64,000 nt of DNA from Solirubrobacterales bacterium (GTDB lineage Bacteria; Actinomycetota; Thermoleophilia; Solirubrobacterales; 70-9): assembly GCA_035573435.1 (NCBI GenBank), contig DATMZR010000037.1:1-64000 (forward strand). Reading direction: 5' to 3'. A program made the position numbers and the translations under genes. How positions within the stretch are numbered: position 1 is the first letter of the stretch; each line of letters begins with the position of its first letter. A model generated the notes under the pieces. The model was not told where the DNA came from and did not search any database. It saw only the letters and a program-made list of their open reading frames with translations. Shown here in pieces: positions 1 to 64,000 of this stretch.

Positions 1-1643
1 AAGACGACCTCGCGCGGCACCTTGTAGCGGGCGAGCTTCGCCTTCACGTGGGCCTTGATGTCCGCCTCGCCGAGCTTCGCATCCGGCGCCGTGACGACGA
101 ACGCCTTCAGGCGCTGGCCGAACTGCGCGTCCTCGACGCCGATGACCGCGACGTCGTCGACCGCGGCGTGATCGGCCAGCAGGTCCTCGACCTCGCGGGG
201 GAACACGTTCTCGCCGCCCGAGACGATCATCTCGTCGTCGCGACCGTCGATGAAGAGGCGCCCGCCGGCGTCGAAGTGCCCGACGTCGCCCGACGACAGC
301 AGCCCGCCCATGTTCTCCTTGCTGCCCCCACCGGTGTAGCCCTCGAAGGCCATCTCGTTGCCGACGAAGACACGGCCGGTCTTTCCGGGTGCGACGTCGT
401 TGCCGTCAACGTCCACGATCCGGACCGCCGTTCCGCGCGGCGGGCGGCCGGCGGTGCCCGGCGCAGCGCGCAGATCCTCCGGCGTCGCAATTGTCGCCCA
501 GGCCACCTCGGTGGACCCGTATAGGTTGTAGAGGTTGTCGCCGAAGGTGTCCATCCACTTGGTCGCGAGCTCACCCGGGAGCGCGGAGCCGCTCGCGGCC
601 ACCACCCGCAGGCTGGACAGGTCGTATCTGTCGAGCGTCTCGGGCGCCAGCTCCAAGATCCTCTGGATCATCACCGGAACGACCACTAGGGCGGTGGCGC
701 CCCTGTCCTGAGTGGCGCGCAAGGTCTCCTCGGGGTCGAAGCGGCGACGCAGCACGTAGGTGGAGTTGAGCGCCAAGCCAAGTGTGAAGTGCGCGAACCC
801 CCAGGAGTGAAACAGCGGGGCCGCGATCATCGTCAGCTCACCCGCCCGAAGCGGGATCTTGGAGAACATCGCCGCCAGCGGCCCCAGCGTGTCGGGCTGG
901 CCGCGCTGCGCCCCCTTCGGCGTCCCAGTGGTCCCGGAGGTCAGGATCACGAAACGGCTGGACTCGTCCGGCGGATCGAGGTCGCGGTCGTCGCTCGCCT
1001 CGATCAGGTCCTCGAGCCGGGTGTCCGTCACGTCGTCGTCACCGTCGGCCCAAGAGACGTAGCGGCGCAGGCCGATCTCGCTGCCGGCCTCCGCGGCCTG
1101 CTCGAGCAGGCCGCCGAACTCGGCGTCGTAGATCAGCGCCACCGGCGCCTCCCGCTCCACCACGCCCGCGAGCTGCGGGGAGGCGAAGGCGGTGTTCATG
1201 TACAGGCCGTTCGCTCCGAGCTTCGATACGGCGAGCGTCGCCTCCACGAAGCCGCGATGGTTCCGGCACATGATCGCGATCCCGTCGCCTTCGTGCACGC
1301 CCTCCGCGGCCAGCCCCCGGGCCAGCGCGTTGGACCGGCGGTGGATTTCCGCGAAGGTCAGGGTGCCGGCCTCGTCCTCGACCATGGCTTGGTCGGGATG
1401 ATTGATCGCCGCGCCCGTGATCCCGGCGGCGGGCGAGGCACCCCAGCGGGCCAGGACGCGGAACGTCAGGGCCAGCTTGTCGGGTCGCACCGGGCGGATC
1501 ACGCCGGCCTCGGCGAGGGTCCTGACATTGAACGGGACGTCGCTCAGAGGGCCGAGGCGGCCGAGCTTGACCCTACGGCCGAGCTGGCTCATCGGGCGCG
1601 TCACCAGGTCCGGGGAGAGCTTGCCGGCCAGCGAGCGAACCAT
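1..1643 (-). CDS. Acyl-CoA synthetase (AMP-forming, FadD-like), C-terminus outside window
   Basis: Activates a fatty or other carboxylic acid to its CoA thioester through an acyl-adenylate. About 547 residues are visible from an ATG at 1643; the gene runs off the left edge. The AMP-binding P-loop TSGTTGTPKG lies near residues 235-244, followed by the STEVAWAT adenylate motif and the hinge region SGGENVFPREVE; the visible sequence ends in the mobile C-terminal subdomain. A -10-like TAGGCT lies 9 nt before the ATG, so the mRNA may be leaderless. The N-terminal stretch of about 75 residues before the first conserved region recalls mycobacterial FadD2-type enzymes. Family assignment is firm; chain-length preference is unknown. 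Confidence 0.93.
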   Translation of the reverse strand, partial: MVRSLAGKLSPDLVTRPMSQLGRRVKLGRLGPLSDVPFNVRTLAEAGVIRPVRPDKLALTFRVLARWGASPAAGITGAAINHPDQAMVEDEAGTLTFAEIHRRSNALARGLAAEGVHEGDGIAIMCRNHRGFVEATLAVSKLGANGLYMNTAFASPQLAGVVEREAPVALIYDAEFGGLLEQAAEAGSEIGLRRYVSWADGDDDVTDTRLEDLIEASDDRDLDPPDESSRFVILTSGTTGTPKGAQRGQPDTLGPLAAMFSKIPLRAGELTMIAAPLFHSWGFAHFTLGLALNSTYVLRRRFDPEETLRATQDRGATALVVVPVMIQRILELAPETLDRYDLSSLRVVAASGSALPGELATKWMDTFGDNLYNLYGSTEVAWATIATPEDLRAAPGTAGRPPRGTAVRIVDVDGNDVAPGKTGRVFVGNEMAFEGYTGGGSKENMGGLLSSGDVGHFDAGGRLFIDGRDDEMIVSGGENVFPREVEDLLADHAAVDDVAVIGVEDAQFGQRLKAFVVTAPDAKLGEADIKAHVKAKLARYKVPREVV

Positions 1644-1652
1644 CAGGTTCGT

Positions 1653-1658
1653 AGCCTA
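1653..1658 (-). promoter_or_regulatory. -10-like TAGGCT box of the acyl-CoA synthetase
   Basis: TAGGCT on the minus strand ends 9 nt before the ATG. It fits the TANNNT -10 pattern seen before many starts in this window and implies little or no 5' leader. No clear -35 was seen. Confidence 0.4.
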
Positions 1659-1700
1659 GTGGGAGAGGTCGGTGCGCCGGTCGGCGAGCCACCGCGGACA

Positions 1701-2162
1701 TCAGTCGAGCTCCAGGAGCGCGACCGCGTAGCAGGCGATGCCCTCGCCACGCCCGATCGAGCCCATGCCCTCGTTGGTCGTTGCCTTGACCGACACCGTC
1801 GCCGAGAGCACCGCGGCGAGGTTGCGCTCCATTTCCGCGCGGTGGGGGCCGATCCGTGGTGCCTCGCAGATCACGGTGGCGTCGACGTTCACCACCCGCC
1901 CGTGCAGGTTGCCGATCGCAACCGTGAGCAGGTCGAGGGAGTGCGCATCCCGCCAGCGCTCTTCGCTCGCCGGGAACAGCGTGCCGAGGTCCCCCAGTCC
2001 GGCCGCCCCGAGCACGGCGTCGATCACGGCGTGCGTGAGGACGTCGGCGTCGGAATGGCCCTCCAGGCCGGCCTCGTGTGGAACCTCGACTCCGCCGAGC
2101 ACGAGCCGCCGTCCCGCGGCGAAGCGGTGGGAGTCGTAGCCGATCCCCACCCGGGCGCTCAT
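1701..2162 (-). CDS. ispF: 2-C-methyl-D-erythritol 2,4-cyclodiphosphate synthase
   Basis: Converts CDP-methylerythritol 2-phosphate to the cyclodiphosphate in the MEP isoprenoid pathway. From the ATG at 2162 it has 153 residues, the usual IspF length. The start MSARVGIGYDSHRF carries the metal-binding DxH signature (GYDSH), and HSDADVLTHAVIDA supplies the next metal histidine and the conserved aspartates. TTNEGMGSIGRGEGIA near the C-terminus is the usual CDP-binding and trimer region. The open frame extends further upstream, but the extra residues are low-complexity antisense sequence with no similarity to IspF. Its pathway partner ispD lies 1.4 kb upstream in the same orientation, separated by a phosphatase and small genes. 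Confidence 0.96.
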   Translation of the reverse strand: MSARVGIGYDSHRFAAGRRLVLGGVEVPHEAGLEGHSDADVLTHAVIDAVLGAAGLGDLGTLFPASEERWRDAHSLDLLTVAIGNLHGRVVNVDATVICEAPRIGPHRAEMERNLAAVLSATVSVKATTNEGMGSIGRGEGIACYAVALLELD

Positions 2163-2184
2163 GGTGCTGTGCTCCGACCGGATC

Positions 2185-3012
2185 TCATCCGAGTGGCTCC
2201 AGCCGCCGCTCGCGCCGCTCGAAGACCGCGATCTGGTCGATCCCCCAGTCGCGCATCGCGGCAACCGCCTGCTCGTAGGCATGGCCCACCTCGCCGGCGG
2301 CGTGAGCGTCCGAGGAGAGGCTGAACGCAGCCCCGGCCTCGACGCACATCTTCGCCAGGGCCGGCGCCGGATAGAGCTCCTCGACAGGCTTTCGCAGACC
2401 GGCGGTCGACACCTCGACGGCAACCTCGGACTCGGCGATCGCCTCCACCAACGGCTCGTAGTAGAAGCGCGGATCGCGCTCCGGATGCGGCCTGGCGCGC
2501 CCCCACATCTTCACCAGGTCGGGGTGCGCGAGGACGTCGAACAGGCCGGAGGTCGCCGCCTCGGCCAGGGTCTCGAAATAGCGACGCCAGATGGCATCGG
2601 GGTCGCCGTCCGTCCCCCAGATGTCGTAGCGGTCGTCGTCCACCGCCCGGTCTCCCACGAAGTGGACCGAGCCGACGATGTAGTCGAAGTCGCGGGCGTC
2701 CACGAGGTTGGCGATTCGGTCCTCGGCACCCGGTACGAAGTCGACCTCGAGGCCGAGGCGAAGCCGGGTTGTGCGGACGAACTCGCAATACGCGTCGAGG
2801 TCGTCTCGCGCCTGCCGCTCCCAGTACGGATGGCGCCAGATCTCCAGCGCCTCGGCGAACCGATAGACGTGCTCGGAGCAGCCGAGCTCCCCGATCCCCG
2901 CCTCGTCGGCAGCCGCCAGATAGCGCTCTACGTTCTCGGGCGTGAACGCGCCGCGCTCCGGCGGTGTGTCGTCCTCGTCCGCCCTCAGGTGGAGGTGGTA
3001 GTCGGTGAGCAC
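2185..3012 (-). CDS. PHP-domain phosphatase (histidinol-phosphatase-like)
   Basis: Probable metal-dependent phosphoesterase of 275 residues. PHP motifs appear in order: YHLHL near residue 5, the GLEVDF segment, GSVHF, VLAHPDLVK, and SSDAH near the C-terminus, which together give the trinuclear metal site. Length and motif spacing fit the HisK/HisJ histidinol-phosphatase branch, which acts in histidine biosynthesis, but no other his gene is nearby, so the substrate is inferred. The start is GTG, with a -10-like TAGCGT 9 nt before it. The gene ends 22 nt before ispF and may be co-transcribed with it. Confidence 0.85.
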   Translation of the reverse strand: MLTDYHLHLRADEDDTPPERGAFTPENVERYLAAADEAGIGELGCSEHVYRFAEALEIWRHPYWERQARDDLDAYCEFVRTTRLRLGLEVDFVPGAEDRIANLVDARDFDYIVGSVHFVGDRAVDDDRYDIWGTDGDPDAIWRRYFETLAEAATSGLFDVLAHPDLVKMWGRARPHPERDPRFYYEPLVEAIAESEVAVEVSTAGLRKPVEELYPAPALAKMCVEAGAAFSLSSDAHAAGEVGHAYEQAVAAMRDWGIDQIAVFERRERRLEPLG

Positions 3013-3021
3013 GGCCGCTGT

Positions 3022-3027
3022 ACGCTA
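3022..3027 (-). promoter_or_regulatory. -10-like TAGCGT box of the PHP phosphatase
   Basis: TAGCGT on the minus strand, 9 nt before the GTG start. This spacing would give an essentially leaderless mRNA. Confidence 0.4.
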
Positions 3028-3064
3028 GCTGGCGCATGGTCCACTTGGGGATCGTGGTCTCGAG

Positions 3065-3223
3065 ATGAGGCGAACGGCGAGTGACCTGGCGATCCTGCTG
3101 GGGACGTTTGCCGCCGCCAGCGCCTTGGCGGGCGCCTTCGGAGCGGCGAACCTCGGGACCGCGCTGACCTTCGCTCAGATCGGGTTTGCGGCGGCGCTCA
3201 CCTGGGTGCTTCTGAGGCGCTGA
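3065..3223 (+). CDS. Small two-helix membrane protein (52 aa)
   Basis: ATG at 3065 to TGA at 3223 encodes 52 residues beginning MRRTASDLAILLG. Nearly the whole product is hydrophobic: two helices (about residues 8-27 and 33-50) separated by a Gly/Asn turn, with Arg at both ends. It fits a small integral membrane protein of unknown function. It is divergent from the PHP phosphatase, whose start lies 52 nt away. I recognise no family. The charge distribution and frame composition make it more likely a real gene than chance, but there is no homology evidence. Confidence 0.55.
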   Translation: MRRTASDLAILLGTFAAASALAGAFGAANLGTALTFAQIGFAAALTWVLLRR

Positions 3224-3226
3224 GAG

Positions 3227-3364
3227 CTAGTGACGGCGCGCCGGCCGACGCACGCCCTCCGAGGCGGGCTCTCGCCCGCAGCGAAGGCACATGCAGCGAT
3301 GGCCGACGAGCGCCCACCGGTGGCCGTCGACGACGCAACCGAGCTTGTTTCGAAGCCGCTTCAT
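3227..3364 (-). CDS. Possible small Cys/His-rich protein (45 aa)
   Basis: ATG at 3364 to TAG at 3227 encodes 45 residues. Residues 10-31 contain CVVDGHRW, then CMCLRCGRE: a Cys, a GHxW and a CxC/CxxCG cluster. This pattern recalls the short zinc-binding DUF1660-type proteins (Cys, GHkW, then CxxCG), but that is recollection of a pattern and not a match. The Arg-rich tail is typical of small nucleic-acid or zinc proteins. It is convergent with the two-helix gene, three bases from its stop. No strong ribosome-binding site is visible, so it could be a chance frame. Confidence 0.4.
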   Translation of the reverse strand: MKRLRNKLGCVVDGHRWALVGHRCMCLRCGREPASEGVRRPARRH

Positions 3365-3470
3365 CTCAGTTCAAGTATCCGTCCACCGGCGGCGGAACCC
3401 AGCAGTCGAGCGACGCAGTCGGCATACCCCGATAACCCTCCGGGAAACCGCTAGTTGCGGTCACTACTAC

Positions 3471-3498
3471 GCCCTGGGGACGCCCATTCCTTCAGGGC
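3471..3498 (-). terminator. Hairpin downstream of ispD
   Basis: GCCCTG (3471-3476) pairs with CAGGGC (3493-3498), with extra GGA/TCC pairing inside. It lies 22 nt past the ispD stop on the transcript of the carD-ispD operon and would fit an intrinsic-like terminator, but it has no clear U-tract. The rest of 3365-3519 shows nothing else I can name. Confidence 0.4.
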
Positions 3499-3519
3499 CG
3501 AGCGTCGGCCGTACGTCAG

Positions 3520-4227
3520 CTAAAACCCTCGCTCGGAGAGCAACAGCTCGGCGATTCGCAGATCCAGCTCCGTGGTCACCTTGAGGTTCTCGGCGGAGAC
3601 CGGGTGGATCAGGACCTTGCCGCCGGACACCTCGACCAGCATCGCGTCGTCGGTGGCGGCTGCCATCCGCAGCGGGTCGGTGTCGAACGCCTTGCGGAGC
3701 GCGGCCGTGCGAAAGACCTGAGGCGTCTGAGCCGCCCAGAGGTGATCACGGCTGACCGTCTCAGCCACCGTCGGGCCGCCGCGCGGGACCGGTCCCTCGA
3801 CCGGGCGCGACTCGCGGGCACGCTTCACGGTGTCGGTCAGCGGGGCCGCGGCGATCACCCCCTCGGCATCGGGTCGCGAAACAAGCCTGTCGGCCAGCTC
3901 GTCGATCAGCTCCGGCGTGACGAGCGGGCGGGCGGCGTCGTGGACGGCGACGATCTCCGTCGTCACCTGCTCCAGCCCTGCAGCCACCGACTCCGAGCGG
4001 CTGCTGCCACCGGCGACGGTCACCGCAGGGCTCAGATCGGCTTCGATTCCGGGCGGCAGAGCGACAATGACGGGGCCGATGCTTTCGGCCCGCGCGAACG
4101 CGCCGAGCGACCACTCGAGCAGGGGCCTGCCGGCAAGCTCAACGAATGCCTTCGGGCCGCCGGCTCCGAGCCGCTCACCGGAGCCGGCGGCCGCGAGGAC
4201 CGCTGAGACTGGGGGACGGTCAGGCAG
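3520..4227 (-). CDS. ispD: 2-C-methyl-D-erythritol 4-phosphate cytidylyltransferase
   Basis: Makes CDP-methylerythritol from MEP and CTP. The N-terminal CTP-binding signature AAAGSGERLGAGGPK, then VHDAARPLV and TDTVKR, and the late AAQTPQVF and ATDDA motifs, are all present. The reading frame has no ATG, GTG or TTG before the signature: the first conventional start (GTG at 4023) would delete the CTP-binding loop. The best in-frame candidate is CTG at 4227, giving 235 residues (normal IspD length) and overlapping the carD stop by 8 nt, which suggests translational coupling. The coordinates use that CTG. Function is firm; the start codon is inference. Confidence 0.85.
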   Translation of the reverse strand: MPDRPPVSAVLAAAGSGERLGAGGPKAFVELAGRPLLEWSLGAFARAESIGPVIVALPPGIEADLSPAVTVAGGSSRSESVAAGLEQVTTEIVAVHDAARPLVTPELIDELADRLVSRPDAEGVIAAAPLTDTVKRARESRPVEGPVPRGGPTVAETVSRDHLWAAQTPQVFRTAALRKAFDTDPLRMAAATDDAMLVEVSGGKVLIHPVSAENLKVTTELDLRIAELLLSERGF

Positions 4228-4834
4228 GCGCCTGGGCCCCGAACCGCTCCTCCAGCAACTCGTCCAGGTAAGCCTCGGCCCCCTCCTCGTCCTTCCCGAG
4301 CGCGTACATGAACTCCGACGCGAGGATCTTCTTCGCCCGCGTGTACATCTGCTTCTCGCCAGTGGAGAGGCCCTTCTCCCACTCGCGGATCGCCAGGTTC
4401 CGGACCACCTCGGCCAGCTCGAAGACGTCCCCCGTCTTGATCTTCTCGCGGTTGTGTTTGAACCGGCGGTTCCAGTTCTTCGGCATCTCCGATACCTCGC
4501 CGGTCAGGACGTCGATCACCCTGTTGACATCGTCGCCGTCGATGACCCTGCGCAAGCCGGCCCGATGAGCGTTCTCGCAGGGAACCATCACGGTCATGTT
4601 GTTGTGAAGGATCTTGATCGTCAGGTAGTCACGCTTCTCGCCGAGGAGGTCCTTCGTCTCCTTCTTCAACACCACCCCGGCCCCGTGGTGCGGATAGACG
4701 ACGTTGTCGCCGATCTCGAATATGCACTCGACGGGGCCCAGCTCGGGTCCGATCTCTATCGCTTCCTCGGTAGCTAGCTCTGGAATGTCGGCCTCCTTAT
4801 GTCGGACGGCCGCCGGGGCGGCCGTCGGGTTCAT
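4220..4834 (-). CDS. carD: CarD-family RNA polymerase-binding regulator
   Basis: CarD binds the RNA polymerase beta subunit and stabilises open promoter complexes in Actinomycetota. The 204-residue product has the N-terminal RNAP-interaction domain (IFEIGDNVVYPHHGAG from about residue 38, through VPCENAHRAGLR) and an all-helical C-terminal DNA-binding part (NWNRRFKHNREKIKTGD through LASEFMYALGKD). It carries about 37 extra, acidic N-terminal residues compared with the 162-residue mycobacterial protein. Its ATG overlaps the disA stop in an ATGA, so the two genes are translationally coupled. A later start inside the extension is possible, but no methionine codon lies close to the conserved domain. 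Confidence 0.95.
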   Translation of the reverse strand: MNPTAAPAAVRHKEADIPELATEEAIEIGPELGPVECIFEIGDNVVYPHHGAGVVLKKETKDLLGEKRDYLTIKILHNNMTVMVPCENAHRAGLRRVIDGDDVNRVIDVLTGEVSEMPKNWNRRFKHNREKIKTGDVFELAEVVRNLAIREWEKGLSTGEKQMYTRAKKILASEFMYALGKDEEGAEAYLDELLEERFGAQAPA

Positions 4835-5937
4835 GGATAGCGGTCAACGATGTCGACCTCCTGAAGTCTGCGAAGCCCCTCCCGAATCTCCCGCGCGCGC
4901 GCCTCCCCCATGCCATCGATCGCCTCGAGCTCTTCCTGAGAGGCGTTCATGATCGCCTCCAGATCGCCAAACTGGTGGACGACCTTCTGGACGACCAGGC
5001 GCGGTAGTCGCGGGATCCGTGACAGGATCCGGTACCCCCGCGGCGAGACTGCCACATCCAGCGGGCTCGTCTTCCGGTCGTAGCCGAGCAACTCGGCGAG
5101 GCGCCCGAAGTCGAGCAGATCCTGATGGGGAAGCCCCGCCAGCTCGCTGATTGTGCGCTCGATCTGCTCCTCGGTGTCGACCACGGCGTAGTCACGAACC
5201 AGGGCGGAGCGGTCCCCGAACACGCCGACCACCGTCTCCTCGAGCTGCATCTCGATCAACCGGCCCTCGGTGCCCAGCTCGATGATGTACCGCTCCACCT
5301 CGGCGGCCATCCTGGTCACGGACTCGGCACGCTGGAGCACCGAGAGCACGTCGTGAAGCGTGCAACTCCCCATGAACTCCAGACTCGTGAGGCGCGCCGA
5401 AAGCTGATCCAGCCGGGAGCGGTACTTCTCCAGCGTGGCCAGTCCCTGGTTCGCCTTCGACAGCACCATCGGGATCTCCTGGAGGATGCACTTCATCCCT
5501 TCGATGTAGAGCGACACGACTTCGCGGCGCTCCGAGATCGAGATCACGAGCGCGTCCGTCTGTTTCGAGACTCGCTCAGCGGTCCGGTGGCGCGTGCCGG
5601 TCTCCATCGAGAGGATGGTCGGGTCCGGCATCAGCTGGACGTTCGCCCAGCAGATCTTCTTGGCGCCCGGATCGAGGACGATCGCGCCGTCCATCTTCGC
5701 CACCTGGTAGAGCAGCGCCGGCGTGTAGTCGATGTCGAGCTTGATCCCGCCGCTGAACAGGAACGAGACCTCGTCGGCCTCGGCAATCAGGATGAGGCCG
5801 CCGGTATGCGACTGGATGATGCTGTCTATCCCCTCCCGGAGCGGGGTTCCGGGGGCGACCATGTCCAGGGCGCGTAGTAGGCGGGGATCGAGGCGAGTCT
5901 CAAGCTCCTGAAACTCATCCCCGTCGGGCGAAACCAT
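4831..5937 (-). CDS. disA: DNA integrity scanning diadenylate cyclase
   Basis: Condenses two ATP into c-di-AMP and senses DNA integrity. The 368-residue product has the full DisA layout: an N-terminal DAC domain with the DGA motif (KMDGAIVLD, about residue 82) and the ATP-binding GTRHRTAERV (about residue 114), a central helical linker, and a C-terminal helix-hairpin-helix domain (IDGMGEARAREIREGL). It lies between radA and carD in one transcriptional direction. In B. subtilis, DisA and RadA interact and c-di-AMP synthesis is modulated by RadA, so the 114-nt spacing here is meaningful. Start ATG; the upstream gap holds a TGTAAT -10-like box. Confidence 0.97.
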   Translation of the reverse strand: MVSPDGDEFQELETRLDPRLLRALDMVAPGTPLREGIDSIIQSHTGGLILIAEADEVSFLFSGGIKLDIDYTPALLYQVAKMDGAIVLDPGAKKICWANVQLMPDPTILSMETGTRHRTAERVSKQTDALVISISERREVVSLYIEGMKCILQEIPMVLSKANQGLATLEKYRSRLDQLSARLTSLEFMGSCTLHDVLSVLQRAESVTRMAAEVERYIIELGTEGRLIEMQLEETVVGVFGDRSALVRDYAVVDTEEQIERTISELAGLPHQDLLDFGRLAELLGYDRKTSPLDVAVSPRGYRILSRIPRLPRLVVQKVVHQFGDLEAIMNASQEELEAIDGMGEARAREIREGLRRLQEVDIVDRYP

Positions 5938-6051
5938 CGTGAGCCATGATTACAAAGAGTCCCTGCTCCTCGCGCCGAGATGAATCCCGTGTGGAGAGGT
6001 CGGATTGAGCGTTGTCAAGCGTGCGAGCGGCGCGAGCCCGGTCCGGCGGGC

Positions 6052-7467
6052 TCAAGCCGCCTCGCGCATCTCGCCCGCGGCCGTCGACGATAGGGCGGCT
6101 TTCAGGGCGGCTCGCAGGGTCCTCTGTGGGCTCAGACCCTCCGTCCGCTCACCTGCCAGCGGAGCGAAGACCGGTGCAAGCCCGAACTTGATCGCCTCGG
6201 CAACGCGGCGTTCCGGGTGAGCCACGAAGCGAAGCTCGCCGGTCAGCCCGACCTCGCCGAAGCAGGCGAGTGGCTTTTCGCCTTCCCCGAGCAGCTTCCC
6301 GCGATGGGCGGACGCCAGGGCGAGCGCCACCGCCAGGTCGGCGCCGGGTTCCTCCACCCTCACCCCTCCGGCGACGTTGACGAACACGTCGGCCGAGCCC
6401 AGCGACGGTCCACCATGGCGCGCCAGAACCGCCAGGACCATCGCCAGGCGGTTGCGGTCGATTCCGGTGGCGACGCGACGGGGCGGCACGACCTCCGTCG
6501 GGGCCACGAGCGCCTGGACCTCGACCAGCAACGGCCGGGTTCCTTCCATGGCGCACAGCACGCACGACCCCGGCGCCCGACTCGCCTCGCCCACGAAGCG
6601 CGCAGAGGGATCGGCGACCTCGACCAGCCCCCCTGAGCGCATCTCGAACACTCCCACCTCACTGGTGGCGCCGAAGCGGTTCTTCAGCGCACGCAGGGTG
6701 CGAAAGCTGCGCTCGCGCTCGCCCTCGAACAGCAGCACGCAGTCCACCAGGTGCTCGAGTGTCCGCGGTCCGGCCACGGCTCCGTCCTTGGTCACGTGCC
6801 CGACCAGGATGACGGCGATGCCGAGCCCCTTGGCGACCCCCATGATCGCCGCCGCCGCCTCCCTTACCTGTCCCACGGAGCCCGGCGCCCCGCTCATCCC
6901 CTCGACGTGGAGCGTTTGAATCGAGTCGACGACGCAGACATCGGGCCGCTCCGTCTCGAGGGCCGCCAGCACGGACTCCACCGAGTTCTCGGCCAGGGCC
7001 GGCACCGCCAGGGCCTGGTCGCCCAGCCTCTCGGCGCGCACCCGGACCTGGGCTGCCGACTCCTCCCCGGAGATGTACAGGACGCGCCGCCCGGAGGCGC
7101 AAAGATTGCCGAGCGCCATCCCGGTGAGGGTGCTCTTGCCGATTCCCGGCGAGCCACCGATCAGGACCAGGGAGCCGGGGACGAGGCCGCCGCCGAGCAC
7201 CCTGTCGAACTCGGCGATCCCGGTGAGCAGGCGGTCCGTGGCCGGCACCTCGACGTCGCGCAGAGGAACCGGCCGGGGAGGCTCACCCCCGCCAGGCGAT
7301 CGAGCCCCGGCGCGCGACCTCAGCGACGGGCGCCCCGCTGCCTGGGCGGTGGGGCGCAGCGTCTCGGCCAGCGTGTTCCACTCGCCGCAACCGGGGCACC
7401 GGCCCGTCCAGGCCGGAGCCACGTGGCCGCATTGCTGACAGACGAAGTGAGACTGCCGTCTCGTCAC
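6052..7467 (-). CDS. radA: DNA repair protein RadA (Sms)
   Basis: RecA-like branch-migration helicase for homologous recombination. The 471 residues start with a C4 zinc finger (CQQCGHVAPAWTGRCPGCG, residues 10-28), followed by the Walker A GGSPGIGKST near residue 105, Walker B CVVDSIQT, the RadA-specific KNRFG motif near residue 260, and the C-terminal Lon-like domain (VNVAGGVRVEEPGADLAVALAL). The GTG start follows a -10-like TAGTCT by 7 nt. It lies upstream of disA in the same direction with a 114-nt gap. Confidence 0.97.
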   Translation of the reverse strand: MTRRQSHFVCQQCGHVAPAWTGRCPGCGEWNTLAETLRPTAQAAGRPSLRSRAGARSPGGGEPPRPVPLRDVEVPATDRLLTGIAEFDRVLGGGLVPGSLVLIGGSPGIGKSTLTGMALGNLCASGRRVLYISGEESAAQVRVRAERLGDQALAVPALAENSVESVLAALETERPDVCVVDSIQTLHVEGMSGAPGSVGQVREAAAAIMGVAKGLGIAVILVGHVTKDGAVAGPRTLEHLVDCVLLFEGERERSFRTLRALKNRFGATSEVGVFEMRSGGLVEVADPSARFVGEASRAPGSCVLCAMEGTRPLLVEVQALVAPTEVVPPRRVATGIDRNRLAMVLAVLARHGGPSLGSADVFVNVAGGVRVEEPGADLAVALALASAHRGKLLGEGEKPLACFGEVGLTGELRFVAHPERRVAEAIKFGLAPVFAPLAGERTEGLSPQRTLRAALKAALSSTAAGEMREAA

Positions 7468-7473
7468 CTCTCT

Positions 7474-7530
7474 GAGACTAGGAACCCGACCCGACGGCTC
7501 CCCGCCCCCGCCTATCGGGGCTCCTGTCTC
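7474..7530 (-). promoter_or_regulatory. radA promoter within a large hairpin
   Basis: TAGTCT (7475-7480) lies 7 nt before the radA GTG, giving a leaderless start. The same bases are one arm of an inverted repeat: GAGACTAGGA (7474-7483) against TCCTGTCTC (7522-7530), one bulged base, enclosing a CCCCG/CGGGG pair. The hairpin follows the stop of the upstream C1q-like gene and could terminate its transcript, or act as a binding site over the radA -10. Confidence 0.4.
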
Positions 7531-7536
7531 GACGCT

Positions 7537-8265
7537 CTACGGGCCGGGCGCGAGCCAGGTCATCGCGAACTCGGGACTGGTCGCGTTGTACTTGATCACG
7601 GCCAGGGGGTTCCCGCTGCCCTGGTGCGCCCTCACCTCCACGTAGTCGCCCGCCTGCAGGAGCGCCTGGTGTGAGACCTCCTGATCGGTCGGAAATCCAG
7701 CGACCGCGGGTTGTGTTTGCATGGCGATCCAGGTGTCGCCGTTCTTCCGCAACCCCAGGAAGCGGGCGCCGTCCGGGTCGGAGGACCATACGGCGCTGGC
7801 GCTCACCGCGTAGATCCCCTTCACCGGCGCCATGAGCCGTGAGCTGTTCTCCGTTGAGTGCATGTCCGAGGTGTCGTAGCGCTCGGTGTCGAAGGGGAGG
7901 CTCTCACCCATGCTGTGGAGCGTGGGTTCGTCGACGGAGTTGGTCACCCGAGCGGCCGGGATCGAGCTCGACAGCTCCGAGGTCCCCAGCGAGCCGTCGA
8001 TGACCTCGCCGCTGCCGACGGAGCCGGCGCGCAGATCTGCCGCTTGAAGGCCCCCGTTCTCGAGGGTGTCATTGCGCACGTCAATGCTGCGCACCCCACT
8101 GGCGTCGCTGATGTCCTGCGTTCTCACCGCGCCGTTGACGATGTCGTCCGTGAACACGCTGTTCGAGCCCCGGAGGGCGACCGCGCTGCCCGTGGTGAGC
8201 GCAAAGAACAGCGCCACGTAACCAACGACGTTCGACCGGATGTGCCCGCGCAATCGTCCTGACAT
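7537..8265 (-). CDS. Secreted or anchored C1q-like protein
   Basis: A 242-residue protein of unknown function. An N-terminal hydrophobic helix (VVGYVALFFALTTGSAVAL, residues 13-31) is a signal peptide or anchor. Residues 35-105 contain imperfect short repeats of the DLRAGSVGSGEVIDGSL kind that look like a beta-helical or stalk region. The C-terminal 110 residues (YAVSASAVW ... LLQAGDYVEVRAHQG) resemble the C1q/TNF jelly-roll fold in strand pattern. I associate this architecture with cell-surface proteins of Thermoleophilia, but cannot check. The start codon has a GGGAGG site in the loop of an inverted repeat just upstream. Confidence 0.7.
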   Translation of the reverse strand: MSGRLRGHIRSNVVGYVALFFALTTGSAVALRGSNSVFTDDIVNGAVRTQDISDASGVRSIDVRNDTLENGGLQAADLRAGSVGSGEVIDGSLGTSELSSSIPAARVTNSVDEPTLHSMGESLPFDTERYDTSDMHSTENSSRLMAPVKGIYAVSASAVWSSDPDGARFLGLRKNGDTWIAMQTQPAVAGFPTDQEVSHQALLQAGDYVEVRAHQGSGNPLAVIKYNATSPEFAMTWLAPGP

Positions 8266-8266
8266 G

Positions 8267-8284
8267 GTGGACCTCCCTGTCCAC
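8267..8284 (-). promoter_or_regulatory. Inverted repeat around the ribosome-binding site of the C1q-like gene
   Basis: GTGGAC and GTCCAC are six-base perfect arms separated by six bases (AGGGAG on the coding strand), ending two bases from the ATG. In mRNA the Shine-Dalgarno would be in or beside the loop of a hairpin; on DNA it could be an operator. Confidence 0.4.
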
Positions 8285-8342
8285 GAGATAGGTACCTGCT
8301 TGTGCCCGCTAGCGGAGCACTCTACTGAGGTGGCCGTCGGCG

Positions 8343-9857
8343 CTACACCCCATAGATCTCGGCCGTACGCTCGCGGAGCTGGCGCAGATACGGGGCGACG
8401 TCAATCGGGCGGCCGACCAGCCGCTCGAGCATCTCCTTCGGCATGAACTTGGCGCCGTGCCGGTAGAGGTGCTCCCGAAGCCAGTCTCGAAGCGGCGCGA
8501 ACTCGCCGCTCGCTATCTGTCCGTCGAGGTCCGGCAGGGACTCACGAACGGCGTCCCAGATCTGGGCGGCGATCACGTTGCCCAGCGAGTAAGTGGGGAA
8601 GTACCCGAACGAGCCCGCCGCCCAGTGGACGTCCTGAAGGACTCCGCGGGCGTCATCGGGAACCTGGATCCCGAGTAAGTCGGCGATCCGCGCGTTCCAG
8701 GCCTCGGGCAGGTCCGCCAGCTCCAGGCGGCCCTCGAAGAGCTCGACCTCGAGCTCGAAGCGCATCATGATGTGGAGGTTGTAGGTGACCTGGTCGGCCT
8801 CCACCCGGATCAGCGAGGGCTGGACCTTGTTCGCCGCCCGATGGAGCGTCTCGGGGTCGACGACTCCGAACTGCTCCGGAAAGATCCGGCGAAGGCGCGG
8901 ATGGAGCCATCCCACGAAGGGGCGGCCGCGCCCCACCCAGTTCTCCCACATGCGGCTCTGCGACTCGTGAAAGCCCAGCGAGACCGGCCTCGCCAACGGC
9001 GAGCGCCGAAGCTCCCGAGCGATCCCGTTCTCGTACAGGCCATGGCCGGCCTCGTGGATGACGGCCCAGAGCGCGGTGCCGACGTAGCGCTCGTCGAATC
9101 GCGTCGTGATCCGGATATCGGAGGGGGCGATCGCGGTCGCGAACGGATGCACGGTCGGGTCGAGGCGCCACGCGTCCTCCTCGAGCGGCAGCGCCTCCAC
9201 CACCTCGCGGGCGAGCCGCGCCTGGGCGTCCCGAGGGAAATGGCCGTGAAGGAAGGCATCGTCGATCGCACTGGAGCGGTCAGCGAGCTCGGCCACGAGC
9301 GGCTGGATCCCGCTGCGGAGGTCCGAAAGCACGGCGGCGACCTCGGCGGTCCTCATTCCGGGCTCGAAGTCGTCCAGCAGCGGGTCGTAGGTGTGCTCGA
9401 AGTCATCGAAGCCCTCGAGGCACGCCGCGTAGCGGCGCTTGAGCTCGACGTTGCGTTCCAGATGGGGCAGGAACGAGGGGAAGTCGGAGCGCTGCTTCGC
9501 CTCGACCCATGAGTGTTCCGCGAGCGAGGAGGCACGGGTGATCTCCCCCCGCAGCTCAGCCGGCACCCGCCGCGCCTTCTCCCACTCCCGGCGCGCGACC
9601 CGGACCAGGCTCGCTTCGTCGGACTCGTATGGAAGGCCGCTCGTCTCCGTGGCCGCCTGATCGAGCAGCCGGTCGAGCTCGTCCGACACCAGGCGCTGGT
9701 GGCGAATCCGCGCCAGCGTCGCCAGCTGCTCGGCGCGGGCCTCCGCTCCCGCCGGCGGCATCTTCGTTCGCTCGTCCCAGGCCAGGAGAGCCCGCGCGCG
9801 GCCGAGATCGCTGATCTCCGCAAGGGCGATCCGCAGGTCGTCCAACCGAGCCGCCAT
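8343..9857 (-). CDS. Carboxypeptidase Taq family (M32) metallocarboxypeptidase
   Basis: Zinc carboxypeptidase that removes C-terminal residues from peptides in the cytoplasm. The 504-residue length is typical for M32. The HEXXH zinc motif is present as HEAGH (VIHEAGHGLYENG, near residue 265), followed by the downstream zinc glutamate region HESQSRMWENWVGRGRPF (residues about 293-310). The C-terminal DVHWAAGSFGYFPTYSLGN and the N-terminal LAWDERTKMPPAG are also characteristic. It lies 6 nt after the ilvA stop side of the next gene in the same direction and is probably co-transcribed with it. Confidence 0.95.
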   Translation of the reverse strand: MAARLDDLRIALAEISDLGRARALLAWDERTKMPPAGAEARAEQLATLARIRHQRLVSDELDRLLDQAATETSGLPYESDEASLVRVARREWEKARRVPAELRGEITRASSLAEHSWVEAKQRSDFPSFLPHLERNVELKRRYAACLEGFDDFEHTYDPLLDDFEPGMRTAEVAAVLSDLRSGIQPLVAELADRSSAIDDAFLHGHFPRDAQARLAREVVEALPLEEDAWRLDPTVHPFATAIAPSDIRITTRFDERYVGTALWAVIHEAGHGLYENGIARELRRSPLARPVSLGFHESQSRMWENWVGRGRPFVGWLHPRLRRIFPEQFGVVDPETLHRAANKVQPSLIRVEADQVTYNLHIMMRFELEVELFEGRLELADLPEAWNARIADLLGIQVPDDARGVLQDVHWAAGSFGYFPTYSLGNVIAAQIWDAVRESLPDLDGQIASGEFAPLRDWLREHLYRHGAKFMPKEMLERLVGRPIDVAPYLRQLRERTAEIYGV

Positions 9858-9863
9858 TGGGTG

Positions 9864-11108
9864 CTAGCGCTCGAGGCGGGTCGAGAAGCCCTCCGCGCGC
9901 ACGGCGTCCAGGATCCGCTTGCCGTGCTCGGGGCCGTCGATCTGCAGGACGAGCTCGATCGCCGTCTCGCGGACGTGCAGCTCGACGCCCTCGCGGATGT
10001 GCTCGACGTCGACCACATTGGCGCCGTGCTCGGCGACCACCCGCAGCAGCGCAGCCAGCGCTCCTGGCCGATCGGGGACCACCGTCCACAGCACGATCCG
10101 CCGCCCGGCAGCGGTCTCGCCGAGCCGGATGCACTCGGCAAGCCGCGTGGCATCCACGTTCCCACCCGAAAGCACCACACAGGTCTCACCGTCCGCGGGC
10201 GGCTTGACCTTGCCCGCCAGAAGCGCCGCGGCGCCCGCGGCGCCGGCGCCTTCCACGACCAGCTTGGAGCGTTCCAGCAGTAGCACCATCGCCTCGGCGA
10301 CCTCGTCGTCGGACACGGTCGCGACCCCGTCGAGATGGCGCTCCACCAACGGCAGCGTCAGGTCACCGGGGCGCTTGACCGCGATCCCGTCGCAGATCGT
10401 GCTCGCCGAGCGGGCGCCGATGGGACGGTGGGCGGCAAGCGATTCCGGGTACGGCGCGCAGGCCTCCGCCTGCACCCCGATCACCTGCGCGTTCCCCAGC
10501 CGCGACTTGATCGCGATCGCCACCCCTGATGCCAACCCGCCGCCACCGAGCGGCACGACCACCAGCCTCGTAGCCGGCGCCTGGCGGGCGATCTCTAGCC
10601 CCACACTGCCCTGGCCGGCGACGATCTCAGGGTCGTCGAAGGGTGGTACGAGCGTCTTGCCCTCGCGCTCGGCGAAAGCCCGCGCGGCCTCTCCCGCCTC
10701 TTCGTAGGAGCCCTCCACCAGGTGGACCTCGCCTCCGTAGGCTCTGACCGCGGACAGCTTGGCCAGTGGCGCCTCGGTCGGCATGAAGAGGTCGGACCGG
10801 GAGTTCATGCGTGCGGCCGCCAGGGCGACGGCCTGAGCGTGGTTGCCGGCGCTCGCCGCCACCACTCCCCTATCCAGCTCGTCCCGTGAGAGCCGGCCCA
10901 TCTTGTGAAAGACGCCCCGGACCTTGAACGACCCCGTGAGCTGCAGGCACTCCGCCTTCAGGACCACGGGCGCGCGGAGCCTGCGTGACAGCTCTCCCGC
11001 GGGAAGCACCGGCGTCTCGCGGACTTCGCCTGCAATGAGCTCGGCAGCCCGCTCGACGTCGGCGGCGCTTACCGACTGCTCTGGAGTTCGCGCACGAGGC
11101 GAGCCCAT
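9864..11108 (-). CDS. ilvA: Threonine ammonia-lyase with C-terminal ACT domain
   Basis: PLP enzyme that deaminates threonine to 2-oxobutanoate, feeding isoleucine synthesis. The 414 residues comprise the fold II PLP domain, with the Schiff-base lysine in GSFKVRG (near residue 62), the phosphate-binding loop PLGGGGLASG (near residue 190) and AGNHAQ, followed by a single ACT domain (VLWTVVPDRPGALAALLRVVAEHGANV, from about residue 335). One ACT domain and this length match the short IlvA type rather than the 510-residue enzyme with two. A -10-like TACCCT lies 6 nt before the ATG. Confidence 0.93.
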   Translation of the reverse strand: MGSPRARTPEQSVSAADVERAAELIAGEVRETPVLPAGELSRRLRAPVVLKAECLQLTGSFKVRGVFHKMGRLSRDELDRGVVAASAGNHAQAVALAAARMNSRSDLFMPTEAPLAKLSAVRAYGGEVHLVEGSYEEAGEAARAFAEREGKTLVPPFDDPEIVAGQGSVGLEIARQAPATRLVVVPLGGGGLASGVAIAIKSRLGNAQVIGVQAEACAPYPESLAAHRPIGARSASTICDGIAVKRPGDLTLPLVERHLDGVATVSDDEVAEAMVLLLERSKLVVEGAGAAGAAALLAGKVKPPADGETCVVLSGGNVDATRLAECIRLGETAAGRRIVLWTVVPDRPGALAALLRVVAEHGANVVDVEHIREGVELHVRETAIELVLQIDGPEHGKRILDAVRAEGFSTRLER

Positions 11109-11114
11109 GCCTCC

Positions 11115-11120
11115 AGGGTA
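11115..11120 (-). promoter_or_regulatory. -10-like TACCCT box of ilvA
   Basis: TACCCT on the minus strand, 6 nt before the ilvA ATG. The GGAGG between them is too close to the ATG to serve as a normal ribosome-binding site, which supports a leaderless start. Confidence 0.4.
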
Positions 11121-11144
11121 GACCCCGCCCGCGAAGGCGTCGCG

Positions 11145-13775
<2,631 letters not shown>

Positions 13776-13968
13776 TTGAAACTGCCTTTGCTCCTAGGGT
13801 GAAACCCTTCCGACTCTTCGAGGTTTCGGGGGCGAATCCCTCTCCACTCAGTATGGCCTACTCGGTGGCGACCTCCGGGACCTCCGCGCGGGGACGCAAG
13901 ATTCCCGGAGTTCCATCCACGTTTTCGGCTGAGCCTTGCCGACGGATTAGACCTCCGGTTGTCGATTA

Positions 13969-14008
13969 CGCCGAACGTCAAGTATATCGGCGCCCATTCC
14001 GTGCCTAA
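13969..14008 (-). promoter_or_regulatory. Candidate clpC promoter and overlapping palindrome
   Basis: On the minus strand TTAGGC (14003-14008) and TATACT (13981-13986) are separated by 16 nt and could form a -35/-10 pair, giving a leader of about 200 nt before clpC. A palindrome with arms CGCCGA and TCGGCG (13969-13992) covers the -10, as expected of a repressor site. Further down the leader an imperfect hairpin (about 13820-13843; GAGG..TTCG/CGAA..CCTC) is visible. I saw no CIRCE, HAIR or CtsR box. This is the description of the gene-free stretch 13776-14061. Confidence 0.35.
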
Positions 14009-14061
14009 CGGGTCGAGACCTTCCATGCACCGATTCCCCTGCAGTTTGCGATAGAAGGCCC

Positions 14062-14197
14062 GGGCTAGCGACGAAGTCGCGGTAGCTACCTGTAGACCTG
14101 CCGGGTAAGGTCGGCGCCCTAGCCCGGCGGCAAAGTAGCCGAAGGCGAGGCTGCCGCCGGAATATTCAGGCCGAGGCTTTCGGCGGATTGATTCCGT
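14062..14197. repeat. Structured intergenic repeat, copy 1
   Basis: The core 14062-14125 is 64 nt. Closing stem GGGCTAG/CTAGCCC is perfect (7 bp). Inside are arm CGAC-GAA-GTCG (14069-14079), the ten-base palindrome GGTAGCTACC (14081-14090) and GACC..GGTC (14095-14112). It is followed by a GC-rich hairpin with nine-base arms CCGGCGGCA (14124-14132) and TGCCGCCGG (14152-14160). The element fills the space between the lysS stop and the clpC leader. Related copies are at 34908, 37807 and 46368. Its right edge is approximate. Confidence 0.75.
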
Positions 14198-14212
14198 AGC
14201 CTGAGCCCACTT

Positions 14213-15682
14213 TTAGGCCCTCATGGCCGGGAACAGCACCACTTCGCGCAGGGTGCGGGCCCCGGTCAGGATCATGGTCAGGCGGTCGACTCCGAGGCCC
14301 ACGCCGGCCATCGGCGGCATCCCGTACTCCAGCGCCTCCAGGAAGGCCTCGTCGAAGGGCTGGGCCTCCTCGTCGCCGCGCTGAAGCTCGTCCCGCTGCT
14401 GCTCGAAACGGCGCCGCTGCTCGTCCGGATCGTTGAGCTCAGTGAACGCGTTCGCGATCTCGATCCCGCCCACGAACGCCTCCCAGCGCTCCACCAACCC
14501 GGGCTCGGACCGGTGCTGCTTGGCGAAGGGCGACAGCTCCACCGGGTAGTCGAGCACGAAGGTGGGTTGGACCAGCGTCGGCTCGACCAGCTTCGAGAGC
14601 AGGCCGTCGACAAGCTTCCCCCAGCCCTCGCCGGCGTCCACGTCGGAGCCCATCGCCTCCGCGAGCTGGTCGCGGCTCGGCCGTTCCGCGAGATCGACGC
14701 CGGCCTCGGCGGAGATCGCATCGCGGAGCGTCACGCGGCGCCAGGGCGGCGCCAGGTCGATCTCGACTTCGCCACGCTCGACTCGAGTGGTGCCCAGGAC
14801 ACGCTCGGCAACCTCGGCGACCAGCTGCTCCAGCCGCTCGGCCGCGTCGTTGTAGTCGGCATACGCCTCGTACCACTCGACCATCGTGAACTCGGGGTTG
14901 TGTTTCGAGGAGATGCCCTCGTTCCGAAAATCCTTGCCCAGCTCGTAGACCCGCTCGATGCCCCCGATCACGCATCGCTTGAGGTAGAGCTCGGTGGCGA
15001 TCCGCAGATAGAGGTCGCGGCCGAGGGCGTTGTGGTGGGTCGTGAAGGGGCGTGCCAGGGCGCCGCCATAGAGAGGCTGTAGCACCGGCGTCTCGACCTC
15101 GACAAACCGCCGCTCGTCCAGCCACTCGCGGACCGTGCCCACCACCCGCGCCCGCTTGGCGAACAGCTCCCGGGTCTCCGGGTTGGCCATGGGGTCGAGC
15201 TCGCGATGCCGGTACCGCACCTCCACGTCCTCGAGCCCGTGGTATTTGTCGGGCGGCGGACGGAGGCTCTTGGCCAGCAAAGTCCATCCCTCGAGGCGGA
15301 GCGACAGCTCGCCGCGCTTGGTGGCGAAGACGAGGCCCTCGGCGCCCACGATGTCCCCCAGGTCGAGCCCGAGCAGGCGATCGAATTCCTCGGAGCCGAG
15401 CAGGTCCTCCCGAGCGTGGAGCTGGATCCTCCCCGAGCGGTCTATGAGGTCGATGAACGCCGCCCGCCCGTGGCCGCGGCGCGCGGCGATCCGGCCGGCG
15501 ACGCGGCGTCGGTCCTGCGTCTCGTCCCCGGCTGCGAGACCCTCGTGTGCGCTACGGATGTCGGCGATCTCCGAGCGTCCCTCATACGCATGCGGAAAGG
15601 GCTCGATTCCCGCTTCGCGCAGCCGCTCCAGCTTCTCCCGCCGCTCGGCGACGAGGTGGGACTCTGAGCGCTCCTCATTCAC
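14213..15682 (-). CDS. lysS: Lysyl-tRNA synthetase, class II
   Basis: Charges tRNA-Lys. The 489-residue product has the N-terminal OB-fold anticodon domain (RVAGRIAARRGHGRAAFIDLIDRSGRIQL) and the class II core: motif 2 in FRNEGISSKHNPEFTMVEWYEAY (near residue 250) and motif 3 in GVGLGVDRLTMIL (near residue 462). The C-terminal LREVVLFPAMRA is typical of this family. The start is GTG at 15682. The gene is followed by the structured repeat rather than by a simple terminator. Confidence 0.96.
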   Translation of the reverse strand: MNEERSESHLVAERREKLERLREAGIEPFPHAYEGRSEIADIRSAHEGLAAGDETQDRRRVAGRIAARRGHGRAAFIDLIDRSGRIQLHAREDLLGSEEFDRLLGLDLGDIVGAEGLVFATKRGELSLRLEGWTLLAKSLRPPPDKYHGLEDVEVRYRHRELDPMANPETRELFAKRARVVGTVREWLDERRFVEVETPVLQPLYGGALARPFTTHHNALGRDLYLRIATELYLKRCVIGGIERVYELGKDFRNEGISSKHNPEFTMVEWYEAYADYNDAAERLEQLVAEVAERVLGTTRVERGEVEIDLAPPWRRVTLRDAISAEAGVDLAERPSRDQLAEAMGSDVDAGEGWGKLVDGLLSKLVEPTLVQPTFVLDYPVELSPFAKQHRSEPGLVERWEAFVGGIEIANAFTELNDPDEQRRRFEQQRDELQRGDEEAQPFDEAFLEALEYGMPPMAGVGLGVDRLTMILTGARTLREVVLFPAMRA

Positions 15683-15801
15683 ATCAACGTCAAGGCCACC
15701 AGCCTGTCGCCTCGCACTCGGGGGCTTCCCCCCCTCTGCTCGACGCCAACATCAGGGGGCGAGCCTATCGTCGGGTGCGGCGAGCCCATCGCCGCTCGGG
15801 C

Positions 15802-16281
15802 TCAGGCGGCCTCGATCTTGGTGATCTTCAGCTTGCGCTTCGGTCCGCGCGGGACCTCCACGCTGACCACGTCGCCGCGCTTGTGGCCCACCAGCGCGCT
15901 GCCGATCGGCGACTCGTTGGAGAGCTTGTCCTCGGTCGGATCTGCCTCGGCCGAGCCCACGATCTGGAACTTCTTCGAGTCGCCGGACTTCTGGTCCTTG
16001 ACGTGGACGCGTACGCCCACCGAGACGACGTCGGTGTTGATCTGCTTCTCGTCCACCACGGTGGCGCGGCGCACCCGCTCCTCGAGCTGTGCGATCCGCT
16101 GTTCGAGCAGGGCCTGCTCGTTCTTGGCGTCGTCGTACTCGGCGTTCTCCATGATGTCGCCGAACTCGCGAGCGTCCTTGATCCGCGCGGCCACCTCGCG
16201 GCGCTTCACGGTGGTCATGTGCTCCAGCTCCTCGCGGAGCTTGTCCAGACCCTCCTGCGTGATCAGTGATTGACGGGCCAC
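15802..16281 (-). CDS. greA: Transcription elongation factor GreA
   Basis: Rescues backtracked RNA polymerase by stimulating transcript cleavage. From GTG at 16281 the product is 159 residues, the usual GreA length. The N-terminal coiled coil carries the acidic tip DAREFGDIMENAEYDDAKNEQ (about residues 37-57), and the C-terminal FKBP-like domain contains SPIGSALVGHKRGDVVSVEVP. The open frame extends 99 codons further upstream, but that part reads as unrelated sequence. A consensus TATAAT box lies about 120 nt upstream. lysS follows 119 nt downstream in the same direction. Confidence 0.95.
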   Translation of the reverse strand: MARQSLITQEGLDKLREELEHMTTVKRREVAARIKDAREFGDIMENAEYDDAKNEQALLEQRIAQLEERVRRATVVDEKQINTDVVSVGVRVHVKDQKSGDSKKFQIVGSAEADPTEDKLSNESPIGSALVGHKRGDVVSVEVPRGPKRKLKITKIEAA

Positions 16282-16366
16282 GTGTCTCGAACCTCGACTC
16301 CTCGTATTCCTTAAGACCCCTGATGACCAGGTGCCCCTCCGGCTACGAAACAAACGCCCGAACGCG

Positions 16367-16408
16367 GCGCCTACGGCGCTCGCCGGCTCGGGCAGGCGGG
16401 CGATTATA
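16367..16408 (-). promoter_or_regulatory. greA promoter -10 and leader hairpin
   Basis: A perfect TATAAT (16403-16408, minus strand) lies upstream of greA, with a weak TTGGCG 15 nt before it. Between it and the gene the leader can form GCGCC-GTA-GGCGC (16367-16379). The leader is about 115 nt long, unlike most genes here, and leaves room for post-initiation control. Confidence 0.5.
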
Positions 16409-16435
16409 GCGGGGCGATCACGGCGCCAAGTCCGG

Positions 16436-17437
16436 TCAGGCCGCGAGCGGCAGCGGCCCCTCGAGCGAGGCAAGCAGGCGCCTCGCGTCAGCGAGGCTCT
16501 CGGTCCGCTGGAAGGCGTCGGCCTGGCGGCCGCGGACGCCCAGCCGTTCCAGATACCACGGGTAGAACTTGCGGGCATAGCGCGCGGCGCGGCGCTCGCC
16601 GAGATGCTCCTCGGCGCGGTCCATCGTCCAGAGGAGCTCGTGGACGATCTCGGCGCGTGCCGGCGGACGGTCGCCTCGGCGGCCGCTGAGCTGCCCGAAG
16701 ATCCACGGGTTGCCGAGCGCGCCGCGGGCGATCATGACCGCATCGGCCGCGGACTCGCGGTAGGCGCGGCGCGCCTCGTCGGCGGTGCTCACCCCGCCTG
16801 AGACGATCAAGGGCACGGTCCCCGCGACCCGCCGGACGAGCTGGCGGACCAGGGCGTAATCCGGCTTCCCCCGGTGCCGCACGGCGGCGCTTCGAGGATG
16901 CAAAGCGACCGCCGCGACGCCGGCCTCCTCCACCAGCCGCACGGCCAGGTCCAGGCCTGAGCGGTCACCGGCGCCGATTCCGGAGCGAACCTTCACGGTG
17001 ACCGGACGCCCCGAGCCCTCGGCTGCCGCTTTTGCAAGCCGGACGGCGAGCTCGGGCTGTTGCAAGAGCGCCGCGCCGGCACCGGACGAGCAGATCTTCC
17101 GCACCGGACAGCCCATGTTGAGGTCGATCAGGTCGGCGCCGGCGTCGGCGGCGATCGCCGCCGCCGAGCGCATCACGGCGGGATCGTGGCCGAACAACTG
17201 GATCGAGACTGGGTGCTCCCCGGGGTGAATGCGGAGCAGCTCGCGGATCGTGCGCTCATTGCGGTGATGAAGCCCGAAGCTCGAGACCATCTCCGAGACC
17301 GCAAGCCCCGCGCCGTGACGACGGGCCTGGAGGCGCACGAACCAGTTGCCGATCCCGGCGAGGGGCGCGAGCAGGACGCGGTTGGCGACCGTCACGTCGC
17401 CGATCCGGAGCGGGGCTGTCAGGGGTGGCTGAGTCAG
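16436..17437 (-). CDS. tRNA-dihydrouridine synthase (DusB-like)
   Basis: FMN enzyme that reduces uridines in tRNA. The catalytic cysteine is in NMGCPVRKI, FMN/phosphate binding is in SGGVST and ARGALGNPW, and the substrate-handling loop KVRSGIG is present. The first conventional start is GTG at 17395 (319 residues), but the frame upstream reads LRIGD immediately before VTVANRVLLAPLAGI, which matches the conserved IGdv.l.NRv start of Dus proteins. CTG at 17437 would add 14 residues and overlaps the coaX stop as CTGA, the usual coupling geometry with CTG in place of ATG. The coordinates use it, with moderate confidence in the start. Confidence 0.85.
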   Translation of the reverse strand: MTQPPLTAPLRIGDVTVANRVLLAPLAGIGNWFVRLQARRHGAGLAVSEMVSSFGLHHRNERTIRELLRIHPGEHPVSIQLFGHDPAVMRSAAAIAADAGADLIDLNMGCPVRKICSSGAGAALLQQPELAVRLAKAAAEGSGRPVTVKVRSGIGAGDRSGLDLAVRLVEEAGVAAVALHPRSAAVRHRGKPDYALVRQLVRRVAGTVPLIVSGGVSTADEARRAYRESAADAVMIARGALGNPWIFGQLSGRRGDRPPARAEIVHELLWTMDRAEEHLGERRAARYARKFYPWYLERLGVRGRQADAFQRTESLADARRLLASLEGPLPLAA

Positions 17438-18210
17438 AGGTTCCTCTGGTAGATCAAGCGCAGGCCGGTCAGCGTGAGCAGGTCGTCCACGTCGTCGATC
17501 ATCTCGCAGAAGGGGATGATCGCGGCGGCGTGGCCCCCAGTGGCGACGAAGTCGGTTTGATCGCCAAGCTCACGTTGCACGCGGCGTGCGATCGCGTCCA
17601 CGGCCCCGGCGAATCCGTAGATGATCCCCGATTGAAGGCTGTCATGAGTCGTCTTGCCGATCACGCCGCCGGGCTCGCCAAGAGGCTCTCCGAGCTCGAT
17701 CGGCGGCAGCTTCGCCGTTCGGCTCGCGAGCGCCTCCATCGAGATCTCCACGCCCGGCCCGATCACACCTCCCAGATATTCCCCCTCCGCCGAGACGACG
17801 TCGAACGTGATCGCCGTGCCGAAGTCCGCAACGGCACACGCTCCCCCGAACCGGTCGTACGCGGCAACCGCATTGACCAGCCGATCCGCTCCCAGCTCGA
17901 GTGGATTGTCGAGCAGGATCGGCATCCCGGTCTTCACCCCCGGTGCGACCATCAGGCAGCCGCCGTCGAGGTATCGCTCGCACATCCCCGCGTACTCGGG
18001 CGTGAGCTGAGGGACGACGGAGGAGACCACGGACCCTTCCACCTGCTCGGGCCTCATGCCTCGCAGCGCGAGCAAGGTCGAGACCCTCACCGCCAGCTCG
18101 TCGGCGGTCTCCTCAGCCTCGGTGGCGAATCGCCAGTGCTCGGCGAGGTCGTCGCCGTTGAAGATCCCGAGGTGGCTCTGCGTGTTGCCGACATCGATCG
18201 CTAGCAGCAC
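17434..18210 (-). CDS. coaX: Type III pantothenate kinase
   Basis: Phosphorylates pantothenate, the first step of CoA synthesis. The 258-residue product has the ASKHA-fold ATP site (DVGNTQSHLG at the N-terminus), GADRL near residue 105, DFGTAITFD near residue 127 and a C-terminal GG motif. The GTG start follows a GATAAT -10 by 6 nt, so the mRNA is likely leaderless; a second promoter for the divergent GST-like gene shares the 31-bp gap. Confidence 0.95.
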   Translation of the reverse strand: MLLAIDVGNTQSHLGIFNGDDLAEHWRFATEAEETADELAVRVSTLLALRGMRPEQVEGSVVSSVVPQLTPEYAGMCERYLDGGCLMVAPGVKTGMPILLDNPLELGADRLVNAVAAYDRFGGACAVADFGTAITFDVVSAEGEYLGGVIGPGVEISMEALASRTAKLPPIELGEPLGEPGGVIGKTTHDSLQSGIIYGFAGAVDAIARRVQRELGDQTDFVATGGHAAAIIPFCEMIDDVDDLLTLTGLRLIYQRNL

Positions 18211-18241
18211 ACGCTGATTATCGCGTTAGGATGCTCGCGCA
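18211..18241. promoter_or_regulatory. Compact divergent promoter between coaX and GST-like gene
   Basis: The 31-bp gap holds GATAAT on the minus strand (18217-18222), 6 nt from the coaX GTG, and TAGGAT on the plus strand (18227-18232), 9 nt from the ATG of the divergent gene. Both would give leaderless mRNAs. No -35 boxes fit, because each would fall in or beyond the opposite gene. Confidence 0.55.
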
Positions 18242-19012
18242 ATGGCCGAGCCCCCCGAGGCGACGCTCTACGTGATACCTGGTTCGCACCCCGCGATGGC
18301 CGCGCGGCGGGCGCTGGACCTGAAGGGAATCCCGTACAAGCGCGTGGACCTGATGCCGGTGATCTCGCGTGGCGCCCTGCGCGCCCTGCGGTTTCCGTCG
18401 AACACGGTGCCGTCGCTGAAGATCGACGGCAGGAAGCTGACGGGGTCGCGGGAGATCGCCCGCGAACTCGACCGCATCCGCCCCGAGCCGGCGCTCTATC
18501 CGCCCGACCCCGAGCAACGGGCCGCGGTCGAGGAAGCCGAGCGTTGGGGCCACGAGGTCCTGCAGGCGCCCGTGCGTCGGATCCTCTGGAACACGCTGAA
18601 GCGCGATCGCGCGCCGCTACGAAGCTATGCCGAAGGCGCGAAGCTCGGGGTGCCGATCGGGCTCGCCGTCAAGACCGCGGCGCCGATCGTCGCCGCGGCC
18701 GCGCGAATGAACAGCGCCGACGACGAGGTGGTTCGGGCCGACCTTGCGGCTCTCCCCGCCCAGCTCCAGCAGGTGGACGACTGGATCTCCCAAGGCGTGC
18801 TGGGCGCCGATCCCCCGAACGCAGCCGACCTCCAGATCGCTGCCAGCCTTCGCCTGGCGATGACCGTGGACGACCTGCGGCCGGCGATCGAGGAGCGCCC
18901 GGCGGGCCAGATGGCGCTGCGAGCAATCCCAGACTTTCCGGGTCACGCGCCACCGGTGCTCCCGTCTGCCTGGCTCGAGCCGCTGCGGGCAACGCAGAGC
19001 GCGACCGCCTAG
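18242..19012 (+). CDS. Glutathione S-transferase-like protein
   Basis: A 256-residue protein with an N-terminal thioredoxin-like domain (ATLYVIPGSHPAMAARRALDLKGIPYKRVDL, then the NTVPSLKIDGRKLTGSREIARELD segment with the cis-proline VPSL and the SREIARELD helix) and an all-helical C-terminal domain. This is the GST fold. There is no CxxC or obvious catalytic Tyr/Ser motif at the usual position (SHPAMA), and actinomycetes generally use mycothiol, so its thiol substrate is unknown. ATG start, promoter shared with coaX. Confidence 0.8.
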   Translation: MAEPPEATLYVIPGSHPAMAARRALDLKGIPYKRVDLMPVISRGALRALRFPSNTVPSLKIDGRKLTGSREIARELDRIRPEPALYPPDPEQRAAVEEAERWGHEVLQAPVRRILWNTLKRDRAPLRSYAEGAKLGVPIGLAVKTAAPIVAAAARMNSADDEVVRADLAALPAQLQQVDDWISQGVLGADPPNAADLQIAASLRLAMTVDDLRPAIEERPAGQMALRAIPDFPGHAPPVLPSAWLEPLRATQSATA

Positions 19013-19037
19013 CCAGTCCCCGGCCGGGCTTCGCGGA

Positions 19038-19535
19038 TCAAAGGGACCCGACCGTCTCCACTCGCTGTCCCGGGCCGAGCTCCGCGAGTGCTCCCGCGAG
19101 CGGCGTGCCGTCGGGCAGCGCGAGCTCGGGGTCGAGCTCGAGCAGCGGCTCGAGCACGAAGCGCCGAGTTGCGACCTGTGGGTGGGGGAGCGTCAGTCGG
19201 TCGCTCTCGAGCTCGACATCGCCGAGCAGCAGCAGGTCCAGGTCGAGGGGGCGCGGGCCATGGCGCTGCCCGCCGAGCATCCGGCCCTGCTCCACCTCGA
19301 TCGCCTTGCAGAGATCGAGCAGTGCCTCCGGCTCCAGCCCGGTCCGGATCCTGACCGCGGCGTTCAGGAAGTCGGGCTGGTCGAGGATCTCGCCGACCGG
19401 CTCGGTCTCATACAGCGAGGAGGCGGCCTCCACCTCCACCCCATGCTCGTCGAGCGCGGCGACCGCGGCCCGCAGGTGGGCCTCCCGGTCACCGACGTTG
19501 GAGCCGAGGCCCAGGTAGCCGACGCGGGCGATCAC
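19038..19535 (-). CDS. folK: 2-amino-4-hydroxy-6-hydroxymethyldihydropteridine pyrophosphokinase
   Basis: HPPK transfers pyrophosphate to the pterin in folate synthesis. From GTG at 19535 it has 165 residues: YLGLGSNVGDRE at the start, ASSLYETEPVG near residue 42, DFLNAAVRIRT, and the metal and ATP-binding GPRPLDLDLLLLGD and LPHPQVATRRFVL. The frame is open further upstream but overlaps folB there; the GTG start leaves a 31-nt gap to the folB stop. It is the last gene of folP-folB-folK. Confidence 0.94.
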   Translation of the reverse strand: MIARVGYLGLGSNVGDREAHLRAAVAALDEHGVEVEAASSLYETEPVGEILDQPDFLNAAVRIRTGLEPEALLDLCKAIEVEQGRMLGGQRHGPRPLDLDLLLLGDVELESDRLTLPHPQVATRRFVLEPLLELDPELALPDGTPLAGALAELGPGQRVETVGSL

Positions 19536-19566
19536 CGCCGGTGGCGGCTCTGCGTGCTGGGGTGCC

Positions 19567-19986
19567 TCATTCGTGCTCCTTCTCCTGATCCTCGCCGATC
19601 GCCCGCTCGTGGGCGACCTCGACCGCAACCTCGCTGACGGCCAGCGGAATCGGAGGGTCGGGCTTGGCGGCGCGAACGCGGACCGACTCGCAGGCAAACC
19701 GCTCCATCAGCCGCTCGCCGATCACGTGACAGAGGCGCTCGAGCGTCCGGTAGCTGCGCTCGGTCGCGGCCAGCGCGACGATGTCGCACGCCTCGGTGTA
19801 GTCGGCCGTGTCCTCCAGCCGGTCCGTGAGCACCGCATCGCAGTCGGGCACGTCGAAGCTGACGTCGATCTCGAGTCGCTGCCCGACCTCCTGCTCCGCC
19901 TCGGTGACCCCGTGGTGCGTGTAGATCGAGAGGCCGCGAACCTCGACCTCGACGGCGGAGTCAAGTCGGGGTCGGTGCGCCTCCAC
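19567..19986 (-). CDS. folB: Dihydroneopterin aldolase
   Basis: Cleaves 7,8-dihydroneopterin to glycolaldehyde and the hydroxymethyl pterin in folate synthesis. The 139 residues include VEVRGLSIYTHHGVTEAEQEVGQRLEIDVSFDV at the start, the catalytic glutamate region, and the DYTEACDIVALA and LERLCHVIGERLMERF segments of the tunnelling fold. Length is at the upper end for the family because of 12 N-terminal residues before the first strand. It lies between folP and folK in one direction. Confidence 0.94.
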   Translation of the reverse strand: MEAHRPRLDSAVEVEVRGLSIYTHHGVTEAEQEVGQRLEIDVSFDVPDCDAVLTDRLEDTADYTEACDIVALAATERSYRTLERLCHVIGERLMERFACESVRVRAAKPDPPIPLAVSEVAVEVAHERAIGEDQEKEHE

Positions 19987-20024
19987 GGGGTCGGGACCGT
20001 ACCAGCGTCGGCCGACTCAGCCGA

Positions 20025-20861
20025 CTAGGCCCGACTCAACGGTGTCCTCTGCCAGGCGCGCCGGCCCAGGATCGCCTCGGCGACGTCGAGCGCCTGCCGC
20101 AGCTCCGCGACGTCGTGGACGCGGAAGACGTCCGCGCCGGCGCGCAGGGCCAGCACGTTGGAGGCGACCGTGCCGCCCAACCGCTCCCCGACCTCCCGGC
20201 CCGTGAGCTCGCCGAGGAAGCTCTTGCGTGACGCGCCGACGACGATCGGCCGGCCGAGCTCTTCCAACTCGCCGAGCCGCCGCAGGAGCTCGAGGTTGTG
20301 GTCCACCGTCTTGCCGAAGCCGATCCCGGGATCGACCCAGATCCGCTCCTCGGCCACCCCCTGCGACGTCGCGAACTCGATTCGCTCCGCCAGGAACGCC
20401 TTCACGTCGTCGACCACATCGTCGTAGCGCGGGCTTTCCTGCATCGTGCGCGGCGTCCCCTGCATATGCATCAGCACCAGGCCGGAGTCGCGCTCGGCAC
20501 ACAGGGCCCCGAGCTCCGGCTCGGAGCGGAGGGCGGTGACGTCGTTGACGATCTGCGCGCCGAGGTCCAGTGCGACCTCGGCCACCGCAAGCTTGGACGT
20601 GTCGATCGAGATCGCCACTCCGGCGAGCGTGCGCTCCGGGCCAAGCAGGCCCTGGAGCACGGGACCGACCCGGTCGAGCTCCTCGGCGGCCGACACCGCG
20701 CCCGCCCCTGGTCGCGTCGACTCGCCTCCGAGGTCGAGCAGGTCGGCGCCCTCATCCGCCAGACGCCGGCCGTGCTGGATCGCTCTGTCCGGCTCCAGAA
20801 AGCGCCCCCCGTCCGAGAACGAATCGGGGGTCACGTTGACGATCCCCATCAGGCGCGCCAT
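20025..20861 (-). CDS. folP: Dihydropteroate synthase
   Basis: Joins p-aminobenzoate to the pterin pyrophosphate. From ATG at 20861 it has 278 residues starting MARLMGIVNVTPDSFSDGG, the first pterin-binding signature. DLGGESTRPGA is the second, and the barrel continues with SIDTSK, NDVTAL, DPGIGFGKT and GASRKSF, all present. Upstream codons in the same frame read into the preceding kinase gene and are not part of it. It stands 10 nt from the kinase stop and 38 nt from folB. Confidence 0.96.
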   Translation of the reverse strand: MARLMGIVNVTPDSFSDGGRFLEPDRAIQHGRRLADEGADLLDLGGESTRPGAGAVSAAEELDRVGPVLQGLLGPERTLAGVAISIDTSKLAVAEVALDLGAQIVNDVTALRSEPELGALCAERDSGLVLMHMQGTPRTMQESPRYDDVVDDVKAFLAERIEFATSQGVAEERIWVDPGIGFGKTVDHNLELLRRLGELEELGRPIVVGASRKSFLGELTGREVGERLGGTVASNVLALRAGADVFRVHDVAELRQALDVAEAILGRRAWQRTPLSRA

Positions 20862-20871
20862 GGCGGCCAGC

Positions 20872-22344
20872 CTACTTCTCGTGCTTGGGCTCCTTCGCCC
20901 TGGGCTCCTTGGGCGGCTTCGGCTCCCCGGGCACCTTGCCACCCGCTGCCGCGGCCCTGGCGGACGCCAACTCTCGCTCCACGGTCTCCACCTGGTTCGG
21001 GATCTCGAGCCGCCGCTCCAGGATGGGAATCGCCTCCTCGGGCCGGCCCGCCAGGCGAAGCGCGTGGCCGAGGTTGTAGAGCGCGTAGGCGTAGGTGAGG
21101 TCCGTCGTTCCCGCGGGGAATGAGTCAACGGCGCGCTGGAGCACCGGCACCGCCTCCTCGTAACGTGCCGCTTGGATCAGGGCATAGCCCTCGTCGTTGA
21201 GCTCCGCCCCGGAGGTCGACGTAGGCGCCGGGGGGGCGGTCGGGGCTGTCGGGCTCTCCTCGCTCGTGTGGCCCGGGCCCTGGCCGGAGCGGCTTGGGCC
21301 GGTGCTCGCCGCCGGGCCCGAGCTGGTCGGCGAATCGTCGCCGCCACCGCCCAGAAGGAGGGCCATGACGACCCCCGTGACCGCGAGCAGCGCCACGACG
21401 AGGGTCGCCCGCAAGAGCGTTCTGGACCGGACCGTGTATGTCACAGCCTGAGCCGGTGGACGCGCCGCCGCTGCGGCGCCGTTCCCCTCCAGGCCCGCCT
21501 CGAGCTCCTCGATCAGCCTACCCGCGCCGGGCGGACGCCGATCCGGGTCGGGATCGAGGCCGCGCCCTAGGACGGCGGCGGCCGCCGCGGGGGCAAGCGG
21601 CCACGTCTCTCGCAGGTCCGGCGGCGGCTCCGTTGCGGAGCGACGGAGCGCCTCGGCCGGAGTGGAGCCGCGCTGGGGCCGCTGCCCGCTGAGCGCCTCG
21701 AACGCGACCGCGGCCAGCGAATATACGTCGGCAAGCGGACCGCCGGGCTCCCCGTCGAGGCGCTCCGGGGCGATGTAGCCCATGGTGCCAAGGACGTCGT
21801 GGGTGGCGGTGATCCGGCTGACGTGAGCGGCGGTCGCAACCCCCAGGTCGCTGAGCTTCACCACACCGTCGTCGCGGATCAGGATGTTGGGGGGCTTCAC
21901 GTCGCGATGGACCACACCGCGGTGGTGGGCGTGGTCGAGGCCCCGCGCAACCTCCCGAAGGATCCGGATCGCCTCGTCCGGCTCCACGGGCCCGGCCGCG
22001 ATCACCCCCGAGAGAGGCTGGCCGGGCACGTACTCCATCACGATCAACACGCCGTCCGGCCCGGAGACCGTGTCGTAGACGGCGACGATGTTCGGATGGT
22101 TGAGAGCGGCCCCTAGCTGAGCCTCGCGCTCGAAGCGCTCGGCGCTGCCCTCCGCGGCGGCAGCATGCATCCGCTTCACGGCGACCTGCCTGGACAGAAC
22201 GACGTCCTCGGCGAGGAACACGGTCGCCATGCCGCCGTGGCCCAGGCGGTCGATCACTCGATAGCGGTCCGCGATCACGACGCCTGCCCGGATCTGGGTC
22301 GTCGTCCCGGCCATGTCCTGGGAACTGCTACCCGAAGGCGGCAC
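20872..22344 (-). CDS. PknB-type Ser/Thr kinase with a TPR-like outer domain
   Basis: A 490-residue membrane kinase. The kinase domain covers about residues 27-285: glycine-rich loop LGHGGMATV, catalytic lysine in VAVKRMH, HRDVKPPNIL catalytic loop, and SDLGVA in place of the usual DFG. A single transmembrane helix (LLRATLVVALLAVTGVVMALLLGG, about 312-335) leads to a Ser/Thr/Pro-rich linker and a TPR-like segment (NDEGYALIQAARYEEAVPVLQRAVD, then ALYNLGHALRLAGRPEEAIPILERRL). No PASTA repeats are present, so muropeptide sensing as in PknB is unlikely. It sits directly ahead of folP, 10 nt apart, with ftsH upstream. Confidence 0.93.
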   Translation of the reverse strand: MPPSGSSSQDMAGTTTQIRAGVVIADRYRVIDRLGHGGMATVFLAEDVVLSRQVAVKRMHAAAAEGSAERFEREAQLGAALNHPNIVAVYDTVSGPDGVLIVMEYVPGQPLSGVIAAGPVEPDEAIRILREVARGLDHAHHRGVVHRDVKPPNILIRDDGVVKLSDLGVATAAHVSRITATHDVLGTMGYIAPERLDGEPGGPLADVYSLAAVAFEALSGQRPQRGSTPAEALRRSATEPPPDLRETWPLAPAAAAAVLGRGLDPDPDRRPPGAGRLIEELEAGLEGNGAAAAARPPAQAVTYTVRSRTLLRATLVVALLAVTGVVMALLLGGGGDDSPTSSGPAASTGPSRSGQGPGHTSEESPTAPTAPPAPTSTSGAELNDEGYALIQAARYEEAVPVLQRAVDSFPAGTTDLTYAYALYNLGHALRLAGRPEEAIPILERRLEIPNQVETVERELASARAAAAGGKVPGEPKPPKEPRAKEPKHEK

Positions 22345-22370
22345 GCTGATGCAGGTCCGCTGAAGCCGGG

Positions 22371-24338
22371 CTAGCGGGGATCGGGCGGGTCAGCACGCAT
22401 CTCGGTGCTGCCTGCGAAGCCGGGGCGCGGACGCGGCAGTGGTCGCGGCCCCTCCCGCTGCGTGCCCTTCTCCGGCTCCGCCGGGGCTTCGGGCACCTTC
22501 TCTTCCTCGTCGGCCTCGCCGAACACCTCTTCCTGGGAGGCCCCCTCGAGCAGCTTCACGAACTGCTCCGCGTCGATCGTCTCGCGCTCCAGCAGGATCT
22601 TCGAGATCCGGTCCATGGTCTCGCGGCGCTCGCTGAGGATGTCCTTTGCGGTCTGGTGCGCCTCCTCCACGATGCGGCGGATCTCGTCGTCGATCTCGCG
22701 CGCGATCTCGTCCGAGTAATCCGGCTCCGAGGAGAATTCGCGACCCAGGAACGGCAGCGAGCGGTCGTGGCCGAAGACCCGCGGCCCGAGCCGTTCCGAC
22801 ATCCCGAACCGCATCACCATCTGCTTCGCGGTCTCGGTGACCTTCTCGAGGTCGTTGGAGGCGCCGGTGGTGATCTCCCCGAAGATGATCTCCTCGGCAG
22901 CGCGGCCGCCGAGGGTCATCGCCATCGTGTCGGTGAGCTCGGCGCGGGTGGTCAGGAACTTGTCCTCGGAGGGCAGGGAGATCGTGTAGCCGAGCGCCTG
23001 GCCGCGGCTGATGATCGAGATCTTGTGGACTGGGTCGCAGTTGGGCAGCACGTGGCCAACGATCGCGTGGCCGAGCTCGTGGTAGGCGGTGACCAGCCGC
23101 TCCTTCTCGCTCATCACCCGGCTCTTCTTCTCGGGCCCGGCGATCACCCTCATGATCCCTTCCTCGAGCTCGTCCATGGTGATCTCGCGCTTGCTCGAGC
23201 GCGCGGTGAGCAGGGCCGCCTCGTTGATCAGATTGGCGAGGTCCGCCCCGGTGAAGCCCGGCGTCTGACCGGCCAGGGCGTCGAGATCGAGGTCCTTGGC
23301 CAGCGGCTTGCCACGTGTGTGAACGTCCAGGATCTGCTTGCGGCCCTTGCGATCCGGCCGGTCGACGACGATCTGGCGATCGAAGCGGCCCGGCCGCAGC
23401 AGCGCCGGGTCGAGGATGTCGGGCCGGTTGGTCGCGGCGATCAGGATGATGTTGTCCTTCATCTCGAAGCCGTCCATCTCGACCAGCAGCTGGTTCAGGG
23501 TCTGCTCGCGCTCGTCATGGCCACCGCCCATGCCGGCGCCGCGGTGCCGCCCCACCGCGTCGATCTCGTCCATGAAGATGATGCACGGTGAGTTCTGCTT
23601 CGCCTGCTCGAAGAGGTCGCGCACGCGGCTCGCCCCGACGCCGACGAACATCTCGACGAAATCGGACCCTGAGATCGAGAAGAACGGCACGCCCGCCTCA
23701 CCCGCCACCGCGCGGGCGAGCAGGGTCTTCCCCGTGCCGGGTGGGCCGTAGAGCAGGACGCCCTTGGGAATCCGGGCGCCCAGAGCCTGGAACCGCTTCG
23801 GGTTCTCCAGGAACTCCTTGATCTCCTGAAGCTCCTGCACGGCTTCGTCGACCCCGGCGACGTCGCGGAAGGTGATCTTCGGCGCGTCGACCGACATTCG
23901 CTTGGCGCGCGACTTGCCGAAGCTCATCACCCGAGATCCGCCTCCCTGCATCTGGTTCATCAGGAAGACCCAGAAGCCGAAGAAGAGGATGAACGGCAGG
24001 ATGTAAGTGAGGATCGAGAGGAAGCTTGAGCCACCCGTGCCCTCGGCGTTGTACTGGACGTGCTTGCGATCGAACAGCCTGACCAGCTGGGGCTCGGTGT
24101 TGTCCGGATAGCCGATCGAGTACTCGCTGCCGCTGGTGGGCTGGACCTTGATGGTGTTGCTCTTCGGCTGGAAGGTGACCTCGTCGAACGCGCTCGGCTC
24201 GCTCTTGACCTGGTTCCGGAACTCGCTCAGGCTCGGCGGCTTCTCCTCCGACGGGTGGCTGAGCAGCCGCTGCGCGAAGAACGCGAGCACGATCACGATC
24301 AGGATCGGGAAGGCGGCGCTGCGGAAGAATCTCCTCAT
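22371..24338 (-). CDS. ftsH: ATP-dependent zinc metalloprotease FtsH
   Basis: Membrane AAA+ protease for quality control. From ATG at 24338 it has 655 residues: two N-terminal transmembrane helices (about residues 6-25 and 105-127) around a small periplasmic domain, the AAA module with Walker [23 protein letters not shown] region [21 protein letters not shown], and the zinc-protease domain with HELGHAIVG. The open frame has 36 more codons upstream, rich in Arg and Cys, unlikely to be translated. It lies downstream of hpt in the same direction, a common arrangement (tilS-hpt-ftsH). Confidence 0.97.
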
Positions 24339-24425
24339 GGCGAGATCAGTGGATACGCATACCTGGCGGCGTCGACGGGACGCACCGAATAGCTGGATGT
24401 AGGGAGGGTCTGCGCATCTGAAGAG

Positions 24426-24443
24426 GGGGTCCCTGAACCCCCG
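24426..24443 (-). promoter_or_regulatory. Hairpin in the hpt-ftsH gap
   Basis: Arms GGGGGT/ACCCCC with a six-base loop, in the 162-nt gap between hpt and ftsH. It could attenuate read-through from hpt or belong to the ftsH leader. A TACGCT -10-like box lies just upstream on the minus strand. Confidence 0.35.
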
Positions 24444-24500
24444 CAACGTTACAAATCAGCGTACCAGGGTCTTTTCGCCCCATAGGCGAGCGACCCCTGC

Positions 24501-25037
24501 CTACTGATGCTGTTCGTTCAACACCGCCACGTAGCTCAAGTTCCTGTAGCGCTGTCCGTAATCGAGCCCGTAGCCGACCACGTAGCGGTTCGGAATCTCG
24601 AAGCCGACGTAGCGAATCGGCAGCTCGACCCGGCGCCGCTCCGGTTTGGTGAGGAGGGCGCAGACCTCGAGCGAGCCGGGAGCGCGGGCGCGCAGGTTGC
24701 GAACCAGGTACTGGAGCGTCAAGCCCGAGTCGATGATGTCCTCGACGATCAGCACGTCACGGCCCTCGATTGGCGCCTCGAGGTCCTTGAGGATCCGCAC
24801 CACACCTGAGGAGTCGGTGGCGGAGCCATAGCTCGACACGGCCATGAAGTCGAGCTCGCAGGGCACGGTCAGCTGCCGCATCAGATCGGCGAGGAACAGC
24901 ACGGCTCCCTTGAGCACGCCGATCAGCACGAGATCGCGCCCCTCGTAATCGCCGCTGATCTCGGCACTCAGCTCTCTCACCCGCCGCTGAAGCTCCTCGG
25001 CGGAGACGAGCGTCTCACCAATGGCCGGGTCAACCAC
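24501..25037 (-). CDS. hpt: Hypoxanthine phosphoribosyltransferase
   Basis: Salvages hypoxanthine and guanine with PRPP. 178 residues with LVLIGVLKGAVLFLADL, SYGSATDSSG, and the PRPP loop VLIVEDIIDSGLTLQYL, all characteristic. GTG start at 25037, four nt from the tilS stop, so the two are co-transcribed. ftsH follows, as in many bacteria. Confidence 0.96.
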   Translation of the reverse strand: MVDPAIGETLVSAEELQRRVRELSAEISGDYEGRDLVLIGVLKGAVLFLADLMRQLTVPCELDFMAVSSYGSATDSSGVVRILKDLEAPIEGRDVLIVEDIIDSGLTLQYLVRNLRARAPGSLEVCALLTKPERRRVELPIRYVGFEIPNRYVVGYGLDYGQRYRNLSYVAVLNEQHQ

Positions 25038-25041
25038 TCCG

Positions 25042-26400
25042 TCAGTCCAGAACGTGGGCGGTCAGGACCGTGGCCGTACGGGTTCCAGGACCCAGGCGGA
25101 AGTCCTCTGAGACGGCGACCCCCGCGACCCAGACGACGCGGCCCGCTGCGGTCACCACGGGCAGGTGGTGCCGCAACGAACGCGGGACGCCCCGGTCGGC
25201 GAACAGGTCCTGGAGGGTCTTGGTGCCGGCCATGCCGAGCGGCCGCATGCAGTCGCCCTCCTTCCAGGTGCGAACGACCAGGTCCTCGCCGAGGGCCTCG
25301 GCGTCCAGGGTCGCCAGGTCAGGGCCCGCCGGCTCGATCGACCCCGGGTGGACCTCGGCCCGAACCTCCCAGTGCCCGAAACGGCAGCTTCCGGGCACCC
25401 GCAGCGGGGCCGGCGCGGGCGCGGCGTCGGTCTCGGAGGCGACGAGGAAGCGGATCAGCCCATGCTCGCACGAGGCCCTCACCCCGTGTCCGAGGTCGAC
25501 CTCGCCTCCCTCGGGACGGGCGGCCAGGCGCATGATCTGCTCGGCGTGCCGCCGCCCGAGCGGAACGGGACGCCCGGTGGCGCGCTCCGCAAGTGTCCGC
25601 AGTGCGAGGCGGCGCAGGGCGGGCTCCGAGCCCTCCAGCGCATCGGCGCGGATCGCGACCGCACCGGCACTGGCGCCGGCGGCCTCGAGCGCCTGCAGGA
25701 CGACCCGCTCCAGGAGATGTGCCTCCTCGAGCAGCTCGGCCTGCGTTTCGGCGATGTTTCGCTCGGCCGTTCGACTCAGCTCGCGCAGCGCAGGGAGCAC
25801 CTCCGCACGCACCCGATTGCGCGCGAACTCGAGCTCGAGGTTCGTCTCGTCGTCGGCAAACGGCAGGCGGGCCTCGGTTGCGAGGTGCCGGGTCTCGGCA
25901 CGCTCCAGCTCCAACAGCGGGCGCACCACCCGGCCGCTGTGTGCCGACAAGCCGCGCAGCGCCCGCGTTCCCGGCGAGACGGCAAGGCGATACAGCACCG
26001 TCTCGGCCAGGTCGGTGCGCGTGTGGCCGGTTGCGATCCAGTCGCTACCGGTGCGGACGCGGAGTTGCTCCGCGGCGGCATAGCGGGCCTCCCGCGCCGC
26101 AGCCTGGAGGTTTCCCTGGAGTTGCTTGGGCCGCTCGATGTGGAGGTCGATGCGAAGCCGCGAGCAGAGATCGCGACAGACGCGCTCGTCCCGGTCGGCC
26201 GATTCCCGAAGCCGGTAGTTGACGTGCAGCGCATGCACGTTCGCCGGGCCGATGCCACGCGCCAGCCCAGCGGCCGCGCAGGCGGAATCGGCGCCGCCCG
26301 AGACCAGCACCACCCCGGAAGAGATCGGGTCGATGAGCCCGCTGCGTTCCACCACCTCGGCCAGGGCCCCAAGCGCATGGTCTGTGCCCGCGTGGCCCAT
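25042..26400 (-). CDS. tilS: tRNA(Ile)-lysidine synthetase
   Basis: Modifies the C34 of the tRNA-Ile CAU anticodon to lysidine, needed to read AUA. The 452-residue product begins with the PP-loop ATPase (VVLVSGGADSACAAAGLARG), continues with VNYRLRESADRDERVCRDLC and IATGHTRTDLAETVLYRL, and ends with the C-terminal tRNA-binding domain (RTWKEGDCMRPLGMAGTKTLQDLFADRGVPRSLR). A -10-like TAAGAT lies 7 nt before the ATG. Confidence 0.96.
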   Translation of the reverse strand: MGHAGTDHALGALAEVVERSGLIDPISSGVVLVSGGADSACAAAGLARGIGPANVHALHVNYRLRESADRDERVCRDLCSRLRIDLHIERPKQLQGNLQAAAREARYAAAEQLRVRTGSDWIATGHTRTDLAETVLYRLAVSPGTRALRGLSAHSGRVVRPLLELERAETRHLATEARLPFADDETNLELEFARNRVRAEVLPALRELSRTAERNIAETQAELLEEAHLLERVVLQALEAAGASAGAVAIRADALEGSEPALRRLALRTLAERATGRPVPLGRRHAEQIMRLAARPEGGEVDLGHGVRASCEHGLIRFLVASETDAAPAPAPLRVPGSCRFGHWEVRAEVHPGSIEPAGPDLATLDAEALGEDLVVRTWKEGDCMRPLGMAGTKTLQDLFADRGVPRSLRHHLPVVTAAGRVVWVAGVAVSEDFRLGPGTRTATVLTAHVLD

Positions 26401-26407
26401 GCGGGCG

Positions 26408-26413
26408 ATCTTA
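26408..26413 (-). promoter_or_regulatory. -10-like TAAGAT box of tilS
   Basis: TAAGAT on the minus strand, 7 nt before the ATG of the tilS-hpt-ftsH cluster; consistent with a leaderless mRNA. Confidence 0.45.
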
Positions 26414-26433
26414 CGGCCCGCGGACGCGGATTC

Positions 26434-27633
26434 TCAGTCGCCGCCCTCGTGGGACTCGCGAGCCATGACGACGAACAGCTCCACCGGCTGGGGGAAGCCC
26501 TTCAGCTCGACCTCGCCGATCGGGTCGAACGTCAGGTAAGCCGACCTGCCGATTCCGTCGACGACAGCGGTTGTCACCATCACCTCCCCGCCGAGGGCGC
26601 GGGCAACCACGCGGTGCGCCAGGTTGACCTCGGTGCCGAAGTAGTCGCCGTCGCGATAGACCGCACGTCCGTAGTGCACGCCGACGCGCGGCTGGGGGCG
26701 TTCCTGAAACAAGGTCAGGAAGCCCACGGCCCACTCCGTGAGCGTCACGGGGTCGGGCGAGACGATCATCACCTCGTCGCCGATCGTCTTCACGATCGTC
26801 GCCTCGGCCGGCAGGGTGGCCTCCACCGTCTCGATGAACCGTTCCACGAGGTCGAACGCTTCCTCGTCGCCCTCCTCCTCGGTGTAACGGGTGAACCCCG
26901 TCAGATCGACGAAGCAGAACGTCATCTGCACCCGACCAAGCCGCTCCCCGCCCAACTCGGTCTCCATGTGGCCCACCACGTCCTGCTCCATGTAGAAGCG
27001 CAGGTAGCGCTGGTGGATGTACTCCATCAGCGGCGAGGTGATCGGCAGCAGGTCGCGCGCCAGTCCCTCCATCTCCTCGGCCATCTGGAGCGCGTCCACC
27101 CCCTGCCGGATCAGGGGCTCGTGGACGTACAGGTGGAAGAGGCGCACTTCGGCCTCTGCGATCTTGCGGATCGACTGGGCGTACACCCTGATCAGCTGCA
27201 GCACCGCGACCAGCGGGAAGCCGGCGCGAAGCACATCCGCGATCCGCTGCATCGCGATCAGGTCCTGATCGTTGAGGGTGCCCTCGATCGCGGTCGGCGT
27301 TCCCAGCAATGCCATGATCCGCTCGATCAGTGCTTCCTCCAGGCCGGCCTGCTCCGCGGCGTCGGTACGGGAATGAGCGCGCTCCCTCCCGGGGAGCAGG
27401 TCCTCCACATAGCCGAACGCCAGTCGGCCGTCGCGAACCGCCCGGCGAAGCTCCTCCAGCGAGTGGCCGCGCTCGCGCATCCGGGCGACGACGCGGGCCT
27501 GCGCGGCCGCGGCCGTGGTCCAGCGCCCTCCCTTGACCGGGACCACCCCGCCACGAGCCCAGCGCTGGAGGGTCGAAGGGGCCACGCCCGCGATCCGCGC
27601 GGCCTCGCTCAGGGAGATCAGGGCCTCCGCCAC
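26434..27633 (-). CDS. Class III adenylate cyclase with N-terminal MerR-like helix-turn-helix
   Basis: A 399-residue protein from GTG at 27633. Residues 5-65 are a MerR-type helix-turn-helix (SLSEAARIAGVAPSTLQRWARGGVV). A helical middle region follows (FHLYVHEPLIRQGVDALQMAEE). The C-terminal cyclase domain has both metal aspartates (CFVDLTGFT and KTIGDEVM) and the transition-state NLAHR. The lysine of KTIGD is at the adenine-selecting position, so ATP is the likely substrate. The open frame runs further upstream, but AGGAG four nt before the GTG fixes the start; that site lies in a hairpin. A DNA-binding domain on a cyclase could make it sense and regulate together. Confidence 0.88.
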   Translation of the reverse strand: MAEALISLSEAARIAGVAPSTLQRWARGGVVPVKGGRWTTAAAAQARVVARMRERGHSLEELRRAVRDGRLAFGYVEDLLPGRERAHSRTDAAEQAGLEEALIERIMALLGTPTAIEGTLNDQDLIAMQRIADVLRAGFPLVAVLQLIRVYAQSIRKIAEAEVRLFHLYVHEPLIRQGVDALQMAEEMEGLARDLLPITSPLMEYIHQRYLRFYMEQDVVGHMETELGGERLGRVQMTFCFVDLTGFTRYTEEEGDEEAFDLVERFIETVEATLPAEATIVKTIGDEVMIVSPDPVTLTEWAVGFLTLFQERPQPRVGVHYGRAVYRDGDYFGTEVNLAHRVVARALGGEVMVTTAVVDGIGRSAYLTFDPIGEVELKGFPQPVELFVVMARESHEGGD

Positions 27634-27634
27634 C

Positions 27635-27677
27635 GCTCCTATATATATGGAGCGACGGGGTCGCGCTACCCCGTCGC
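27635..27677 (-). promoter_or_regulatory. Two overlapping hairpins on the ribosome-binding site of the cyclase gene
   Basis: GCTCC and GGAGC arms enclose an ATATATAT run at 27635-27653; one arm contains the AGGAG ribosome-binding site. It shares two bases with a second hairpin, GCGACGGGGT/ACCCCGTCGC (10 bp, 27652-27677). The weak AU-rich loop and the sequestered site are what an RNA thermometer or switch would look like, but no test of this is possible here. Confidence 0.5.
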
Positions 27678-27872
27678 CCTGCGGGCTCGCGGCCCGCCGC
27701 GTCTGGCCGACGACGCTTTCGCGTCTTGCGGGCCCTCGCCTCCGCCTCAGTCGCCTCGAGCCGGCCGGCGAAGGCCCACTGCGGCCTGTCATTACATCTC
27801 AACCGCTCAGCCTACGCCCCCGCACCGATCCCGTCAATCCACACGCCCGCCTGGCAGTGAGGCGTCGGTCGG

Positions 27873-28313
27873 TCAGACGAGGAGGTGGGGGTAACGCTGC
27901 TGCACCAGCCGCCGGTAGGCCCCAACCACCAGGCGCAGGGTGGGCACGTAGCTCAGTGCGCACCGGGTGTCACCGTCGAAGCGAACCTGCCCGTGCGCGA
28001 TCGCGATCGCCAGGCTCTCGCTGCCCTGGAGGTAGGCGTTGGCGATTCGCGAGTCCATCCGCAGGTTCAGCTTCGGCTTCCAGTCCACCGCGTCCGAGAA
28101 CTCCCACCGTAGGTGATGGCCGGGCTCTTCGTTGGAGGCGACGTTCAGCACCATCGAGAGGTCCGGGAACTCGAACCGCATCCGGAGCGCCGCCGCCCGG
28201 AGCAGCGGGCCCGATTCCTCGTCGGCGTCCAGGTCGTAGAGCGCATCCCCGAGCAACTCCCGGAACTCGGTCGCGAAACCTGTGTCGCGGCGCGTTGCCT
28301 CCGCCGTCCCCAT
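27873..28313 (-). CDS. SCP2 sterol-binding-like protein
   Basis: 146 residues from ATG at 28313. Strand and helix order (LLRAAALRMRFEFPDLSMVLNVAS, HLRWEFSDAVDWKPKLNLRMDS, AYLQGSESLAIAIAHGQVRFDGD) resembles the SCP2 lipid-carrier fold, in which a hydrophobic pocket carries acyl chains. The assignment is by eye and moderate; the larger open frame upstream of this ATG has no recognisable content. TAGACT lies 10 nt before the ATG. The nearest neighbours are a cyclase (downstream) and an acyltransferase (upstream, 255 nt away). That 255-nt gap 28314-28568 shows only this promoter and no other feature I could identify. Confidence 0.55.
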   Translation of the reverse strand: MGTAEATRRDTGFATEFRELLGDALYDLDADEESGPLLRAAALRMRFEFPDLSMVLNVASNEEPGHHLRWEFSDAVDWKPKLNLRMDSRIANAYLQGSESLAIAIAHGQVRFDGDTRCALSYVPTLRLVVGAYRRLVQQRYPHLLV

Positions 28314-28323
28314 GCTGACTTGG

Positions 28324-28329
28324 AGTCTA
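28324..28329 (-). promoter_or_regulatory. -10-like TAGACT box of the SCP2-like gene
   Basis: TAGACT on the minus strand, 10 nt before the ATG at 28313. Confidence 0.4.
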
Positions 28330-28568
28330 TTGCCACGATCTCGGCGGGCGTGCCGGTGGGCCACGGATGCGCTATGCGTCCCAAAACGCAAGGAGCGGGC
28401 CGGCGAATGGGGGGAGGCACCGGACCCGCACCTAGCGTTCCAACGGAGATCGAATCGCCGCCCACCACCTCCTGCAGTGGCGGGCATGCGGGCTTGCTAG
28501 TACCCGATGTCCTGATGGGCAAACCGATGGGCGTCGAATGGTCCACTTCGGTCACCCCGCCGCCGCTG

Positions 28569-29537
28569 CTACAGGAAGGTCGAGCCCCGCTTGACCAGGT
28601 TCTCGTAGAGCTTCTCCTGGATCGTCTCCCGGACCTGCTCCGAGACGTCGAACAGGAGCCGCTGATCGTCGGCGGCGTCTGGCCCGTACCGGGAGAGCTC
28701 GATCGGCTCGCAGAACTCGATCCGCCACCGCGAGGGCAGGGGGATGAGACCCAGGGGGCCGAGCCACGGAAAGGTCGGCGTGATCGGAACGAAGGGAGCA
28801 CCGATGGCCCGCGCCAGCGGCTTGGCGTCGGCGAGCTTCGGGTAGATCTCCTCGGCCCCCACGACCGCCACCGGGATGATCGGCGCGCCGGCTCGCAGTG
28901 CAACCTCGACGAACCCGCCTCGACCAAACCGCTGGAGTCGGTAGCGCTCAGAGAACTGCTTGCCGGTCCCCTTGGCCCCCTCCGGGAAGGCCATCACCAA
29001 CTCGTCCTGTTGCAGGAGCCGCGTGGCGTTGTGTGGGCTCGCCGGGACCCCGCCGACCCGCCGCATGAAGGTGCTGAGGAACGGCAACACGAAAGCCCAG
29101 TCGAGGACCAGGAACCGCGCCCAGCGGGGCAAAGGGTGCTCCTTCATGATCGCCCCCAGGATCATCGAGGCGTCGAAGGGGAACAGCGAGCCCGCGTGGT
29201 TGGCAACCAGCAGAGCCCTGCCATGCGCCGGCACGTGCCGGACGCCATCGGCCTCCACCCTCCACCACGTGTCGTATAGGAACTCGAACAGGGGGTAGAC
29301 CGCCTCCGCGAACTGCTCGTCGAATCCCCATTCGTCTTCGTCGTACTCGCCGCGCAGTCGTTGCGACAGACGCTCTACGGCGTCGCGCAGCGACTTGGGA
29401 AGATCGAGGGCGGCACGCTGAGCGGCGCTCTTGGGGTCGAGGCCATCCTCGATCCCAAGTCGCATCCGGCGCAGGAAGTCCGCGAGGACCTCGGCGTTCG
29501 GCGCCTTGGGAGCGTCCGTCTGCGGCTCGGCACTCAT
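28569..29537 (-). CDS. PlsC-family lysophospholipid/glycerol-phosphate acyltransferase-like protein
   Basis: 322 residues. The acyltransferase block starts near residue 105: VANHAGSLFPFDASMILGA, then the FPEGAKGTGK substrate-binding motif near residue 185 and a PIIPVAVVGAEE strand. In the family the histidine is followed by an aspartate four residues later (HX4D) or a few more; here histidine and aspartate are separated by seven residues. The closest remembered relatives are the multi-subfamily LPLATs with an HSGxLPFD pattern. The N-terminal 95 residues are helical and lack a signal. Its ATG overlaps the stop of the SDR gene (ATGA), so the two are translationally coupled. Confidence 0.82.
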   Translation of the reverse strand: MSAEPQTDAPKAPNAEVLADFLRRMRLGIEDGLDPKSAAQRAALDLPKSLRDAVERLSQRLRGEYDEDEWGFDEQFAEAVYPLFEFLYDTWWRVEADGVRHVPAHGRALLVANHAGSLFPFDASMILGAIMKEHPLPRWARFLVLDWAFVLPFLSTFMRRVGGVPASPHNATRLLQQDELVMAFPEGAKGTGKQFSERYRLQRFGRGGFVEVALRAGAPIIPVAVVGAEEIYPKLADAKPLARAIGAPFVPITPTFPWLGPLGLIPLPSRWRIEFCEPIELSRYGPDAADDQRLLFDVSEQVRETIQEKLYENLVKRGSTFL

Positions 29538-30556
29538 CCACCGACCCTCGCGAGCCTTCCGACCAGATCGCCCGGGTGGAGCGACGGCCCCACCCGGCGC
29601 CCGCGACTCTTGGCGGCGAAGTCGCGAACGGCAGCGACCGCGTCGAATCTGGGCTCATATCCGATCTCGGTCCGCAGGCGTTGGTTGTCCACGCCGCGCC
29701 CGAACCGGAGCAGGCGCACGCCGTCGCCGTAGACCGGGCCAGCACCGAGCTGGCGGCCCAGACGCTCCAGGGCGGGGCCGAAGAGCGGGTGCGGGATCGG
29801 CAGGGACGGGCGTCGAGCGAGACGGAGCAGGTGGCTCAACGAGATCGATCCCGACGGAGCGACGTTGACTGCCCCGCACACCGGGTTGCGGGTGGCGGCC
29901 TCGAGCGCCCCGGTCGCGTCGTCGGCGTGAAGGAGCTGCAGGCGGGGATCGAATCCGAGCTGGGTCGGGACCACCGGGAGGCTCAGGTAGCGGACCAGTG
30001 GCATGTCGAGGTCCGGGCCGATCTCGGGCTGGTACCGCAGCATGCAGCAAACGAGATGCGGGTGGCGCCGAGCGAAGTTCTCGAAATACCCCTCGAGCTC
30101 GGAGATGTCGCGTTGGAAGCGCGTTCGAAGCGGGAGCCTCCCCGCCATCTGCTCGGTGAAGAAGCTCGGGGAAGGTCCCTCGCAGCCGTAGATCGCCGCC
30201 GAGCCCCGGACCACGACGCGCTCCAGGGTCTCAGTGCGCTGGCACGCGGCCAGGAGCTGGAGCGTGCCGATCACGTTCACGTCGTGCAGGATGCGCGCAG
30301 GCTTGTCGGGCTCTGGGTACCAGAGGATCCCGCAGTGGACCACCGTGTCGGCGTTGGTCCCGGGGAGGAGTCGAGACAGGACCGGTCCGCGGATGTCCGC
30401 CTCGATCAGGTCCGTGCGCTGTAGCTCGATCGGTGGTGGCACCGTGTCGACCCCGGCCAGGTAGTCAACTGCGGGGTCGCGTTCCAGCCGGCGCGCCAAC
30501 TCGGCGCCCCAGTGGCTGGCGATCCCGACGATCACCACACGGCGGCCGATCGCCAT
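29534..30556 (-). CDS. NAD-dependent epimerase/dehydratase-like SDR protein
   Basis: 340 residues of the extended SDR fold: an N-terminal Rossmann start (RVVIVGIASHWGAELARRL), VVVRGSAAIYGCEG as the serine/threonine region, and late helices. The catalytic YxxxK is not evident: where it is expected the sequence reads RFQRDISELEG. So it may bind a sugar nucleotide or NAD without the standard chemistry. It is coupled at its end to the acyltransferase and starts directly after the stop of the small coiled-coil gene (no gap). Confidence 0.75.
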   Translation of the reverse strand: MAIGRRVVIVGIASHWGAELARRLERDPAVDYLAGVDTVPPPIELQRTDLIEADIRGPVLSRLLPGTNADTVVHCGILWYPEPDKPARILHDVNVIGTLQLLAACQRTETLERVVVRGSAAIYGCEGPSPSFFTEQMAGRLPLRTRFQRDISELEGYFENFARRHPHLVCCMLRYQPEIGPDLDMPLVRYLSLPVVPTQLGFDPRLQLLHADDATGALEAATRNPVCGAVNVAPSGSISLSHLLRLARRPSLPIPHPLFGPALERLGRQLGAGPVYGDGVRLLRFGRGVDNQRLRTEIGYEPRFDAVAAVRDFAAKSRGRRVGPSLHPGDLVGRLARVGG

Positions 30557-30862
30557 CTAATCCTCTGCTTCAGGTTTAGACTTAGTCCGGACCGCATCCT
30601 CGAGGCGGGCGAGCCTCCGCTCGAGCGCCTCGAGCCGGGCGCCCGCCTCCTCGCGGGCCCCCTGGCTTCGACGGGACAGCTCGTCCCGCGCCCGCAGGCC
30701 CTGCCGCGCGACCTCGTCGAGGAGCTGGGTGGCGCGTTCCGGGCGAAGGGCGGACGAGCCCGCCCGGGCGCGCTTGCCCGCCTCGGACAGCGTGCCCTCG
30801 ATTGCCGCGCGTAGCGCCTCGGTCACCCCCTTCTGGCCCGATTTCCCGGCTCGCCCGGCCAC
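30557..30862 (-). CDS. Small coiled-coil protein (101 aa)
   Basis: 101 residues beginning GTG at 30862. The sequence is almost all helix, with Arg/Glu/Ala/Leu heptads from residue 50 to 90 (ARDELSRRSQGAREEAGARLEALERRLARLED). A short acidic tail ends it. It recalls phasin-like or granule-associated helical proteins, but I have no specific match. It shares one base with the stop of the gene before it and abuts the SDR gene, so the coiled-coil pair, SDR and acyltransferase read as one operon. Confidence 0.55.
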   Translation of the reverse strand: MAGRAGKSGQKGVTEALRAAIEGTLSEAGKRARAGSSALRPERATQLLDEVARQGLRARDELSRRSQGAREEAGARLEALERRLARLEDAVRTKSKPEAED

Positions 30863-31227
30863 TAGGTCTGGCTGTGCTCCTGGGTGGAGACGGGCTCATT
30901 CGGCGCGCTCGGGCTGGCCTCCTGCGACGCCAGGCGCCGCCGGAGGACCGCCAGCTCGTCGCTCAGATCGTCAAGGCGGTCCTCGACCGACTCGAGCCTG
31001 TTCGAGAGGGAGCGAAGCCGTTGCTCCAGCCGCTCGAGCTCGGAAGCCGCCGGAATGTTCAGCGCTCCCATCGCCGTGCGCTGTGCCTGCGCAGCCCGTT
31101 CGCCGGCGCCCATCGCCGCGGTCAGGGCCTGGTTGAAGATGGGGTTCTCCAGCAGTGCCTGGGCGAGATCTCCGAGCGCCTCCTCGCCCCGCGAACGAAA
31201 CCCCCCGCCTGCAACTTCCTCGCTCAA
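30862..31227 (-). CDS. Coiled-coil protein, first gene of the acyltransferase operon (121 aa)
   Basis: 121 residues from TTG at 31227, preceded by AGGAGG at a seven-base distance, which fixes this start over the longer open frame. Residues 20-50 (LAQALLENPIFNQALTAAMGAGERAA) are an amphipathic stretch and residues 60-105 form a heptad coiled coil (ELERLEQRLRSLSNRLESVEDRLDDLSDELAVLRRRL). With the following 101-residue helical protein it may form a heteromer. Phasin-like polymer or lipid-body proteins share this shape, so a role at a lipid or polymer granule is possible but not shown. Confidence 0.6.
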   Translation of the reverse strand: MSEEVAGGGFRSRGEEALGDLAQALLENPIFNQALTAAMGAGERAAQAQRTAMGALNIPAASELERLEQRLRSLSNRLESVEDRLDDLSDELAVLRRRLASQEASPSAPNEPVSTQEHSQT

Positions 31228-31407
31228 CGAAGAGCCTCCTCCGATTGTCCCTGGTGATTCCGCGTGGGGCCTGCTCCGAACGCCGTCATTCGTGCCAGCG
31301 TAACGCTTCAAGCCATGCGTGCAGAGTGCCGATTCAATAGTCCGAGCGAGCCGAAATCCGCAGCCAAGCGGCGCACGAGTGCGTGGGATACGGTTCATCG
31401 AGGTCGC

Positions 31408-31501
31408 TTGCACGTTGCAAACTGCCTGCCAAACAAGTAGCTTTTCACCGCCTGGAGGAGAGGTGCTGTTTGCCGTACCCGCGTTTGCGGTAGTACTCGG
31501 C
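31408..31501 (+). promoter_or_regulatory. Promoter and leader of the cell-wall enzyme gene
   Basis: TTGCAA (31415-31420) and TAGCTT (31438-31443) with a 17-nt spacer form a good -35/-10 pair. The -35 is part of an inverted repeat TTGCA-CGT-TGCAA (31408-31420), a possible operator. The leader of about 90 nt can fold into a hairpin from 31472 to 31501 (GCCG/CGGC outer, CCGC/GCGG inner). The remaining gene-free DNA 31228-31540 holds no other feature I could identify. Confidence 0.5.
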
Positions 31502-31540
31502 ACAGGAGGCGCTCAGGCTGGGCGGTAAACCCCGAGACCG

Positions 31541-33994
31541 ATGAGACGGAAGCTTCTACTCACCGTTGCCCTCGCGGTCCTCGGGACTGCGGTCACCGCG
31601 GCTGTCGTAAACGGCCAGGTTCAGGAGCCGCCCAGCGGCGGCGGGAGCATCAACGACGAAGGCCCGCCGCCCCAGCAGCTTTCGGCCTGCTCGAACAAGC
31701 AGGACGACGACGGCGACGGGCTGGTTGACATGGCCGACGCCGGCTGCTCCGACCCGTCCGACGGCGACGAGTCGAACCCCGCTCCTCCCCCTCCGCCCCC
31801 ACCTCCGGACGGGGGCGGCGGTGATGGCGGCGGCGGCTCCACGGGCGGCGGCGGTGGCGGAGGCTTCACCGGCGGCGGAGGCTTCACCGGCGGCGGAGGC
31901 GGAGCCGGGCCGGGCGGTCCCAGCGGAGCGGGCGGGCACGGAGCCGACCGGGCCGGCGGCGGCGGCACGTCGGGCGGCGCTGACGCGGGCGGCAAGCCTG
32001 CCGAGGCCGCGACGCGCACCTCCGACGGGGTCCCGACCAACGCGAACCCGAGCCTGACGATCGCCGACTTCGGCCCCGCCCCGATCGGCGTGCCGAGCTT
32101 CCTGATCGACCAGTTCACGATCCCGCCCTTCCTGCTCGACATCTACCAGGCGTGTGGCACCCAGTACGGGATTCCCTGGGAGGTGCTGGCGGCGATCAAC
32201 CGGATCGAGACCGCGTTCGGAACCAACCTCAACGTCTCGACTGCCGGGGCCGTTGGCTGGATGCAGTTCCTCCCCTCGACCTGGGACATGTACGGGGTGG
32301 ACGCCAACGGGGACCACCGCAAGGATCCCTACAACCCGGTCGACTCGATCTGCGCCGCGGCGCGCTACCTCAAGGCGGCGGGCGGCGAGGAGGACCTGCG
32401 GCAGGCGATCTTCGCGTACAACCACGCCGACTGGTACGTGGACGAGGTGCTGTTGTACGCCAGCCAGTACGGCGATCTACCCGAGGACCTGGTTGGTTCG
32501 CTCATCGGCTTGACGCACGGCGCCCACTTCCCCGTCGCCGCCAAGGCCCGCTACGCGGACGACATCTCCGAGCGCCGGGCCGCGAAGCGCGCCAAGTCGC
32601 GAAAGGGCGCGGGGAACGTCGCCGACGTCGTCACCAGCTCCCCCACGCGACGCGGGATCAACATCTACTCCCACAAGGGAGCGCCGGTGGTCGCCGTCAA
32701 CGACGGCACCATCAAGCGGGTCGGCCACAACTCGAAGCTGGGCAACTTCATCGTCCTCCAGGACACCTATGGCAACCACTTCATCTACGCCCAGTTGGGC
32801 CGGGTCTCGAAGGCCTACCCGGTGCCGAAGCAGCACAAGCTCTCGGCCTCCGACTTCAAGCTGGTCACCCCGAAGAAAGACAAGAAGCCCACTCAGCCCG
32901 CGACCCGCGGCAATGAGTCGCCCGACCGCGCTGGCAAGAGCAAGGCCAGCGCAGGGCCCCGGAACACCGAGGACGCGCGCCAGCGGCTTTATGCCCTGCC
33001 GCAGCGTCCCCACAACCTGGATCGCGCCGACATCACGGGCCAGCTCGACCAGCTGCTGTCCAAGAAGTTCCCGGGCTACGAAACCGTCAAGTCGTACTTC
33101 GGCGGCATCCTCCACTTCGACCGCGACTCGATGGAGCTGCGAAGGCTGCGGAAGGGGTCGCAGGTCGTCGCGGGCACCGTACTGGGGCGGATCGGCAAGA
33201 CCGGCAAGCTTGCGCCGCACGTCAACTTCGCCATCCGGCCCGCCGGGCGCGGCGCTCCGCGGATCGATCCGAAGCCGATCCTGGACGGCTGGAAGCTGCT
33301 CGAGGCGACGGCGATCTACCGCGCCGCCGGCAAGAACCCGTTCTCGTACTCGAGCACCAACGTCAGCCAGATCCTGCTGATGCCGAAGGCGGAGCTCGAG
33401 CGCCGGGTGCTCGCCGATCCGCGCCTCTCGATCTACGAGTGCGGGCGAACCGACATCCGCACCGGTCAGGTCGACCAACGGCTCCTGGGGGCGATGGAAT
33501 ACCTGGCCGGCAACGGATTCAGGCTGACCATCACCTCGCTCAAGTGCGGCCACAGCACTTACACGACGTCGGGGAACGTGAGCGAGCACTCGACCGGCGA
33601 CGCGATGGACATCGCCGCGGTGAACGACATCCCGATCCTCGGCAATCAGGGCAAGGGCTCGATCACGGAGGCGGTGCTCGACACCCTGCTGCGCCTCCAG
33701 GGCACCATGCAGCCGCACCAGCTGATCTCGCTGATGAACCTTGGCGGGCCATCGTTCGCAATGGCCGACCACGCCGACCACATTCACGTCGGGTACTACC
33801 CGCAGGGCCAGGCACCCGGGGCGAAGAAGCAGTTCGTCCAGCTCCTGAAGCCGGACCAGTGGCGGCATCTGATCGGGCGGATCGCCCAGATCGACAACCC
33901 GAACGTGCGCACCTCGCCGTCGCGCTACTCGATCCCCGCGAGCAAGCACAAGCACCATCCCAAGCGCGCCAGCGCCGCCCACCGCGGCGACTAG
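31541..33994 (+). CDS. Secreted cell-wall enzyme: transglycosylase, degenerate M23 and M15-like peptidase domains
   Basis: 817 residues. 1-25 signal peptide; 48-78 a Ca-binding style DDDGDGLVDMADAGC segment; 80-150 a Pro/Gly linker; 185-300 a lytic transglycosylase domain with catalytic-type glutamate in INRIETAFG (E223); 360-425 and 535-590 two halves of an M23 (LytM) domain split by about 110 residues; 630-755 an M15-type D,D-carboxypeptidase domain with SEHSTGDAMD (681-690) and HIH (747-749). The M23 zinc site looks lost: H/D become R370/N374, the YAHL histidine becomes Q418, and the HxH second histidine becomes N562. It probably remodels peptidoglycan with one active glycosidase and one active peptidase domain. 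It is followed by an unknown gene in the same direction. Confidence 0.88.
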   Translation: MRRKLLLTVALAVLGTAVTAAVVNGQVQEPPSGGGSINDEGPPPQQLSACSNKQDDDGDGLVDMADAGCSDPSDGDESNPAPPPPPPPPDGGGGDGGGGSTGGGGGGGFTGGGGFTGGGGGAGPGGPSGAGGHGADRAGGGGTSGGADAGGKPAEAATRTSDGVPTNANPSLTIADFGPAPIGVPSFLIDQFTIPPFLLDIYQACGTQYGIPWEVLAAINRIETAFGTNLNVSTAGAVGWMQFLPSTWDMYGVDANGDHRKDPYNPVDSICAAARYLKAAGGEEDLRQAIFAYNHADWYVDEVLLYASQYGDLPEDLVGSLIGLTHGAHFPVAAKARYADDISERRAAKRAKSRKGAGNVADVVTSSPTRRGINIYSHKGAPVVAVNDGTIKRVGHNSKLGNFIVLQDTYGNHFIYAQLGRVSKAYPVPKQHKLSASDFKLVTPKKDKKPTQPATRGNESPDRAGKSKASAGPRNTEDARQRLYALPQRPHNLDRADITGQLDQLLSKKFPGYETVKSYFGGILHFDRDSMELRRLRKGSQVVAGTVLGRIGKTGKLAPHVNFAIRPAGRGAPRIDPKPILDGWKLLEATAIYRAAGKNPFSYSSTNVSQILLMPKAELERRVLADPRLSIYECGRTDIRTGQVDQRLLGAMEYLAGNGFRLTITSLKCGHSTYTTSGNVSEHSTGDAMDIAAVNDIPILGNQGKGSITEAVLDTLLRLQGTMQPHQLISLMNLGGPSFAMADHADHIHVGYYPQGQAPGAKKQFVQLLKPDQWRHLIGRIAQIDNPNVRTSPSRYSIPASKHKHHPKRASAAHRGD

Positions 33995-34030
33995 CGGAGT
34001 ACCTATTCCCCGCCAGTACGCTGCGACGCG

Positions 34031-34891
34031 GTGACCCCCCGCTTCGCCTGCGTGCAGCTGGATGTGCCGGGCCACCTCGGGCTCGACGACGGCCGCTACC
34101 TGCTGCGCGGCGCAGCGAGCGAGGAGCCGGAAACGGTGGTTGTGGTGCAGACGCTCGGCGGCACCCCGGCGGGCGGCCGCCGCCGTCAGCGCCCGCGCCC
34201 CGCCGCCCCTCCCGATGAGCCGCCCGAAGTCCCTGTGACGCGCCTCACCGTGATCCCGGCCGAGCCCTCAGAGCCCGATGGCGCAGCGCGAGAGCTCCAG
34301 CGAATCAGCGGTGACCTTGAGGCCGCCGAGTCGCGGGTGGCAGCGGCGCTCGGAGCGGTCAATTCTGTGTTGCGCGCGCATCGGGTCGCCACCGCCGATC
34401 CCTACGGTCACGAGATCGGGCGCGAGGCGGTTCTGGTTGCTCGAGTTGGGTACGGGAGCGGCGACGGACTGGCCGAAGGGCGCTGGGAAGAGGCCGTCGA
34501 GGTCGCCCCGCCGGCGCGTCGGCGCCGCCGAGCCGAGGCCCTGCGGCCTCAGGAACGGCTGGCGGCCGTGCTCGCCCGTCGGGAGCCGATCGATGTCTGC
34601 GAAACGCTGCTACTGCGGGCGCGCGCCGACTTCGACCAGGAGCGCCCCCGGGAGGCTGCGCTTCAGCTTCGGGCCGGGCTCGAGGCGCTGCTCGCCGAGG
34701 TCCGGGGGGATGCAGGGTCCGACCAGGCGGAGGACCTCGCTGCCCTCCGAGAGCGTCTCGCAGGCACCGTCGAGGCGGCCGGCGAGGCACTTGCCGGCGA
34801 GCTCGACGCCGAGCGCACCGAAGAGCTCGCCGAGACGCTCGCCGTCTGCGAGCGGGTCCTGCGCCGCCGCCAGATCCTCCGCCCGAGCTAG
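34031..34891 (+). CDS. Protein of unknown function (286 aa)
   Basis: 286 residues from GTG at 34031, 36 nt after the cell-wall enzyme. The first 45 residues form a beta-rich block (FACVQLDVPGHLGLDDGRYLLRG, then VVVVQTLGG). A basic/Pro linker follows (GGRRRQRPRPAAPPDEPPEVP). From residue 90 the protein is largely helical: an acidic coiled region, then ADPYGHEIGREAVLVARVGYGSGDG, and a helical C-terminal half rich in Arg and Glu. I recognise no family. Codon use looks normal for the region. The structured repeat begins 17 nt after its stop. Confidence 0.6.
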   Translation: MTPRFACVQLDVPGHLGLDDGRYLLRGAASEEPETVVVVQTLGGTPAGGRRRQRPRPAAPPDEPPEVPVTRLTVIPAEPSEPDGAARELQRISGDLEAAESRVAAALGAVNSVLRAHRVATADPYGHEIGREAVLVARVGYGSGDGLAEGRWEEAVEVAPPARRRRRAEALRPQERLAAVLARREPIDVCETLLLRARADFDQERPREAALQLRAGLEALLAEVRGDAGSDQAEDLAALRERLAGTVEAAGEALAGELDAERTEELAETLAVCERVLRRRQILRPS

Positions 34892-34907
34892 ATAGCTACC
34901 GACGTTC

Positions 34908-35045
34908 GGGCTAGCGATGAAATCGCGGTAATGACGTGTAGGCCTGCCGGGTCAGGTCCGAGCCCTCACCCGCCGCATCCGGCTTCGCCGGATGACCGGT
35001 CGCCTCCGGCTCCCTGGTAGGCGAAGCCGAGGCCTCCGGCGGAGT
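34908..35045. repeat. Structured intergenic repeat, copy 2
   Basis: Core 34908-34971, 64 nt, same order as copy 1. The first inner arm reads CGAT-GAA-ATCG where other copies have CGAC-GAA-GTCG: both bases of one pair changed. The last arm GGCCTG/CAGGTC has one G-T pair. The following hairpin has outer arms CCGCCG/CGGCGG (34970-34975 and 35037-35042) and an inner perfect hairpin ATCCGGC/GCCGGAT. It lies between convergent genes (unknown protein and sirtuin) and ends at the sirtuin stop codon. Confidence 0.75.
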
Positions 35046-35048
35046 GAT

Positions 35049-35819
35049 TCAGGAGGAGGCGGCGGTGATACTCCGTAGGACCGCGCGCAGATCGTCGGCC
35101 ACATCGCCTTCGAGGCGAACGGCGGCCTGGGAGTCATACGGGGTCGAGCCCTGGGTGATGATTGCGACCCTTCCGCCCGCGGCAAGGGTGAGCTCGGGTA
35201 GGCCGGCCACCGGGTAGACCTCCAGCGAGGAGCCAACGCACAGCAGCAGGTCGGCGCCGGTACACAGGCGCTCGGCCTCCGCCATCTCGCTCTGCGGCAG
35301 TAGCTCGCCGAACAGGACCACGTCGGGCTTCACCTTGCCAGCGCACAGGCCGCAGGTGGCAATCCCGTCGGAGTCGAACAGCGAGTTGACCTGCTCGATG
35401 GGATAAGCGGCGTCGCAGCTCGTGCAGCTGGCGGTGGCGATCGAGCCGTGCACCTCGATCACCCGTTTCGACCCCGCCTTGCGATGCAGGAGATCGATGT
35501 TCTGGGTGATCACGGCCTCCAGCAGGCCGCGTCGCTCGAGCTCCGCCAGCGCCTCGTGGGCCGGGTTCGGCAGCTTGTCGGTGAGCATGTGGAACCGCGG
35601 GCGGTAGAAGTCCCAGAAGCCCTTCGTGTCGCGGTGGAAGGCGTCGATCGTCGCCACCGACATGGGGTCGACCTTCTCCCACAGGCCCTTCCCCGGCGTC
35701 CGGAAGTCCGGGATCCCAGACGGCACCGAGACGCCGGCACCGGTCAGGGCGACCGTCGACCCACTCTCGCGAATGAGCGCGGCGAGCTCTTCGGTGGCCG
35801 AGGCTACTTCCCGGACCAC
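35049..35819 (-). CDS. cobB: NAD-dependent protein deacylase, Sir2 family
   Basis: Removes acyl groups from lysines using NAD. 256 residues with GAGVSVPSGIPDFRTP (NAD binding), TQNIDLLH, catalytic histidine in IEVHGS, zinc cysteines CTSC and CGLC, and SSLEVYPVA. It starts at GTG inside the end of the enoyl-CoA hydratase gene (16-nt overlap), so it is expressed with the fatty acid beta-oxidation genes. A plausible role is deacylation of enzymes in that pathway, which is inference. Symbol by family. Confidence 0.93.
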   Translation of the reverse strand: MVREVASATEELAALIRESGSTVALTGAGVSVPSGIPDFRTPGKGLWEKVDPMSVATIDAFHRDTKGFWDFYRPRFHMLTDKLPNPAHEALAELERRGLLEAVITQNIDLLHRKAGSKRVIEVHGSIATASCTSCDAAYPIEQVNSLFDSDGIATCGLCAGKVKPDVVLFGELLPQSEMAEAERLCTGADLLLCVGSSLEVYPVAGLPELTLAAGGRVAIITQGSTPYDSQAAVRLEGDVADDLRAVLRSITAASS

Positions 35820-36907
35820 TTGGGCTTGCGCTTGCCGAGGAAGGCCGAGATCCCCTCGCGCGCATCCTCGGATGTGAAGGCGGCGACGAACCCACCCTTC
35901 TCGGCCTCGATGCCCTCGTCCAGGTCGCCCTTCGCCGAGACCTTCTTGATCTGCTCAACCGCCACCGGGGCCTGACCCGCGAGCTTGTGCGCCCAGGCGA
36001 GCGCGGCGTCGAACAGCTCGTGGTCGGGCACGACCTCATTGGCGAGCCCGAGGTCGCCCGCCTGCATGGCCGAGATCGGCTCGCCGAGTAGGTTCATCTG
36101 GAGCGCCTGGGCCTCCCCCACGAGGCGGGCCAGCCGCTGAGTCCCACCGAACCCCGGGATGATCCCCAGGTTGATCTCGGGCTGGCCGAAGCTCGCCGAT
36201 TCGGCCGCAATCCGGAAATCGCAGGCCATTGCCAGCTCGCAACCGCCGCCAAGCGCCAGGGAGTTGACGGCAGCGACGGTCACCTTTCCCGACTGCTCCA
36301 TTCGCCGCAGCACGCCGTGGCCACCGTCGAGCAGGTCCTTGCCGGCCGCCGGTTCCGTCATCTTCGTGAACTCCTTGATGTCGGCGCCGGCGCAGAACAC
36401 CGCGAAGTTCGAGGAGGCGAACACCACCGCGCGGATCTCGTCGCGCGATTCGATCTCGTCCCAGAGCCCCGCCAGGTCGCCAATCATCTGCGGCGAGATC
36501 GGATTGGTCGGCGGCCGGTTCAGCCACAGGATCGCCAGCTCGCCGCGGGTCTCGAGCAGCACCGTCTCCCGCTGCTCGATACCGTCGTCGGGCTGCGGAT
36601 AGAAGAAGAAGCCCTGGCCCGTCTTCTTCCCCAGCCGCCCCTGGTTGACGAGCCGCCTGAGCAGGAGCGGGGGCGCGAATCCGTCGCCCCACTCGCGCTC
36701 GGCCAACTCCAGCCGTTCGAGCATCGCGTCCAGCCCGGCCTCGTCTGCGCGGGCCAGGGGCCCGGGCAGGATCCCTGCTCCCATCATCATCCCCAGCTCG
36801 ACGTCCTTGGTCGCCGCGACCCCCTCGTCCACCACCATCACGGCCTCAGCGAACGCCTTCAGCTGGAAGCGCTCGACGACGGTCATCTCTGCGGTCGCGG
36901 CTTCCAC
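35804..36907 (-). CDS. Enoyl-CoA hydratase with an N-terminal 3-hydroxyacyl-CoA dehydrogenase C-domain
   Basis: 367 residues. Residues 8-105 are a 3HCDH C-terminal-type domain (RFQLKAFAEAVMVVDEGVAA, VNQGRLGKKTGQGFFFYPQ); residues 115-365 are a crotonase domain. Both acidic residues of the crotonase site are kept (GGGCELAMACD and GQPEINLGIIPG). Together with the neighbouring dehydrogenase the two proteins carry the same domains as FadB (crotonase, NAD domain, two 3HCDH domains) but in a different order and split. GTG start, one nt after the dehydrogenase stop, preceded by GGAGG. Confidence 0.88.
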   Translation of the reverse strand: MEAATAEMTVVERFQLKAFAEAVMVVDEGVAATKDVELGMMMGAGILPGPLARADEAGLDAMLERLELAEREWGDGFAPPLLLRRLVNQGRLGKKTGQGFFFYPQPDDGIEQRETVLLETRGELAILWLNRPPTNPISPQMIGDLAGLWDEIESRDEIRAVVFASSNFAVFCAGADIKEFTKMTEPAAGKDLLDGGHGVLRRMEQSGKVTVAAVNSLALGGGCELAMACDFRIAAESASFGQPEINLGIIPGFGGTQRLARLVGEAQALQMNLLGEPISAMQAGDLGLANEVVPDHELFDAALAWAHKLAGQAPVAVEQIKKVSAKGDLDEGIEAEKGGFVAAFTSEDAREGISAFLGKRKPKWSGK

Positions 36908-36908
36908 C

Positions 36909-37787
36909 TCAGCCTCCGTGCGCGTAGTAGCCCTGGCCCGTCTTCTGGCCGAGCTTTCCGGCCTCCACCAGTTCCTTCATCATCGGGTGGACGTAGAAGC
37001 GGTCGCCGTAGCTCGCACGCAGGTGCTCGGCGACGTGGAGCACGGTGTCCAGCCCGAGCAGGTCGGAGAGGTAGAACGGCCCCATCGGCGTCACCTTCGC
37101 CTCTGCGATCTCCTTGTCGATCTCCTCGGGCGAGGCGCCGGACTCATTCTGGTGGCGCCATATCTCCGAGGCGGCCGAGTTCAGGACCCGGTTGACCACG
37201 AAGCCGGGCTGCTCGCCGCAGCGGATCGGGTTCTTGCGAATCTGCATCGAGAAGTTGGCCGCCGCCTGCGCCGTCTCCTCGGATGTGTCGTCGCCCTCGA
37301 CCACCTCGATCAGCCGCATCACCGAGGCCGGATAGAAGAAGTGGAAGCCCACCACCTTGTCGGGCCGCGCGGTAGCTGAGCCGATCTCCGAAATCGAAAG
37401 CGCCGAGGTGTTGGAAGCGAGGATGGCGTGGCCGGGCGTCACCTCGTCGAGCTCGGCGAACACTGCCTGCTTCACCTCCATCCTCTCCGGCACCGCCTCG
37501 ACCACGAAGTCGGCGTCGCCGAAGCCCTCGTAGCCGGTGGTGCCCGCGATCAGGCCGAGGATCTCCTCACCGCGGGCGTCCGCCTGCTCCTGGGTGATCT
37601 TCTCCTTCGCGACCAGCCCGGCAAGCTGGCCCTGGGTCACCTCGCGGGCCTTCTCCAAGCCGGCGTCGACGAACTCCTGCTGGACGTCCTTGAGCACCAC
37701 GGGGACGTCCGCCGAGGCGATCACCTGGGCGATCTCCCCTCCCATCGTCCCCGCGCCGAGCACCGCGGCCTTGAAAACGAACATCAC
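36909..37787 (-). CDS. 3-hydroxyacyl-CoA dehydrogenase
   Basis: 292 residues: N-terminal NAD domain (VLGAGTMGGEIAQVIASADV), EAVPERMEVKQ, ASNTSALSISEIG with the catalytic serine/asparagine region, the FHFFYP histidine of the catalytic dyad (about residue 145), and a C-terminal 3HCDH domain ending in KTGQGYYAHGG. It oxidises 3-hydroxyacyl-CoA in beta-oxidation. It is the first gene of a three-gene unit with the hydratase fusion and the sirtuin. The upstream gap holds structured repeat copy 3. Confidence 0.95.
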   Translation of the reverse strand: MMFVFKAAVLGAGTMGGEIAQVIASADVPVVLKDVQQEFVDAGLEKAREVTQGQLAGLVAKEKITQEQADARGEEILGLIAGTTGYEGFGDADFVVEAVPERMEVKQAVFAELDEVTPGHAILASNTSALSISEIGSATARPDKVVGFHFFYPASVMRLIEVVEGDDTSEETAQAAANFSMQIRKNPIRCGEQPGFVVNRVLNSAASEIWRHQNESGASPEEIDKEIAEAKVTPMGPFYLSDLLGLDTVLHVAEHLRASYGDRFYVHPMMKELVEAGKLGQKTGQGYYAHGG

Positions 37788-37806
37788 GTCGCAGGCTATA
37801 TGCCCC

Positions 37807-38000
37807 GGGCCAGCGACGAAGTCGCGGTAGCTGCGTGTGGACCTGCCGGGTGAGGTTGGCGCCCTAACCCGCCGCCCCCGGACGCGAAGCGGAGGAGGTG
37901 GCGGTTATACGAAGTCGCGGTAGCTGCGTGTGGACCTGCCGGGTCAGGTTGGCGCCCTAACCCGCCGCCCCCGGACGCGAAGCGGAGGAGGCGGCGGGTG
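37807..38000. repeat. Structured intergenic repeat, copy 3, with a truncated tandem duplicate
   Basis: The first core spans 37807-37870 (64 nt). A second, lacking its left end, starts around 37910; shared bases are offset by exactly 93 nt, pointing to a tandem duplication of the whole element with one end lost. The closing stem is weaker here (GGGCCAG/CTAACCC). The hairpin part is short (CCGCC/GGCGG arms). It lies between the dehydrogenase and the RTX-repeat gene, both on the minus strand. Confidence 0.75.
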
Positions 38001-38008
38001 ATGGATGC

Positions 38009-39043
38009 CTACGGGATTCCGAACACGGTCTCGCAGTTGAGCGCGGTGTCGGTGCCCTCGTCCCCGTGGCATTCGTCGGTGTCCGGGCCGCCGTTGACAG
38101 AATCGTCCCCATCGCCGCCGAACAGCAGGTCGTCCCCGCTGCCGCCCTGAAGGGCGTCCTCGCCGTAGTCGGCTCGGAGGATGTCGGCGCCCGCAGCGCC
38201 GTTGACCACGTTGTCCCCGCTGCCCGCGTTTATCACGTTGGCCGCGGCACTGCCGGTTAGGTGATCGCCGTTGTAGGTGCCGACTAGGTTCTCCAGCGAG
38301 GTGGCGAGATTGTCGCCTTCGCACTGCTGCGGGCAGTTGACGCCGTCGTTCGCGGTGCCGTCGAGCGAAGCTGTTACTGCGCTCCCGTAATAGCGGTAGC
38401 TCGCCGTATCGATGTCGGCTCCACCGCGATAGACGTCGGGCGTCGAGTCCTGGTCGGGAAACACCGTGTCCTTTCCGTCGCCGCCATCGACGACGTCGGT
38501 GCCCGTGCCTCCCACGAGCTCGTCGTCATCGCCTGCGTCTCCGAAGATCTGGTCGGCACCGTCCTGGCCGTAGATCTCGTCGTTGCCCCCCTGAGCCTGA
38601 CCCGGAGTGTCCCCGTGAAGGACGTCGTTCCCGTCGAGGCCGTCGACGTAGTCGTTCCCTCCGTCGCCCTGCACCCTGTCGTTGCCTTCCTCGCCATAGA
38701 GGCTGTCCGACTGCTTGCCCCCGGACAGCTTGTCGCTCCCGAGTCCGCCGCCGACCACGTCGAGTCCGATGCCGCCCTTGGCGCGATCCTTGCCAGGACC
38801 TGCGCAGATCCGGTCCGGACCTCCCTTGCCGTTGACCGTGTCGTTGCCACGACCGGTGTAGATCACGTCTGGCCCGTTGGTGCCGGTGATCCTGTCGGCG
38901 TGAGTGGTGCCCTTGATCGTGGGCTTCTTGCCAAAGCATGCTGCCTGCGCCGACGTGGCGCCAACCAGACCCACGGCAGCCAGCGCCATGCCCAGGACCA
39001 GCGCCATTCCTCTCCGGGTCCGCGGGTACGTGCTTGATTGCAT
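38009..39043 (-). CDS. Secreted RTX (hemolysin-type calcium-binding repeat) protein
   Basis: 344 residues from ATG at 39043, preceded by AGGAGGG at seven bases. A signal peptide (RRGMALVLGMALAAVGLVGATSAQA) is followed by a Cys-containing start and roughly a dozen nine-residue GGxGxDxUx repeats in two blocks (about residues 60-190 and 255-320; e.g. GGNDEIYGQDGADQIFGD, GGSGDDLLFGGDGDD). Such repeats bind calcium in a parallel beta-roll. No enzymatic or lipase domain is attached, so it is likely a surface or matrix protein, not a toxin. Confidence 0.88.
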   Translation of the reverse strand: MQSSTYPRTRRGMALVLGMALAAVGLVGATSAQAACFGKKPTIKGTTHADRITGTNGPDVIYTGRGNDTVNGKGGPDRICAGPGKDRAKGGIGLDVVGGGLGSDKLSGGKQSDSLYGEEGNDRVQGDGGNDYVDGLDGNDVLHGDTPGQAQGGNDEIYGQDGADQIFGDAGDDDELVGGTGTDVVDGGDGKDTVFPDQDSTPDVYRGGADIDTASYRYYGSAVTASLDGTANDGVNCPQQCEGDNLATSLENLVGTYNGDHLTGSAAANVINAGSGDNVVNGAAGADILRADYGEDALQGGSGDDLLFGGDGDDSVNGGPDTDECHGDEGTDTALNCETVFGIP

Positions 39044-39163
39044 CTCGATTCCCTCCTGACCGTTTGCGGTTGCTGACAGCCGCATCGTCGGTCGCCCGAA
39101 GGCAATCCACCAGCCACCCTAGGGTGATATCTGCCACACCCGGGCACGAGACCGGTCGCAGCG

Positions 39164-39622
39164 CTACCGGGCTTCGACCAGTTCCTCGACCTCGAGCTTG
39201 AGGCGGCCGAGGCTACGCACCAGCGAGGCGCGCACCTGGGAGCGGATGAAGAGGCGGTCCGTGAGCCATGCGAGTGGGCCGCGCCGTCGCAGCCTGTACT
39301 CGAGCTCCTGGGCGACCAGCGTGCCGTCGCCCGCGATCTCGAACGTGGTCACGAGCTCGCCGGCGCTCTCCGGGTCTCGGAACGCCACCCGGTGAAGGCG
39401 GCGTGGCTCGTGCTCGAGCACGTGCTCGGTCACCTCCCCCCTTCCGGCCGGGATCGAGCGCCAGCGCAGCGAGCCTCCAGCCTCGGGGTACCCGTTCGAC
39501 GCCTCGACGTGTCCAAAGCCGTCCACCCATGCGGGCCATCCCTGTGGCTCGAAGTAGTAGTCCCAGACCTCCGCCAGCGAGGCCGCGACGAGTACCGATC
39601 CGGAGACCCTGCTCCCGGTCAC
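39164..39622 (-). CDS. SRPBCC-fold protein (polyketide cyclase/START-like)
   Basis: 152 residues, GTG start. SVLVAASLAEVWDYYFEPQGWPAWVDGFG is the usual start of the polyketide-cyclase/dehydrase family, and the rest follows the helix-grip fold with a hydrophobic cavity. Its ligand is unknown. Its start overlaps the PadR stop by four bases (GTGA), so it is co-translated with the regulator. A PadR-SRPBCC pair suggests it may handle, or be induced by, a hydrophobic ligand. Confidence 0.85.
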   Translation of the reverse strand: MTGSRVSGSVLVAASLAEVWDYYFEPQGWPAWVDGFGHVEASNGYPEAGGSLRWRSIPAGRGEVTEHVLEHEPRRLHRVAFRDPESAGELVTTFEIAGDGTLVAQELEYRLRRRGPLAWLTDRLFIRSQVRASLVRSLGRLKLEVEELVEAR

Positions 39623-40119
39623 CGCCGGCTCCCGCCACGTGTCGCGTTTCCGTATATCTCGCGCTTGATCAGGGTCACGGACTGGATCACCGAGTCGAGG
39701 AAGGGCTCGAGCTCCGCGACCAGCCGCTGGTACTCCTTGCGTCCCTCAGGGGTGATCGAGTAGAAGCGGCGCGTCCTCCGGTTCGGATGCTCCCACTGGC
39801 CGTCGATCAGGCCGCGCTCCTCCAGGTCTCGCAACAGGGGGTAGATCGTGTTCGGATTGACCGAGATGACGCCGTTGGTGAGTTCCTCGATCGCCTCGAT
39901 CAAACGGTTGCCGTAGGCGGGCTCCCTGGAGATCAGGTGCAGGACGAGCAGCGGGAACAGGTCGCGCCTGCGGATCTCCCCGCCGAAGACCTCCATCGCG
40001 CCGGCGCGGCGCCGGGATGGCGCCCTGGGCTCGACCGGCGCAGCGCGCGCCCTCGCGGCCCGCGCCGCCTCGGCCAGCCTGCGGGCGCCCGGCTCTCCCT
40101 CTTCACCCCCACGGGCCAT
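39619..40119 (-). CDS. PadR-family transcriptional regulator
   Basis: 166 residues from ATG at 40119. A PadR winged-helix domain: DLFPLLVLHLISREPAYGNRLIEAIEELTNGVISVNPNTIYPLLRDLEERGLIDGQW then the wing RRFYSITPEGRKEYQRL. The N-terminal 40 residues are Arg/Ala-rich and may be untranslated; an internal ATG (MEVFGGEIRR) at residue 42 is the alternative. A TATAGT 8 nt before the first ATG argues for the longer form as a leaderless mRNA. PadR proteins usually repress a neighbouring gene. Confidence 0.9.
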   Translation of the reverse strand: MARGGEEGEPGARRLAEAARAARARAAPVEPRAPSRRRAGAMEVFGGEIRRRDLFPLLVLHLISREPAYGNRLIEAIEELTNGVISVNPNTIYPLLRDLEERGLIDGQWEHPNRRTRRFYSITPEGRKEYQRLVAELEPFLDSVIQSVTLIKREIYGNATRGGSRR

Positions 40120-40127
40120 CCCGCGCG

Positions 40128-40133
40128 ACTATA
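40128..40133 (-). promoter_or_regulatory. -10-like TATAGT box of padR
   Basis: TATAGT on the minus strand, 8 nt before the ATG at 40119; would give a leaderless mRNA of the padR-SRPBCC pair. Confidence 0.5.
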
Positions 40134-40236
40134 AGGCGAGCGTGTCCGGCCCGCCGTTCGTTGTGTGACGAGGCGCACCGCCGCCGACCCCGCTCGGGTG
40201 TAGCCTCTTGTAGAAGCCGACTGGGAGGACGACGAG

Positions 40237-40488
40237 ATGGCAAACATGTCCAGCAGCGACCGGGCTCAGTACGAGCGACCCGAACTGGGCGCTCCGGACC
40301 GGACCCTGCGGGTGGGCAACCGGCGTCCCGTGATCATCTTCACGGCCATCGGTCTCGTCATACTCGCCGCCCTGGTCTACGTGACGGCCTGGGGGATCGA
40401 CGGGTGGCCCCAGGCGCTCGTCTTGGGCGTGATCGTGCTGACCACGATCGGGCTGATCATCGCGGTCAGCCCCAACCGCCGCGGCTGA
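40237..40488 (+). CDS. Small membrane protein (83 aa)
   Basis: 83 residues from ATG at 40237, with GGGAGG eight bases upstream. Two transmembrane helices (about 31-51 and 58-78) after a polar N-terminus (MANMSSSDRAQYERPELGAP). Function unknown. It is divergent from padR and convergent with an acyl-CoA dehydrogenase. The 19-bp tandem repeat begins at its last codons. Confidence 0.7.
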   Translation: MANMSSSDRAQYERPELGAPDRTLRVGNRRPVIIFTAIGLVILAALVYVTAWGIDGWPQALVLGVIVLTTIGLIIAVSPNRRG

Positions 40489-40536
40489 TACCCAGCGACG
40501 CGGCTGATACCTAGCGACGCGGCTGATACCTAGACG
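40481..40536. repeat. Triple tandem repeat of 19 bp between convergent genes
   Basis: GCGGCTGATACCTAGCGAC occurs nearly three times with a period of exactly 19 bp (starts 40481, 40500, 40519). The first copy contains the TGA of the small membrane gene; the last contains the stop of the acyl-CoA dehydrogenase on the other strand. Each unit carries TGA and TAG-type triplets. Confidence 0.7.
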
Positions 40537-41759
40537 GCGGCGGGGGCCTCCTCGGCCGCCCGCTCGCTGGCCTCGACTTCCTCACGGGTCGTCTCGGGCT
40601 CGGGGTCGGCGATCTGCCGCGGGGCCAGGATCTCGCGGGCGATCACGAGGCGCTGGATCTGCGAGGTGCCCTCATAGAGCTGCATGATCTTCGCGTCCCG
40701 CATCAGCTTCTCGACCGGGTACTCCTTGATGAACCCGTAGCCGCCATAGACCTGGACCGCGTCCACGGTGACCTCCATGGCTGTGTCGGCCGCAAACCGC
40801 TTCGCGTGCGAGGAGACCAGCGTGTTGCGCTTGCCCTGGTCCATCAGGACCGCCGACTCCCAGACGAGCAACCGCGACGCCTCGATCTTCGTGGCCATGT
40901 CGGCGATCATGAATGCCACGGCCTGGTGCATGGCGATCGGGACCCCGAACTGGACGCGCTCCTTGGCGTATCCCGAGGCAAACTCGAACGCGGCCCGGGC
41001 GATGCCGACGGCCAGCGCTGAGACGCCCGGCCGGGTGCGGTCGAGGGTCGTCATCGCGAGCTTGAACCCGTGATTCTCCTCGCCGAGCATGTTCTCGGCC
41101 GGGACCTCGACCTCGTCGAAGGAGATCGTTGCGGTATTCGAGGCGCGCTGGCCGAGCTTGTCCTCCTTCTTGTCGACGGTGACGCCGTCTGCGTCGCGGT
41201 CGACGACGAACGCGGTGATGCCGCGGTGGCCCGCCTCGGGATCGGTCTTGGCGTAGACCGTGTACCAGGAGGCGTGGCTGCCGTTGGTGATGAAGCACTT
41301 GGAGCCCGAGATCACGTACTTGTCGCCGCGCTTTACGGCTCGGGTCTTCATGCCGCTGACGTCGGAGCCGGCGTCGGGCTCGGTGAGGCAGAACGAGGCG
41401 AGCTTGGGCTCCTCCGTGAGCATGCCCAGGTACTTGCGCTTGGTTTCCTCGGAGGCGCCGATCAAGAGCGGGGCCGATGCGAGGCCGTTGGCCATCAGGC
41501 TGGTGCCGATGCCGGAGCACCCCCAGCCCAGCTCCTCCTCGATCAGGCACCCCGAGAGGTAATCGAGGCCCGGGCCTCCGTAGGCCTCCGGGATGTGCAC
41601 GTTCATGAGGCCCACCTCGAAGGCCTTCTCGACGATCTCCTGGGGCCAGGTGCTGTCGCGGTCGTACTCCCAGGCGACGGGCCGGATCTCCTTCTCGGAG
41701 AAGTCGTGGGCCAGCTCTCGCAGGTCCTTCTGCTCGTCGGTCAGCGTGAAGTCAACCAA
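40530..41759 (-). CDS. Acyl-CoA dehydrogenase
   Basis: Oxidises acyl-CoA to trans-2-enoyl-CoA with FAD. 409 residues with the family segments [44 protein letters not shown] and the late [36 protein letters not shown]; the E of YEGTS is the catalytic base position of the short-chain type. A C-terminal acidic tail of about 25 residues ([20 protein letters not shown]) is extra. The start of the gene is 49 nt from a strong palindrome, probably a TetR-type operator. Second family member here is at 56.6-57.9 kb. Confidence 0.94.
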
Positions 41760-41807
41760 GGCTCTGGCGCTCCTTTGCGTTCGGGACCAGTCGATCCAGC
41801 TAGTTGA

Positions 41808-41828
41808 TTGACTGGTCAGTCAACCAGT
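41808..41828. promoter_or_regulatory. Overlapping palindromic operator between acyl-CoA dehydrogenase and a membrane protein gene
   Basis: TTGACTG-GT-CAGTCAA (41808-41823) is a perfect inverted repeat with seven-base arms; ACTGGT-CAGTCA-ACCAGT (41811-41828) is another, nested and overlapping. This is the look of a TetR/FadR-like repressor site acting on the divergent pair. No regulator gene is adjacent. Confidence 0.65.
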
Positions 41829-41921
41829 CTGAAGGACGAAGAATACCGGAATTGGCGGGCCCTTCCTCCGGTACCCGTCGCGCCGGTTGCGCCAGCGCCC
41901 CACCGCTCGTACCCTTGGCGG

Positions 41922-42395
41922 GTGCTCCCCCTCGGGCTCAGCCTGAGCACCGGCGACGCGATCCTGATCATCGTCTTCACGACGATCCCGATCGCGCTCG
42001 GCACCTTCGCGCTCGGGGCCCGGAACGCCCTGCAGCAGATCGGCAGGGGCCCATTCGCGGTGGAGTTCGACAGCGACCTGCGGCAGCCGGTGAGCGAGGG
42101 CCCCCGAGCCGGATCCGGAGAGGGTCGCGAGGCCGAGATCCGCCAGATGCTGGAGGCGAAGGCCTACCGGCAGCGCGCCCGCGGCGAGACGGTCCTCGAC
42201 GTCGAGGCCGAGCTGTCCCGGCTGCTGGCCGATGCGACGCCGGAGACCCCAGGGGCCGACCCCGGGCTCGCCGAGGAGGTGCGCCAGCTCGTGGTGGCCA
42301 GCAACGAGCGTCGCGTGCGGCAGGGGAAGGAACCGCTTGACGTGGATCAGGAGGTCGAGCGTCAGCTTCGGGAACTCGAGAACCTCGGTCAGTAG
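41922..42395 (+). CDS. Membrane-anchored protein with a duplicated 31-residue motif (157 aa)
   Basis: 157 residues from GTG at 41922; TACCCT lies six nt before it, so the mRNA may be leaderless. One N-terminal transmembrane helix (GDAILIIVFTTIPIALGTFALG) precedes a cytoplasmic or outside part. That part contains the pattern EIRQMLEAKAYRQRARGE-TVLDVEAELSRLL and, 45 residues later, EVRQLVVASNERRVRQGKE-PLDVDQEVERQL: the same motif twice. I cannot name the family. It heads a run of three plus-strand genes. Confidence 0.65.
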   Translation: MLPLGLSLSTGDAILIIVFTTIPIALGTFALGARNALQQIGRGPFAVEFDSDLRQPVSEGPRAGSGEGREAEIRQMLEAKAYRQRARGETVLDVEAELSRLLADATPETPGADPGLAEEVRQLVVASNERRVRQGKEPLDVDQEVERQLRELENLGQ

Positions 42396-42404
42396 GATCG
42401 CGCC

Positions 42405-42749
42405 ATGACGCCGGACACAGACAGCCGCTCGGTCGACCTCGAAGAGATGTTGCTTCGCCCCGGCACGTACTTCAACCCTCAGACCGAGATCGTGGTGATC
42501 GTCGACGATTCGACCTCGATCGATCAGGAGATCTTCAACATGGAGGCTTACGAGGGATCTGACTGGGTGCGAATCGCCGACGACGTCCCGGTCGACGAGG
42601 ACAGCCTCGACGAGACGATCGAGGAGTTCCAGACGCACTATCACGGCGGCACCCCCGGCTCGGTCTCGGAGACCGCCCTCGAGCAGGGCGACGGCACCGA
42701 TGACGAGGAGGAGGAGGGCGAGGCCCAGGACCCCGGACGGGAGGATTGA
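42405..42749 (+). CDS. Acidic protein of unknown function (114 aa)
   Basis: 114 residues from ATG at 42405, ten nt after the previous gene. The first 70 residues form a compact block (LEEMLLRPGTYFNPQTEIVVIVDDSTSIDQEIFNMEAYEGSDWVRI) and the last 45 are strongly acidic (DDEEEEGEAQD). No known motif seen. The DDSTSI segment looks like a metal-binding loop of a vWA domain but the length is too short. Its stop overlaps the cupin start by one base. Confidence 0.55.
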   Translation: MTPDTDSRSVDLEEMLLRPGTYFNPQTEIVVIVDDSTSIDQEIFNMEAYEGSDWVRIADDVPVDEDSLDETIEEFQTHYHGGTPGSVSETALEQGDGTDDEEEEGEAQDPGRED

Positions 42750-43144
42750 TGGGTAGCTACTCGGTCGCCAAGCGGGAGGAAGCCATCGATTGGATGGCCG
42801 ATTTCCCGGGATTCGGCGAGATGCGCTGGTACTCGGACGCCCTCGGCACCGAGCAGGTGTCGTTCAGCTGGCGGACGATGCCGCCCGGGACCGGCGGACG
42901 CGGCAGCTATGGCCACCGCCACCCCGGTCAGGAGGAGGTCTTCTTCGTGATCGCCGGCCGGGTCACGTTCAAGATCGACGACGAGATCTTCGAGGCCGGC
43001 CCGCAGACCGCGGTGCGGATCGGCGGCGATGCGTACCGCTCGATCCACAACGACAGCGACCAGCACGCGCAACTGCTCCTCTTCTCGACCCGGGACCCGG
43101 ACGCCCGTACGGAGCAGACCGAGGAATTCTGGCCCTCGAGCTAG
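42749..43144 (+). CDS. Cupin-domain protein
   Basis: 131 residues from ATG at 42749, with GGGAGG at a short distance. The cupin motif 1 is GHRHPGQEEVFFVIAGRVTFKID (G-x-H-x-H then E and G) and motif 2 is present as YRSIHNDSDQHAQLLLF; the two histidines and glutamate of the first motif are intact, the second has a histidine. Probably a small metal-dependent enzyme or sugar-binding protein; function not assignable. The ATG overlaps the previous stop by one base. Confidence 0.82.
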   Translation: MGSYSVAKREEAIDWMADFPGFGEMRWYSDALGTEQVSFSWRTMPPGTGGRGSYGHRHPGQEEVFFVIAGRVTFKIDDEIFEAGPQTAVRIGGDAYRSIHNDSDQHAQLLLFSTRDPDARTEQTEEFWPSS

Positions 43145-43154
43145 CAGGCGACGC

Positions 43155-44150
43155 TCAGGACAGAACGACGTAGAGCGGGAAGACCCCGTACAGCGCTCCC
43201 CAGCCGACGATCGCCGCCAGATTGAACCGCCCCTGAAGCCGTAGCGCCCAGTAGGCGAGCGCCCCGCCCGCGAGCCCGAGGACAGCCGAGACGAGCGCGA
43301 AGTCGTCCAGGTCCCAGCCGGTGAACGTCAGGCCGAACGCCACCGGGATCGTGGACTGGAAGACCATCGCGCCGGTGATGTTCCCGAGCGCCAGGCTGTC
43401 CTTCCCCTCGCGGACCCAGAAGAAGCTGTTCGCCTTCTCGGGCAGCTCGGTGGCGAGTGGGGCCAGGACGAGCGAGAGGACGAGCGCCTCCACCCCGAGC
43501 GATTCTGCCGCCTCGATCACCTCCTGCACGAACATGTGGGCGCCCCCCAACATCGCGCCCAGGCCGACCAGGAGCTGGATCGCGATCGTCCTCCCCGTCG
43601 GCTCGAGGCCCGGGTCCCGAGCCAGGGTCAGGGGACGGATCGCCTCGGGGGCCTCGACCTCGCCGCCGGCCCGCAGCGTCGTTCTGACGTAGAGCACGTA
43701 GGCGCTCAGGAAGGCGGCCGCGAGCACGATCCGCACCCCCTCGGGCGCGCCCAGCCCGAGCACCGTGGCAAGGCCGAAGAAGCACAGGAAGACGAGCAGG
43801 TCTCGCTCGAGCGTCGGGGCGTGAGCGGCGAGTCGCAATCCCTGCGGGCGGCGCCGCCGATAGCCGAGGGCGGCAAGGCCGACGAGCGCCATCGCGATCG
43901 TCGCGAGCAGGAACGGCGCCCCGATGATCGCGCCAACCGCGACATCGTGGGCGCCCGACTCTCCTTCGAGCACCGCAACGATGGGGATCAGCGTCTCCGG
44001 CATCGCGGTTCCAACCGCGGCCAGCAGGCTTCCCACGGCTCCCTGCCCGAGAGCCAGCCGTTGGCCTGCCCACTCGACGGCGTTGGTGAACAGCAGGGCG
44101 CCGGCGAGGATCACCGCGAAGCTCGCCAGCAGGAGGATCGCCGTTCCCAT
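43155..44150 (-). CDS. CaCA-superfamily cation exchanger (sodium/calcium type)
   Basis: 331 residues, about ten transmembrane helices. The two alpha repeats are seen as AVGTAMPETLIPIVAVLEGE (near residue 46) and APLATELPEKANSFFWVREGK (near residue 250), each with the acidic residue that binds the cation. The cytoplasmic loop in the middle is short. It is 12 nt after the neighbouring exchanger and probably co-expressed with it; ion and direction are not determinable. Confidence 0.88.
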   Translation of the reverse strand: MGTAILLLASFAVILAGALLFTNAVEWAGQRLALGQGAVGSLLAAVGTAMPETLIPIVAVLEGESGAHDVAVGAIIGAPFLLATIAMALVGLAALGYRRRRPQGLRLAAHAPTLERDLLVFLCFFGLATVLGLGAPEGVRIVLAAAFLSAYVLYVRTTLRAGGEVEAPEAIRPLTLARDPGLEPTGRTIAIQLLVGLGAMLGGAHMFVQEVIEAAESLGVEALVLSLVLAPLATELPEKANSFFWVREGKDSLALGNITGAMVFQSTIPVAFGLTFTGWDLDDFALVSAVLGLAGGALAYWALRLQGRFNLAAIVGWGALYGVFPLYVVLS

Positions 44151-44162
44151 TCGCGCGCGTCT

Positions 44163-45299
44163 CTAAGCGAACCCGAAGGCGAGAGCGAGGATCACGTACA
44201 CAGCGAGCAGCTGCACTCCCTCGAACCAGGTCGACTCCCCCTCGTGCGTGACGTAGTTGGCGATCAGCACCGCCAGGATCACCGCGCCCAGCTCGAATCC
44301 GTTGAAGACGAGCGCCATCGGCTCCGGGCCGAGGATGAACGAGACGAAGACCAGGATCGGGGCCACGAACAGCGCCACCTGAGCGCTCGAGCCGATCGCG
44401 ATGTTCACCGCCAGGTTCATCTTGTTCTTGTGCGCGACCAACACCGCGACCCAGTGCTCGGCCGCGTTGCCGACGATCGCGATCACGATCACCCCGATGA
44501 AGAACTCGCTCAGCCCCACCGACTCGGATGCTTCCGAGATCGACCCCACGAGCACCTCGGACATCACCCCCACGAAAATCCCCGCCACGGCAAGCATCAG
44601 GATCGAGCGGCGCGCGGACCAGCCGAAGGCGGGCTCCTCGCGCGGACCCTCGGGCGGATTGAAGATGTCGCGGTGGGTCCTGAGCGAGAACAAGAGCCCG
44701 GCGAGGTAGGTGGCGGCGAGCACTACAGCGACCGCGAAGGAGAGATGCTCGACCGTGGAGCCGTAGTCCACCCGCTCGGCGTTGACGGAGGGCAAGCCCT
44801 GGCCCTCGACCAGCTCGAAGATCGCCGGCATGGCCAGCGCCGCCACGGCGAGGAACAGCATCAGCGACTGGACGTTGGCGGCGGTGGCGTTGAAGTGCTG
44901 CCGGTCGCGTCCAATCCCCCCGACGAACATCGCCGCTCCGAGCACCAGCAGGATGTTGCCGATGATCGATCCGACGATCGAGGCCTTGACGACCTCCTGA
45001 AGGCCCTCGCCAAGCGCGAACAGGGCGATGATCAGCTCGGGAGCATTGCCGAAGGTGACGTTCAGGAGGCCCCCGATCCCGGGGCCGGAGCGCGTCGCGA
45101 GCTCCTCGGTGGCGAGGCCCATGAGCGCCGCGGTCGGGATGATCCCCAGCGCCGCGGTGATGAAGATCGCCGTCGCCGAGGCATTCGCAAGGTCCAGCGC
45201 GATCGCGACCGCAATGAACGGAACCAGCAGGTACGGCCACCCCTGCGCGGTGAGCAGGAAGCCCAGGCCGCGCGCGTCGCTTGCTCCACCGTTCGCCAT
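44163..45299 (-). CDS. Calcium/proton exchanger (CAX family)
   Basis: 378 residues, ATG at 45299, about eleven helices. Hallmark CAX segments: LNVTFGNAPELIIALFALGEG (near residue 80) and VIVIAIVGNAAEHWVAVLVAHKNKMNLA (near 265), each with the key GNxxE. Predicted to export Ca2+ (or other divalent cations) against protons. The gene is divergent from the aldo/keto reductase, and the following exchanger is from another branch of the same superfamily, so this is not a recent duplication. Confidence 0.93.
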   Translation of the reverse strand: MANGGASDARGLGFLLTAQGWPYLLVPFIAVAIALDLANASATAIFITAALGIIPTAALMGLATEELATRSGPGIGGLLNVTFGNAPELIIALFALGEGLQEVVKASIVGSIIGNILLVLGAAMFVGGIGRDRQHFNATAANVQSLMLFLAVAALAMPAIFELVEGQGLPSVNAERVDYGSTVEHLSFAVAVVLAATYLAGLLFSLRTHRDIFNPPEGPREEPAFGWSARRSILMLAVAGIFVGVMSEVLVGSISEASESVGLSEFFIGVIVIAIVGNAAEHWVAVLVAHKNKMNLAVNIAIGSSAQVALFVAPILVFVSFILGPEPMALVFNGFELGAVILAVLIANYVTHEGESTWFEGVQLLAVYVILALAFGFA

Positions 45300-45367
45300 C
45301 GACCGGAAAGGAGCCTATGTGGTCCAGTGGTCGGCGAAATCCCCGACGGCGAGGCCAAAGCGGCCAC

Positions 45368-45373
45368 TAGACT
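45368..45373 (+). promoter_or_regulatory. -10-like TAGACT box of the aldo/keto reductase
   Basis: TAGACT 7 nt before the GTG start at 45381; consistent with a leaderless mRNA. Confidence 0.45.
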
Positions 45374-45380
45374 CCGCCGC

Positions 45381-46391
45381 GTGAGGACGCGCCGCTTCGG
45401 CGACACCGACCTCGAGGCATCGGAGATCGGCTTCGGCACCTGGGCCCTCGGCTCGACCTGGTGGGGCGAGGTGAGCGAGGAGTCGGGCGAGCGCCTGTTG
45501 CTCGAGGCGCTCGACCTGGGAGTCACCTTCTTCGAGACCGGCGATGCGTATGGGCAGGGCGCCAACGAGGAGCTCGTCGGCAGGGTTCTCCGCCCGCATC
45601 GCGACCGGATCCAGCTCTCGTCCAAGTTTGGATACGTGCTCGACTCCAATCGCAGAGAGCACTCCGAGGGCGAGCGGCCACAGCGCTGGGACGGACCCTT
45701 CGTCCGCCAAGCCCTGGAGGCGAGTCTCACGCGGCTGGGCACCGACCATCTCGACCTCTACCAGCTCCACAACCCCCGTCTCGAGGCGATCGATTCGGAC
45801 GAGTGCTTCGCGACCCTCGACGAGCTGCGGGCCGAGGGCAAGATCGCCCAGTACGGCGTCGCGCTCGGCCCCGCGATCGGCTGGCGCGACGAGGGCCTGC
45901 GAGCGATCTCCAGTCGCCGAATCGCCTCCGTGCAGACTGTCTACAACCTGCTCGAGCAGGACCCCGGGCGGGACTTCCTCGAGGCCGCCGTCGACCACGA
46001 CGTCGGCGTGATCGCGCGGGTCCCGACCTCGTCGGGACTGCTTGACGACAACCTGACCTTGGAGACCACCTTCGGTCCCGGCGACCACCGCCGCCACCGG
46101 CCGCGTGAGTGGCTTGTCGAAGGCCTCGAGAAGATCGAGCGGATTCGCTTTCTCTGCGGCCCGGAGACGGGGCGCACCATGGCCCAGGCCGCGCTCCGGT
46201 TCATCCTCGCCCAGCCTCAGATGACGGTGGTGATCCCGACCATCACCAACCGGGCCGAGCTACAGGAGTACACCGCCGCGACGGACGTGCCTGAGCTGAC
46301 CGACGAGGAGCTCAGCCGCGTTGACGAGCTGTACCGCCACAACTTTGGGGTAGACGCTAGACGGCCTGGGCTAGCGACGCAGTCGCGGTAG
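45381..46391 (+). CDS. Aldo/keto reductase
   Basis: NADPH-dependent reduction of aldehydes or ketones, 336 residues from GTG at 45381. The catalytic tetrad is present: Asp and Tyr in DAYGQG (residues about 54-59), Lys in LSSKFG, His in YQLHNP. The open frame reads far upstream, but that part is antisense to the two exchangers. The last eight codons (LATQSR and stop) lie inside the structured repeat (46368 onwards), so the C-terminus is repeat-derived. Confidence 0.92.
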   Translation: MRTRRFGDTDLEASEIGFGTWALGSTWWGEVSEESGERLLLEALDLGVTFFETGDAYGQGANEELVGRVLRPHRDRIQLSSKFGYVLDSNRREHSEGERPQRWDGPFVRQALEASLTRLGTDHLDLYQLHNPRLEAIDSDECFATLDELRAEGKIAQYGVALGPAIGWRDEGLRAISSRRIASVQTVYNLLEQDPGRDFLEAAVDHDVGVIARVPTSSGLLDDNLTLETTFGPGDHRRHRPREWLVEGLEKIERIRFLCGPETGRTMAQAALRFILAQPQMTVVIPTITNRAELQEYTAATDVPELTDEELSRVDELYRHNFGVDARRPGLATQSR

Positions 46392-46492
46392 CTACGTGCG
46401 GACCTGCCGGGTCAGGTCGGGGCCTTAGCCCGCCGGAAACGTAGGCCGAAGGCCGAGGCTTCCGGCGGATTGATTCCGGAGGAGGCGGCGGT
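46368..46492. repeat. Structured intergenic repeat, copy 4
   Basis: Core 46368-46431, 64 nt: closing stem GGGCTA/TAGCCC, arm CGAC-GCA-GTCG, GACCTG/CAGGTC. The following hairpin has arms CCGCCGGAA (46430-46438) and TTCCGGCGG (46460-46468), a different sequence from copy 1 but the same pairing. It begins inside the aldo/keto reductase coding end and closes at the lipoprotein stop, between convergent genes. Confidence 0.78.
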
Positions 46493-46495
46493 TTA

Positions 46496-47557
46496 TTACT
46501 GGAGCTCCGCCGCGCATTTTTGGACCTCCGCTGAGGTGGTGGCGTCCTGGATGCAGTTCAAGTAGTCCGGGGTCGGGCCGCCACCACCGCCCACTCCGCC
46601 GCTCGTCCCACCGGAGGAACCGATCGAGCCGAGGCCGCTGAGCCCGAGTTGGCGAATCAGGCCCGTGATCGGCTGGGCGTCGGACGGCGCGCTGATGGTC
46701 TGGGACTCGTTGACGTCGCTCAGCGTGACGGAGAGGTTGATGTCGACCTTGCTCACGGTGGCCGAATCACTGCTGGGCTCGACGACGAGCGCCAGCGAAA
46801 GCTTGCGCAGGATGTGATCGTCCTTGCCCGAGTACACGTCGAGGCTCGCCTCCGTGATGGAGTCCTTCACCTGGTCGAGCTGGGCCTGGTCGAGGTTGGG
46901 CGCGCTGCCCCCGGGCACCCGCTGGGCGATCTTCGCGAAGTCCGAGGCGATCTGGTCGACATCTGCGTCGCCGTGGATGTGGATCGTGTCGGTCCCCTCG
47001 ACGTCCTCGTCACCCTCGTTCGAGAGATTGGTCAGCCAGGTCTGGGGATCGACCCCGAGCCGCTCGAAGATCGACGAGGCGTCCTGGCTGCCCCCCTGCG
47101 CCTCGCTCTGCCGCACCGACTTCTCGTAGGCATCCTGGAACCGCTGGAAGATCGCCGAGCCGACCTCATAGGCCTGTCCCTGGTACTCGACGAAGGCATT
47201 GTCGTTCGTGGTGACCACGCCGCCGTCGAAGTCGAAGCTCTGGCCTTGCCCGGAGGCGCTGATCTGAGCGCTCAGATCGAGCTGCGGAAACGCCGTTGGG
47301 TCGTTTGCGTCGGTCTGAAACGGCCCTTGGATCGTCGCCGTCAGGTCGCCCGACTGATCCCCCTCAGCTGAGCCGTCGACGCTGATGTCGAGCTGACCGC
47401 TCGTGACGTCGGTCTGGTTGTTGAAGGTCTGCTCGAGGACCTGGCTTGGGTCCTCGCTACCACCGTCACCACCTCCGTCGCCGCCGCACCCCGCCACGGC
47501 GGCAGGAAGGACGAAGACGAGCGCCAGAATCGCGGCGCGGGCTCGGATGGGGGTCAA
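46496..47557 (-). CDS. Secreted lipoprotein (LppX/LprG-like)
   Basis: 353 residues from TTG at 47557, preceded by AAGGAG at seven bases; this start gives the lipoprotein signal LTPIRARAAILALVFVLPAAVAGC with lipobox VAGC. A Gly/Asp linker is followed by a long beta-rich region (LEQTFNNQTDVTSGQLDISVDG, LTATIQGPFQ, KLSLALVVEP, VDINLSVTLSDVNESQTISAP), the layout of mycobacterial LprG/LppX lipid-binding lipoproteins. Function as lipid carrier is inference. The C-terminus has a Gly-rich stretch and a Cys pair. The longer open frame is rejected. Confidence 0.7.
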   Translation of the reverse strand: MTPIRARAAILALVFVLPAAVAGCGGDGGGDGGSEDPSQVLEQTFNNQTDVTSGQLDISVDGSAEGDQSGDLTATIQGPFQTDANDPTAFPQLDLSAQISASGQGQSFDFDGGVVTTNDNAFVEYQGQAYEVGSAIFQRFQDAYEKSVRQSEAQGGSQDASSIFERLGVDPQTWLTNLSNEGDEDVEGTDTIHIHGDADVDQIASDFAKIAQRVPGGSAPNLDQAQLDQVKDSITEASLDVYSGKDDHILRKLSLALVVEPSSDSATVSKVDINLSVTLSDVNESQTISAPSDAQPITGLIRQLGLSGLGSIGSSGGTSGGVGGGGGPTPDYLNCIQDATTSAEVQKCAAELQ

Positions 47558-47664
47558 TGCGAGGCTCCTTCTTGGTTGGGCACGTGTCGGACGCGCCAGG
47601 GTAGCGGACCCCACTGACGGGCTGGACGAGTGACGGATCTCACATAGGGCCTCGCGCGAATCCG

Positions 47665-47670
47665 TATCGT
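47665..47670 (+). promoter_or_regulatory. -10-like TATCGT box of the cyclase-ATPase gene
   Basis: TATCGT 7 nt before the GTG at 47678. The 120-nt gap between this gene and the divergent lipoprotein gene has no other feature. Confidence 0.4.
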
Positions 47671-47677
47671 TCGTCAC

Positions 47678-50600
47678 GTGGCCGGAGGAGCTTGTCCGAG
47701 CTGCGGCACGGAAAACCCCGAGCGGGCTCGCTTCTGCATGTCGTGCGGGGCGACGCTGTCCCCGAGCTGTCCTTCCTGCGGTACCGAGAACCCGGCCGGC
47801 GCGAAGTTCTGCATCGAGTGCGGGACCGCGCTTGGGGCAGGCGGATCAGGCGTGGTGGCACCTCCGCCCGGGACGACGCCGCAGCCCCCCTCCCCTCCCG
47901 GCGTAACGGCCCAGGCGCCCCCTGCCGCTCAGCGCGGCGGACTGTTCGGCGGCCAGCTCCCGGGCGTCGGCGCGCCGGCGTGGGGCTCGCCCGGGGCCGG
48001 CGCCCTGCCAGAGGAGCGCCGCAAGGCAACGGTGCTGTTCGCCGACCTCCACGGCTACACGGCGATCGCCGAGCGCATGGACCCCGAGGCCGTGAAGTCG
48101 ATCGTCGACCGGGCCCTGCGACGGCTCGGAGAGGAGGTCGTCCGCTACGGCGGCACCGTGGACAAGTACATCGGCGACAACGTGATGGCGGTCTTCGGGG
48201 CCCCCGTGTCCCACGAGGACGACCCGGAGCGCGCCGTGCGGGTGGGCCTGGCCATGCAGGCGGCGATGGACGAGATCAACCGCGATCTAGCGGGAGAATC
48301 CGGGGTCAGCTTCTCGCTGAGGGTCGGGATCAACTCCGGCGAGGTGCTGGCTGGTCAGGTCGGGGACGGCTATACGGTCATGGGCGACGCCGTGAACGTC
48401 GCCTCCAGGCTCCAGGCGGCGGCGAGACCGGGAAGCGTGACCGTCGGCGCGATCACCCACCGCCTGACCCGCGGCGCGATCGAGTACTCCGAGCTGGAGC
48501 CGCTGGCCCTGAAGGGCAAGTCCGAGCCGGTGCCTGCATGGGAGGCCGTCCGCCTCCTGATCCCCGGGCCGGCCACCCGAGGCGCTCGCAGCGGCGCGCC
48601 CCTGATCGGCCGTGAGGACGAGTCCGCGCTGCTCACGTCCTTGTTCGAGCGGGTGGTGCGCGAGAGCCAGCCACACCTGGTCACGGTGATCGGCCAGGCC
48701 GGGGTCGGCAAGTCGCGCCTTCTCCGCGAGCTGGCGGCGCAGATCGGCGAGCGGCCGGAGAAGTCGGCCTTCCGGGTCGGGCGCTGCCCCGCCTATGGAG
48801 CCGGGCTCGCCTATTGGGCGCTCGGCGAGATCCTGCGCGACCAGTTCGAGCTCGTGGACACCGACGATTCCGACGTGGCCTGGGCGAAGCTCCTGAGCGG
48901 AGTGGAGTCGGTCGTCTCCGACGCGGAGACCGACGAGCCGCCCGCCCGGATTGCAGCCACGATCGCGCTCCCGCTGGGCATCGAGCCCCCAGCGGAGCAT
49001 GCGATGCCCACCGGGGTGCACGACCTGGAGGACCCGCAGCAGATCCGGGACCGTCTGTTCTCGGCGATGCGCTCCCTGGTCGAGGCGGCGAGCCGGCAGC
49101 GGCCGCTGGTGATGGCGCTCGAGGACATCCACTGGGCCGACGAGGGGATGCTCGACTTGATCGAGTACCTGGCGCGCTGGGTGCGCGGGCCGGCGCTGAT
49201 CATCTGTATGGCCCGCGACGAGCTGCTGGACCGCCGGCCGGGCTGGGGCGGCGGAAGGCGCAACGCCACGACGATCGCGCTCGAGCCCCTGTCCCAGGAC
49301 GAGACGCGTGAGCTGGTCGCCGCCCTGCTCCCCGATGGGAACGGCACCGGGTCCAACGGCGCGACGGAGCTGGTGCCCCAGGTCGCTGAGCGCTCCGCCG
49401 GCAACCCCCTCTTCGCCGAGGAGATGGTCAACCGGATCCGGGAGGAAGGCGCGCAGGACGTGCAGACGCTCCCGGAGACCGTTCACGCCGTGCTCGCGGC
49501 CCGCCTCGACTCGCTGTCCGCCCCCGAGCGACGCGTGCTCCAGCATGCCTCGGTGGTCGGGCAGACGTTCTGGGAGGGCTCGCTCGCCGGACTCGAGGAG
49601 GAGGAGGGCATCCACCTCCAGGAGGCGCTTGCGGCGCTCCAGGAGAAGGACCTCGTGGTGCCGAGCCCCGGCAGCAGGCTCGCCGGCGAGCACGAGTACG
49701 CGTTCAAGCACGTCCTTGTGCGCGACGTCGCCTACTCGACCCTGCCGAAGTCGGTGCGGGCGTGGAAGCACGCCCAGGTCGGCGGCTTCATCGAGGAGCG
49801 GTCCGCCGACCGTTCGGAGAGCGTGGTGGCGATGGTCGCCGACCACTACGGCAGGGCTGCGGCGCTCGGGGCCGACGCGGAGATCGAGCCGTCGGAGCTC
49901 GAGCGCATCAACCACAAGGCCCTGTCCGCGCTCGAAGCGGCCGGGGATGCCGCCGCCTCGCTCTACTCCAACCAGGAGGCCCTCAGCCACTACGAGACCG
50001 CCCTCTCCCTGCCCGGGCAGTCCGGCTCCTCGGGAACGGACACCGCGGTGCGCGCCCGGATCGCCGAGAAGCTGGGCGACGTGGCCCTGCGGCTCGGTCG
50101 GGTGGATCAGGCGACCGACGTCTGGGAGGAGTGCCTGGACTTCCATCGCCGCGAGGAGGACCTGGCCAGAGTCGGCGACCTGCATCGCAAGATCGGGGCG
50201 GGCCTTTGGCACAAGGGCGACCGCGAGGGCTCGATCGAGCACTACCAGAAAGGGATAGACCTGCTCAAGGACGGTCCCCCATGCCTCGAGCTGGTGCGCC
50301 TCTACGAGGAGGCCGCATCGCTCTACATGCACACGGGCGACAACATGCTCGCCATCTACGCCTCCGAGAAGGCGCTGCGTTTGGCCGAGCGACTCGGCGA
50401 GGCGGCGGCGGCGAGCCGTGCACACGGGATCTTCGGCCGCGTCTTCGGCCGCATCGGCGATTCCGAGCGCGCCCGCCAGAACCTGGAGCGCTCGGTCGAG
50501 CTGGCGCGCGAGTCGGATCCCGCCGAGGCGGTTCGGGCGCTGCTCACGCTCGGCTACCACCTGGAGATCTCGGAGGCCGACTACCAGGGCGCCGGCGCGG

Positions 50601-51391
50601 CCTACCAGGAGGCGCTGGAGCTCGCCGAGCAGACGGGCGACCTGCCTTCCAAGGTCGAGTTGCACGCGGCGCTGGCACAGCTCGCCGCCCACGGTGGCGA
50701 CTGGGACACGGTGGAGCGGGAGGCCGAGGCCTCCGGTCAGCTCGCCGAGCGCGAAGGGCTGACGGGCAAGCTCTGCTTCCCCTACATGATGCGGGGAATG
50801 CTCCACTGGCGCGCTGGGCGGTTCGACGAGGCCGCGAAGGGCCTGCGGGAGGCCGCTGAGCTCGCGGAGCAGGTGGGCCGTTCGGAGGTCGCCTTCCAAT
50901 CGCTCTTCTGGCTCGGCGCGGCGCTGCGGCAGCGCGGCGATCACACGGACGCCGACACCGAGCTGGCGCGCGCGCTCGACCTCTGCGAGCGCGCAGGCCT
51001 GGTCGCCCAGTCGGTCGAGGCGATCTCCTCCCGCGCGGTGAACCTCTCCGTCTCCGGGCGACTCGAAGCGGCCCGCGAAGCGGCGGACGAGGCGGAGCGC
51101 CTAGCCGACCGGCTGCGCTATCCGGTCGGCAAGGCCGCGAGCCTCGAGGCCCGGGGGGCAGTCGCGGCCGACCCGGAGGAGGCGAGCACCGCCCTCGTGG
51201 AGGCTCGCGAGGCGTGGCAGGGGCTCGGCCGGCCGCTGGATGCCGCCCGCTGCGAATACCTGCGCGGACGCCTGCTGCGGGAGTCGAACCCGGAGGAGGC
51301 GCGCCAAGCGCTGGAGCGGGCAGCCGAGGAGGCGGATCGCCACGGCGTCCACCACCTCGCCGAGCTGGCCCTCAATCTAATCCCGGCCTAG
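47678..51391 (+). CDS. Zinc-ribbon class III adenylate cyclase fused to an AAA/STAND ATPase and TPR region
   Basis: 1237 residues. Two zinc ribbons ([19 protein letters not shown] and [19 protein letters not shown], residues 6-50), a Pro/Gly linker, a cyclase domain about 115-290 with metal Asp residues in FADLHGYT and KYIGDNVM and transition-state NVASR, an ATPase module from 305 with Walker [12 protein letters not shown] and Walker [10 protein letters not shown], and from about 690 a long array of TPR-like helices. Lys before YIGD suggests ATP use. Such proteins are large signal integrators; ligand and output are unknown. GTG start, -10-like box seven nt upstream. Confidence 0.9.
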
Positions 51392-51398
51392 AGGTGCG

Positions 51399-51908
51399 CT
51401 AGGCGAGGCCTTCGGCCTCGTACTCGCGCAGAAAGCCCTCGAACAGGCGCAGGTGACCCTGCTCGTCGCGGAGGATGTCGATCACCATGTCCTGGGTGAC
51501 CGGGTCGACCGCGTCGGTCTCCGCGATGATGCGGCTGTAGTGCTCGATCGCCCCCGTCTCGGCCTCGATCACACCCTTGATCACGTGCACGATGTCCGTC
51601 TGATGCTCGGGGGGCTGAAGGTAGGACTGCTCGGCACGGAACTCCTGGGAGCCGGGGACGACCCCGTAGAGCTCCTTGATCCTGTGCGCGAACTTCTGTG
51701 CGTGCCCGAGCTCCTCGGTGATGTCCTGCTCCAGTGATTCCTTGATCTCCTGGGCTCGGACGCCGTCCGGGTTCACGGTGCCCGCGATGTAGCTCATCAC
51801 GGTCTCGATCTCCATCCAGTACGCCGTTTCGAGCATGCCGACGATCTGGTGCCGCTTGTCGGCGTTCTCCTGGGCCATGATGTCCGTGCTCGTGGCGGTC
51901 TCGGTCAT
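51399..51908 (-). CDS. Ferritin-like diiron protein
   Basis: 169 residues from ATG at 51908, with GGGGAG just upstream. Four-helix bundle metal residues: helix 1 E in WMEIETVMSYIAG, helix 2 ExxH in EELGHAQKF, helix 3 E in EAETGAIEHYSR, helix 4 ExxH in DEQGHLRLFEGF. This is the ferritin/bacterioferritin-type diiron site; storage or oxidative protection is likely. A longer open frame exists, but the ribosome-binding site supports this start. It is convergent with the big cyclase gene, eight nt apart. Confidence 0.85.
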   Translation of the reverse strand: MTETATSTDIMAQENADKRHQIVGMLETAYWMEIETVMSYIAGTVNPDGVRAQEIKESLEQDITEELGHAQKFAHRIKELYGVVPGSQEFRAEQSYLQPPEHQTDIVHVIKGVIEAETGAIEHYSRIIAETDAVDPVTQDMVIDILRDEQGHLRLFEGFLREYEAEGLA

Positions 51909-51979
51909 GTGGTCTCCCCTCGGCCGGAAACGAAGCTCAACATATCCGTTACCCATGCCCACCTGGGAGAATCGCGCTC

Positions 51980-52792
51980 GTGACCTGGATCGAGCGCGAG
52001 GACGGGACCGAGATCCACTGGAGTGAGCAGGGCGAGGGGCCGCTCGTGGTTCTTGCCCCCTACTCCATCTTCCATCCCTCGGTTTACGACCCGATCGCCA
52101 CCCAGCTCGCGGGCGACCACCGCGTCATTCGCTATGACGATCGCGGCACCGGCGAATCTACCCGCACGGGCCCCTACGACATGGACACCGGGGCACAAGA
52201 CATGGCGGCGGTGATCGAAGCCAGCGGCTCTTCGGCGGTGATCGTCGGCCTGGGAGACGCCGTGAACCGCGCCGTCCGCGTCTGCACGGAGCAGCCGGAG
52301 CTCGTCGAGGCGATGGTGATCCCTGGCGGCATGCCCGCCGGGCGGGACAGGCTGGAGGGCTCCGAGGCGATGGCTGCCTCCGACACCGTTGTAAACGCCT
52401 TCCTGAGCATGTGCGAGACCGACTATCGAGGCGCGCTCCGCTCCCTGGTCACGGCGGGCAACCCGCAGATGAGCGAGGACGAGATCCGCGAGCGGGTCCG
52501 ACTCCAGGCCGAGTACCTGCCCCAGGAGACGGCCGTGGCCCGGCTGCGAGCTTGGGTGGAGGACGACGCGCTCGAAGCCGCCCGCGCCTGCGGTGACCGG
52601 CTCTGGTTGCTCTGTGCGGAGAACACCACCGGCGGGTGGTTTCCGGCAGGTCGAGAAGCGATGAAGCTCTCCCGCGAGCTCTTCCCCGACGCACACGTGG
52701 AGGAGATCGAAGACGGGCTCGTCAGCAAACCGGACCTGACGGCAGCAGTCGTCCGCCGGGTGACCGCGCCGCTCCGCGCCACAACCGCCTGA
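51980..52792 (+). CDS. Alpha/beta-hydrolase-fold protein, nucleophile missing (paralogue 1)
   Basis: 270 residues, GTG start. The fold is recognisable (EIHWSEQGEGPLVVLAPYSIFHPSVYD, then YDDRGTGESTRTGPYDMDT) but the nucleophile elbow, expected as GxSxG, reads VGLGDAVN with Gly in the serine position. The catalytic His near the C-terminus is also not apparent (EDGLVSKPD). So it is likely a non-hydrolytic member. It is followed after three nt by a paralogue with the same defect. Confidence 0.75.
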   Translation: MTWIEREDGTEIHWSEQGEGPLVVLAPYSIFHPSVYDPIATQLAGDHRVIRYDDRGTGESTRTGPYDMDTGAQDMAAVIEASGSSAVIVGLGDAVNRAVRVCTEQPELVEAMVIPGGMPAGRDRLEGSEAMAASDTVVNAFLSMCETDYRGALRSLVTAGNPQMSEDEIRERVRLQAEYLPQETAVARLRAWVEDDALEAARACGDRLWLLCAENTTGGWFPAGREAMKLSRELFPDAHVEEIEDGLVSKPDLTAAVVRRVTAPLRATTA

Positions 52793-52795
52793 GCC

Positions 52796-53626
52796 GTGGC
52801 CGGGCTCGAGCGTCCGGGCGGAATCGAGCTCCACTGGGAGGAACGGGGCAAGGGCCCCCTGGTCGTACTCGCTCCGTGGTGGTCGGGGCATCCCGGCGTC
52901 TACGAGGATCTGCTCTCGGACCTGGCCCGCGATCACCGCGTGGTCGTCTGGGACGCCCGCGGCACCGGGGGATCCACCCACGCCGGCCCTTACGACATGC
53001 AGACGGACTGCGACGACCTCGAGGCGATCCTCGAGGAGGCCGGCGGCGCGGCCGTGGTGATCGCCACGGCCGATGGCGCCAACCGTGGGGCGCACGTCGC
53101 CGCCCGCCGCCCGGACCTGGTGGCTGCCGTCGTGGCGCTGGGCACCGCGCCGTTCGCGCGGGCACAGTTCGAGGGCAGCGAGGGGATGATCGCCTCCGAC
53201 ACGGTCGTGGGCGCGTTTCTCGAAATGGTCGAGCGCGACTACAGGGGCGCGCTCCGCACCCTGCTGGCCGCGACCAACGCGCAGATGTCCGAAGCAGAGC
53301 TGCGCGAGCGGGTGAGCTTCCAGATCTCCTACTGCCCCCAGGAGGCCGCTGTCGCACGGGTCCACGCCTGGGCGGAGGACGACCCCATGAGCGCAGCGCG
53401 GGAGACGGGAGAGCGCCTCTGGGTGTTTGCGGCACCGGACGTCGCCGGACTTTGGCTGCCGCCGGCCCGGGAACGCCGCCGGCTGACCGAGGCGCTGATC
53501 CCAGAGGCGCGGATCGTGGAGACCGAGGGCACAACCGGCCCGATCTCGCAGCCCGGGTTCGCGGCGGACCTGATTCGCCGGATCAGCGCACCGCTGCGTG
53601 TGGGAGCCGGTGAGCGCCCCGCTTGA
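52796..53626 (+). CDS. Alpha/beta-hydrolase-fold protein, nucleophile missing (paralogue 2)
   Basis: 276 residues, GTG start, three nt after the first copy. The same block order (ELHWEERGKGPLVVLAPWW, WDARGTGGSTHAGPYDMQT, FEGSEGMIASDTVVGAFLEM, YRGALRTLLAATNAQMSE) shows it arose by duplication. The elbow reads IATADGAN, Ala for Ser. Shared features such as SEAMAASDTVV / SEGMIASDTVV show other conserved functional positions. Both could bind a ligand; no reaction is assignable. Its TGA overlaps the next gene start. Confidence 0.75.
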   Translation: MAGLERPGGIELHWEERGKGPLVVLAPWWSGHPGVYEDLLSDLARDHRVVVWDARGTGGSTHAGPYDMQTDCDDLEAILEEAGGAAVVIATADGANRGAHVAARRPDLVAAVVALGTAPFARAQFEGSEGMIASDTVVGAFLEMVERDYRGALRTLLAATNAQMSEAELRERVSFQISYCPQEAAVARVHAWAEDDPMSAARETGERLWVFAAPDVAGLWLPPARERRRLTEALIPEARIVETEGTTGPISQPGFAADLIRRISAPLRVGAGERPA

Positions 53627-54096
53627 CCCGCCGCCCGTGGACCGACATCTTCCGCTCGCTGCCGCCTCCGGCCAGGCTGGCGACGCTCGGGGCGCTCGCG
53701 GTGCCGGGGAGCATGCTGTTCCCCTGGTATGGAATCGAGTTCTCCAGCGGGCTCTCGCAGACCGGGCTCGACTCCTTTGGGCTCGGCCAGCTCGCGCTGC
53801 TGATCACCGTGGGCGCGGCCCTCTACCTGATCCTGCGCGGCGCGGGCGGGTATGAGCTTCCGCGGCCGCTGCACGAGGGGACCCTGCTGGCCGCGGCGGG
53901 AGCATGGGCGGCCGTGCTGGTCGGCTACCTGATGCTCGACAAGCCTGAGATCTCAGGCCACCCGAACATCCACCTGCGCTACGGGATCTTCGTCGCCCTC
54001 GGCGGCTCGCTTGCGCTCCTGTTCGGCGGCGTGCGCCTGCGCCGAGCCCGGATCAGCGCGGAGCGCCCCAAGACGGAGCGCCCCAAGAAAGGGTGA
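53623..54096 (+). CDS. Four-helix membrane protein (157 aa)
   Basis: 157 residues from TTG at 53623, overlapping the previous stop in a TTGA. Four hydrophobic helices (about 18-34, 55-71, 84-102, 120-138), then a basic C-terminus (RARISAERPKTERPKKG). No recognised family. It ends the three-gene hydrolase unit; the terminator hairpin starts at its stop codon. Confidence 0.7.
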   Translation: MTRRPWTDIFRSLPPPARLATLGALAVPGSMLFPWYGIEFSSGLSQTGLDSFGLGQLALLITVGAALYLILRGAGGYELPRPLHEGTLLAAAGAWAAVLVGYLMLDKPEISGHPNIHLRYGIFVALGGSLALLFGGVRLRRARISAERPKTERPKKG

Positions 54097-54124
54097 AGCG
54101 GGGCGCTCGCCCAGCGCCCCGCTT
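54096..54124 (+). terminator. Strong hairpin at the end of the hydrolase-membrane operon
   Basis: AAGCGGGGCGCT and AGCGCCCCGCTT form a perfect 12-bp stem with a five-base loop, starting in the stop codon. There is no U-tract, as often in actinomycete terminators. The remaining gap 54125-54242 between convergent genes shows nothing else. Confidence 0.65.
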
Positions 54125-54242
54125 CGACATGAGGAGGTGCCCCGCGAGGACCTATTGGCCCTCGCAGTTGATGGATGTGCACATGGATGATCGGCAGCAG
54201 GCGCCAACCCCTTTACACCCCACGCCACGCCAACCTGGACGT

Positions 54243-55103
54243 TTATCCGAGGCCGCTGGCTCGGGCTATGAGGCGATCGCGAAGGCGATCGGGAACCAGC
54301 TTGGCCAGGGCGGCCGTCACTCGGGCGTCGCCACCCACCAGATAGCGCGTCCGGGGCCTCGACGCGGTCAGGGCGTCGGCAACGACCCTGGCGACCTTCT
54401 CGGGCGAAGCGCCACGCCGGGACGTTTGCTCCAGCCGCTCCTCCGCCCGCGCCAGGGCGTCGCCGTAGAGCTCCCGGCCCTCCCCCGACAGGTCGGCCCG
54501 CACCGCCTGGGCCGTCGCCTTGCCCTTGTCCCAGATCGGAGTCGCGATGGACCCGGGCTCGACGATCGAGACCTGGATTCCGGAGGGGCGCAGCTCCTGC
54601 CGCAGCACGTCGCCGACCGCCTCGATCCCGAACTTCGAGGCGTGGTACGGAGACATGAACGGTGTTGCGATGCGGCCGCCGATCGAGCTGATGAAGACGA
54701 TCCGCCCGCGCGCTCTCCGCAGCGCCGGGATGAAGGCCTTGCTGACCGCAACCTGGCCGATGAGGTTCACCTCGATCTGGTGGCGGAAGTCGTCCACCGG
54801 CAGGAGCTCCAGCGGCCCCCCCACCCCAATCCCGGCGTTGTTGACGAGACCGGCGAGACGGGGCTCCGTCCCCTGGGTAACCCGCTCGGCAGCCTCGCGG
54901 ATCTGGTCCGGATCCGTGACGTCCAGGATCAGCGGCTCGAATCGCTCCGAGGCCTCGGCGCGGAGACTCTCGGCGTCCTCCCTCCTCCTCACGCCGCCGA
55001 AGACCCTGAAGCCCAAGCGATCCAGGTGCAGGACGCAGGCCCGCCCGATCCCGGTCGAGCTTCCGGTGACCACGACCGCGCCACGGGACCCGTCGCTGTG
55101 CAC
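54243..55103 (-). CDS. Short-chain dehydrogenase/reductase
   Basis: 286 residues, classical SDR: VVVTGSSTGIGRACV cofactor loop, NNAG near residue 85, ISSIGG catalytic serine, and YHASK with the Tyr and Lys (about residues 151-155). The C-terminal 80 residues are longer than in the minimal SDR. Substrate unknown. It starts 9 nt after the desaturase stop in the same direction and may serve lipid modification. Confidence 0.92.
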   Translation of the reverse strand: MHSDGSRGAVVVTGSSTGIGRACVLHLDRLGFRVFGGVRRREDAESLRAEASERFEPLILDVTDPDQIREAAERVTQGTEPRLAGLVNNAGIGVGGPLELLPVDDFRHQIEVNLIGQVAVSKAFIPALRRARGRIVFISSIGGRIATPFMSPYHASKFGIEAVGDVLRQELRPSGIQVSIVEPGSIATPIWDKGKATAQAVRADLSGEGRELYGDALARAEERLEQTSRRGASPEKVARVVADALTASRPRTRYLVGGDARVTAALAKLVPDRLRDRLIARASGLG

Positions 55104-55112
55104 CGGGGCAGC

Positions 55113-56039
55113 CTACGCGGCGGTCTTGGCCGCCTGGCGCTCGGGGCTGATCCGGACCACGTCCCAGGCGAGGCCGAGCCGCTCGAGCGACCAGATCACC
55201 GCCGCGGAGGGATCGAGCTCCCAGCGGCGCAGCCCGTGGATCGCGGAGGTCGGAAATGCGTGGTGGTTGTTGTGCCAGGCCTCGCCAAAGGTGGGGAGAG
55301 CGAGCCAGAGGACGTTTCGTGACTGGTCATCGGTCGCGAACCGGCGCCGCCCGAAGACGTGGCAGACCGAGTTGATGCTGTAGGTGACGTGATGCAGCAG
55401 GAACACCCGGACCGCGCCGCCCCAGAGCAGGCCGGTGAGTCCGGCCACCAGGGTCCCGCCGATTGCATAGCCCAGCGCGAAGGGAACCGCCAACCCGAGC
55501 ACGGCCCAGAGGATGAATGTCCTGTCAACGAAGCTGATCACCGGGTCGTCGAGTAGGTCGCGCGCGAAGCGCCGCTTCGCCCCGCGTTCGGTGTGGATGA
55601 ACAGCCAGCCCATGTGAGCATGGAACAACCCGCGCAGCGTGCCGCTCCAACCGCCGCCGTGCCCGACGTGGGGGCTGTGCGGGTCCCCCTGCTCATCGGA
55701 GAAGGTGTGGTGCTTGCGGTGGTCGGCGACCCAGGAGATCACCGGCCCCTCGATCGCCGCCGATCCCAGGGCCGCAAATATCCCGCGTAGGGCGGGGCTG
55801 GTCTTGAAGCTGCGGTGGGTGAGCAGTCGATGGAAGCCGACCGTGACCCCGAGGCCCGTGACCACGTAGACAGCGCCGAAGATCGCCAGGTCGCGCCACG
55901 CGAGCGCCTCGTTCCACACCTGCCAGGCGGCGACGCTCAGCAGCAGGAAGGGGATCGCCGTGACCAGACCGGTGATGATGCGGTCAGCCGTTTCGTTGGC
56001 GACCGGCTGAATGAGTTCGTTGTCGGTCGCCGTCGCCAC
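55113..56039 (-). CDS. Fatty acid desaturase (acyl-CoA delta-9 type)
   Basis: 308 residues, GTG start with AAGGAG at five bases. Three histidine boxes of the membrane di-iron desaturases: HRLLTH (about 70), HRKHH (about 106), and HNNHH (about 264). Four transmembrane helices. Introduces a cis double bond into saturated acyl chains, adjusting membrane fluidity. The SDR follows in the same unit. Confidence 0.95.
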   Translation of the reverse strand: MATATDNELIQPVANETADRIITGLVTAIPFLLLSVAAWQVWNEALAWRDLAIFGAVYVVTGLGVTVGFHRLLTHRSFKTSPALRGIFAALGSAAIEGPVISWVADHRKHHTFSDEQGDPHSPHVGHGGGWSGTLRGLFHAHMGWLFIHTERGAKRRFARDLLDDPVISFVDRTFILWAVLGLAVPFALGYAIGGTLVAGLTGLLWGGAVRVFLLHHVTYSINSVCHVFGRRRFATDDQSRNVLWLALPTFGEAWHNNHHAFPTSAIHGLRRWELDPSAAVIWSLERLGLAWDVVRISPERQAAKTAA

Positions 56040-56123
56040 GTATCTCCTTGGTCCGACCGAGCGCCTGGCGCAGTGGCCCGGGCTGGGCGTACCAACGCAC
56101 GTACACCCTACCTGGTCGGGGAC

Positions 56124-56585
56124 TCAGCCGGGGATGGTGAACATCGACTGGATCTGGGCGGAGAACATCAGATCGCCCTCGATCTTGAGCTTGCCGCTCA
56201 TGAACAGCGTCGGGCCGGCGGCGTTGCCGGTCACCAGTCGCATGAAGTCGACCCCGTCCAAGGCCAGGGTGACGCGCGGCTCCTGCTGGGGGTCCTTGCG
56301 CGCGGTGCAGGTTCCGTTTTTCATCACGACCTCGTAGTGATCGATCGCGCCGTCAGGGCGGCCGGTGATCTTCCAGTGGATCACCGCGTCCACTCCGGTT
56401 GCGCTGCCGGGCTTGAAGTGCTGCTCCATGCGCCGGAAGACCTCGCCGAGGATCGCCTCGCGCTGCGGGCCGCTCAGGGCCTCGCGAAGCTGCTCGTCGG
56501 TGGCGGACGAGATCGTCCCCGCCACCTGCTCGGGATCAACCGATGCGAAATCGGTCCCGACGGTTGCGTCCTGCGCGTCGCTCAC
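56124..56585 (-). CDS. SCP2 sterol-carrier-domain protein
   Basis: 153 residues. The last 110 (EVFRRMEQHFKPGSATGVDAVIHWKITGRPDGAIDHYEVVMKNGTCTARK, GVDFMRLVTGNAAGPTLFMSGKLKIEGDLMFSAQI) match the SCP2 domain, which binds acyl-CoA or sterol-like lipids. It follows the acyl-CoA dehydrogenase by 13 nt (GTG start, GAGGAG upstream), pointing to a lipid-carrier partner for it. A short helical stretch precedes the domain. Confidence 0.9.
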   Translation of the reverse strand: MSDAQDATVGTDFASVDPEQVAGTISSATDEQLREALSGPQREAILGEVFRRMEQHFKPGSATGVDAVIHWKITGRPDGAIDHYEVVMKNGTCTARKDPQQEPRVTLALDGVDFMRLVTGNAAGPTLFMSGKLKIEGDLMFSAQIQSMFTIPG

Positions 56586-56598
56586 TTGTGCTCCTCTC

Positions 56599-57897
56599 TC
56601 ATTGGATCCGCGCTCCCGAGATCGCTCGGGAGATCACCAGTCGCTGAATTTCCGACGTGCCCTCGAAGATCGTGTAGATCTTGGCGTCGCGGTGCATCCG
56701 CTCCACCGGGTACTCGCGGGTGTAGCCATTTCCGCCGAGGATCTGGATCGCGCGCTCCGTGGCCCAGACGGCCACCTCGCCTGCCTTCAGCTTCGACATG
56801 GAGCCCTCGGCGGCCTCGAAGTCCTTGCCGATGCGTCCCATCCACGCGGCGCGCCAGACCAGCAGGCGGGCCGCGTCGATCTCCATCTTCATGTCGGCTA
56901 GCGTGAAGGCGATCGCCTGGTTCTCGATGATCGGACGCCCGAATTGGACCCGCTGCTTGGCGTACTCGAGCGCGTACTCATAGGCAGCGCGCGCGATTCC
57001 GAGGGCTTGGGCGCCGACCGTCGGCCGGGAGACCTCGAACGTCCGCATCGCCGCCTGACCGCGGGATCCCTTGCCCTCGCGCGCACGGGCGAGGCGCTCC
57101 TCGAGCTTCTCCTTCCCACCGAGCAGGCACGCGCCCGGCACTCGGCAATCGTCCAAGTGGACGTCGGCCGTGTGGGAGGCGCGCAGGCCGTGCTTCTTCA
57201 CCTTGGCTCCCTGCTCCAGCCCTTCCGTCCCCGGGGGGATGACGAAGGCGGCGTGCCCACGCGAGCCGAGCTCGCGGTCGATGCTGGCGATCACGACGTG
57301 GACGTCTGCGATCCCGCCGTTGGTCGCCCACGCCTTCTGGCCGTTGAGGATCCACTCGTCCTTGGCCTGGTCGTACCGCGCCGAGGTACGGATCGCCGAG
57401 ACGTCGGACCCGGCGTCGGGCTCCGAGGAGCAGAAGGCGCCGACCTTGGGATCGTCGGCTGTCCCGTAGCACTGTGGCACCCACTCGAGCAGCTGATCGG
57501 GCGTCCCGGAGGCGTAGATCCCGGCCACCGCCAGGGTTGTGCCCATGATCGAGAGGCCGATTCCGGCGTCGCCCCAGAAGAGCTCCTCATTGGCGATCGG
57601 AAGCTGTAACCCGGTGGGGTCCGACCAAAACTGCGCGAGCGCCTCGAAGCCGTAGAGCCCGATCTTCGCGGCCTCCTGGATGATCGGCCAAGGTGTCTCT
57701 TCCCGCTCGTCCCACTCGGCGGCCGCAGGACGGACGACCTGCTCGGCGAAGCCGTGCACCCAGTCGCGGATCTCCCGCTGGTCGTCGCTCAGCTCGAGGC
57801 TGAACGCCGGGGCGTCGTCGGGCTCTCTGTTGCCGTTGACGGCGGCGGCGGCCTGCTCTGCATCGGGGGCTGATTGCTTCGGAGTGGCGGCTTCCAT
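56599..57897 (-). CDS. Acyl-CoA dehydrogenase (second)
   Basis: 432 residues, ATG at 57897 with AAGGAG five bases upstream. [39 protein letters not shown], the AWATNGG loop and the late ILGGNGYTREYPVERMHRDAKIYTIFEGTSEIQRLVI with the E of FEGTS are present. It is longer than the first copy owing to an acidic/Ala N-terminal 35 residues and an insertion (EERLARAREGKGSRGQ). Different branch from the 40.5-kb gene. It forms a unit with the SCP2 gene. Confidence 0.93.
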   Translation of the reverse strand: MEAATPKQSAPDAEQAAAAVNGNREPDDAPAFSLELSDDQREIRDWVHGFAEQVVRPAAAEWDEREETPWPIIQEAAKIGLYGFEALAQFWSDPTGLQLPIANEELFWGDAGIGLSIMGTTLAVAGIYASGTPDQLLEWVPQCYGTADDPKVGAFCSSEPDAGSDVSAIRTSARYDQAKDEWILNGQKAWATNGGIADVHVVIASIDRELGSRGHAAFVIPPGTEGLEQGAKVKKHGLRASHTADVHLDDCRVPGACLLGGKEKLEERLARAREGKGSRGQAAMRTFEVSRPTVGAQALGIARAAYEYALEYAKQRVQFGRPIIENQAIAFTLADMKMEIDAARLLVWRAAWMGRIGKDFEAAEGSMSKLKAGEVAVWATERAIQILGGNGYTREYPVERMHRDAKIYTIFEGTSEIQRLVISRAISGARIQ

Positions 57898-57950
57898 GTG
57901 CTCTCCTTGGGTGGGAGTGGGCTTCGGGTGAGGTGCTGGCGAGGAAGATT

Positions 57951-57979
57951 ACACCAAACGATGTCACATGTTTCGGTGT
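57951..57979. promoter_or_regulatory. 29-bp imperfect palindrome between acyl-CoA dehydrogenase and MBL-rhodanese genes
   Basis: ACACC-AAAC-g-ATGT / c / ACAT-GTTT-c-GGTGT: thirteen paired positions with one unpaired base on each side. It lies in the 110-nt gap between divergent genes, 54 nt from the ATG of the acyl-CoA dehydrogenase. The symmetry suggests a dimeric regulator site. Downstream, a TAGAGT box (57994-57999) lies 8 nt before the MBL gene ATG. Confidence 0.55.
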
Positions 57980-58007
57980 CTCCAATGGGTGTCTAGAGTC
58001 GAGGCTG

Positions 58008-59387
58008 ATGCTCTTTCGCCAGATCATTCACGAGGACCTCGCCTGCGGCTCCTACCTGGTCGGCGACGCGGGCGTCGCCGCGGTGGTCGATCCCCAGTGG
58101 GACATTGACCCGTACGTGCGGCTGAGCCGCCTCCACGGGGTTCGGATCGAGCACGTGCTCGAGACCCACAATCACGCGGATCACGTCTCCGGGCACGGCC
58201 GCCTGGCGAGAGCCACAGGGGCGACCATCCACATCCACGAGCTCGCCGAGGCCGAGTACCCGCACGAGCCGTTTACGGACGGCTGGAAGCTTCGCATCGG
58301 CAACCTGGAGATCGAGGCGGTGCACACTCCGGGGCACCGCCCGGAGCACACCTCGTTCGTGCTGCGCGACGCCGCTCGCGGCGGCGATGTCTGGGCGGTC
58401 CTGACCGGCGACTCCCTGTTCGTCGGCGACGTCGCGCGCCCGGATCTGGCCATCGAGCCACGCGACGGCGCCGCGGGCATCTTCGACTCGCTCCACAATC
58501 GACTGCTCGTCCTGGACGACGACGTCGAGGTCTGGCCCGGCCACCTGGGCGGCTCGATGTGCGGGAGCTCGGCGATCGACAAGAAGACCTCTTCGACGAT
58601 CGGCTTCGAGCGCCAACACAACCCCGCACTCCGCGCGTCGACCAAGGAATCCTTCACCGACGCCACGCTGAGCGAGCTCGGCGACCGCCCGCCCCACGTC
58701 GAGCACATCGTGGCGTTGAACCGCGGAGCTCTGGTCGAGGAGCTGGGGACGCCTGCGCCGCTGACCCCGCGAGGGGTGGAGGTGGCGATCGAGGCGGGGG
58801 CGATCCTGATCGACGCCAGGACCAACGAGCAGTTCGACGAGGCCCACATCCCCGGGGCGATCAGCGCTTCCGCGTACGACACGGGCTTCGCCACCAAGGT
58901 GGGCCGGGTCGTCCCCGGGGATGCCGAGCTGATCGTGGTCGCCGCCTCCGACGGCTACGAGCTCGAGGCGGCGGAGCTCCTGGCTTCCGTGGGCCTTCGC
59001 GTTCGGGGCTTCCTGGAGGGCGGCATGACCGCTTGGCGCTCCGAGGAGCGGCCGGTGCGACGTATCGAGCTGATCGACCCCGACGGCCTGGCCGAGCGAC
59101 TGGGGAGCGATCGGGCGATCGTGGTGCTCGACGTGCGCGACGACGACGAGTTCGCCGCGGCCCACATCCCGGGCTCGGTTCACATCCCCTACGGCCGGCT
59201 GCTCGACCGCCTCGGCGAGCTGCCGGCCGACCAGACGATCGCCGCTGTCTGCAGCGGCGGCAAGCGGAGCGGGCTGGCGGCTTCGATTCTGCAGCGTGCG
59301 GGCCGCGACTCCGTGATCCATGTCGGCCACGGCGGCGTGGACACCTGGCAGCGCGGCGGGCACCCGGTTGAATCCGGCCCGAGCTAG
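58008..59387 (+). CDS. MBL-fold hydrolase with two rhodanese domains (persulfide-dioxygenase-like)
   Basis: 459 residues from ATG at 58008. N-terminal metallo-beta-lactamase fold with THNHADH (about residues 46-52), HTPGHRPEH and TGDSLFVGD, as in the ETHE1/persulfide dioxygenase branch. Two rhodanese domains follow (about 270-360 and 365-455). The first lacks the active cysteine (VAASDGYE); the second has it (VCSGGKRSG). Role is probably sulfur transfer or persulfide oxidation. Confidence 0.9.
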   Translation: MLFRQIIHEDLACGSYLVGDAGVAAVVDPQWDIDPYVRLSRLHGVRIEHVLETHNHADHVSGHGRLARATGATIHIHELAEAEYPHEPFTDGWKLRIGNLEIEAVHTPGHRPEHTSFVLRDAARGGDVWAVLTGDSLFVGDVARPDLAIEPRDGAAGIFDSLHNRLLVLDDDVEVWPGHLGGSMCGSSAIDKKTSSTIGFERQHNPALRASTKESFTDATLSELGDRPPHVEHIVALNRGALVEELGTPAPLTPRGVEVAIEAGAILIDARTNEQFDEAHIPGAISASAYDTGFATKVGRVVPGDAELIVVAASDGYELEAAELLASVGLRVRGFLEGGMTAWRSEERPVRRIELIDPDGLAERLGSDRAIVVLDVRDDDEFAAAHIPGSVHIPYGRLLDRLGELPADQTIAAVCSGGKRSGLAASILQRAGRDSVIHVGHGGVDTWQRGGHPVESGPS

Positions 59388-59399
59388 ACGGCGCGTCCG

Positions 59400-60800
<1,401 letters not shown>

Positions 60801-60808
60801 GCCCGTTG

Positions 60809-60814
60809 AGTATC
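60809..60814 (-). promoter_or_regulatory. -10-like GATACT box of the GlcD-like gene
   Basis: GATACT on the minus strand, 8 nt before the GTG at 60800. It supports a leaderless start. Confidence 0.35.
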
Positions 60815-60989
60815 CCATCCGGTGGCGAGCGCACGGCTCGGCCGCGCCGGCTTGGCGCCGTTGCAAAGTTCCCGCAACTCGCGTGGCCTTGAATCCCTTG
60901 CTGCCGCGCATTGCGCGTACACTGCCGAGCGCAGTAAGGGGGGAGTCGCTGCGTTTGCTGGCTGTGTAGCGACAACCGGAAAGGAATCC

Positions 60990-61154
60990 GTGGCTGTTTA
61001 CGTGTGTCCATCTTGCGGGGAGGCCGCCACTCCGGTGGAGGGGTCGGTGATGCCCCGGCCATGCCCGCACTGTCTCGAGATGACCGGGCGGGTTGTCGAG
61101 TTGGTGCCCGATAAGCCCCAGCCGGCGGATCCTGGGGAGGCAGAAGAGACCTAG
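60990..61154 (+). CDS. Small zinc-ribbon protein (54 aa)
   Basis: 54 residues from GTG at 60990, preceded by AAAGGAA. CPSCGEAATPVEG and CPHCLEM give a CxxC...CxxC zinc ribbon, followed by an acidic tail. Longer open frame upstream rejected. Its stop overlaps that of the convergent cupin gene in the CTAG at 61151-61154. Function unknown; such ribbons often bind nucleic acid or other proteins. Confidence 0.65.
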   Translation: MAVYVCPSCGEAATPVEGSVMPRPCPHCLEMTGRVVELVPDKPQPADPGEAEET

Positions 61155-61633
61155 GCCGGCGGCCAGGGGAGCCGCGTCGGCGTCAGCTCCGAGTTCCAGT
61201 CGGCGTAGGCCTCCGCGGGCACAGAAGTCGGCCTGACGACCGAGGCGCCGTAGCGCGCGGCCAACTCGTTGACCGGGTAGTGGATCGTCGCCTCTGGACG
61301 ACGCGCGCCGACCATCAGGATCGCGCACGGGCCGGAGCCCGCGCCCACGAAGATGTGCTCGGTGCCGGCGGGACAGTGGACGAAGTCCCAGGCCCGGAGG
61401 CGACGCTCCTCGCCGTCGATGATCCCGATGCACTCACCTGACAGCACCAGGAAGTCCTCCTGCACGCTCTCGGCGTGATACTTCCCGTTCGGTTCTCCCG
61501 GCTCCAGCAGGTGGATGTTGATGCCGTAGTCCGGAAAGAGGTCCTCGGGGTCCTCGAAGCGCACATATGAGCCGGCTTGGTGGTGACGCATGGCCTTAGC
61601 GTCCGCCACGTTGACGACGAACCAACCGGACAC
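61151..61633 (-). CDS. Cupin-domain protein
   Basis: 160 residues from GTG at 61633; TAGGAT lies seven nt before it. The cupin core is INIHLLEPGEPNGKYHAESVQEDFLVLSGECIGIIDGEE with a histidine/glutamate pair, and the second motif HCPAGTEHIFVGAG. Position and sequence suggest a metal-binding protein, reaction unknown. The N-terminal 40 residues are beta-rich and precede the domain. Stop overlaps the zinc-ribbon gene by four bases. Confidence 0.8.
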   Translation of the reverse strand: MSGWFVVNVADAKAMRHHQAGSYVRFEDPEDLFPDYGINIHLLEPGEPNGKYHAESVQEDFLVLSGECIGIIDGEERRLRAWDFVHCPAGTEHIFVGAGSGPCAILMVGARRPEATIHYPVNELAARYGASVVRPTSVPAEAYADWNSELTPTRLPWPPA

Positions 61634-61640
61634 GTCCCCG

Positions 61641-61646
61641 ATCCTA
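61641..61646 (-). promoter_or_regulatory. -10-like TAGGAT box of the cupin gene
   Basis: TAGGAT on the minus strand, 7 nt before the GTG start. Confidence 0.45.
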
Positions 61647-61650
61647 GTCC

Positions 61651-62127
61651 TCAGACCGGCTTGGTGGTCATCGCCCAGATCGTCACGAGGTAGGCGACCA
61701 AGAGCAGCGAGACGAGAATGGCAGAGACCTCGCCGAGACGGTCGCCGGACGGGCCCTCCGCGCGGCTGGACCGGCGCACGGAGAACCCGGCGAGCACCGT
61801 CGAAACCAGTAGCACCAAGAGGCCGGGGTCGGCGATGCTGTAGCCAATGTTGACCCAGGAAGGGAGCTGGTCGCCGGTGAGGCCCTCCTTGTCGGCGACC
61901 CACTCGGCGGCGGCGCGCATGACGATCCAGCCCGGCAGGGCTCCGAGCGCCAGGGACAGATACCCGAGGCGGACCAGCGAGGCGCTGCCGTCACGCCGGG
62001 AAAAAGCCAGCGCCGAGCCGGCGAGGACGAGCGCGCCCACCAGCACCATCGCCCCCAGAACGTGAAGGAGGAGCGGGAATTCCCAGCTGTCAGGACGGAT
62101 GCCCCGAGCGAGCTCAGCCGCAAGCAC
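61651..62127 (-). CDS. Four-helix membrane protein (158 aa)
   Basis: 158 residues, GTG start. Four transmembrane helices (about 18-40, 52-72, 97-115, 134-152). WEFPLLLHVLGAMVLVGALVLAGSALAF resembles the start of the next gene (DWLLFLHVLSAFALVGTVVIFSAFAF), so the two are paralogues. The pattern recalls the DUF2269-type membrane proteins. Function unknown. Confidence 0.7.
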   Translation of the reverse strand: MLAAELARGIRPDSWEFPLLLHVLGAMVLVGALVLAGSALAFSRRDGSASLVRLGYLSLALGALPGWIVMRAAAEWVADKEGLTGDQLPSWVNIGYSIADPGLLVLLVSTVLAGFSVRRSSRAEGPSGDRLGEVSAILVSLLLVAYLVTIWAMTTKPV

Positions 62128-62130
62128 GGC

Positions 62131-62523
62131 TCACGCTCCCGGCTTGTAGATCATCACCACGAGCAGGGCCAGGATGACCAGCGAGCGCAGCCAGTGCATG
62201 AGGGCGGCCGGCGGGGCGCCAACGGCTGCCCCGGCTGCGGGCGTGTAGCCGAGCTGGGCCCGCCTCCCCAGCTCCGTACCGATCGCCCAGAGCGCGATCG
62301 CGCTGATGATCCAGCCGTCCCAGATCTCGTAGCCGTCGATGTAGAGGGCGAGCCAGATCCCGAGCACCAGGGTGCCCAGCCCGCCCACGTTCCAGAGCGC
62401 GTTTCCGACCACCACGAGGCGCGAGTCGACCGTCACCCCAAAGGCGAAGGCGCTGAAGATGACCACCGTGCCCACCAGGGCGAACGCCGACAGCACGTGC
62501 AGGAACAGGAGCCAGTCGTACAC
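62131..62523 (-). CDS. Four-helix membrane protein (130 aa), paralogue of the neighbour
   Basis: 130 residues from GTG at 62523; the -10-like TAGGGT lies eight nt before it. Same fold layout as the adjacent gene: helix start LFLHVLSAFALVGT, then a second helix, DGWIISAIALWAIG and a last helix before the short C-terminus. It stands three nt before the following gene. DUF2269-like, function unknown. The longer frame (ATG at 62556) is less likely. Confidence 0.65.
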   Translation of the reverse strand: MYDWLLFLHVLSAFALVGTVVIFSAFAFGVTVDSRLVVVGNALWNVGGLGTLVLGIWLALYIDGYEIWDGWIISAIALWAIGTELGRRAQLGYTPAAGAAVGAPPAALMHWLRSLVILALLVVMIYKPGA

Positions 62524-62577
62524 GCGAGCGAACCCTACCCGCCGGCCAGGCGACAAGCCGAGCGAACTGGTGGGCGG

Positions 62578-63617
<1,040 letters not shown>

Positions 63618-63621
<4 letters not shown>

Positions 63622-64000
63622 AGCCTCTCCACGATCGCCTCGTCGAGCTCCTCGGCGAAGATCGGCAGCCCCTCGACCTTCGTGAAGCTGTGCACGTCGA
63701 CCAGGAACTCGGCGCGAATGATCTTCGTGAGCTGTCCGGTGTTGGCTTCGGGAATGAGGACCTTGGGGTACGAGCGAACCACCTCGCCGGTGTTCGAGGG
63801 CAGCGGATTCAGGTGGTGCAGGTGAGCCGCCGCGACCTTCTTGCCACGACGGCGCACCCGCCTCACAGCCCCGGTGATCGCACCGTAGGTCGATCCCCAG
63901 CCGAGCACCAGGAGCGGCGCGCCGTCGGGGTCATCGACCGGCAGCTCTCCGACGTCGGACGCAATCCCGGCCACCTTCTCGGCCCGCAGGCGGGTCATGC
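63618..64000 (-). CDS. korA: 2-oxoacid:ferredoxin oxidoreductase, alpha subunit, N-terminus outside window
   Basis: The last 127 or so residues of the alpha subunit. The segment LLVLGWGSTYGAITGAVRRVRRRGKKVAAAHLHHLNPLP, then VLIPEANTGQLTKIIRAEFLVDV, is the typical C-terminal domain. The gene continues past the right edge of the window. Its stop overlaps the korB start by four bases. Confidence 0.92.

What the first reader, a model, noticed from the sequence alone, without database searches (positions are those of the whole stretch)
31541..33994. Cell-wall enzyme combining transglycosylase, a degenerate and split M23 domain, and M15-like peptidase
The M23 zinc residues are replaced (R370, N374, Q418, N562) and the domain is split by about 110 residues, while the transglycosylase glutamate E223 and the M15 residues H683, D690, H747 and H749 are kept. 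Catalytically dead LytM domains elsewhere act as amidase activators, so the middle domain may be regulatory or substrate-binding.
Basis: partly seen in the sequence, partly recalled or inferred. Interest (0 to 1): 0.6.

Follow-up and report, generated by a model that had tools for sequence, protein, structure and literature searches.

The report
Three-domain wall enzyme with dead middle
A group of soil and water bacteria carries a secreted cell-wall-cutting protein in which the first domain always keeps its catalytic residue, the middle domain has lost its metal site in every copy examined, and the last domain usually keeps its metal site; the middle domain probably steers or restrains its neighbours, as two known proteins elsewhere do.

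Summary
The 817-aa ORF encodes a secreted protein with an MltB/SLT_2-type transglycosylase domain (E223 kept), an M23/LytM domain split by about 110 residues with all three zinc ligands replaced (R370, N374, N562), and a C-terminal LAS/M15-like domain with its HxxxxxxD and HxH motifs kept. AlphaFold2 builds a LytM fold around the split, closest to StM23, DipM and EnvC. The architecture is fixed in the order Solirubrobacterales (30 of 33 genomes sampled; none of 116 others of the class). No copy has an intact M23 site (0 of 101). The SLT glutamate is kept in 111 of 111; the M15 triad is lost in 11 of 111. So SLT is the constant enzyme. The LytM end and following helix are the most conserved segment, so this is no relic. 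Best reading: the pseudo-LytM regulates or positions the attached SLT (and M15) in cis, as in PrgK (dead LytM dampens the SLT beside it) and as DipM does in trans. Activity and regulation are inferred, not shown. A new variant of a known kind.

The parts
31541..33994 (+). Whole gene: secreted SLT - split pseudo-LytM - M15-like protein, 817 aa
   Evidence: 110 loci each with one long ORF matching it
31541..31615 (+). Signal-peptide-like N-terminus (res 1-25)
   Evidence: read from the sequence: basic start, hydrophobic stretch, A-rich region; no predictor run
31679..31753 (+). Acidic double-disulfide repeat (res 47-71), probably ion-binding
   Evidence: NF033662, E 5.7e-6, below its cut-off
31778..32020 (+). 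Pro/Gly-rich linker (res 80-160)
   Evidence: sequence
32096..32494 (+). SLT / MltB-like transglycosylase domain (res 186-318); E223 at 32207-32209
   Evidence: Glu in 111 of 111 distinct homologues
32636..32812 (+). Pseudo-LytM half 1 (res 366-424); R370, N374, Q418 in place of HxxxD and YxH
32813..33148 (+). Insert splitting the LytM domain (res 425-536), low confidence in the model, variable length; contains a short conserved R-L-Y/F-A-x-P motif near res 482-487
33149..33286 (+). Pseudo-LytM half 2 (res 537-582); HxH reads H560-V-N562
33227..33331 (+). Most conserved segment of the protein (res 563-597): F-x-I-R-P-A-G-R-G-A-P-x-I-D-P-K-P-I-L-D-G-W-K-L-L-E plus the following helix
   Evidence: mean commonest-residue frequency 0.874; helix in the model
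33395..33820 (+). LAS/M15-like metallopeptidase domain (res 619-760); H683, D690, D746, H747, H749
33821..33991 (+). Basic C-terminal tail (res 761-817)
   Evidence: net charge +9 in the query

Best explanation
A chromosomal, apparently vertically inherited, secreted peptidoglycan hydrolase of Solirubrobacterales. The MltB-like SLT domain cuts glycan strands (inferred from fold and an invariant Glu). The C-terminal LAS/M15-like domain cuts stem peptides or cross-links in most members (inferred from motif and fold; lost in some). The split LytM domain binds no catalytic zinc (shown at sequence level). It most likely acts in cis: its groove or the conserved helix behind it docks on the SLT (and perhaps the M15) domain, or on the wall, and restrains or positions the enzyme, as the dead LytM of PrgK does in cis and DipM does in trans. 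Direction (inhibition or activation) is not known.
For: Zinc triad lost in all 101 homologues, yet the fold is kept with Z 16.0 to DipM and 15.3 to EnvC. The second LytM half plus helix is the most conserved stretch. The SLT Glu is invariant in 111 of 111 while M15 ligands are lost in 11 of 111, from 5 genera in 3 families, so the SLT is the constant enzyme. R566, which aligns with the R of DipM's FEMR (R589 by the paper's numbering, needed for DipM function), is R or K in 111 of 124 rows, though active StM23 has it too. The LytM halves are basic and the SLT acidic in the query (+6, +7, -12). Precedents: PrgK (PMC11323569, abstract and passages) and DipM (PMC10336132, abstract, passages and sections 9-10).
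Against: No biochemical evidence. No inter-domain contacts could be read: the model file and PAE are not given. R566 is not diagnostic of regulators. Charges vary widely between members. The conserved helix could bind a trans partner instead.
Confidence: 0.5

Rival explanations
1. The pseudo-LytM is a peptidoglycan-binding and spacing module: it holds the substrate or sets the reach between the SLT and M15 active sites, without changing catalysis allosterically.
For: PrgK's paper says its three extracellular domains can bind peptidoglycan in vitro. The strand beside the degenerate groove keeps hydrophobic positions 403 and 404. Repeated loss of M15 activity with the fold retained suggests folds kept for binding.
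Against: The most conserved part is the end of the domain and the following helix, not the groove, which looks more like a protein interface.
Confidence: 0.27
2. One reading: the pseudo-LytM activates a separate amidase in trans, like EnvC or NlpD.
For: LytM fold close to EnvC (Z 15.3) and DipM (Z 16.0).
Against: No Amidase_3 in the window's genome or in 8 of 9 genomes tested; present in only 15 of the 93 order genomes with a match to the family profile.
Confidence: 0.06
3. The pseudo-LytM docks a different trans partner (divisome or wall-synthesis protein) and serves to localise the enzyme.
For: DipM also binds FtsN and is recruited to midcell (PMC10336132). The conserved helix could be a docking site.
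Against: No conserved neighbouring gene with an envelope role was recognised.
Confidence: 0.12
4. The LytM domain is an unselected relic on its way out.
For: Zinc positions 374, 418 and 562 drift freely; a more divergent form exists (L145).
Against: Y416 (101 of 101), D408, F563 and P567 (124 of 124 each) and the 563-597 block are conserved across the order.
Confidence: 0.04
5. The LytM domain is catalytic through a non-canonical metal site.
For: R370 is conserved (87 of 101), D374 is kept in 22 and H562 in 18.
Against: Only one His column above 50% in residues 330-600 (H560); no member has all three ligands.
Confidence: 0.01

Closest known systems
PrgK of Enterococcus faecalis plasmid pCF10 (PMC11323569; LytM structure 8s0u)
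   Same: One chain with a degenerate LytM, an SLT-type domain and a third wall-hydrolase domain; the LytM and third domains dampen the SLT; its LytM is a fold match (Z 11.6)
   Different: Order is LytM-SLT-CHAP, membrane-anchored, part of a conjugation system; here SLT-LytM-M15, secreted, chromosomal, LytM split by an insert, third domain usually with an intact metal motif
DipM of Caulobacter (PMC10336132; 7qrl)
   Same: Zinc-less LytM of the same fold (Z 16.0); acts on a lytic transglycosylase and binds a carboxypeptidase as well as an amidase
   Different: Separate protein acting in trans, with LysM domains; not fused to its targets
EnvC (4bh5, 6tpi)
   Same: Degenerate LytM fold (Z 15.3)
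   Different: Activates amidases, with FtsEX; that amidase class is absent in most carriers here
MltB / Slt35 (1ltm, 1d0k)
   Same: SLT domain fold and sequence (E 3.3e-8; Z 12.8)
   Different: Here only the catalytic core region, fused to two further domains
MepA, VldE, Hedgehog and other LAS folds
   Same: C-terminal domain: MepA Z 8.2 with 130 aligned at 3.6 A; VldE Z 8.0; Hedgehog 7.7; HxxxxxxD and HxH motifs
   Different: Weak sequence similarity; own subfamily, only sub-threshold Extensin-like_C in Pfam
SLT-M23 fusions with intact M23 in other Thermoleophilia (L146, L147, L150, L153)
   Same: SLT followed by M23; three of the four (family f7) are the nearest SLT outgroup outside the order in the tree
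   Different: M23 motif intact and unsplit, no M15

Membership tests
Peptidase M23 / LytM | LytM beta fold | tested here: met
   9gy1 Z 16.9, rmsd 2.3 over 120 residues, model range 162..423
Peptidase M23 / LytM | Zinc motifs HxxxD and HxH | tested here: not met
   R370, N374, H560-V-N562; no intact triad in 101 homologues. Hence a pseudo-enzyme of the fold, not an M23 peptidase
LytM regulators (EnvC, DipM) | Degenerate zinc site on a LytM fold | tested here: met
LytM regulators (EnvC, DipM) | Binds and modulates a hydrolase | not testable with these tools
   needs biochemistry
Amidase activators of the EnvC/NlpD kind | An Amidase_3 partner in the genome | tested here: not met
   none found in the window's genome (97% complete); 78 of 93 order genomes with a match to the family profile lack it
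PrgK / conjugative T4SS wall hydrolases | LytM-SLT-CHAP order, membrane anchor, conjugation genes around it | tested here: not met
   order is SLT-LytM-M15; no conjugation gene among the 20 neighbouring ORFs scanned with Pfam
SLT_2 / MltB lytic transglycosylase | SLT fold with catalytic Glu | tested here: met
   SLT_2 58.8 bits against a cut-off of 24.3; Glu in 111 of 111
SLT_2 / MltB lytic transglycosylase | 1,6-anhydro products (lytic, not muramidase, activity) | not testable with these tools
   PrgK shows that SLT domains can be muramidases
M15 / LAS metallopeptidase | HxxxxxxD and HxH motif | tested here: met
   H683, D690, H747, H749; triad H683/D690/H749 in 100 of 111
M15 / LAS metallopeptidase | LAS fold | tested here: met
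   best rows are all LAS folds: MepA Z 8.2, VldE 8.0, Hedgehog 7.7, 1lbu 6.8; Foldseek best E 1.6e-3, so moderate only
Pfam Extensin-like_C / Peptidase_M15_4 | Score over Pfam cut-off | tested here: not met
   window member 18.5 bits against 25.4; 36 of 37 members hit Extensin-like_C at E up to 0.1, with a best E of 0.00095; 5 of 37 hit Peptidase_M15_4, best E 0.016

The most novel reading that the evidence does not exclude
Solirubrobacterales, which mostly lack Amidase_3 amidases, use this protein as a self-regulated main wall-cutting enzyme: a fused, cis-acting version of the DipM hub in which the pseudo-LytM holds the SLT (and M15) off until the conserved post-LytM helix is released by a division or wall signal. 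In one genus five genomes lack the protein, and each of those five carries two Amidase_3 genes, as if the two systems replace each other.
Probability: 0.12. Interest if true: 0.65.

Novelty: new variant of a known kind. Interest (0 to 1): 0.45.

Why it matters
It offers a natural single-chain test of how a dead LytM domain talks to a lytic transglycosylase, a question so far studied with DipM in trans and with a plasmid protein, PrgK. Repeated loss of the M15 site with the fold retained gives a second natural pseudo-enzyme series. It also shows that pseudo-LytM domains persist across an order that mostly lacks the amidases they are usually said to activate.

Tried and rejected
Amidase activation as the general role was rejected on genome content. 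An alternative zinc site was rejected. An architecture unique to this window was rejected: it is order-wide. A family outside the order was looked for: only one such locus in 296 phylum genomes (G389:C48, L151, on a 3.7-kb contig of a 340-contig genome; may be a binning error).

PDB sequence profile of the M15 domain gave nothing (best E 0.99). Several A3 profile hits to designed trefoil proteins are chance, short repeats of one 24-residue stretch. VIA-align of the full model barely tested the M15 part, so it was folded alone.

The SLT tree has few firm forks (6 of 28 starred) and long branches; the idea that the protein descends from an SLT-M23 fusion with an active M23 rests on one 94/83 fork and is only a lead.

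Conservation of EnvC/DipM groove residues is not diagnostic: the Arg is also in active StM23.

The literature searches on Thermoleophilia, Solirubrobacterales or Solirubrobacter with wall-hydrolase terms found nothing on this protein; the searches for SLT/M23/M15 or inactive-LytM fusions found DipM but no such protein. PrgK surfaced. A search for Extensin-like and M15 endopeptidases found no paper. The M. tuberculosis M23 paper (PMC8594824, passages) concerns an intact M23 and did not help.

Script errors: the second M15 test was badly written and is not used; gaps shown at H683 for some rows come from a length-fixed alignment, and one search replaces them. The synteny count keeps only the best hit per locus and is a lower bound.

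Full report
What is there. The ORF at 31541-33994 (+) encodes 817 residues. It has a signal-peptide-like start, an acidic disulfide repeat (NF033662, weak), a Pro/Gly-rich linker, an SLT_2/SLT domain, an M23 domain matched in two stretches, and a C-terminal domain with M15 motifs.

Zinc site. A profile of 37 homologues aligned to the active hydrolase StM23 (9gy1) puts R370 on the first zinc His, N374 on the Asp, and H560-V-N562 on the HLH. Among 101 distinct homologues, none has His at 370. R is there in 87. The number of canonical ligands (370, 374, 562) kept is 0 in 72, 1 in 18, 2 in 11 and 3 in none. The only column of residues 330-600 with His in over half of the rows is H560.

Fold. AlphaFold2 on a 76-row alignment (75 of 78 available homologues plus the window) gives pTM 0.76. 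The LytM halves have 10-residue blocks mostly at 82-95 and the insert mostly about 40-55. VIA-align to solved structures: StM23 Z 16.9 (2.3 A, 120 residues), DipM 16.0 (2.7 A, 139), EnvC 15.3 (2.5 A, 123), PrgK LytM 11.6 (3.0 A, 117); Slt35 (1ltm) Z 12.8 (3.4 A, 139) for the SLT part. The M15 part folded alone (37 rows, pTM 0.74) matches only LAS folds near the top: MepA Z 8.2 (3.6 A, 130), VldE 8.0, Hedgehog 7.7. Foldseek alone gave no match under E 0.001, so this is moderate evidence, helped by the HxxxxxxD and HxH motifs.

Distribution. The search for related loci found 359 relatives and kept 80 loci, with titles such as Solirubrobacterales, Solirubrobacteraceae, Conexibacter, Patulibacter and Thermoleophilaceae; one of the 80 (L090) is titled Bifidobacterium breve but is a MAG contig. 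In the class sample of 149 genomes, 30 of 33 genomes of the window's order have a match over the three domains, in one or two pieces of one frame; of the 116 others 22 match, with SLT or M15 pieces and none over all three domains (my count). The LytM profile alone finds only ordinary M23s outside the order. In 296 phylum genomes one further locus outside the order has all three domains (L151). In 101 order genomes, 93 match the family profile at E up to 1e-40; not each was checked for all three domains. The neighbourhood is conserved: a co-directional unknown gene downstream in 33 of 63 eligible loci, a divergent coiled-coil gene upstream in 34 of 65, convergent enoyl-CoA hydratase in 36 of 58, always in the same orientation; these are lower bounds.

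Which domain matters. In 111 distinct members the SLT Glu is present in 111. The M15 triad H683/D690/H749 is intact in 100 and lost or missing in 11, which come from G002, G038, G145, G161, G169 (two), G182, G210, G220 and G221 (two): five genera in three families. The LytM triad is intact in none of the 101 rows, and position 370 is His in 0 of 124 rows. The order of constraint is SLT, then M15, with the LytM site gone everywhere. Yet residues 563-597, the end of LytM and a helix, are the most conserved segment (0.874), against SLT 0.82, LytM half 1 0.632, half 2 0.725, insert 0.404 and M15 0.692. That pattern argues for a kept non-catalytic function.

Mechanism. Two published proteins frame it. 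[quoted passage not shown] the degenerate groove is the docking site (PMC10336132; abstract, passages and sections 9 and 10 read). PrgK carries a zinc-less LytM, an SLT and a CHAP domain in one chain, and LytM and CHAP reduce the SLT activity (PMC11323569; abstract and passages read). The window protein fuses a pseudo-LytM directly behind an SLT and in front of a peptidase, so regulation or positioning in cis is the simplest reading. It is inferred, not shown.

Amidase activation. Amidase_3 was not found in the window's genome nor in 8 of 9 genomes searched (the window's genome among them), though the search rings in 8 of 14 controls. In the order it is found in 20 of 101 genomes. Crossing: 15 of the 93 genomes matching the family have it and 78 do not; 5 of the 8 without a match have it. 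Those five are all in genus g30, each with two Amidase_3 hits. The other three (G009, G040, G173) are in 190-440 contigs, and G009 has pieces of the protein on separate contigs.

Origins. The SLT tree places the order's proteins next to SLT-M23 fusions with an intact, unsplit M23 in another family of the class (94/83), but most forks are open or unstarred and branches are long (sequences). The own-genome paralogue on C14 (L141) has SLT, a helical-looking stretch and M15 without LytM; SLT-M15 fusions without LytM occur in other actinobacterial lineages (L152, L154).

Verdict. Observation confirmed, interpretation partly supported. New variant of a known kind. Literature calls on this lineage's wall hydrolases and on such fusions found no description of this protein; most subscription papers are not in that library.

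Noticed in passing
34031-34891 (+): Co-directional ORF just downstream, no Pfam match, conserved next to the gene in 33 of 63 eligible homologous loci (lower bound): a likely partner or operon member of unknown function.
   Followed up: partly
L141 (G000:C14), 631-aa frame: Own-genome paralogue with SLT, a helical-looking stretch and M15 but no LytM: a natural control for the role of the LytM domain.
   Followed up: partly
L134, L135, L136, L205, L209, L214, L215, L220, L225, L010, L020: M15 domain has lost its zinc ligands (or is missing) in 11 of 111 members from five genera, with the SLT Glu kept.
   Followed up: yes
genus g30 genomes G158, G184, G195, G203, G212: Five genomes without a match to the protein each have two Amidase_3 hits; g30 relatives with the protein have one (G182, G210) or are not listed with any (G200, G217).
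   Followed up: no
L145 (G037:C29): Divergent relative with SLT, a remnant LytM half, M15 and a long C-terminal region that looks propeller-like by eye.
   Followed up: no
38009-39085 (-): Secreted-looking protein of RTX calcium-binding nonapeptide repeats (8 stretches).
   Followed up: no
26434-27792 (-): MerR-type helix-turn-helix fused to an adenylate/guanylate cyclase domain with an Ad_Cy_reg match.
   Followed up: no
43141-45240 (-): Long ORF of 699 aa without Pfam match; a 951-aa ORF overlaps on the other strand, so which is coding is unsettled.
   Followed up: no

Follow-up and report, generated by a model that had tools for sequence, protein, structure and literature searches.

The repeat that begins at position 46368 of the window (the whole 64,000-nucleotide stretch of Solirubrobacterales DNA that was analysed) raises the question of what kind of element it is. 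The preliminary description had seen a family of structured intergenic repeats and left open a REP-like or MITE-like mobile element, a non-coding RNA and a transcription-end structure. We find that the repeat is one member of a family of short palindromic DNA elements uncatalogued until now.

Copies in the window

We call the genome that holds the window G000 (2.58 Mb in 43 contigs) and that of its sister species in the same genus, the groundwater MAG nzgw112 (84% complete), G001. All genomes used are assemblies of uncultured organisms, some counts vary with the mismatch limits, and gene calls come from a simple purpose-made codon model. The four full copies and one truncated copy listed in the preliminary description were all recovered (Table 1), with the motifs of the core in the order it gave. 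Its statement that the core is exactly 64 nt is true of the window copies; copies elsewhere differ from it by small indels or in their middle. Each copy does lie just past a minus-strand stop, the tails adjoining the stop codons of LysS, Sir2, an RTX-repeat protein and, for the copy at 46368, an unnamed protein. The neighbour of the tandem copies, on the minus strand at 38009-39007, is the RTX calcium-binding repeat protein. The palindromic module nested in the tail of the third copy (CATCCGGCTTCGCCGGATGACCGGTCGCCTTCGGCTCCCTGG, 34975-35016, plus strand) is found eight times in the G000 loci examined and twice in those of G001, and also has matches in G000 without a head.

Table 1. Coordinates of the element and its parts in the window.
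Feature	Position	Strand	Evidence or remark
Head and middle (64-nt core), named copy	46368..46431	+	blastn and covariance-model matches across genome; three hairpins
Named copy, head hairpin GCGAC/GTCGC	46374-46378/46382-46386
Named copy, hairpin GGTAG/CTGCC	46387-46391/46404-46408
Named copy, hairpin GGGT/GCCC	46409-46412/46428-46431
Tail hairpin CCGCCGGAA..TTCCGGCGG, GAA loop, and A/T-rich end TTGATT	46430..46475	+	covariation over 34 tails; family-wide module
Second-tail remnant (CCGGAGGAGGCGGCGGTTTA) up to minus-strand stop codon 46496-46498	46476..46495	+	sequence; matches other copies' tail ends
TAG inside head, stop codon of upstream aldo/keto reductase gene 45327-46391	46389..46391	+	gene call; Pfam PF00248
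Second full copy, core (14062-14125) and tail	14062..14163	+	partial extra tail to ~14195; minus-strand LysS stop 14213
Third full copy (core 34908-34971)	34908..35048	+	nested palindromic module ~34975-35016; minus-strand Sir2 stop 35049; G001 site empty
Fourth full copy (core 37807-37870)	37807..37905	+	orthologous G001 site: element of another subtype
5'-truncated tandem copy, without GGGCTAGCG	37909..37998	+	minus-strand gene stop 38009

Distribution

A blastn search of G000 with the 68-nt core returned 42 matches, the best with an E value of 1.4e-25 and identity reaching 96% over the full length. The preliminary description had proposed a covariance-model search, taking dozens of hits with significant covariation as support; a model built from 28 copies gave 47 hits in G000, 54 in G001, three in G002 and none in G003, and the covariation is significant. 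This model (R1) spans two subtypes and misses other middles, and its copy numbers are therefore lower bounds for other genera. There are thus about 50 copies per genome in two species of one uncultured genus (about 45 in G000 and 54 in G001).

The head pattern, with one mismatch allowed, was found across 50 family genomes 42 times in G000, 53 in G001, four in G002, once in G006 and three times in G007, with none in the rest, while the scan for the tail hairpin gave 36 matches in G001, 15 in G000, 13 in G017, 10 in G015, eight in G006, seven in G007 and four in G004. From these counts we conclude that the tail is family-wide and that the full head hardly occurs outside one genus. Reversed-pattern controls for both scans gave zero in every genome. 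In a sample of the class, eight of 399 genomes had tail matches, all within the same family, and an exact-pattern scan of 84,980 GTDB species matched a single genome, the MAG 'bacterium isolate nzgw112', in a collection that may lack the records of the window itself. The viral contigs, phages and plasmids that we searched had no match. Rfam returned nothing above the gathering score in the window or in five other loci (a weak match to 'hya', E 0.47, is at chance level), which agrees with the earlier remark that no named repeat has this form, and a literature search for palindromic repeats in Thermoleophilia found none.

Structure and covariation

The element is approximately 100-145 bp long, with a head, GGGCTAGCGACGAAGTCGCGG, and a tail hairpin, CCCGCCG..CGGCGG. 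Copies set in register give the consensus GC[CT][CT]GGGCTAGCGACGAAGTCGCGGTAG, a variable middle with a CCTGCCG block, CCCGCCG, the tail hairpin and an A/T-rich end (GGAGTTATT, GGATTGATT). The middle has at least three subtypes, CGTGTGGACCTGCCGGGTCAGG and CGGAGGTGCCTGCCGGGTCAGG in G000 and CCTGCCGCCC types, which are common in G001. RNAalifold predicts the adjacent hairpins GCGAC/GTCGC, GGTAG/CTGCC and GGGT/GCCC. Compensatory changes occur in the first of these, the head arm (C-G to G-C and C-G to T-A), in which 100% of cells are paired. The closing stem GGGCTAG/CTAGCCC, which the preliminary description had placed around the core, has no compensatory change at all and is broken in 16% of cells, and we have discarded it. 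The GC-rich hairpin said to follow the core is present, not as a separate structure but as part of the same element and its best-covarying part. The supported structure is therefore a chain of hairpins: the head GCGAC/GTCGC, a variable middle and a strongly covarying tail hairpin.

Among 34 distinct tail hairpins, 95.8% of cells pair and double changes are found at seven of 12 pairs; the double-change cells number 56, against 21.6 +/- 3.4 in shuffles, and the covariation score is 0.350, against 0.103 +/- 0.015 in shuffles; sliding the partner brings it down to 0.066 or less. The tail of other genera has a CGGA/GAG loop (two facing 5'-GA-3') and a C-GAA-G tip, and the stem letters change in pairs. 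Quasi-palindrome correction during replication is another source of paired changes. Since it mimics them, and since the copies share history, the covariation indicates that the hairpin has been kept and does not indicate for what purpose. Two tandem arrangements were also seen: three head units about 70 nt apart in G001 (L165, G001:C58, positions 880, 949 and 1019), with CCAAAGGAAC in the spacer, and, in another genus, a tail-unit array with a period of about 60 nt (L254, ~841-1012; G006:C1:527460-527658).

Empty and filled sites in the sister species

The two flanks of 38 G000 copies were sought in 1.4 Mb of G001 and found at about 20 sites, of which about 19 could be scored; L018 and L026, with long unlike gaps, were left unscored. 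Nine sites are empty in G001 (L001-1503, L002, L006, L007, L021, L022, which is window 34908, L024, L035 and L040), and 10 are filled in both species (L001+893, L010, L012, L027, L028, L034, L036, L041, L042 and, by direct alignment, window 37807). With nine of about 19 scorable sites empty, copies have been gained or lost, and where a site is empty, G001 may have lost a copy instead of G000 having gained one. The G001 element is inverted at L012 and L028, and L034 is complex, giving two or three shared sites with opposite orientation. Sites filled in both species often differ in subtype, which either repeated insertion at a hot spot or gene conversion would explain. The clearest case is a ComF-like gene, the product of which ends in TFARS in G001 and in TFARSGLATKSR in G000; a PgeF-like gene (L035) has gained the tail ASDEVAVRASEPAAPLAPEPAGNGGQAEASGGFIP in G000 (both genes were assigned by eye).

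Position at gene ends

The copies are placed in a biased manner: of 68 tails whose right-hand neighbour is clear, 53 point at the stop codon of a gene running the opposite way and 15 at a gene start (p = 4e-6). The distance from the tail to the opposing stop is often 2-15 nt, and the pattern is also found in several genera. Both neighbouring genes oppose the element in 29 cases, are convergent in 24, run along the element in 13 and are divergent in two, and divergent promoter regions are avoided by the copies (2 of ~70). The stop codon of the left gene is often inside the head, where GGGCTAG is read as G and a stop or GGG CTA GCG ACG AAG TCG CGG TAG as GLATKSR and a stop; the aldo/keto reductase next to the named copy ends in RPGLATQSR, supplied by that copy. 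The bias may express a target preference, or the copies may be the survivors of selection. Because the distances are small, we favour at least some target preference, although compact intergenic gaps would give the same distances. Annotators should be aware that repeat DNA accounts for some of the linkers and C-terminal tails encoded in these genomes.

Copies within proteins

The element had been described as intergenic; it does lie between genes, but it is also found in frame inside protein genes. In eight copies with coding scores in both flanks, an open frame continues across the element, each time in sense orientation and in the same frame (GCT AGC GAC GAA GTC, ASDEV, or GCT AGG GAC GAA GTC CCG, ARDEVP), to give the peptide pattern [AG][SR]DEV[AP]..EPA..EPADTGREAEDV. 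In G001, the opposite-strand frame is open in at least as many copies (47 versus 45 of 56). The flanks score as host-like coding sequence (positive), and the insert scores mostly negative. The host proteins are HisF, NuoG, FbiC, Lhr (two copies), a UvrD-like helicase with PDDEXK, Der and an E2 acyltransferase, in which the copy sits between two lipoyl domains. A copy is also present in the N-terminal extension of the G000 ribosomal S17 protein (L039), and an ABC ATPase of G002 (named by eye) carries a degenerate in-frame copy. A NuoJ-like gene of G001 (by eye; L172:17954-18367, minus strand) closes with a copy translated in antisense, and both strands of the element are thus translatable.

HisF has 36-38 extra residues between VVIAIDAKR and WDVYVNGGR, which are absent in G000, G003, G004, G006 and G013. 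NuoG and FbiC have corresponding extra segments compared with their relatives, at positions that are variable in all genera. AlphaFold models HisF (six sequences) with a mean pLDDT of 74.8; strands 125-133 and 172-176 of the model flank the insert (approximately residues 134-171), which is a coil with pLDDT 34-41, and most of the rest is above 70. The HisF of G007, from another genus, has an unrelated insert of about 20 residues in the same loop (L195).

Nature of the element

The family is very probably a multi-hairpin palindromic DNA repeat, non-autonomous and mobile (or mobile until recently), that spreads within the genomes of one bacterial family. The REP- or MITE-like mobile option of the preliminary description is in this respect supported by the dozens of copies, the sites that are polymorphic between sister species and the lack of an Rfam match. 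We suggest that the copied unit would be DNA with its plus strand folded and that an enzyme acting in trans would recognise the hairpins. The plus strand, which is antisense to the gene whose stop the tail abuts, is probably the folded one, because the GAA loops (closed by C-G) and the facing G.A mismatches lie there, an argument that we consider weak. An inserted copy would persist where it does little harm, with the tail against an opposing stop codon or between convergent genes. At C-termini, it supplies a new stop codon (GGGCTAG, or the GLATKSR reading), and sense insertions inside genes fall at variable loops or linkers, where the one fixed open frame adds a hydrophilic peptide of about 35 residues.

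We found no transposase associated with the element: the sole Y1_Tnp (PF01797) match of G000 is on a copy-free contig stretch, and G001 has none. We have therefore rejected a RAYT as the mover, there being no copies near the only G000 match and no such match in the G001 draft despite its ~54 copies. The contig with the G000 match (L065, G000:C9) is unlike the rest in sequence and may be a contaminant. On balance, we lean towards the view that this bacterial family, itself far from the Rickettsiales, has a gene-invading palindromic element of its own, independent of RPEs and RAYTs, that is moved by a putative factor recognising hairpins in single-stranded form, with their GAA loops and facing G.A mismatches, and that has added segments of about 35 residues to core enzymes. 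The system would allow the movement of such elements without a RAYT to be studied, and the empty and filled sister sites, together with the pairs of proteins with and without the segment (HisF, NuoG and FbiC), offer a route to study how proteins tolerate new segments.

We have considered whether the element instead has a function at the 3' ends of genes, such that its reverse complement, a hairpin just past the stop, terminates transcription or shields the 3' end of the mRNA, and selection keeps the copies. The short distance between the tail and the opposing stop in many copies and several genera, the avoidance of divergent promoter regions and the 24 copies between convergent genes would all be expected of such an element. 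However, G001 lacks the element at about half of the sites that could be scored, and at two or three of the shared ones it has the copy in the opposite orientation. Other copies lie inside open frames, and the gene's strand has no U-tract following the hairpin. Nor is either RNA strand favoured: G.T and A.C mismatches in the tail, counted on the plus strand, are equally rare (five each), which therefore gives no indication of selection on an RNA strand (again a weak argument). The fold of the named copy is unremarkable and, being that of one copy, uninformative, hardly beating shuffles (z -0.8 as plus-strand RNA and -2.1 as minus-strand RNA). We regard the 3'-end function as unlikely; the empty sister sites, the inversions, the translated copies and the missing U-tract leave the non-coding RNA and transcription-end options of the preliminary description unsupported.

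The size, the copy number and the scattered empty sites would suit a MITE that has inverted ends and a target duplication and is mobilised by a DDE transposase, but the two ends differ (GGGCTAGCG versus GGCGGAGTTATT), no terminal inverted repeat or target-site duplication is clear at the empty/filled junctions that were read, and we saw no larger element bounded by them; we judge this to be less probable still. The encoded peptide is of the linker type, and it might be argued that the Ala/Pro/Glu-rich linkers of a high-GC genome have converged on low-complexity coding that is palindromic by chance. This is scarcely credible, as most copies are non-coding, nucleotide identity reaches 96% across unrelated places, the hairpins covary and the reversed-pattern controls are zero.

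Comparison with known systems

Palindromic DNA that invades protein genes in frame is known chiefly from Rickettsia and Wolbachia, and the window family would be a second, apparently unrelated case. Like the palindromic elements of Rickettsia (RPE-1 to RPE-3 and others) and Wolbachia, it consists of palindromes of 100-150 bp that are both intergenic and in frame inside unrelated protein genes, where they encode a common peptide, the functional hallmark of RPEs (the comparison is by function and not with RPE sequence). In those systems, the conserved encoded peptide lies at surface-type positions (PMC10969869, PMC3767692), and a review describes RPEs as unusual in the frequency of in-frame fusion, similar events elsewhere being possible (PMC10969869). 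The window family differs in its modules, in the strong bias of its tail to opposing stop codons and in its host, an uncultured high-GC bacterial family beyond which the class sample holds no match.

REPs with GTAG and CGTC tags are found in several phyla, and some are intragenic (PMC3733652). The CGTC-tagged group, which includes RPE-4, RPE-6 and dRS3, has known intragenic copies and no dedicated transposase (PMC3733652); set against that definition, our consensus lacks the unpaired CGTC at its end, the single stem of 8-9 bp with a 4-5 nt loop and the CCA tail. GTAG-tagged REPs are palindromic and lie mostly downstream of genes, between convergent or co-directional genes (PMC3733652). As in GTAG REPs and REPtrons, GGTAG follows the head hairpin in two subtypes of the window family; in contrast to them, the tag varies among subtypes (GGTGC, GGTTC, GGATC and GGGTC), GGTAG is internal, the element consists of several hairpins in a chain and a RAYT is absent. 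All copies of a GTAG REP would carry an unpaired GTAG at one end of the hairpin, which those of the window family do not, and no RAYT flanked by the repeat was found. The BIMEs of Escherichia coli are mosaics of REP units, modular palindromes at gene 3' ends. The window family is likewise mosaic and modular, with different modules and with coding insertions. The best reading is that it works like the RPEs of Rickettsia and like REPs, without a GTAG or CGTC tag and without a RAYT partner, a likeness that would be one of function.
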